The translations under genes and the position numbers were made by a program. This document shows positions 1-25,364 of a DNA stretch of 25,364 nucleotides, one piece after another. Source of the DNA: Carex sylvatica (lineage: Eukaryota > Streptophyta > Magnoliopsida > Poales > Cyperaceae). The notes under the pieces were generated by a model that saw only the letters and a program-made list of their open reading frames with translations, had not been told where the DNA came from and did not search any database. The stretch covers positions 1-25,364 of the forward strand of contig CAXKVR010000644.1 in NCBI GenBank assembly GCA_964058845.1, given 5' to 3'. Every line of letters starts with the position of its first letter. Within the stretch, counting starts at the first letter, position 1.

Positions 1-2
1 AG

Positions 3-3000
3 ATTAACCCTAGGGGAGAGGCCAAAGCAGTAACATTGCGAAGTGGGACACAGTACCAAGGACCAGCAATACCTGTCGAGCCAGAAGTCGACCATACGGT
101 CCGTACAAATCCCATACGGCCCGTACCAACACCCCCTGCGATTTCTGAACAGTCAAAGCCTGATCCGATTGAGGTTGTGACTGAGACAACAGACCATACG
201 GTCCGTACAAATCCCGTACGGCCCGTACCGAATGAAACTGATAAACAGAAAAAGAAGGTGACCGAGAAACCACCGCCCTACCGGCCACCAGTACCATTTC
301 CACAGAGACTAGCCGAAACCCGACTCAATGAACAATTCTCAAACTTTCTTGGAGTTCTCAAGCAATTGCACATTACCATTCCATTTACCGAGGCTTTGAC
401 CCAAATGCCAACCTATGCTAAGTTTCTCAAAGATATCCTATCCAATAAACGAAGCTTGGGGGGGCATGAGACGGTGAAATTGACTGAACAATGCAGTGCT
501 ATCCTGAGAAATGAACTTCCACCGAAATTAGGAGATCCGGGTAAATTTTCCATTCCATGTACGATTGGCAAAGCAACCATCCGACAAGCTTTATGCGATT
601 TGGGGGCTAGTGTGAGTCTCATGCCGCGAACTATCTTCGAACGAATGGGTGTAGGCGAGCTTAGACCTACACGGATGACTTTACAACTTGCGGATTCTTC
701 GGTGAGACTACCACTTGGCATAGTGGAGGATGTACCGGTTCGAGTCGGTAAGTTCTATGTGCCTGGTGATTTTGTTGTGATGGAAATGGAGGAAGACAAG
801 GAGGTCCCTATTATTCTAGGACGGCCGTTTTTGAGAACCGCCGGGGCGCTAATCGATGTGAAAAATGGGACTTTAACCTTGAACATTGGAGATGAGAAAG
901 TTCACTTTCAAATCGACCGAGCAATGAAGTATCCCGCTCAACCCGAATCGTGTTATATGGTCGATGTGATTGATGAATTAGTTGAAGAGAAGTTAATGGA
1001 GCAAATCAACAACTCTCTAAGGTATCATTCTGATTTTTTATCTGATTTGCAGGCTGAAACAGGCGATCTTGAGAGAATTTGCGCAGCAGACATGACACCT
1101 GTCTGTCTGGAAGATTTTCCGTACGGGCCGTACACAGATCATACGGACCGTACAACAGACGAATTTAAAACAGAGAAGCTGGAGATTGAGAAGGAACCAA
1201 AAGGCCAGTCTGAAGCTGAGGCATACGGTCCGCACGAAATCCATACGGCCCGTACAACAAGCCAGACAGCACAGACCACTCCCGAATTAAAACCTCTCCC
1301 AGCCACTCTCAGGTACGAATTCCTTGACTCAGAAAAGACATGTCCTGTCATTGTGAATGCAGGGTTGACCCCTGACCAGACCGCCAAGCTCATGGAGAAG
1401 TTGAGAACCCACAAAAGCGCGATTGGGTATTCTATCAATGACTTGAAGGGGATCGATCCAACCACTTGCACACACAGGATCTTGCTAGAAGACGACCACA
1501 AGCCTTCAGTTGAACACCAAAGACGGCTCAACCCGAATTTAAAAGAGGTAGTAAAGAAAGAAATTTTAAAACTTTATGAAGCAGGTATCATCTACCCGAT
1601 TTCTGACAGCAAATGGGTGAGTCCCGTCCATGTGGTTCCCAAGAAAGGAGGAGCAACAGTGGTGAAAAATGAGAAAGAAGAGATGATTCAAACGCGCGTT
1701 GCAACCGGTTGGAGGATGTGCATAGATTATCGGAAGCTCAACGCGGCTACACGCAAGGATCACTTTCCCTTGCCATTTGTTGATCAACTCCTTGAGAGGC
1801 TTGCTAACCACTCATATTTTTGTTATCTTGATGGTTATTCAGGTTTCTTTCAGATTCCCATTCACCCGCAGGATCAAGAGAAGACCACATTCACATGCCC
1901 ATACGGTACCTACGCATACCGTAGGATGCCTTTCGGTCTTTGCAATGCACCTGCGACTTTTCAGAGAGCCATGATGGCTATTTTTTCTGATTTTATTGAG
2001 AAAGAAGTTGAAATTTTTATGGATGATTTTTCTGTATACGGTACCTCTTTTGATGCTTGTTTGGCTAACTTGTGTAAGATTTTGCAGAGATGTGAAGAAG
2101 TCAATTTAGTCCTCAATTGGGAAAAATGTCATTTCATGGTCCAAGAAGGAATTGTCTTGGGGCATGTTATCACCTCTAGAGGGATAGAGGTTGATAAAGC
2201 AAAAATTGAGGTAATCGAGAAACTCGAAATCCCAACAAATGTCAAGGGGGTTCGAAGTTTTTTTGGACATGCCGGTTTTTATCGCCGTTTCATAAAAAAC
2301 TTCTCAAAAATTGCGAAACCTTTGACCAATTTACTTATTAAAGATTCTGATTTTATTTTCACTGATGATTGTGTCAAGTCCTTTTGCAGTTTAAAGGAAG
2401 CTCTTATCTCTGCACCTATCTTACAACCGCCAGATTGGTCACTACCATTTGAGTTGATGTGCGACGCAAGCGATTATGCAGTCGGAGCAGTTCTGGGGCA
2501 GCGGAAAGACAAAAAGCAATGTGTTATTTACTATGCTAGCAAGGTGCTAGATCCGGCCCAAATGAACTACACCACAACCGAAAAGGAGCTTCTCGCCATT
2601 GTTTTTGCTCTCGACAAATTCAGATCATATTTGGTGGGCTCGAAGATAGTGGTCTACACAGATCATGCCGCACTAAGGTATCTCTTAAGTAAGAAAGATG
2701 CAAAACCAAGACTGATTAGATGGATTCTTCTTTTGCAGGAGTTCGATCTCGAGATAAGGGATACGAAAGGAGTCGAGAACTCTGTCGCGGACCATCTGTC
2801 ACGTCTTCATTGGAAAGAAGATACCACAACTAAGCTCCCGATCAACGACTCATTCCCAGATGAACAACTCTTTGAAATCAGTTCTGATCTGGATGAAATC
2901 CATACGGGCTGTACAGAAATTCATACGGCCTGGACAATCCAACATACGGACCGTACACAAATTCATACGGACCGTACAACCACCAACCAGACCAAACAGC

Positions 3001-4304
3001 AAGCTCCCTGGTACGCTGACATCGCAAACTACCTGGTCTCTGGAGTTTTGCCTGCCACAATGTCCCACCAACAGAAGAAGAAACTGAGGTCCGATTCCAA
3101 GTACTACTTTTGGGACGAGCCCTACCTCTTCAAGGTTGGAATTGATGGCGTATTCCGACGTTGTGTCCCATTCGAGGAAACAGACTCTATTCTTGCACAT
3201 TGCCACTCGTCCGCTTATGGAGGACACTCTTCATTCTCTAAGACCACTGCCAAGGTATTACAATCTGGTTTCTTTTGGCCTTCTCTTTTTAAAGATGCAA
3301 GATCTTTTGTTATAGCTTGTGATAGGTGCCAAAGAACTGGAAACATGACAAGACGAAGTGAGATGCCTCTCAACTTTATTCTTGAGGTCGAGATTTTTGA
3401 TGTTTGGGGCATCGATTTCATGGGTCCATTCCCATCTTCTCGAGGGAATGAGTATATTTTGGTGGCAGTCGACTATGTATCAAAGTGGGTTGAGGCCATG
3501 GCGTGCCGCAAGGCTGACTCGAATTCGGTAAGAAAGTTTTTCAATGAGATCATTTTCCCTCGTTTTGGTGTGCCTCGAGCTGTCATCAGTGACGGAGGCA
3601 AGCACTTCATCAATCGACAATTCGCGAAACTCTTGAGCCGACATGGGGTGACTCACAAGGTATCCACTTCTTATCACCCTCAAACTAATGGCCAAGCTGA
3701 GATTTCTAACAGGGAAATCAAGTCGATTTTAGAGAAAACAGTCGCAAGGACGAGGAAGGATTGGGCTTTCAAGCTGCATGATGCACTCTGGGCCTACCGC
3801 ACCGCCTTCAAGACACCGATTGGCATGAGCCCTTACAAGCTGGTGTATGGGAAGTCGTGCCACCTTCCCGTTGAAATTGAGCACAAGGCATTCTGGGCCA
3901 CAAGAGCGATCAACATGGATCTGCTTGCAGCTGGAGAAAAGCGTGTCCTCGACTTGCATGAGCTAGAGGAAATAAGGTTGCATGCGTATGAGAATGCGAA
4001 GTTTTACAAGGAAAAGACGAAGCGCTTGCACGACCAACGCATCTCACCTCGCCAGTTCAAAGAGGGAGATCTTGTACTTTTATTTAATGCTAGATTGAGA
4101 ATTTTTCCAGGTAAACTCAAATCAAGATGGTCAGGCCCATTTCAGGTAGAGAAAGTGTACCCTTTCGGAGCAGTTGATATCTGGAGCAAGGAAAGTGGTA
4201 CCTTCAAGGTAAATGGTCAGCGTCTCAAGCACTACGTTGCTGACCACTTGATGGATGAGCGGAATGTTCAGTTTCTTTCTGACCCCGCTCAGATAGCAGT
4301 TTAA
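3..4304 (+). CDS. gag end-pol polyprotein of Athila-type retrotransposon (5' partial)
   Basis: The frame is open from the left edge to a TAA at 4302-4304, so the true start is upstream. Residues are counted here from the codon at 36. The first codons (KAVTLRSG) match the gag-pol junction common in plant Athila/Tat elements. Protease follows with D188-L-G-A-S and an IILGRPF flap motif near 261. Reverse transcriptase spans about 530-720 with FMDD at 661-664. RNase H spans about 800-925 with candidate catalytic acids D810, E851, D876 and D919. Integrase has a zinc motif (H1057, H1064, C1095, C1098) and a DD35E core at D1127, D1186 and E1222. The C-terminus has the GDLVLLF...[13 protein letters not shown] tail. 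All catalytic residues appear present. The linkers near residues 20-65, 360-408 and 950-985 are low in complexity because they hold the paired palindromes described separately. Confidence 0.95.
93..126. repeat. Paired palindrome group 1 (TACGGNCCGTA x2, 20 bp)
   Basis: Two exact 11-bp palindromes have cores at 95-105 and 115-125, with central bases T and C. They lie in the proline-rich linker before the protease. Confidence 0.9.
195..228. repeat. Paired palindrome group 2 (20 bp)
   Basis: Exact cores at 197-207 and 217-227 lie in the same linker. The spacer (AAATCC) is shared with group 1, so groups 1 and 2 look like a local duplication. Confidence 0.9.
1121..1153. repeat. Paired palindrome group 3 (20 bp)
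   Basis: Exact cores at 1122-1132 (centre G) and 1142-1152 (centre A) lie in the linker between protease and reverse transcriptase. The first core is in a different reading frame from groups 1 and 2. Confidence 0.9.
1222..1255. repeat. Paired palindrome group 4 (20 bp)
   Basis: Cores are at 1224-1234 (one change in the right half) and 1244-1254 (exact), in the protease-RT linker. Confidence 0.88.
2901..2977. repeat. Palindrome group 5, four sites at 21 bp
   Basis: Four sites start at 2903, 2924, 2945 and 2966, exactly 21 bp apart. The first has one change, the second two, and the last two are exact. They lie in the linker between RNase H and integrase. Confidence 0.9.
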
Positions 4305-4344
4305 GTTGAAAGGTGGTCTAGCTAAAGACCTAAAATGAGCGCTT

Positions 4345-4362
4345 CTTGGGAGGCAACCCAAG
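4345..4362 (+). other. Hairpin just after pol
   Basis: CTTGGG and CCCAAG form a 6-bp stem around an AGGCAA loop, 40 bases after the pol stop. From memory, a similar sequence occurs at this position in other Athila-type elements. Function unknown. Confidence 0.55.
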
Positions 4363-4499
4363 CATTTTAAAATTATTTTGTTTAGTCATTTCTTTTACTT
4401 TTGTTTTAGTTTTATATTAGTTTAATTTTGAATTTTCAATTTGTAGTTGTTATTTTTCAATTCTGAGCAGACATGAGAAGTAACCATTTCTGGGAGTTG

Positions 4500-4533
4500 G
4501 TACGGTCCGTACTATATTTCATACGGGCCGTAT
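4500..4533. repeat. Paired palindrome group 6 (21 bp)
   Basis: Exact cores at 4501-4511 and 4522-4532 lie in the noncoding spacer after pol. Confidence 0.9.
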
Positions 4534-5027
4534 GGGAACCATTCGGCGCAGAGCCTCAAGGGGCGCGGCAGAACCTCAAAGGGCGCGACCTTTTCTCTTC
4601 ACACCCCTTCGACTTAACTCCCGTCCTTTCGGTTAGACCCTCTTCCCTTTTAAACCCGACCCCCCCCGACAGACTCTACCCCACACCACATCCTTTTTGT
4701 CGTTTTCTTCCTACGGACCGAACACCACCCCGTATAACCAAAACCCTAGCCGCCGCAACTTTTCCTCCGCCGCTCTCCGCCTCTAGCGGATCGCTGCCAC
4801 CTCACCTCCACACCACCCTTCTCTTTTCCACCGGTCACCGATCTTCTCTAGCAGCTCACCACCTCCGGTCACCATCTCTAGCACAGCACCACCGCCCTCG
4901 TTCGCTGCTACACCCTCGTGATTCCTTCCAGGCCGCACTACAAATCCCTCGCCGCCGACAACTTTTCTACCAAGACACCAACCAAACCCTACCAGCCGCC
5001 TCCTTCCCCTCTGAGCACACACCAGCC

Positions 5028-5104
5028 CTACGGCCCGCACAGACTCCCCATCCAGGCCGTACCAACCACCGTCCGACCCGTACAAATCCCTCTCCGGGCC
5101 GTAC
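5028..5104. repeat. Palindrome group 7, four degenerate sites
   Basis: Four sites start at 5029, 5051, 5072 and 5093 (22, 21 and 21 bp apart). They carry one, two, two and one changes from TACGGNCCGTA. The periodicity is kept although each site has decayed. They lie directly upstream of the second ORF. Confidence 0.75.
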
Positions 5105-5122
5105 CACTTCCTACTGACAGCT

Positions 5123-6457
5123 ATGTCTGGTGAGCGCCGTCAAAAGCGGCGCCAAGACCGCTCCCCCACACCACCCCGTCATCCCTCACCAGAGCCCTAT
5201 GACTCCGGCTCTGACCGCACTTCCTCTGGTGAATACACCGACCGCGCCGACCGCTTCGCGGCACGGTACTTTGAAATGCCCACTCGTCGGATGTACGAGA
5301 ACTTCATCTCTTTACAACGGCGAGTATTCGAGAACACCGCCATGGTTCACTTCGACACACTCCACGCTCTTGGAGTCGAGGATGATTTTAACCTTCTCAC
5401 CGCTGGAATTGGGTTCAGCCCCGATTTCTGGAACATTCGCAACCCCGCCTACGAGATGGACACCAAGGAATTCCTCTCCTCTCTCGACCTGAAGTTGGAC
5501 AACCACGATGTCCTCTTCATCAAATTCCGGCTCTGTAATCAAACCCATCGCGTCTATCTCTCCTCTCTACGCGAGTGGTTCGGTTTCCATCGCGAACCCA
5601 CTACTGACACTCTTAGTTTCCGACCTGGGTGGGATCGAGATACCTTCTGGGCCATGATCACCGGCTGCCCTCGCTCCGCCAACGCATCATACCGAGCACG
5701 CTACATCCCTCACCCGGTTCTTCGTATCATCCAGCGCGCCCTTGCTTCTACCATCTTTGCGCGCGGTGAGACTCAGAACCGCGCCAACACCGTCGACCTC
5801 ATGCTCATGGATACCATGCTCCGTGCCGACTCCGAGTATCCAGACTTGGCCCTTCTCATGGTCCAGCACTGGATTGGGCAGCAGTCCAAAACCAGGCACG
5901 GTGGCAAGATCAGAATTGGGGCTTATGTCGAGGTCATTAAGCAACGCCTTGGCTTGGGTGAGTATCCAGGTCGAGACCCCTGTCCGGGCCCCACTCTGAT
6001 GGACTTTGAGAGCTACCGCCAGGCTCTCTTCCTCACTATCTCCCGTGGCCCGGCCGGTCATTCTGACTACTATGAGTGGCGCTTTGCCGATGGCTCTTCC
6101 CGCCGCCTACCATTTGGACCATCCATCACCGTGGACGACCCCTCCACCTGGTTGGTCTCCGCTACTCCACCTCCTGCCTCTGACATCCCCAGTACCTCCT
6201 TCCAGCCACCCACATCTGCGTATGCCCGCCCTTGCCCAGCTGACCCCTCTCTTAGGGATCTCTACTACCTCATGACTGATATCCGGGCCACTCAGCTGCA
6301 GCAGGACCGCTACATCACAGCCATCCAGGAGCAGACGGCCATTCACACCACTCGACTGGATGAGATTAGTGGCTGCATGTTTGACTATGCCGAGCGTCTT
6401 GGTGACATCGAGGACCAGTTTCGCGACTGGCGCTTCGACCCCTCTTCTGACTACTGA
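5123..6457 (+). CDS. Athila-type second ORF product (env-like position, function unknown)
   Basis: This 444-residue protein is encoded after pol in the Athila-type element. Athila elements carry an extra ORF here that has been called env-like, or grouped with the plant-specific ATHILA ORF-1/putative plant transposon protein families; this assignment rests on position and general resemblance. I see no signal peptide and no convincing membrane segment, so an envelope role is not supported. Residues 1-35 are basic and rich in Ser, Pro and Arg. A conserved-looking globular part runs from about 45 to 330, starting PTRRMYENF. A Pro/Ser/Thr-rich linker (about 335-365) leads to a helical, Gln/Asp/Arg-rich tail (about 370-435) that could form a coiled coil. 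Codon use is C/G-rich compared with pol. The ATG at 5123 is the first in frame and is preceded by the pyrimidine-rich leader. Confidence 0.8.
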   Translation: MSGERRQKRRQDRSPTPPRHPSPEPYDSGSDRTSSGEYTDRADRFAARYFEMPTRRMYENFISLQRRVFENTAMVHFDTLHALGVEDDFNLLTAGIGFSPDFWNIRNPAYEMDTKEFLSSLDLKLDNHDVLFIKFRLCNQTHRVYLSSLREWFGFHREPTTDTLSFRPGWDRDTFWAMITGCPRSANASYRARYIPHPVLRIIQRALASTIFARGETQNRANTVDLMLMDTMLRADSEYPDLALLMVQHWIGQQSKTRHGGKIRIGAYVEVIKQRLGLGEYPGRDPCPGPTLMDFESYRQALFLTISRGPAGHSDYYEWRFADGSSRRLPFGPSITVDDPSTWLVSATPPPASDIPSTSFQPPTSAYARPCPADPSLRDLYYLMTDIRATQLQQDRYITAIQEQTAIHTTRLDEISGCMFDYAERLGDIEDQFRDWRFDPSSDY

Positions 6458-6512
6458 TCAGGTTTCTTTCTCCCTACCCTAGCTTCTTTATTTTTCCCAT
6501 CACATATCCTGA

Positions 6513-6549
6513 AGCATTGAGGACAATGCTCGGACTAAGCTTGGGGGGG
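6513..6549 (+). other. Internal hairpin plus polypurine-tract-like module
   Basis: A perfect 7-bp stem (AGCATTG/CAATGCT) closes an AGGA loop at 6513-6530. It is followed by AAGCTTGGGGGGG at 6537-6549 and then TGAT, the same first four bases as the LTR. It mirrors the module directly before the 3' LTR. Confidence 0.75.
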
Positions 6550-6973
6550 TGATTAGTTATTTTCTTTATTTTGCATTTAGTTTGTCTTAGTTTGTTTCTG
6601 TGTTTGCATGTTTTGAGGATTAAATCTGTGTGAATTGCGTGAATTAGGGTTCAATTTGAAAAATTTTGGTTGTGAAATGGTTGAATTTGGGAAATTGGAA
6701 ATAACCACACATTTGGTTGAAAGAATTGTAAACGATAGTCTGTTTTGGGACTTTGTGGGATTGAATTGAATTGTGTCAAGAAAGCATTTGAAACCGGAAT
6801 ATGCCTTGTAAAAATAGAAAAATGGGATTTCAAAGTAATAGAAAGATTAGGACATCCATTGGTATGAATGAATATCATTGGATGTGTGTATTCATGATGC
6901 ATATGAAGGGAAAAGATGGAGAATATAAGAGTACTGGCAATAAGCCGTGTTAGGCGCCTTTGAGCTCGTCTCC

Positions 6974-7007
6974 CATACGGACCGTACCCAGATCATACGG
7001 ACCGTAC
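6974..7007. repeat. Paired palindrome group 8 (20 bp)
   Basis: Exact cores at 6976-6986 and 6996-7006, both with central A, end seven bases before the A-run and PBS-like sequence. Confidence 0.9.
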
Positions 7008-7030
7008 ACCTATAAAAAAAAAAAAAAAAA

Positions 7031-7043
7031 TGGTATCAGAGCC
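7031..7043 (+). other. PBS-like sequence in the 3' region
   Basis: TGGTATCAGAGCC resembles the primer-binding site complementary to the 3' end of plant initiator methionine tRNA. It follows 17 A residues. A working PBS should directly follow the 5' LTR, so this copy is misplaced and is probably a relic or chance match. Confidence 0.5.
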
Positions 7044-7383
7044 TTTACAAACATCAACACACGAAGTCCGTGACTTTCTGACCTAAGCTTGTTCCAAGCT
7101 TGGGGAAATTTCCAACCACAAATGAGGGCATAAATTTGGTGAAGAATGAACTATTGATACGTTTGATTGCTTAATTCTTACAAATAGCATTACATTCTTG
7201 AAGTTAGGGTTTGATCAATTGAGTTGTGGGGTGAATTAAATTGACCAAAGGAAACCAAGTTACTATCCAAAATGACTCTAATGGATTTCTAACGAACGCA
7301 AGATCATGCACATTTTTCCTCTTAGTAGATTAAGTTGCATTTAGGTAAGTCCAACAACCCGAACCACACCTAAGTTAGAATTT

Positions 7384-7417
7384 TTGCTTGAGGACAAGCA
7401 AAGTTCAAGCTTGGGGG
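7384..7417 (+). promoter_or_regulatory. Hairpin and polypurine tract preceding the 3' LTR
   Basis: TTGCTTG/CAAGCAA (7384-7401) forms a 7-bp stem with an AGGA loop, extendable by one A-T pair. AAGCTTGGGGG at 7407-7417 ends four bases before the LTR and is the likely primer for plus-strand DNA synthesis. Confidence 0.85.
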
Positions 7418-7590
7418 AATTTGATATCTCTATATTATATCTGAATTATGGCCCTAATTTACAATGAAACCTGTGCTTTAAAGCCCATTAATGTGGACTT
7501 TTTACTTATATTTCGATGAAATGTGGTACTGCTATGTTTTGTTTGGTATTTTGCAGGAAAAAGGGCGAAAAACTGGTTCTGACAACTTTT

Positions 7591-7625
7591 CATACGGCCC
7601 GTATGATATTCTGTGCGGGCCGTAC
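7591..7625. repeat. Paired palindrome group 9 (21 bp), LTR
   Basis: Cores are at 7593-7603 (exact) and 7614-7624 (one change). Confidence 0.88.
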
Positions 7626-7691
7626 AAGAACTGCCCAACCACACAGAAGGATCCACAACAGAGGCACAAAGTCTCCAAGTCAAAGCCCAGG

Positions 7692-7726
7692 CATACGGAC
7701 CGTACGGGATCCTGTACGGGCCGTAC
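7692..7726. repeat. Paired palindrome group 10 (21 bp), LTR
   Basis: Exact cores are at 7694-7704 and 7715-7725. The spacer contains GGATCC, so the whole pair is itself roughly palindromic. Confidence 0.9.
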
Positions 7727-8366
7727 AAAGCTGATTCGGAAAATCCAGCTGGAATCTGAATTGAGCACAATTTGAGGAGCCGAAAAGGAAACCCCTGGAG
7801 GCGTGATCTGGGGCATTAAAGGAGATATTCCACAGCAGGAAAGAGGATTAATAGCTAATCAATCAATAACTTTCGGGGGGATTCATTCTATCATTCATTC
7901 ATTCTAGGTTTGCTTGGACAAGGGGAAAAGAAGAAGAGAAGGGGAAGAACGCGAGTTTCTCCACGGATCTTCGGATTTTCCACTGTTTTGTCATGAACTC
8001 TTTTATTCCTTGTTATTTGTGTTATCTCATGAACATGAGTAGCTAATTTTATTTGTTTCTAGGGGTAAGATGTAGTTTCTAGTTTAGTTTTGCTTGTATG
8101 CTACTATGATTTTGTGTTGAACGCTTGGTTTTTACTTTGTTATGTAGTATTTTTATTGCTCTATTTGTGCTTGCTTGAATCTGATTAGTCATCCCGTTAG
8201 ATGAATGCGCACATCTAAGTGTGGAGCCAAGTCTATGAAATTCATTCCAACCGAATAAAGTATATGAAGTAGGGTGAAACCAAGGAGTACCCGAAAGGCG
8301 AAACTTTCCTTGAGGCGAAAGTCCTTGGATACTTTTAGTAAACTAACAAATAACTTAGATAAATTA

Positions 8367-8460
8367 GGCCAAAATGCGAAAGTTGAGGTTTAACGCATCT
8401 AAGAGGGAAGTACTTGAGTCCGGTAATCGGGTATCGGGCCAAAATGCGAAAGTTGAGGTT
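8367..8460 (+). repeat. 24-bp direct repeat inside the LTR
   Basis: The same 24 bases, beginning GGCCAAAATGCGAAAG, occur at 8367-8390 and 8437-8460, 70 bp apart. Confidence 0.85.
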
Positions 8461-8542
8461 AGGTATCTAGATCTGGTCGAAAGAAACCCTAAACACAGTA
8501 TCAACACAGGAAACAGTAGCTGCAGCATTAACTTGAGGTGCA

Positions 8543-8576
8543 ATACAGACCGTACGGGAATCTGTACGGGCCGTAC
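8543..8576. repeat. Paired palindrome group 11 (21 bp), LTR
   Basis: Cores are at 8544-8554 (one change) and 8565-8575 (exact), in the distal part of the LTR. Confidence 0.88.
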
Positions 8577-8893
8577 GCCTTGAGACTGAACAGAAATGAA
8601 ATCTGAACCCTGGAAACGCCCTTTTATCAATTGAAAACAACTTTAATTATCTCTTATTGTCTTTTAATCAGTAGAATTGTTAGAACTAAAACCAAACCAA
8701 ATTCTTCTCACTTCTAGAATCTCAAGTGATTTTAGGATAAGTATAGTGTTTTTATTCCGTCCCTGTGGATCGATACCTGAGCATACTCAACGACAGGATA
8801 GTACACTTGCTATCTGAATTGACAGAGTATAACAAAGGTTTAAAAAGTATAGCTTGCTATACTGAAACTTTTTGGCATATTCTCGTGCGATCA

Positions 8894-11155
8894 ATAGGCA
8901 ACCAAGAACCTTAAAAAATGTAAAATCAGGTTGATGACTGAAAAGAAACTCAAAAGGCGATTTGAAATCCAGAACAGCTGTAGGGAGCCGATTAATGATG
9001 AACACTATGCTCTCAAAGATGTGATCCCAATACTTGAGAGGGATAGATGCTTGATCCATAAAAGCCAATGCAAGTTCCACAACATGCCTATGTTTGCGTT
9101 CAACAACATCATTCTGCTCGGGAGTATAAGGACAAGAAATCCAAAAAGTAAGGTCAGGAAATCAGCTCATGAGGGGTTTAAACTCAGTGCTGCCATTACA
9201 CTGCAAGGCTTTGAGAGAGGTAGAAAGAAGATTTTCCACTCGGGTCTTAAAATCCACAAAAATATCAGCCACTTGAGACTTGGCAGAACATGTGAATAAC
9301 CAAGAAAATCGAGAGAAATCATCGACAAAAAGTATATAAAATCTATTGTCAAGAGTAGAAGTTACAGGAGAAGGACCCCACACGTCCACATGCACAAGTT
9401 CTAACGGCTTATAAGCCTTATTTGTAGACAAAGAGAAATGCAACCTATGACTTTTGAATTTATTACAAGCAGCACAATGAGTATCAGGAGAAACAGAAGA
9501 GATGTGATGAGCCTTTTGTAAGTGCCGAAGAACAGGAACAGAGGTGTGACCAAGCTGATTATGCCAAAGGTCACCACTAGAAACATCACAGAGAAGAATA
9601 GCAGTACTAGGTAGGAAGTAAAGACCTTGAGAAATACCCCCTTCAAGCAGCACCTTGTGAGTCTTAGGATCCTTAAGCACACAATCAGAATTATTAAATT
9701 CAACAATTAAATTGTTGTCTCGAGTGAGTCGAGAAATGCTTATTAGCCTTTTTGTAATATGGGGAACATGCAGAACATTTGAAAGAATCAATTTTTACTT
9801 GCCAGATAAGAGAAAATAGGAGCCAATGTGAGAAATGGATAAATCGTGGCCATTACCAACACGAACTACATCATTACCTTGATAAGGAGTGTAGTCAATA
9901 AAGCAATTGAGGTCCGAAACTATGTGAGATGAGGCACCAGAATCGAGGAACCAGTCACTGGTAGGAGAAGTAGAAGGTTGAGCGAGATTGACCTGAGGCA
10001 GAGGTGAAGGGTCATCATCATAACAGTACCAGCACTCCTTGGCAGCATGACCAATTTTCATACAAATTTGGCATTGAACAGTGATAGTGTTGCCTTGACC
10101 ATTATTGCCACCAGTACCACCATTGCCATGGCCTTGAGAACTATGCTGAGAAGTACGAGAAGAGTAATTGGATCTCTCACGGCCACGACCCCTGCCTCGT
10201 CCGCCTCTATAATTTGACCTACTGAGCTGCTAAGAGATATAGGTCGCAGCCAATTGCTGCTGAGTTTTGCCAAGGGAGAGTAGAGAGAAGCACAGGGGCT
10301 AAAACGGAGGAAAGATTTGGAGAAGAAGAAGGATTTAACCCATCAGAAAGAGGTGGAGGTAATAACAGAGCGAATTGAACAGTGGAAGATTTAACGGGTT
10401 CGTTAAAAACAGAACCCAAACTAGCTCCATTAGAAATAAAAGGAGGCAGAAGGGTCAGTTTAGAAGAATCGCCACCTAAGGTGAGAAGAGCAGCTTGATC
10501 ACAAAGCCTTTAAGAAGCAAGGCGCAATTCAAAATTGAGGAGGTGACCGTGTAAGTCAGCAATGGAGAAGGTTGTAGGCTGTGAGGTAAGAGAAGTCACG
10601 AGAGAATTATACTCAGGCTGCAGACCAGCAAAGAGGCACAAAGATAAGTCCTAATCACTGACTACGCATCCAATAGAGCTCAGCTGAAGAGCAATGAATT
10701 TGAGACAATTGGGGTATTTCGTGCAGGTCAAATTTTCTTTCTTCAAGGTTTGAAGCTGAAGTTTCAATTCAAGAACACGAGAGGTGGATTGAACCGAATA
10801 AGTCGAGTGAAGCATGCGCCAGAGATCGGCAGAGGTCGTATAGCAAACTACCTGAGGAAGAATCGCCGGACCAAGGCTAGAGAGAAGCCAAGCTAAAATC
10901 AGCTGATCTTGCCGTTCCATCAGGTTGCAGATTGGCACCAGTGGAGGCAGTGGTAGTGCACGAAGAAGTGGAGGAAGGTGAATCGAGATAGGATAGAAGG
11001 CCATGACCTCGGATGATAGGTAACACTTGTGATTTCCAGAGCAAGAAGTTCGATTCGTCAAGTTTTGGATTGATTGAATAATGAAACTGTATCGGATTGA
11101 TAACAGTGGGTAGAGGAGAGGGGGTTGGGGTAGGATTCGAAGGAGGATCAGACAT
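8894..11155 (-). pseudogene. copia gag-pol pseudogene (gag, protease, integrase; broken)
   Basis: Gag starts at 11155 with a serine/proline-rich N-terminus and a typical NFLLWKSQV stretch. A frameshift near 10920 moves the reading to the frame covering 11061-10651, and further stops follow. The zinc knuckle CQIC...H...C (CX2CX4HX4C) is at 10073-10032. Protease shows LDSGASSH near 9947-9925. Integrase has a zinc-finger region (HNQLGH, CAAC) and the core VHVDVWGP, but the second catalytic position reads QCNGSTEF where families usually have an Asp, so D has become N (codon at 9197-9195). A TGA at 9164-9162 interrupts the frame. After it come YTPEQN and VVERKHRH, holding the catalytic Glu. The frame ends at FKVLGCL, where the other element begins. 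Confidence 0.9.
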
Positions 11156-11230
11156 GATTTTCTGAAAAGGGGATACTGGTAAAAAGGAAAAACAAGATCA
11201 GCTCAAGGCGTATGCCGAGATGCCGAGAGG

Positions 11231-11242
11231 CTTCTGATACCA
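11231..11242 (-). promoter_or_regulatory. Primer-binding site of the copia element
   Basis: On the minus strand TGGTATCAGAAG directly follows the LTR end (TTATCA). It matches the usual initiator-methionine tRNA PBS of plant copia elements, with a change near its end. Confidence 0.85.
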
Positions 11243-11413
11243 TGATAACTATTGATGAATAGTAAAATAGAGAAAATGATTTCTTTATTGATTTCTTGAT
11301 GATTATTATAATTACATAGAAGGTTTTATATAGCCTACAGTATTAGCTAAACAATGCTTAACAAACTAATCAAACAAACCTGTCTAACAACTTTGCTTAA
11401 CAGAATTCTAACA
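11243..11413 (-). repeat. 5' LTR of the copia element (171 bp)
   Basis: On the minus strand it starts TGTTAGAATTC and ends TTATCA next to the PBS. It is short, as is common for copia. The flanking five bases AAGGT (11418-11414) are the likely target duplication; the other copy is outside the window. Confidence 0.85.
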
Positions 11414-12427
11414 ACCTTTGACTTTGGTCAAAGCTGTGTTATCACTATCAGCAACGATCCAATTAGAAATTGCTTTCAAGCATGTTGCTTTGAGATGATT
11501 GCAACTGTGCCTCTCGGCTATCAACAACAAGGAAATCGCATTGCTTGTGTTAATAGTACCGCACAACATCTTCTCGCATATTATCTTCAATCTCTCCAAA
11601 CCATATCTATCAGCCGCAATCAATAGATGTTGAGCCATTAATTTGGTGTCATGTTTCTCATCGCTCTCTTTTATCTCTTCAAATTCAGGAAATGTATCAT
11701 TATATATGAAATGAAGCAGAGCTTTGAACACTGGAGCTTCCATTTCTTCAATTTTAATCGTATCTGATTTTTCCTTTATCGGACCAAAAAATTTTGCTGA
11801 AAAGACTGGAGATCTCGCTGCGAGAATGCACTTGTGAGCACTAAGAAGTTGACCATCAACTTCAAATATAACATCTGCTCCATTTCCATTCTCCAAAAGA
11901 GAGCCGAGTTGCTGCTGGATGTTACTGGGTGGAACAACAACATGTAGAGTTGACTCCACCGGAAAAACTTTAAAAACAGTAATGACACTTTCAATTACGA
12001 AACAATCATCTGTGATTTTTGACTCCAACTCTGGTCTTTTACAAAATGATTTATAGCCCCAATTATGATCAAAGGTTTTGTAATATCTAATCTCTGTTGT
12101 TTTGCTGAAGGGTAAAGCACATCCACTTTGATCTAGAATAGTAAAACAAACTTGTGCTTTTGTACCTTCTGATTTGCTTTTAAGGTGAAGAAATATCGAT
12201 ATGTCGTCAATTTCTGTCCCAAGGAAACCATTTGGGTAGTACTTGACACTCCAATCATACCCACCCACATCAAAAATGATTGATTCAAGAAAATTGCCTT
12301 TGCCGATATTCTCATCTACAGAATACGCCTCAATTCTAAACATGTGAGATCTCGTTACCTTCTCAGATCGCCTTACACAACCTGTGGCTTCTTGGATTTT
12401 AGCGGGATATTGAGTGGTTAGTGACAT
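11408..12427 (-). CDS. MATH-BTB domain protein, C-terminus cut by copia insertion
   Basis: This is an intronless gene of the MATH-BTB (BPM/SPOP-like) family, known as substrate adaptors of CUL3 ubiquitin ligases: MATH binds substrates and BTB binds CUL3. The MATH domain spans about residues 25-153 (MFRIEAYS, GGYDWSVKYYPNG). BTB spans about 173-290 (GADVIFEVDGQLLSAHKCILAARSPVF split over 183-209, then the LHFIYNDTFPE region). The start of the BACK-like helices follows. The reading is clean for 339 residues, but the final Cys and the TAG stop (11413-11408) are copia LTR sequence. Family members usually continue past this point, so the C-terminal helices are probably lost. The MATH and BTB folds remain complete, so some function may survive. 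A TATAAAA lies 100 bp upstream. Confidence 0.9.
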   Translation of the reverse strand: MSLTTQYPAKIQEATGCVRRSEKVTRSHMFRIEAYSVDENIGKGNFLESIIFDVGGYDWSVKYYPNGFLGTEIDDISIFLHLKSKSEGTKAQVCFTILDQSGCALPFSKTTEIRYYKTFDHNWGYKSFCKRPELESKITDDCFVIESVITVFKVFPVESTLHVVVPPSNIQQQLGSLLENGNGADVIFEVDGQLLSAHKCILAARSPVFSAKFFGPIKEKSDTIKIEEMEAPVFKALLHFIYNDTFPEFEEIKESDEKHDTKLMAQHLLIAADRYGLERLKIICEKMLCGTINTSNAISLLLIAERHSCNHLKATCLKAISNWIVADSDNTALTKVKGC

Positions 12428-12525
12428 TGTGATGGAAATATATAAAGGAGAGATTTTCTTAATTATAAAGCAGAGAGGTGTCTAGTGTTTCAACGGGATA
12501 GTGAAATATTGTACTTAGTTTCTCT

Positions 12526-12534
12526 CTTTTATAG
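12526..12534 (-). promoter_or_regulatory. Candidate TATA box of the MATH-BTB gene
   Basis: On the minus strand CTATAAAAG lies about 100 bp before the ATG, a plausible distance for a plant promoter with a short leader. A second AT-rich TATATA at 12434-12440 is too close to the ATG to be likely. Confidence 0.5.
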
Positions 12535-13795
12535 GATGGAATCATGGAAAAGATGGACCAAGCAATGAATATTGGTAGTCTTAACCTTCAAAAAATAATA
12601 TTGGTTGTCTTCACTTAGAGAGGAGGACTTCCTTCCCAGGAAGAAAAGAAAAAGAAATATGAGTTTAATTGGGGTAGGGCCCGATTGTAGGTGAGATAGG
12701 AGGACAAAGGTTTTGAGGGTGGTGGGGTCTACTTGTCACAAAATCAAAAGAGAGGAGTGCGGATCTCAATTCAAAATGGAATGGGATTTTGAAAATTTCC
12801 TTCTCCAAGGAAGGAATAAAAAGGAGAGAGAGGGGAGAGATTCTAATGAGAGTTTGAGGTGGGATCTGTGTGGTCTTTCACGTGTCGAATCGTTTTGTTT
12901 TTTAAATTATTGTATGTAATTTTCTAATTCTTCCCGAATCAATTGGTAAAGTTTTCGTCTCTTTTAAAAAATAAATCTAATTTTTGTTTCATTTATCTAT
13001 TTATGTTAAATTTTGATTTTGTGAGATTTAATATTATTTCTGAATTTCCTAACGTCAATTGACGATTAAACGAAACTAGACATTCCAATTTATTTAACAA
13101 AAACCAATGGAAATTTATGTTAAATATTTATACAAATAATCATTGATTTAAATTTATAATTTATTTATGATCATAGTTGTAATACTCCGTCATGTGAATA
13201 TTTTTTGTATTATCAATGGATTTAGGAACGTATAATATTCAACGTAATAAATAAATAATAATTTGATCATATATTTTTTGAAATTGTCTATGCAACACTA
13301 GTCGTACTTGAATCTTTGATTCATGCAACAAATCCTATAACTATGTCCTGATAATTTATTAGAAATTAATATGATCATATATTAAAGATTTTTATGCACA
13401 ACTTTTATGTTAATGTTACATAAAGATAATAATTACGAGACCTAGAGCTTGTATATTTTGAGCTTTCTTAAAATCTGAACGTATAAGCTCCACGTATATA
13501 TAGGGACCAAATAAACTCACCTAAAATAAAATAGGTCTAATATAATTATAAATTAATATGTAAATAAATATATAGAACATGAGAAATTGGATTTCGGACC
13601 TAGATTGATGTCAATTAACCAAAGAATGAGAATTTACCGGAGATCTTCATTTGATATAATCTACAAATATATGGGTGGTCTTTTTGCAAAATGTCCAGAT
13701 TCCATTTTAGATGAAGAATAAAAGCATACCACAAATTACTCCTTATTTTATGTTGGCTTCCATAATTTCTCTGTCACGGATGTGATTGTAGGCTG
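12535..13795. other. AT-rich intergenic stretch upstream of MATH-BTB
   Basis: I see no gene, RNA gene or clear repeat. Short open frames (for example 12713-12919) resemble no family I recognise. Confidence 0.6.
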
Positions 13796-14300
13796 GTGAG
13801 GTTCTTTCACGGACGTGTGATAGACGTAAATTATATACACATTCGATCTAGTTTTTATCATGAAATAACATCAAATATCTTGTATTTTGCACATAAAAAT
13901 AATATAATACACCTAGAATCAAGTTACTGTGTTTGCTCAGTCTTAATTTATAGGAGTGAAGAAAAATACCCTCAGTGCGGACACACTCAGCACTTAGAAG
14001 AAAATCTGCTGACTTCAGCATTGAACATAAAAAGTCCAATCGTAGTGCGGACGAACTCATTACATAGCCAAATTTTAGACGATTTTAGAATCTACGGAAA
14101 ACAGAAAATCCCAAGCGCAGTGTGGATGCACTGGGAGGCTGGTGCGGACGCACGTAGAAATGCAGCAAAGTTAAAAAAAGAAATTCGAGAGCCAGTGCGA
14201 ACACAGAGAGAAGCTAGTGCAGATGCACTGAAGTCGCAAGCAGCCAAAAAAATGCGTTTTCGACAGTTTAGAAAGGAGGCTTTAAATTTCATATGAAATA
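13780..14300 (+). repeat. Retroelement-like relic with paired AGTGCGGACGCACT motifs
   Basis: A 166-codon open frame at 13796-14296 matches nothing I know and looks incidental. The DNA carries near-palindromes related to AGTGCGGACGCACT at 13974-13987, 14044-14057, 14119-14132, 14141-14154, 14194-14207 and 14216-14229. The last four form two pairs, each 22 bp apart. The 3' end, from the GGAGGCTTTA at 14275, is repeated near 22408. I interpret it as a decayed LTR or internal piece of a retrotransposon; the family is not identified. Confidence 0.5.
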
Positions 14301-14813
14301 TTCATGGGTGCCAAAGATATTATTGAATTATCATTCATATGATTGGATTTCATTTTATAAATTACTGGATGTTCACTCTAGCATTAGGATTACTCATTTA
14401 AATTGCTTTCCACGTAATTTCCCACGTAATTTCATACTCTTTTTTTATTAAAGCTTTGCAGAAGCTGCGAAGTCATAAAAAAAACTCCAACTCTCGACCT
14501 TTGGTTCTACTGCTAGAGTATAATTGAAGATTTCATTCATGTATTTTGCTGCCTGAACTATTTTAGTTTTAATTACTAAATATTATGTCTGTTATGTTGT
14601 GTACTAGAACGTACTATTGGTAACGAATTCGACCTAATGTAGAACTAATATGCATTGGTAATTGATATTTTGGTGCTTTCATGCATGGTAACCCATCATT
14701 TTTAATGATATTTGTTTTAGAATAACGGACAACATAAAGACACTTAATTCTTTGCAGTATTTTGCAACAGCAAAATTCATGCGGATTAATTTTTATCCAC
14801 TTGTATAATGTTG
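14273..14813 (+). repeat. Dispersed duplicate, copy 1 (unsplit)
   Basis: This stretch reappears in the same orientation as 22406-22646 (matching about 14273-14441) and 24874-25155 (matching about 14544-14813). Identity is high by eye, with small indels. It contains no gene I recognise. It may be part of an unidentified element or a local segmental duplication. Confidence 0.8.
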
Positions 14814-15289
14814 CACATGCTTCTTAGTTTTTTCTACTTATTGGTAAAATCATGACGAATGAATCTGTAGTGAAAGCCTACCATACAATTATCAAGAAAT
14901 CGATTTATAATCTACAAGATGGTGTTCAAGATATATTATTGATGGTTTATTAAAAATACTTTTTTTTTTTTATCATGTAGTTGTCACACAGAATTTGATA
15001 TCAAGAAATAGTAGTTGAAGAAACAGCAAGCGAAGCTAACCATTATGTATATATGTACAAGTACAATGTGTGATTATTTAGCAGCCAAAACTTGGGAAAT
15101 TAAAAACAAATTTTGCTTAACATTATTAAAAGTTGGGTATTTTTATTATTAACTTTTTGAATTTCGTCCAAACAAACAGTTATTAAAGAAAAAAGAAAAA
15201 TTAAAATGAGACAATTAATTTGTAGAAAATACATGTATATCAATAAATTTTGGACCATAATAATTTTTTTTTAAACGTTAAGGATATAT
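14814..15289. other. AT-rich intergenic stretch
   Basis: I see no gene or structured repeat between the duplicate and the first foldback element. Confidence 0.55.
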
Positions 15290-15298
15290 ATTATAGTA

Positions 15299-15674
15299 GA
15301 GGAGGGTTCAAATGCACCATCATTTTGGTGCTCCAATATGCACCATGTCCTTTATCTTCATTTTCAAAGTTCGAACAATCGATCCGAACCGCTCAACATG
15401 ATCTTCATAATAAAATATGCTTGGAGACCAAATTTTATATTTTTTTTAGATAGATACAAAATCATATTTTTAAAGAGATTCTAGACCATCCGATAAAGTC
15501 ATATTGTACCTATCTAAAAAAATAGTAAAAAAAATATAAAAAAAATATAAAATTTGGTCTCCAAGCATATTTTATTATGAAGATCATGTTGAGCGGTTTG
15601 GATCAACTGTTCGGACTTTGAAAATGAAGATAAAAGACGTGGTGCATATTGGAGCACCAAAATAATACCCTCTC
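15299..15674. mobile_element. Foldback MITE 1, Mutator-type (9-bp TSD)
   Basis: The two halves are inverted copies. The left starts GAGGAGGGTTCAAATG and the right ends CAAAATAATACCCTCTC; both arms carry TTTGGTGCTCC and the core GGAGACCAAATTTTATA. The 9-bp target duplication ATTATAGTA is exact (15290-15298 and 15675-15683). Near-complete foldback and a 9-bp duplication point to a MULE-derived MITE. It has no coding capacity. Confidence 0.9.
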
Positions 15675-15683
15675 ATTATAGTA

Positions 15684-16402
15684 AACAACATAATTAATTG
15701 GTCACATGATTATTGTGTTGAACACGAAATATTATATTACTTTATAGTTATAGTGCGATTTAGACATATTAATTAAACACCTCTCTTTTTTAAATGAGGT
15801 AGAAGCATTGCACACGAAAGTCCAATTAAAATAAATGAAAAGAAACATACAAATCAGACATATAAGAATATAGATAATATAAAATGATTAAAAATTAAAG
15901 AGGTCAGATTATTAAATTGTACACCCAATTTGTTTTGAAGTTAAGCAAAGAATATAGAGATGTATATATGCTAACTATGATAGAATTTTTTAAATATTTA
16001 TTATTTTGATGATATGCTCAAATGAAAAGACTTCTTTTAGCAAATCGACTGATATAATTCCCCATATTGTTTCAAGTCATCCACCAATTCTCTCTTTATG
16101 CTTTTGTAAATTAGATGCTAATTCCCTACGGGCTTATATTAAAAAAAAATTAGATGGTAATAAAAACCTTAGTAGCCAGACATACATATATATATGTAAA
16201 TACTCGTTTGTTTTTAACTTTATTAAATCGAATTAGTAAGGCATTGTTTGACAACTGATCTATAATTTTGGATATTTTTAATATCTAATTAAAGGATAAT
16301 TTATTTATTTGTTGTTAATCATTTTTTGAAGAAGTTGTTGTTAATCATTATGTGTTGTATAATATATTATGTATTCTATATCATAAGATATCATAAGATG
16401 AA
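15684..16402. other. AT-rich intergenic stretch
   Basis: No supported gene. A 76-codon frame at 16006-16236 resembles nothing I know. Confidence 0.55.
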
Positions 16403-16411
16403 ATAGAAATA

Positions 16412-16785
16412 GAGGAGGGATCCAATTACACCATTTTTTGGTGACACCGGATTACATCCTATATTTTCAAAGTTCAAACAGTAGATTCAAACCGTTTAAC
16501 ATGATGGATATGTTAAAATGTACTTGTAGATAAAATTTTATATATATTTTTAATATGTTTACTATTTATTAAGATGGGTACAAAAATTCAATGGTATGAA
16601 ACAACGATTTTGTAAAATACTTAATAAATAGTAAACAAAATTCAAAATAAAATAAAATTTAATCTGCAAGTACATTTTAATATATCCATCATGTTAAATG
16701 GTTTAGATCGACTGTTTGAAATTTAATACTTTAAAAATAAAATGTATAATTCGGTGTCATAAAAAAAGATGTAATTGAATCCCTC
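16412..16785. mobile_element. Foldback MITE 2, Mutator-type (9-bp TSD)
   Basis: It starts GAGGAGGGATCCAATTAC and ends GTAATTGAATCCCTC, with inverted arms throughout. The target duplication ATAGAAATA is exact (16403-16411 and 16786-16794). It has the same family core as MITE 1 (AACATGAT..., GTTTACTATTTATTAAG). Confidence 0.9.
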
Positions 16786-16794
16786 ATAGAAATA

Positions 16795-17276
16795 TATGCC
16801 AAACAAAAGAAAAAGTTATGCATTCACACATTTTATTTAAACCCACCTAACTAAACTAAAATATTGAGTTAATTAGCATGACAAAAAAAATTGAAAATGA
16901 TAAGTTTTCAGTTCCGACAAAAGAGATGCATGTTTTCAAGGATATAATTAATTAAAACGATCTCTTCATTTTCCTCAAATCAGATAATTTATGGTACTAT
17001 ATGTTTTGTATAAAAAATTCACATGATCATACCTATCATATTTATTTATTAAAGTTTTTTTATCTATAATTTAAATATATCGAAGGGAAAATTTGTAAAA
17101 TTATGGATTTTCAAAATCCAATAACTAGAAAGTATTATGTTGGGTTATGATTTAGCGAGTGCTTGTGTTTGGTGACAATTACTTTCAGAAAAATAAAATG
17201 TTGCTTTTATTGTTGGCAAATTTTGTATATTGTCGTTTAATTTACAAGTTTATATTCGCGGCCAATTTTTATATAC
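16795..17276. other. AT-rich intergenic stretch
   Basis: I see nothing that can be supported as a gene or element. Confidence 0.5.
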
Positions 17277-17665
17277 GAGGAGGGATTCAATTACACTATT
17301 TAATAGTGACACATCTTGACACTATATTTTCATAAGTTATTTTCGTGATTTTTAAATTCAAATAGATAATCCGAACTGTTAAACATGATCTTCATATTAA
17401 AATGTATTTGGAGACCAATTTTTATATTTTTTGGAATTTTTTAGTATTTATTAAGATGTGTACAAAATTATTATTTTCAAGCAATTTTGGACCATTGAAA
17501 AACAACAATTTTAAAAAATTCTAAATAAATAGTAATAAATTAAAAAAATATATATAAAATTTGGTCTCCAAGCACAATTTAATATGGAGATCAACTTGAC
17601 CGGTTTGGATTGATATTTTGAACTTTGAAATTGAAGATATAGACGTGAAGTAAAACACTCGCTTT
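17277..17665. mobile_element. Foldback MITE 3, same family, right end degenerate
   Basis: It starts GAGGAGGGATTCAATTAC like MITE 2 and has inverted arms around GGAGACCAA and TTGGTCTCC. The right terminus has diverged and no target duplication could be matched, so the right boundary is approximate. Confidence 0.75.
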
Positions 17666-17689
17666 ACGTCGCGAAGTACTGTAGCCCAA

Positions 17690-17690
<1 letters not shown>

Positions 17691-17740
<50 letters not shown>
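17691..17740. repeat. (TC)n(TA)n microsatellite
   Basis: A CT run passes into about 17 TA units and abuts the next foldback element. Confidence 0.9.
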
Positions 17741-17743
<3 letters not shown>

Positions 17744-18150
17744 GAACTAGGGTGCTCTTAAGCTCACCAAAGTGTTTGGTGAGCTTAACTCCAAAATCTA
17801 TCAAATCGGTTTCAAATGACGAATCCGAACTGTTGGAACCCGTCTACCTTACAAGTGATGCATCTACATGTGAAAATTTTAAACATTCAAATTGATTTAG
17901 TATAAAGTCAATCGGTCAAAATTAGAAGGTTAATAAATTAATTTTAGTGCATTCATTTTTTGAACGTTTTTTGACCGCTTGACTTTATACTAAATCAATC
18001 TGAATGTTTAAAATTTTCACATGTAGACGCATCACTCATAAGATAGGTGGATTTCAACGGTTCGGATTCGTTATTTGAAACCGATTTGATAGATTTTGGA
18101 GTTAAGCTCACTAAATACTTTGGTGAGCTTAAGAGCACCCTAGTTCTACT
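17740..18150. mobile_element. Foldback element A in a TA tract (about 411 bp)
   Basis: The left starts AGTAGAACTAGGGTGCTC and the right ends with its complement, GAGCACCCTAGTTCTACT. The arms fold back along about 175 bp each around a central stretch near 17915-17975. TA repeats flank both sides, so the insertion target was probably (TA)n. Confidence 0.85.
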
Positions 18151-18185
18151 CATATATATATATTTATCTATATATATATATATAT

Positions 18186-18604
18186 GAGCAAAGCTAGGGT
18201 GTGATGTGCTCACCAAGAAGTTTTGGTGAGCACAACTCCAAAAGTATATCGAATAAACTTCAAACGACGAATCCAAACCATTGAAATCCACGTACTTCAT
18301 GAGTGATGCATGTCCATGCAAAATTTTGACAGTTTTGAATTCATTTGCTACAAGGTCAAGCGGTCAAAAAAATGAACATTTTATTTATAAGTTGTTTTAT
18401 ATATTCATTTTTCATTATTTCTTTGACCGCTTGACCTTGTAGCAAATGAATTCGAAACTTTCAAAATTTTGCATGAACATACATCACTTATGAAGTACAT
18501 GGATTTCAACGGTTTGGATTCGTCGTTTGAAGTCGATCCGATATACTTTTGGAGTTATGCTCACCAAACTTTTTTGGTGAGCACATCACACCCTAGCTTT
18601 GCTC
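18186..18604. mobile_element. Foldback element B in a TA tract (about 419 bp)
   Basis: The left starts GAGCAAAGCTAGGGTGTGAT and the right ends with its inverse, finishing CTAGCTTTGCTC. The interior resembles element A (CTCACCAA near the ends, ACTCCAAAA, GACGAATCC, GGTCAAGCGGTCAAA). TA runs flank both sides. A and B are separate but related insertions only 35 bp apart. Confidence 0.85.
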
Positions 18605-18635
18605 ATATATATATAAATATATATAGAGAGAGAGG

Positions 18636-18860
18636 CTAATTTGCATTCGGTAACATATGGACCGAAGTGCTACCGGTTCAAATTTAAAATTTCAAAATCT
18701 AAAAAATCAATCTGAACTGTTAGATGTGATATCTATATTGAAATGTGATTGAAAATCAAATTTTATATTTTTCTGAATTTTTTTACTATTTATTAAGTCA
18801 CTTTGAAAATCGCTAATTTATGGATCACTTAACAAAACAGTAAAATCGCATTTTGCTGCC
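18636..18860. mobile_element. Half of a foldback MITE (left arm only)
   Basis: It carries the left-arm features of MITEs 1-3 (CTGAACTGTTAGATGTGAT, AATCAAATTTTATATTTTT, ACTATTTATTAAG) but no matching right arm. It ends about 130 bp before the PPR start and may form part of that promoter. Confidence 0.6.
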
Positions 18861-18991
18861 TCGAACGTATACCTATCACCAAGTCCGATTAATCAACCGC
18901 TAACCCCAATTAGGCAGCTGTTAATGTGAATTTAAAATATTTAAGCAGCATCTGTTGCTAGTTTGCGACGAGTGTCTCCGGCGCCGTAAGC

Positions 18992-19984
18992 ATGACGATC
19001 TCTCCGGCGCGCCTCCACAAACTTGTAACCTCCCAATCCAATCCTCTCCTCGCCAAAGAACTCCTCGACCTCTACCTCTCCTCTCCTTCTCGCTCCCCTG
19101 CCCCTCATCCTTCCACTATCCATTCCCTCTCTCTCCGTCTCGCCAGATCTCCCCACCCCTCTCTCTCCCTCTCCCTCCTTCGCCTCTTCCCCTCCCCTCC
19201 CCCTTCCCTCCTCTCTTCCCTCTCCCTCATCTTCGCCCGCCTCTCCCGCCCTGAACTCCTCTTCTCCCTCCTCCCCCATTTCTCTCGCTCTACCCCCTCA
19301 ATCCATTCCTACAACCGCCTCATTCTCGCTTTCATCCGCACAAACCACCTCGCGTACGCCATCTCCCTCTTCAAACGCCTTTCTTCTCTCAACCTCTCCC
19401 CTGATGCCACCACCTACCGGATTCTCGCACGAGCTCTGTGCCGCCGTGGCCAGGTCACTGCTGCTGAGTCTCTTCTCAGTGAGATGCAACACAAAGGCAT
19501 CCCACCCGATCCGTTTGCATACACCACTGTCTTGAACAGCTTGTGTCGAAAGAAGAAGCTGCGGGAGGCTTATAGGCTTCTCTGCCGTATGCGGCCTCGT
19601 GGATCCGAACCTGATATATGCCACTATAACACAGTAATTGTTGGATTTTGCCGGGAGGGACGACCTCTTGATGCATGCAAGGTGCTTGATGATATGTCTG
19701 AGAGAGGGGTTCATCCCAATTTGGTCTCGTATAGCACAGTAATTAATGGCCTTTGCACGTGTGGAGTTTTTGATAAAGCTAAAGGATACTTGGAGGAAAT
19801 GATGGACAGGGGGATGGTGCCGCATTTTTCAATATTTCATGGTTTGGTTAAAGGATTTTGTGGGGTTGGGAATGTGGTTGATGCAGCTAGGGTTTTGGAG
19901 AGAATGCTTGGTCTTGGAGTACGGCCTCATGTGGAGACTTGGGATTTGGTTGTACGAAGTGTGTGTACACAGATTATGGTATAA
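18992..19984 (+). CDS. P-type pentatricopeptide repeat protein, probably C-terminally truncated
   Basis: PPR proteins bind organellar RNA, one base per repeat, and act in processing, stability or translation in mitochondria or plastids. Residues 1-100 are rich in Ser, Leu, Pro and Arg, compatible with an organelle-targeting region. Six 35-residue PPR motifs run in tandem at about 105-138, 139-173, 174-208, 209-243, 244-278 and 279-313, starting HSYNRLILAF, ATTYRILARA, PFAYTTVLNS, ICHYNTVIVG, LVSYSTVING and FSIFHGLVKG. A seventh breaks off at 314-330. From memory it resembles the Arabidopsis At4g01400 type, which extends further after this point. The stop at 19982-19984 coincides with the start of P450-like antisense sequence, so the original 3' end may have been lost. 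The first codons are strongly C-rich and the 3' part is not. Confidence 0.85.
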   Translation: MTISPARLHKLVTSQSNPLLAKELLDLYLSSPSRSPAPHPSTIHSLSLRLARSPHPSLSLSLLRLFPSPPPSLLSSLSLIFARLSRPELLFSLLPHFSRSTPSIHSYNRLILAFIRTNHLAYAISLFKRLSSLNLSPDATTYRILARALCRRGQVTAAESLLSEMQHKGIPPDPFAYTTVLNSLCRKKKLREAYRLLCRMRPRGSEPDICHYNTVIVGFCREGRPLDACKVLDDMSERGVHPNLVSYSTVINGLCTCGVFDKAKGYLEEMMDRGMVPHFSIFHGLVKGFCGVGNVVDAARVLERMLGLGVRPHVETWDLVVRSVCTQIMV

Positions 19985-19989
19985 GACAC

Positions 19990-20375
19990 AACGAAGCTGC
20001 GCCAGGTAGGTCCATTAGGAGACCAGGCTATATCATTGCCACCATAGGTAGCAACTAAGGCGGATACGGTGACGTCTCGATTTGCCAATTTGTCGTATGT
20101 TCCCGCAAGATGGCACGAGCCAGAGATGGGGAGGAAATAACAAAAGTCAGCTTAGAGCCGAGTCGTAGGGAGAATATTGGGCCATACTTTTTGGACAGAT
20201 CAGCAAAGTATGTGTGAAGTGACGGATCAAGGAATGGAAGACTTCCAACGAGAGGAAGCCCTGTGGGGCCTGGTGGCAGTGGAGGTGTTCTTCTCCTGCA
20301 AAGTAAGAGAAGGGTTGTGTAGAGGAAGAAAGTTGCTAGGAGGAATGTGTGGAGGAAAGTAGTTGGTTCCATCAT
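19990..20375 (-). pseudogene. Cytochrome P450 N-terminal fragment (CYP706-like), frameshifted
   Basis: On the minus strand an ATG at 20375 opens a typical microsomal P450 start: a hydrophobic anchor at residues 7-25, a basic stretch, the proline hinge PPLPPGPTGLPLVG, then HTYFADLSKKYGPIFSLRLG. Near 20081-20091 one base is lost or gained. The next frame gives ANRDVTVSALVATYGG and IAWSPNGPTWRSF, continuing the family alignment to about 19990, where similarity ends beside the PPR stop. There is no heme-binding region, so it is a dead fragment of roughly the first 130 residues. The CYP706 label comes from recollection of the PLVGSLPFLDP and LVATYGG wording. Confidence 0.82.
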
Positions 20376-20700
20376 TGGAAGAGGGAGGCGAGGGATTGCA
20401 AAGATGTGAGTGTGTGAAATCTGAAGGAGATATGATCTGCTGTCAGCAATGCTTCTTTTATCACGGCTTCATGTGGTGGTGATTAATTGCTATTTGTTAA
20501 GATCTAAACAAATCTGTGGGAAAACAAGTTTCTTAGTTGTCTTATCACTAAAATTCTTTTCCATTTTACTATTAATATAAACAGACAGAACGAGTCAATC
20601 CAGTAAAGGATCTTCTGACATGCTTCAAAATTGAATAAAATGTTAGGCACCCGTGGCTGAAAGTGGTACATTCTGTATCTAGTTCCCACTAGTCAGCTTG
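20376..20700. other. Intergenic stretch between P450 fragment and F-box pseudogene
   Basis: I see no gene or repeat I can support. The part next to 20375 could be the former P450 5' leader. Confidence 0.5.
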
Positions 20701-20776
20701 CTTGCTTTAGTGGTTTTCGGCCCCAGGAGCGATGCACACCACCTGTTCGGGTACATTTCTCTTAGAATATTTAGCC

Positions 20777-21410
20777 ATGACCAGATCCGAGTCAGAAAAC
20801 TCAAGATCTCGTGGTAACAGAGACGTGCCGAGCAGCTTGCCTGATTCATTACTGCACCACATAATGTCGTTGTTTATGCCTGTTTGGCAAACTGTCCAGT
20901 TGTGTGTGCTCTCAAAGAGATGGAAGACTCTGTGGACCACTGCCAGTTCTAAACTGTGGTTATATCGGACTCTGGAACAATCAACTGAACTACTATAAGA
21001 GTTGCCCTACCCTGTCATTCTCAGGATGGTAGAGAAGATCGCAGAGTTTGTTAGCACGATTCTACTTCTCCGTGAAGGTACATCCCAATTACCAAATTTC
21101 ACACTTAATTATGGTTCTGGATATTTTGGGCTGGGGATGTGTTGCGCATGTCCATCGGCCCATGGATTCAGTATGCCATCAAGCATAATCTTTGAGTTCT
21201 CAGTATTAGTATTAATTGACATAGGTAACCACTGATTTTAGTGAACTGAAATAGCAAATTGCAAAATTGACTTACCTTTCTTTGAGTGACCTTTGTTTGA
21301 ATTGTTGCAAGTTCATTCTACTTCCTTCATTTTTGGAGCATTGTCCTAATTTAAAGAAGCTTTCTTTAGGTCCCTGTTATTGTCGCTTTGAGGTAGTTAA
21401 TTATTCTCTT
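20777..21410 (+). pseudogene. F-box/LRR (FBD-type) pseudogene
   Basis: F-box proteins are substrate receptors of SCF ubiquitin ligases. An ATG at 20777 leads into a good F-box (LPDSLLHHIMSLF, then CVLSKRWKTLW). The frame then stops at 20998. LRR-type sequence continues in other frames: EFVSTILLLREG near 21043-21080, a WIQYAIKHN-like stretch near 21170, and CKFILLPSFLEHCPNLKKLSL at 21306-21369. At least two frameshifts are needed, so this copy is broken. The similarity ends a few bases before the left terminus of the MULE-like element at 21415, so the element probably interrupted what remained. Confidence 0.75.
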
Positions 21411-21676
21411 TTTAGAAAAATTTATGTATACACCCATCACTATTTTATGATTTAGATATTTTTCCCATCAAATATTAAATTAGTTATGTCCCCATCCAAA
21501 CTCACATATTTTATTAATATCCCTATTTCTTAATTTAATCACGTAAAATACACTTTAATACTAGTAAAAAAAATTAAAATGACAGTTTTGCCCTTCCCCT
21601 TTCCTTCGCTGTCTCGCTGATTACTGGTTCTGAGGGATAGAGCATCTTCTATTTGTGGCTGATAGAGCATCAAATA

Positions 21677-22263
21677 TACCAAAGGAGAGCCTCTTGGAAA
21701 AGCCTGAAAGCGAGAGAAATATCTGTTATAATAGTCAATACACCACAACAAGTGTTTAAAGAAAAATTAAATATAGATGAGAATAAATGAGCCAAAAATC
21801 TGACTAGTGATCTTTTAGGTACCAAAATCCTGCCCGTGTCCTTGGTCGCAAGACCACTGACAAAAAGAACAAATGTTATGTCATGAATCTTGGACTATCT
21901 TATACGTTATTTGTATCAGAGATCATAGCTAGAGGTATTTACAAAGCCAAAGCCATCTGTCTTGTATGTGGGGCCAACCATGGTGTAATTAGCACAGTAC
22001 TGGGAAACAAAAGACCTTAAGATATGGTATTTCATAAAAGAATGCTGTGACCCTTCCATTGGCAGATCCCTTGGCAAGAGCTTCAGCATATTGATCCTTT
22101 GTACAGTAGTTCCTCATCTTGCTCGTGTCAAAATTTAGTGTTTTTAACAATGCAACCTTCTGATTAAGATCCATCTTGGTAGCCAATGTAGTCAGTAGTC
22201 ACCATGCCTAAGAAGTTGGTTCCGGTCAGTTTTAGTGGGTTTGAATTGTTGTACTGTTAGCAT
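21677..22263 (-). pseudogene. Glutamate receptor-like (GLR) gene fragment with an intron
   Basis: On the minus strand LTVQQFKPTKTDRNQLL and RHGDY come first, then a short disruption (TGACTAC repeat). After that come KMDLNQKVALLKTLNFD, YAEALAKGSANG, EIPYLKVF and, after a frameshift, YCANYTMVGPTYKTDGFGF. This is the second half of the ligand-binding region (S2) of plant GLR ion channels. The exon ends at 21943 in a GT donor. About 240 bp further, a TTTCAG acceptor (AG at 21705-21704) opens AFPRGSPLV, the next GLR segment, which ends at about 21677. The intron is retained, so the fragment came from genomic DNA, not mRNA. No membrane segments are present. Confidence 0.82.
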
Positions 22264-22405
22264 ATGATGTGAGATTGGGCGTGTAGCTTGATGTCTGTAT
22301 CAGCACAATAAATACCCAGATAATCACCAGGGACCTTGACAGGTTGATTTCCAACTTCTCTACAAATATATAAAGGTTCTGTAATTTAAGACTCCAATTT
22401 GTAGG

Positions 22406-22646
22406 AAGGAGGCTTTAATTGCATATGAAATATTCATGGGTACCAAAGATATCATTGAATTATCATTCATATGATTGGATTTCATTTTATAATGGAGAGT
22501 AGCTCATGTTCGAGTAGCTTGTGCTTTTGGCACAAACACTTAAAAATTTATCAACCAGTTTGCGTTTATCTCGTAAGTTTTTACTGGATGTTCACTTGAG
22601 AATTAGGATTACTCATTTAAGTTGCTTTCCATGTAGTTTCATACTT
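22406..22646 (+). repeat. Dispersed duplicate, copy 2, first part
   Basis: It matches 14273-14441 in the same orientation, with about 85 extra bases at roughly 22494-22580. It lies inside the inverted-repeat element 21415-23133. Confidence 0.8.
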
Positions 22647-23142
22647 AAAATAGTAAGTTAGAAACCATTTTTGAAAAAAATAATGTATACAATTTAGAAT
22701 TGTGATTATAAAGATTTAGTGGTGGAAAAATATTAATGTCAATACAGCTGAGATTGTAGTTAATTGATATATTATGATCTTTTGAGGCAGAATAAAATGG
22801 GTAAAGGTTCTTTACCAAACATGTAAATAGAACCTATATTATTCCTCTATACCAAATAGAAGCAATAAGACATACTGTGTGCAAAAACTAAAACTGAGAA
22901 GTAGAAGATAAGGCCAATCCCTTGGGACCAATAATCAGCAATGAAGCAAGGGAAGGGAAAGGGCAAAACTCTCGATTTAATCTTTTACTAATATTAAAAT
23001 GTACAAGTGATTAAATTAAGAAATGGAGATATTAATAAATTAAGTATATATGTTTAGATTGGAAATAGCTAACTTTAAAATTTTGATGTGAAAATATCTA
23101 AATCATAAAATTGTGATGGATATAAATAAATTTCTCTTTTTA

Positions 23143-23539
23143 TATGTACTTCTTGAAATTATACTCTTTACCAAGAGATTTACCCAAAATTCAGGTTGTA
23201 TTTTCTTAGTATACCTTCGTTATGGCACAAAGGCAGCCTATATTTTCGAATGGTATTAATCATTCTCTGTTACTCTAACCAATAAATAAGTGGGAGGTTA
23301 ATCTCAATTTGAAAAGAACTATCAGATGAAGGTTAATGAATTGTGATGGCCAGGAAACAATTTAAATAGGTAGATTGCAGTTATTAAATTGAATAGGAAC
23401 ATTCTGCTATTTCTCTCAATGAAAAACCATAACACATAAGAAGACCTAGATTGTAATTCTTTGCTTCTTTAAGTTTCTATCCTTTGCAAATAACAAGTGT
23501 TCTGCTCTTTATTTTAATTTCTATCTTTTGTTTAATAGT
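23143..23539. other. AT-rich stretch between two MULE-like elements
   Basis: No gene or structured repeat that I can support. Confidence 0.5.
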
Positions 23540-23548
23540 TAATTTATA

Positions 23549-24625
23549 GGGAAAATTGGTTATTTGCCCTTCAAATTTGAAAAATGTCATCCCAAAATTT
23601 GAAATTGTAATAATGCCACTCTAAACCTCATTAATTTTTAATTTTGCCACTCCAAATAATTAATGACTAAAATACCCTCCCTTCTTGGGAAAATTGGGCT
23701 GCTACTTAAAGAAAGGAAAATTTGTTTTAAAAAATGAGTTATGGAAGTAGCATACCTGTTTGAAATATGATAAAGGGGTAATGTTCTGTGGTGCTACAAT
23801 GCCCAACCGTGCTTGGTTTAGCTGAAGTCTGATTCAATTTGATTGGACCCACAAAGTCTGGACTTATAATTTAACACCTTATTTTCAGGCGCATGGGAAA
23901 AGAAATAGAAAATTACCTTCATCAAATGAGTCAAGACTCAAGAGAGAAGCTCCGTGATTGGGGAGTCAACCTTAATCCAAGAGATGAGATGCCACAGCTA
24001 GATGAAACTGTTGATGATGACAAATTAAATTAGGATTTTTGAGAACCGGTAGATCTGCTTCTTATTTTTATTATTGAAATTTTTGTTTACTTAGAATGTT
24101 TGGGTGGAATGTAGTCTTATATGTATGTTAGGTTTTACATTTGAGGAATGGATATCTTCAATAAGTTTGTAGATGAGATTGGTTAATATATCTGTAATAT
24201 CTCTTTTAATTAGTATAGGATAATATCAGCACAGTACTAATGAAGTCAGTCGGATATTATAGTGCTAGTGGGGTTTGTGTTGTCGTAAATGTGACCAAAT
24301 TTGGTGCTTGCTGTCTGTAATTCGATACTCTCTCAAGTCGTAATCGCTATATAATGCTCCAACATGTTACAGTGATATGCCAATCTTCTGACAAGAATAA
24401 TCCTATTTGCAACACTGGAGTGATATGCCAATCCTATTTTCCCAAGAAGAAGAGGAGGCAGGAGAAGAAGAAAGAGGAGAAGAAGAGGGTAATTTAATCA
24501 TTAATTATTTGAAGTGGTAAAATTAAAAATTAATGAAGTTTAGAGTGGTATTATTACAATTTCAAATTTTGAGATGATATTTTTCAAATTTGAAAATTTT
24601 AAAGTAGCAAATAATTAATTTTCTC
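23549..24625. mobile_element. MULE-like element 2 with 9-bp target duplication
   Basis: Inverted arms of about 140 bp lie at 23549-23690 and 24485-24625. The left starts GGGAAAATTGGTTATTTGCC and the right is GAGAAAATTAATTATTTGCT when read inwards. The 9-bp target duplication TAATTTATA is exact (23540-23548 and 24626-24634). The length is about 1.08 kb. It has no transposase but carries a coding-like segment, so I call it a Pack-MULE candidate. Confidence 0.88.
23889..24033 (+). pseudogene. Captured 3' exon candidate inside MULE-like element 2
   Basis: A TTTTCAG acceptor (ending 23888) opens a segment whose frame reads RMGKEIENYLHQMSQDSREK, then LRDWGVNLNPRDEMPQL, and ends in an acidic tail DETVDDDKLN with a TAG at 24031-24033. 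From the ATG at 23893 it is 46 codons. Composition is that of a real protein C-terminus, unlike the AT-rich surroundings. I do not recognise the parent gene. Confidence 0.5.
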
Positions 24626-24634
24626 TAATTTATA

Positions 24635-24873
24635 TATGACGAATAACTTTGTGGCTTTCTTTTACCAGGGTCAACACATGTTGAGTGACAAAATAGAAGT
24701 TACATGGTTTAAGTGTGAACAGCTTGATACTGTCTTCAATTCTATATGAAGAGTATAACATTTCAATGGGTGGTAAAGTGTTTGCAAGAAGCTATTACTG
24801 ACCCCATTGTCACATAATCACGACCAGCTGTCACTGAATATCCTTTACAGTGACTAGAAGTTTTATTCGCTTC
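24635..24873. other. Stretch between MULE-like element 2 and second half of the duplicate
   Basis: No gene or repeat supported. Confidence 0.5.
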
Positions 24874-25155
24874 TTTTGCTGCCTGAATTATTTTGGTTTT
24901 AATTACTAATATTTCTAATTTGGATATGTAGTGCTATTATGTTGTGTACTAGAACTACTGGTTACGAATTCTGGTGTAGAACTAATATGCTTTATTTTCT
25001 CTCTGTTTGTATGCATTGGTTATTGATATTTCGGTATAGATGATGATGCTTTCAAAGTAACCCATCAGTTTTCATGATATTTTTGTTTTTGAATAACTGA
25101 CAACACGACATTTATTTGCAGTATTTTTCATCCACTACTTGTATAACGTTACATC
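24874..25155 (+). repeat. Dispersed duplicate, copy 2, second part
   Basis: It matches about 14544-14813 in the same orientation (TTTTGCTGCCTGAA, then ATGTTGTGTACTAGAAC, GTAGAACTAATATGC, TATTGATATTT and CTTGTATAA in order). Confidence 0.8.
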
Positions 25156-25185
25156 AGTGTTATAAGAGTGCCATTTCTGGTCTCA

Positions 25186-25205
25186 CATTATTATTATTAT
25201 TATTA
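25186..25205. repeat. (ATT)n microsatellite
   Basis: About six ATT units lie in an otherwise gene-free, T-rich end of the window. Confidence 0.8.
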
Positions 25206-25364
25206 ATTTTCTCTTTTTGTTGTCTTTTCTCTTTGTTTGGATTGGGTCATCTCCTATCGTTTTGGTTCAATTTTCTTTGGCTCCTATCAGGTTTCTGTAC
25301 CATACTACCATCTCTTTTGGTTTTATAATTTTTTTTTTCTTTTGCTACATGTAACATGCTTCTT

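Follow-up and report, generated by a model that had tools for sequence, protein, structure and literature searches.

Paired palindromes at 20-22 bp spacing in an Athila-type retrotransposon of Carex sylvatica, and sister families with much the same layout and different words

The window, a 25,364-nt stretch of Carex sylvatica DNA, carries an Athila-type Ty3/gypsy retrotransposon with many copies of the palindrome TACGGNCCGTA. The domain order PR-RT-RH-INT and an ATHILA-type extra ORF, the marks of the Athila lineage, are both present (Pfam domains including PF03078), and the PBS-like sequence TGGCGCCGTTGCCGGGGA, which we take to be a PBS of Athila type, follows the 5′ LTR of a close relative. 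The element and its sites are laid out as follows.

3-4304, plus strand: open frame with gag end, protease, reverse transcriptase, RNase H and integrase (Pfam); 5′ end cut by the contig start
95-125, unstranded: palindrome pair 1 before protease (95, 115), exact-site search
197-227, unstranded: palindrome pair 2 before protease (197, 217), exact-site search
1122-1152, unstranded: palindrome pair, protease-RT linker, exact-site search
1224-1254, unstranded: palindrome pair, protease-RT linker, first site with 1 mismatch, search at ≤2 mismatches
2903-2976, unstranded: four sites at a 21 bp period in the linker between RNase H and integrase
4501-4532, unstranded: palindrome pair after pol, exact-site search
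4712-4722, unstranded: near site, 1 mismatch, unpaired, search at ≤2 mismatches
5029-5103, unstranded: group of four upstream of the ATHILA ORF, all degenerate, search at ≤2 mismatches
5123-6457, plus strand: ATHILA ORF (PF03078), 444 aa (Pfam, sequence and structure prediction)
6976-7006, unstranded: palindrome pair, 3′ region upstream of the LTR, exact-site search
7422-8893, plus strand: 3′ LTR, approximate ends (alignment and by eye)
7593-7624, unstranded: LTR pair 1, second site with 1 mismatch, search at ≤2 mismatches
7694-7725, unstranded: LTR pair 2, exact-site search
8544-8575, unstranded: LTR pair 3, first site with 1 mismatch, search at ≤2 mismatches

The end of the 3′ LTR was set by alignment to the relative's 5′ LTR, and its start by eye as the TG following a G-rich tract. 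Among the protein matches listed for the window's two ORFs, none exceeded 79% identity. The ATHILA ORF protein has a basic N-terminus, a predicted globular domain and a long predicted C-terminal helix; it is net acidic overall, and no transmembrane stretch is predicted in it. Between the window's family (family A) and a sister family (family C) it retains 42% identity, against 84-92% for the RT, RH and INT core. A structure search of the ATHILA model against PDB and BFVD gave no convincing match.

All 17 exact copies of TACGGNCCGTA in the window lie between 95 and 8575, and 100 dinucleotide shuffles of the window yielded none. Allowing up to two mismatches raises the number of matches to 29, where shuffles give 3.6 ± 1.9, a comparison of the kind that the initial annotation had asked for; one match is at 18656 and the other 28 are within the element. 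Paired sites make up 26 of these 28 (17 exact, 9 near), arranged as nine pairs and two groups of four, with 15 neighbour gaps of 20 bp (5), 21 bp (9) or 22 bp (1). The annotation's count of 17 exact and about nine near copies, its nine pairs and two fours at 20, 21 or 22 bp and its three occurrences in the LTR (three pairs inside the 3′ LTR) are all reproduced, as are two further statements: no paired site lies within the Pfam domains of protease, RT, RNase H or integrase, and the central base varies (A7, C7, G8, T4 over the 26 paired sites). Its assertion that no site is isolated holds for those 26 but not for the weak sites at 4712 and 1902 (two mismatches, inside RT), which have no partner. 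Twelve sites of the window are coding, and between them they fall in all three reading frames, counted from the frame starting at 3.

The sites recur across the assembly (64 Mb, 950 contigs), where exact sites number 1166 against 23 for the reversed pattern, and exact pairs at a 20-bp step 127 against 0. Family copies were to be collected and aligned according to the same annotation, and sites and spacing were present again in 30 of 30 family loci cut out. On the pol side, counted over up to 29 relatives, the sites change about 2.5-fold less than their flanks, both in non-coding DNA (46/1535 motif cells differing vs 1210/15888 flank cells) and at third codon positions (11/440 vs 1392/22266; one-sided column test p = 0.035), with the centres free; at second codon positions the palindrome centres differ in 7/110 cells vs 205/22417 in flanks. 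The motif is not clearly slower at first (5/440 vs 320/22323) or second (5/220 vs 205/22417) codon positions. In the pol-side stretches selective constraint acts on the DNA itself, the half-sites being kept around a free centre, as had been claimed. The same contrast is weak in the 3′ region and LTR, where the motif is slightly slower (9/547 vs 337/14502 in six copies plus the window) and the pair at 6976/6996 has lost one member in two of six copies.

Different families within this one genome share a common layout and differ in their words. Of five sister families examined, four have pairs spaced mostly 19-22 bp apart, their words being TTGCGGYCCGCAA, YACGRNYCGTR, YGCGANYCGCR and everted TGCGG half-sites. 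Counting gaps of at most 40 bp, 20/20 are 21-22 bp in family B (L036, L038; TGCGGNCCGCA), 30/34 are 19-21 bp in family C (L037, L046; YACGRNYCGTR), 16/20 are 20-21 bp in family D (L048, L039; YGCGANYCGCR, mainly CGA-TCG) and, in a loose scan, 35/51 are 20-22 bp in family E (L035, L042, L045; everted CCGCANTGCGG). The words of these four families occur 10-21 times per locus vs a simulated maximum of 4-7 (five simulated sequences each; L039 left out of the word counts). The arrays of families A and C align at homologous places, the words having changed in parallel. Family C also permits YACGR, so that words are partly relaxed. Family G has another palindrome and is almost unpaired (0/2 and 1/1 gaps of at most 40 bp at 20-22 bp). 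The linker peptides of Athilas from Carex and Rhynchospora point to the same paired arrangement, and Carex rostrata proteins that group with B and D in the pol tree encode B-type and D-type peptides. Judging from these matching-lineage Carex records, which probably represent a second host and in which the B and D words recur, the word appears to travel with the element, a pattern that inheritance alone could explain.

The layout is common to the sister families and the words are not, so that protein-binding arrays of the VANC type, as the initial annotation had proposed for an element or host protein, would fit the sequences best. We propose, with a probability of about one half, that the palindromes act like operators, in arrays bound by a dimeric, sequence-specific protein that the element itself probably encodes and that acts on element chromatin. 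Each palindrome would be occupied by one protein dimer and each pair by a dimer of dimers on one helix face. With a different word in each Athila family, the reader is most likely encoded by the element and co-evolving with it, and the first candidate is the fast-evolving ATHILA-ORF protein. Occupying sites throughout the element, LTRs and coding-region linkers among them, such a protein would switch on or protect element chromatin (activation or anti-silencing), as VANC does for VANDAL transposons. Protein binding, encoding by the element, identity with the ATHILA protein and action on transcription or silencing are all steps that we infer. Several observations count against the operator reading: in L043, a gag-protease-ATHILA fusion element, the ORF is present and the 10 kb available show no CG-type arrays (AAGTA N3 TACTT, the best word of a blind search there, scored 9 vs 5-7 simulated), and the family E copy L035 has arrays without an ATHILA ORF, which its family member L042 possesses; the near-unpaired family G, the weak LTR-region constraint, the lack of a clear slowing at first and second codon positions, the partly relaxed family C word, palindrome halves that do not covary and inheritance as a sufficient reason for the link between word and lineage weigh in the same direction. 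The lack of a convincing PDB or BFVD match and the net acidic charge argue against the ATHILA protein in particular as reader.

The arrays might instead bind host transcription factors or insulator-type proteins, the families having switched among host factors, which we regard as unlikely. The Drosophila gypsy insulator, an array of Su(Hw) protein sites inside an LTR retroelement, is a precedent for host-factor reading and resembles the present arrays of putative protein sites; it differs from them in its host zinc-finger reader, its single array in the 5′ UTR and its non-palindromic sites. A C directly follows the palindrome in 24 of the 26 paired family A sites, most of these 24 reading CCGTAC, the SBP/SPL-type core, and the words of families A-D have CGR-N-YCG in common. 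However, GTAC is missing from the B, D, E and G words, so that no single SBP-like factor fits, and one genome harbours families that differ in their words, the B and D words reappearing in Carex records of the same lineages.

A role in RNA, the two sites of each pair annealing as the stem of a hairpin, mostly with a 1×1 central mismatch, and serving dimerisation, packaging or translation, is improbable. The lowest-energy fold was a hairpin in 10/10 window pairs tested (excluding the group upstream of the ATHILA ORF and the first two sites of the linker group), with z at most −2.17 in nine and −0.45 in one, and pairing at 20-22 bp would fix the loop length. Conversely, centres are complementary in 12/78 pairs against 16.8 expected (20 of the 78, from family B, being uninformative because their centres are always C or T), covariation between sites shows no excess above 3 cells in 6/7 loci, and a hairpin requires neither internal palindromes nor one common word. 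Without covariation between pair members, RNA hairpins are disfavoured, and RNA contacts in dimerisation or packaging, one of the functions first suggested, are unsupported as the main role. The left and right palindrome halves, for which a covariation test had also been suggested, likewise show none, their deviations appearing independent; the loosely scanned L039 has a covariation excess both within and between sites. Least probable of all, to our minds, is that the sites are a by-product of host silencing or a neutral one, either CpG/CHG-rich repeats targeted by methylation or siRNAs or short repeats of no benefit that slippage or conversion has multiplied: a CpG lies in every consensus half-site, LTR-region constraint is weak and Sirevirus palindrome clusters are reported to attract small RNAs (PMC10760457), but motif CpGs decay less (464/477 intact vs 2659/3003 for other CpGs), third codon positions are slower while centres are free, flanks between sites differ so that conversion does not explain the common word, and clustered CG/CHG methylation as such, an option raised at the outset, does not explain family-specific flanks.

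The initial annotation knew of no formal description, yet a close one exists outside this superfamily, that of the palindromic repeated motifs with CGG-CCG (RM boxes) in Sirevirus Ty1/copia elements, which were called Sirevirus-specific and for which no common binding factor was found (PMC2829016). As in Sireviruses, each element holds numerous palindromic boxes, almost all of them built on a CGG-CCG core with element-specific flanks, located in the LTR and before the extra, env-like ORF (window 5029-5103 and 7593-8575). Unlike RM boxes, the window's sites also occur at further places in pol, including coding linkers, Athila boxes are paired at 19-22 bp, family D is mainly CGA-TCG and family E everted, and the host is a Ty3/gypsy Athila by domain order and PF03078. 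By the Sirevirus measure of at least eight CGG-CCG palindromes per element, family A qualifies (17 exact) and family D falls short. The targets of VANC, a TE-encoded reader with variable regions, in VANDAL DNA transposons are likewise short, dense, family-specific motifs that diverge between related families (PMC5735166). The VANC21 motif, in contrast, is non-palindromic and lies in same-orientation, mainly non-coding arrays, and VANC carries DUF1985/DUF287 (PMC5735166), domains that our Pfam scans did not list for any of the five window ORFs or 26 ATHILA proteins covered.

A more specific form of the operator reading, which we hold tentatively and think unlikely, is that sedge Athilas practise family-specific self-recognition, the dimeric ATHILA ORF protein of each family reading its own two-turn paired palindromic word in LTRs, leader, spacers and coding linkers and activating or de-silencing only its own copies. 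LTR retrotransposons would then have evolved a VANC-like system of their own, independently, one to which the Sirevirus CGG-CCG boxes might also belong. For the ATHILA/env-like ORF, so far unexplained, the work offers a role that can be tested, and the findings suggest that interdomain linkers of retrotransposon coding sequence carry a second, DNA-level code. With six natural words in one genome (families A-E and G), five of them in nearly one layout, binding and methylation assays have a specificity series at hand. VANC targets and the repeated motifs of Sireviruses are tied to one general question, that of transposons marking their own DNA.

Exact copies of TACGGNCCGTA, the palindromic word of this element's family (family A), number 17 in the window and are confined to 95-8575, matching the count in the initial annotation, and 100 shuffles of the window yielded none. 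With up to two mismatches tolerated the element has 28 sites; 26 of them have partners, at neighbour distances of 20, 21 or 22 bp only, as had been claimed. The centre base of these 26 sites varies freely, again as described (A7 C7 G8 T4), and the statement that no site is isolated holds for them but not for those at 1902 (in RT) and 4712. Elsewhere in the window, a weak two-mismatch match at 18656 lies beside a 452-bp tandem unit present in about two copies (17698-18625).

According to Pfam, a 1433-aa frame carries protease, RT, RNase H and integrase, and the next long ORF matches PF03078 (ATHILA); the closest named relatives of the element's proteins are from sedges (Carex, Rhynchospora). 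Alignment to a close relative (L001) places the 3' LTR end at about 8893. The L001 LTR is followed by PBS-like sequence, its 5' LTR holds sites, and a leader pair at 1501 and 1521 lies upstream of that frame's first ATG; this pair is absent from the window because base 1 of the contig is already inside the element. A 20-bp unit, GCAGAACCTCAAAGGGCGCG, occurs twice in tandem at 4548-4587, shortly 3' of the post-pol pair, and open frames on the minus strand at 8787-10229, by eye resembling pieces of a Ty1/copia gag-pol, adjoin the Athila 3' LTR.

The sites recur in other copies. An integrase search, in which 150 of 421 candidates were scored, gave 33 matches among those scored with a full-length identity of 94% or more, the window counted. 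Each of the 30 excised loci, among them the window itself, had sites in the linker between RNase H and integrase or in the stretch that follows pol. Genome-wide, the exact family A palindrome occurs at 1166 places vs 23 for the reversed pattern, and the exact family B word at 333 vs 2.

As a measure of drift, cells that depart from the majority of their column were counted; up to 29 relatives were used, and each stretch had between 10 and 29 rows. The half-sites had been described as kept, and relative to flanks this is borne out at non-coding positions (motif 46/1535 vs flank 1210/15888) and third codon positions (11/440 vs 1392/22266; one-sided p=0.035, 16 vs 785 columns), but not at first (5/440 vs 320/22323) or second positions (5/220 vs 205/22417), and the effect is therefore limited to third-position and non-coding sites. 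Centres were changed in 32/263 cases, 7/110 at second codon positions, and CpGs were intact in 464/477 motif cells and 2659/3003 other cells. Only a weak contrast was seen in the 3' region and LTR, compared over the window and six other copies (motif 9/547 vs flank 337/14502; centres changed in 6/54), and one member of the 6976/6996 pair is missing in 2/6 copies.

Fourteen further loci, picked by integrase identity or PF03078, were subjected to a blind gapped-palindrome search, for which five simulated sequences per locus gave maxima of 4-7. Eleven bear arrays and fall into five families besides A:

Array words of the sister families (blind search unless stated)
Family B: TGCGGNCCGCA; L036 20 sites, L038 21
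Family C: CACGGNCCGTG and relatives; L037 16 sites, L046 14
Family D: TGCGANTCGCA; L048 10 sites, L039 found by directed scans
Family E: CCGCANTGCGG; L035 11 sites, L042 11, L045 10
Family G: GTGCGNNCGCAC; L044 9 sites, L047 8

Directed scans were needed for L039, since a satellite-like repeat dominated the blind search there. Also in this locus (G000:C938:11139-21039), inside or beside the D-family copy, are a CTCCAA/GTTGTA-rich repeat and, in inverted orientation, a stretch resembling a family-A LTR that contains three pairs. The blind search found no CG-type array in L040, L041 (not Athila) or L043, where the best word was AAGTA N3 (9 vs 5-7 simulated).

Gaps of up to 40 bp fell at 19-22 in 15/15 cases for A, 20/20 for B, 30/34 for C, 16/20 for D, 35/51 for E (loose scan) and 1/3 for G; family G thus has the palindrome habit in common with the others, but not clearly the pairing. 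In family E the TGCGG/CCGCA half-sites are everted, with similar 6 and 14-15 bp steps kept (L035). Placed relative to integrase, C and D arrays occupy the stretch upstream of protease, the protease-RT and RNase H-integrase linkers, the region following pol, the stretch upstream of ATHILA, and the 3' region. B and E have no arrays upstream of protease or in the RNase H-integrase linker, which is short in these two families. Position -5 is T in 26/26 paired A sites and C in 21/31 C sites (L037). On sequence comparison, the word differences between families are parallel changes at many sites, the homologous arrays still being alignable. Departures from CGGNCCG in family C are one-sided (CGACCCG or CGGGTCG), and the D core, CGANTCG, which carries both changes, was seen at 0/30 and 1/22 paired sites (L037, L046). 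In family B the centre is C or T on the plus strand at 20/20 paired sites in each of L036 and L038, so these sites are oriented despite their palindromy.

The ATHILA protein is a candidate reader of the arrays. It diverges fastest among the proteins compared (42% identity, A vs C; RT 89, RNase H 92, integrase core 84, array-bearing linkers 49-53), lacks a transmembrane stretch and has a basic N-terminus. Its AlphaFold2 model (mean pLDDT 80) has a long C-terminal helix that could serve in dimerisation, and structure searches of PDB and BFVD recognised no known fold. Two loci speak against this candidate: in the fusion element L043 the ORF is present but CG-type arrays are missing, and in L035 there are arrays but no such ORF. 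L043 (G000:C44:224001-234000) is an Athila-derived fusion with a 1416-aa open frame from the first Met, in which gag, protease and ATHILA domains were matched and no RT, RNase H or integrase domain was; similar ATHILA matches in long frames lie at C692:15391-16119 and C109:166942-167670.

Two known systems have a logic in common with the Athila arrays. According to PMC2829016, Sirevirus RM boxes are palindromes with a CGG-CCG core in 12/13 and element-specific flanks, sited in the LTR and before env, and are called Sirevirus-specific, with no common binding factor found. In VANDAL21, YAGTATTAY arrays are bound by VANC21, and divergence among the targets of related VANCs goes along with turnover of tandem repeats (PMC5735166). 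Membership tests place the Athila arrays outside both systems.

Self-complementary RNA contacts had also been suggested. The lowest-energy RNA fold was a hairpin in 10/10 window pairs tested (z <= -2.17 in nine, -0.45 in the other), yet pair centres were complementary in 12/78 cases vs 16.8 expected (20 of 78 uninformative), and any excess at flanking positions, whether within or between sites, stayed at or below 3 cells in 6/7 loci, so that covariation of left and right half-sites, which had been suggested as a test, did not appear there; L039 (loose scan) went above this level both within and between sites. On these centre and flank counts, site deviations look independent of one another, which argues against a role that depends on structure and does not discriminate among readers that recognise a fixed word.

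Arrays in other hosts were sought through 141 proteins from two protein searches (120 pol, 21 ATHILA), by asking which peptides could, in whatever reading frame, encode one of the six words or one of five controls with a repeat at 19-22 nt. Ten such pairs occurred across five proteins: seven TTCGGNCCGAA pairs in two Rhynchospora breviuscula proteins (the TTCGG word was picked after inspecting Rhynchospora P0043, P0072 being uninspected beforehand), a D word pair in one Carex rostrata protein, a B word pair in another, and an A word pair in P0002. The C word, the E word and the five controls gave no pairs among the 141; single matches were frequent for control words as well and have little meaning. 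By eye, the linkers inspected from non-sedge Athila relatives showed no such repeats. Carex P0064 and P0071 cluster with B on the pol-domain tree and carry B-type peptides; Carex P0036 and P0037 cluster with D and carry D-type ones. From these groupings and matching peptides, the word seems to go with the element lineage from one host to another, with several words coexisting in a single host. The mechanism of the arrays is something that we infer; the arrays themselves are real, are under selection and are shared by several related families.
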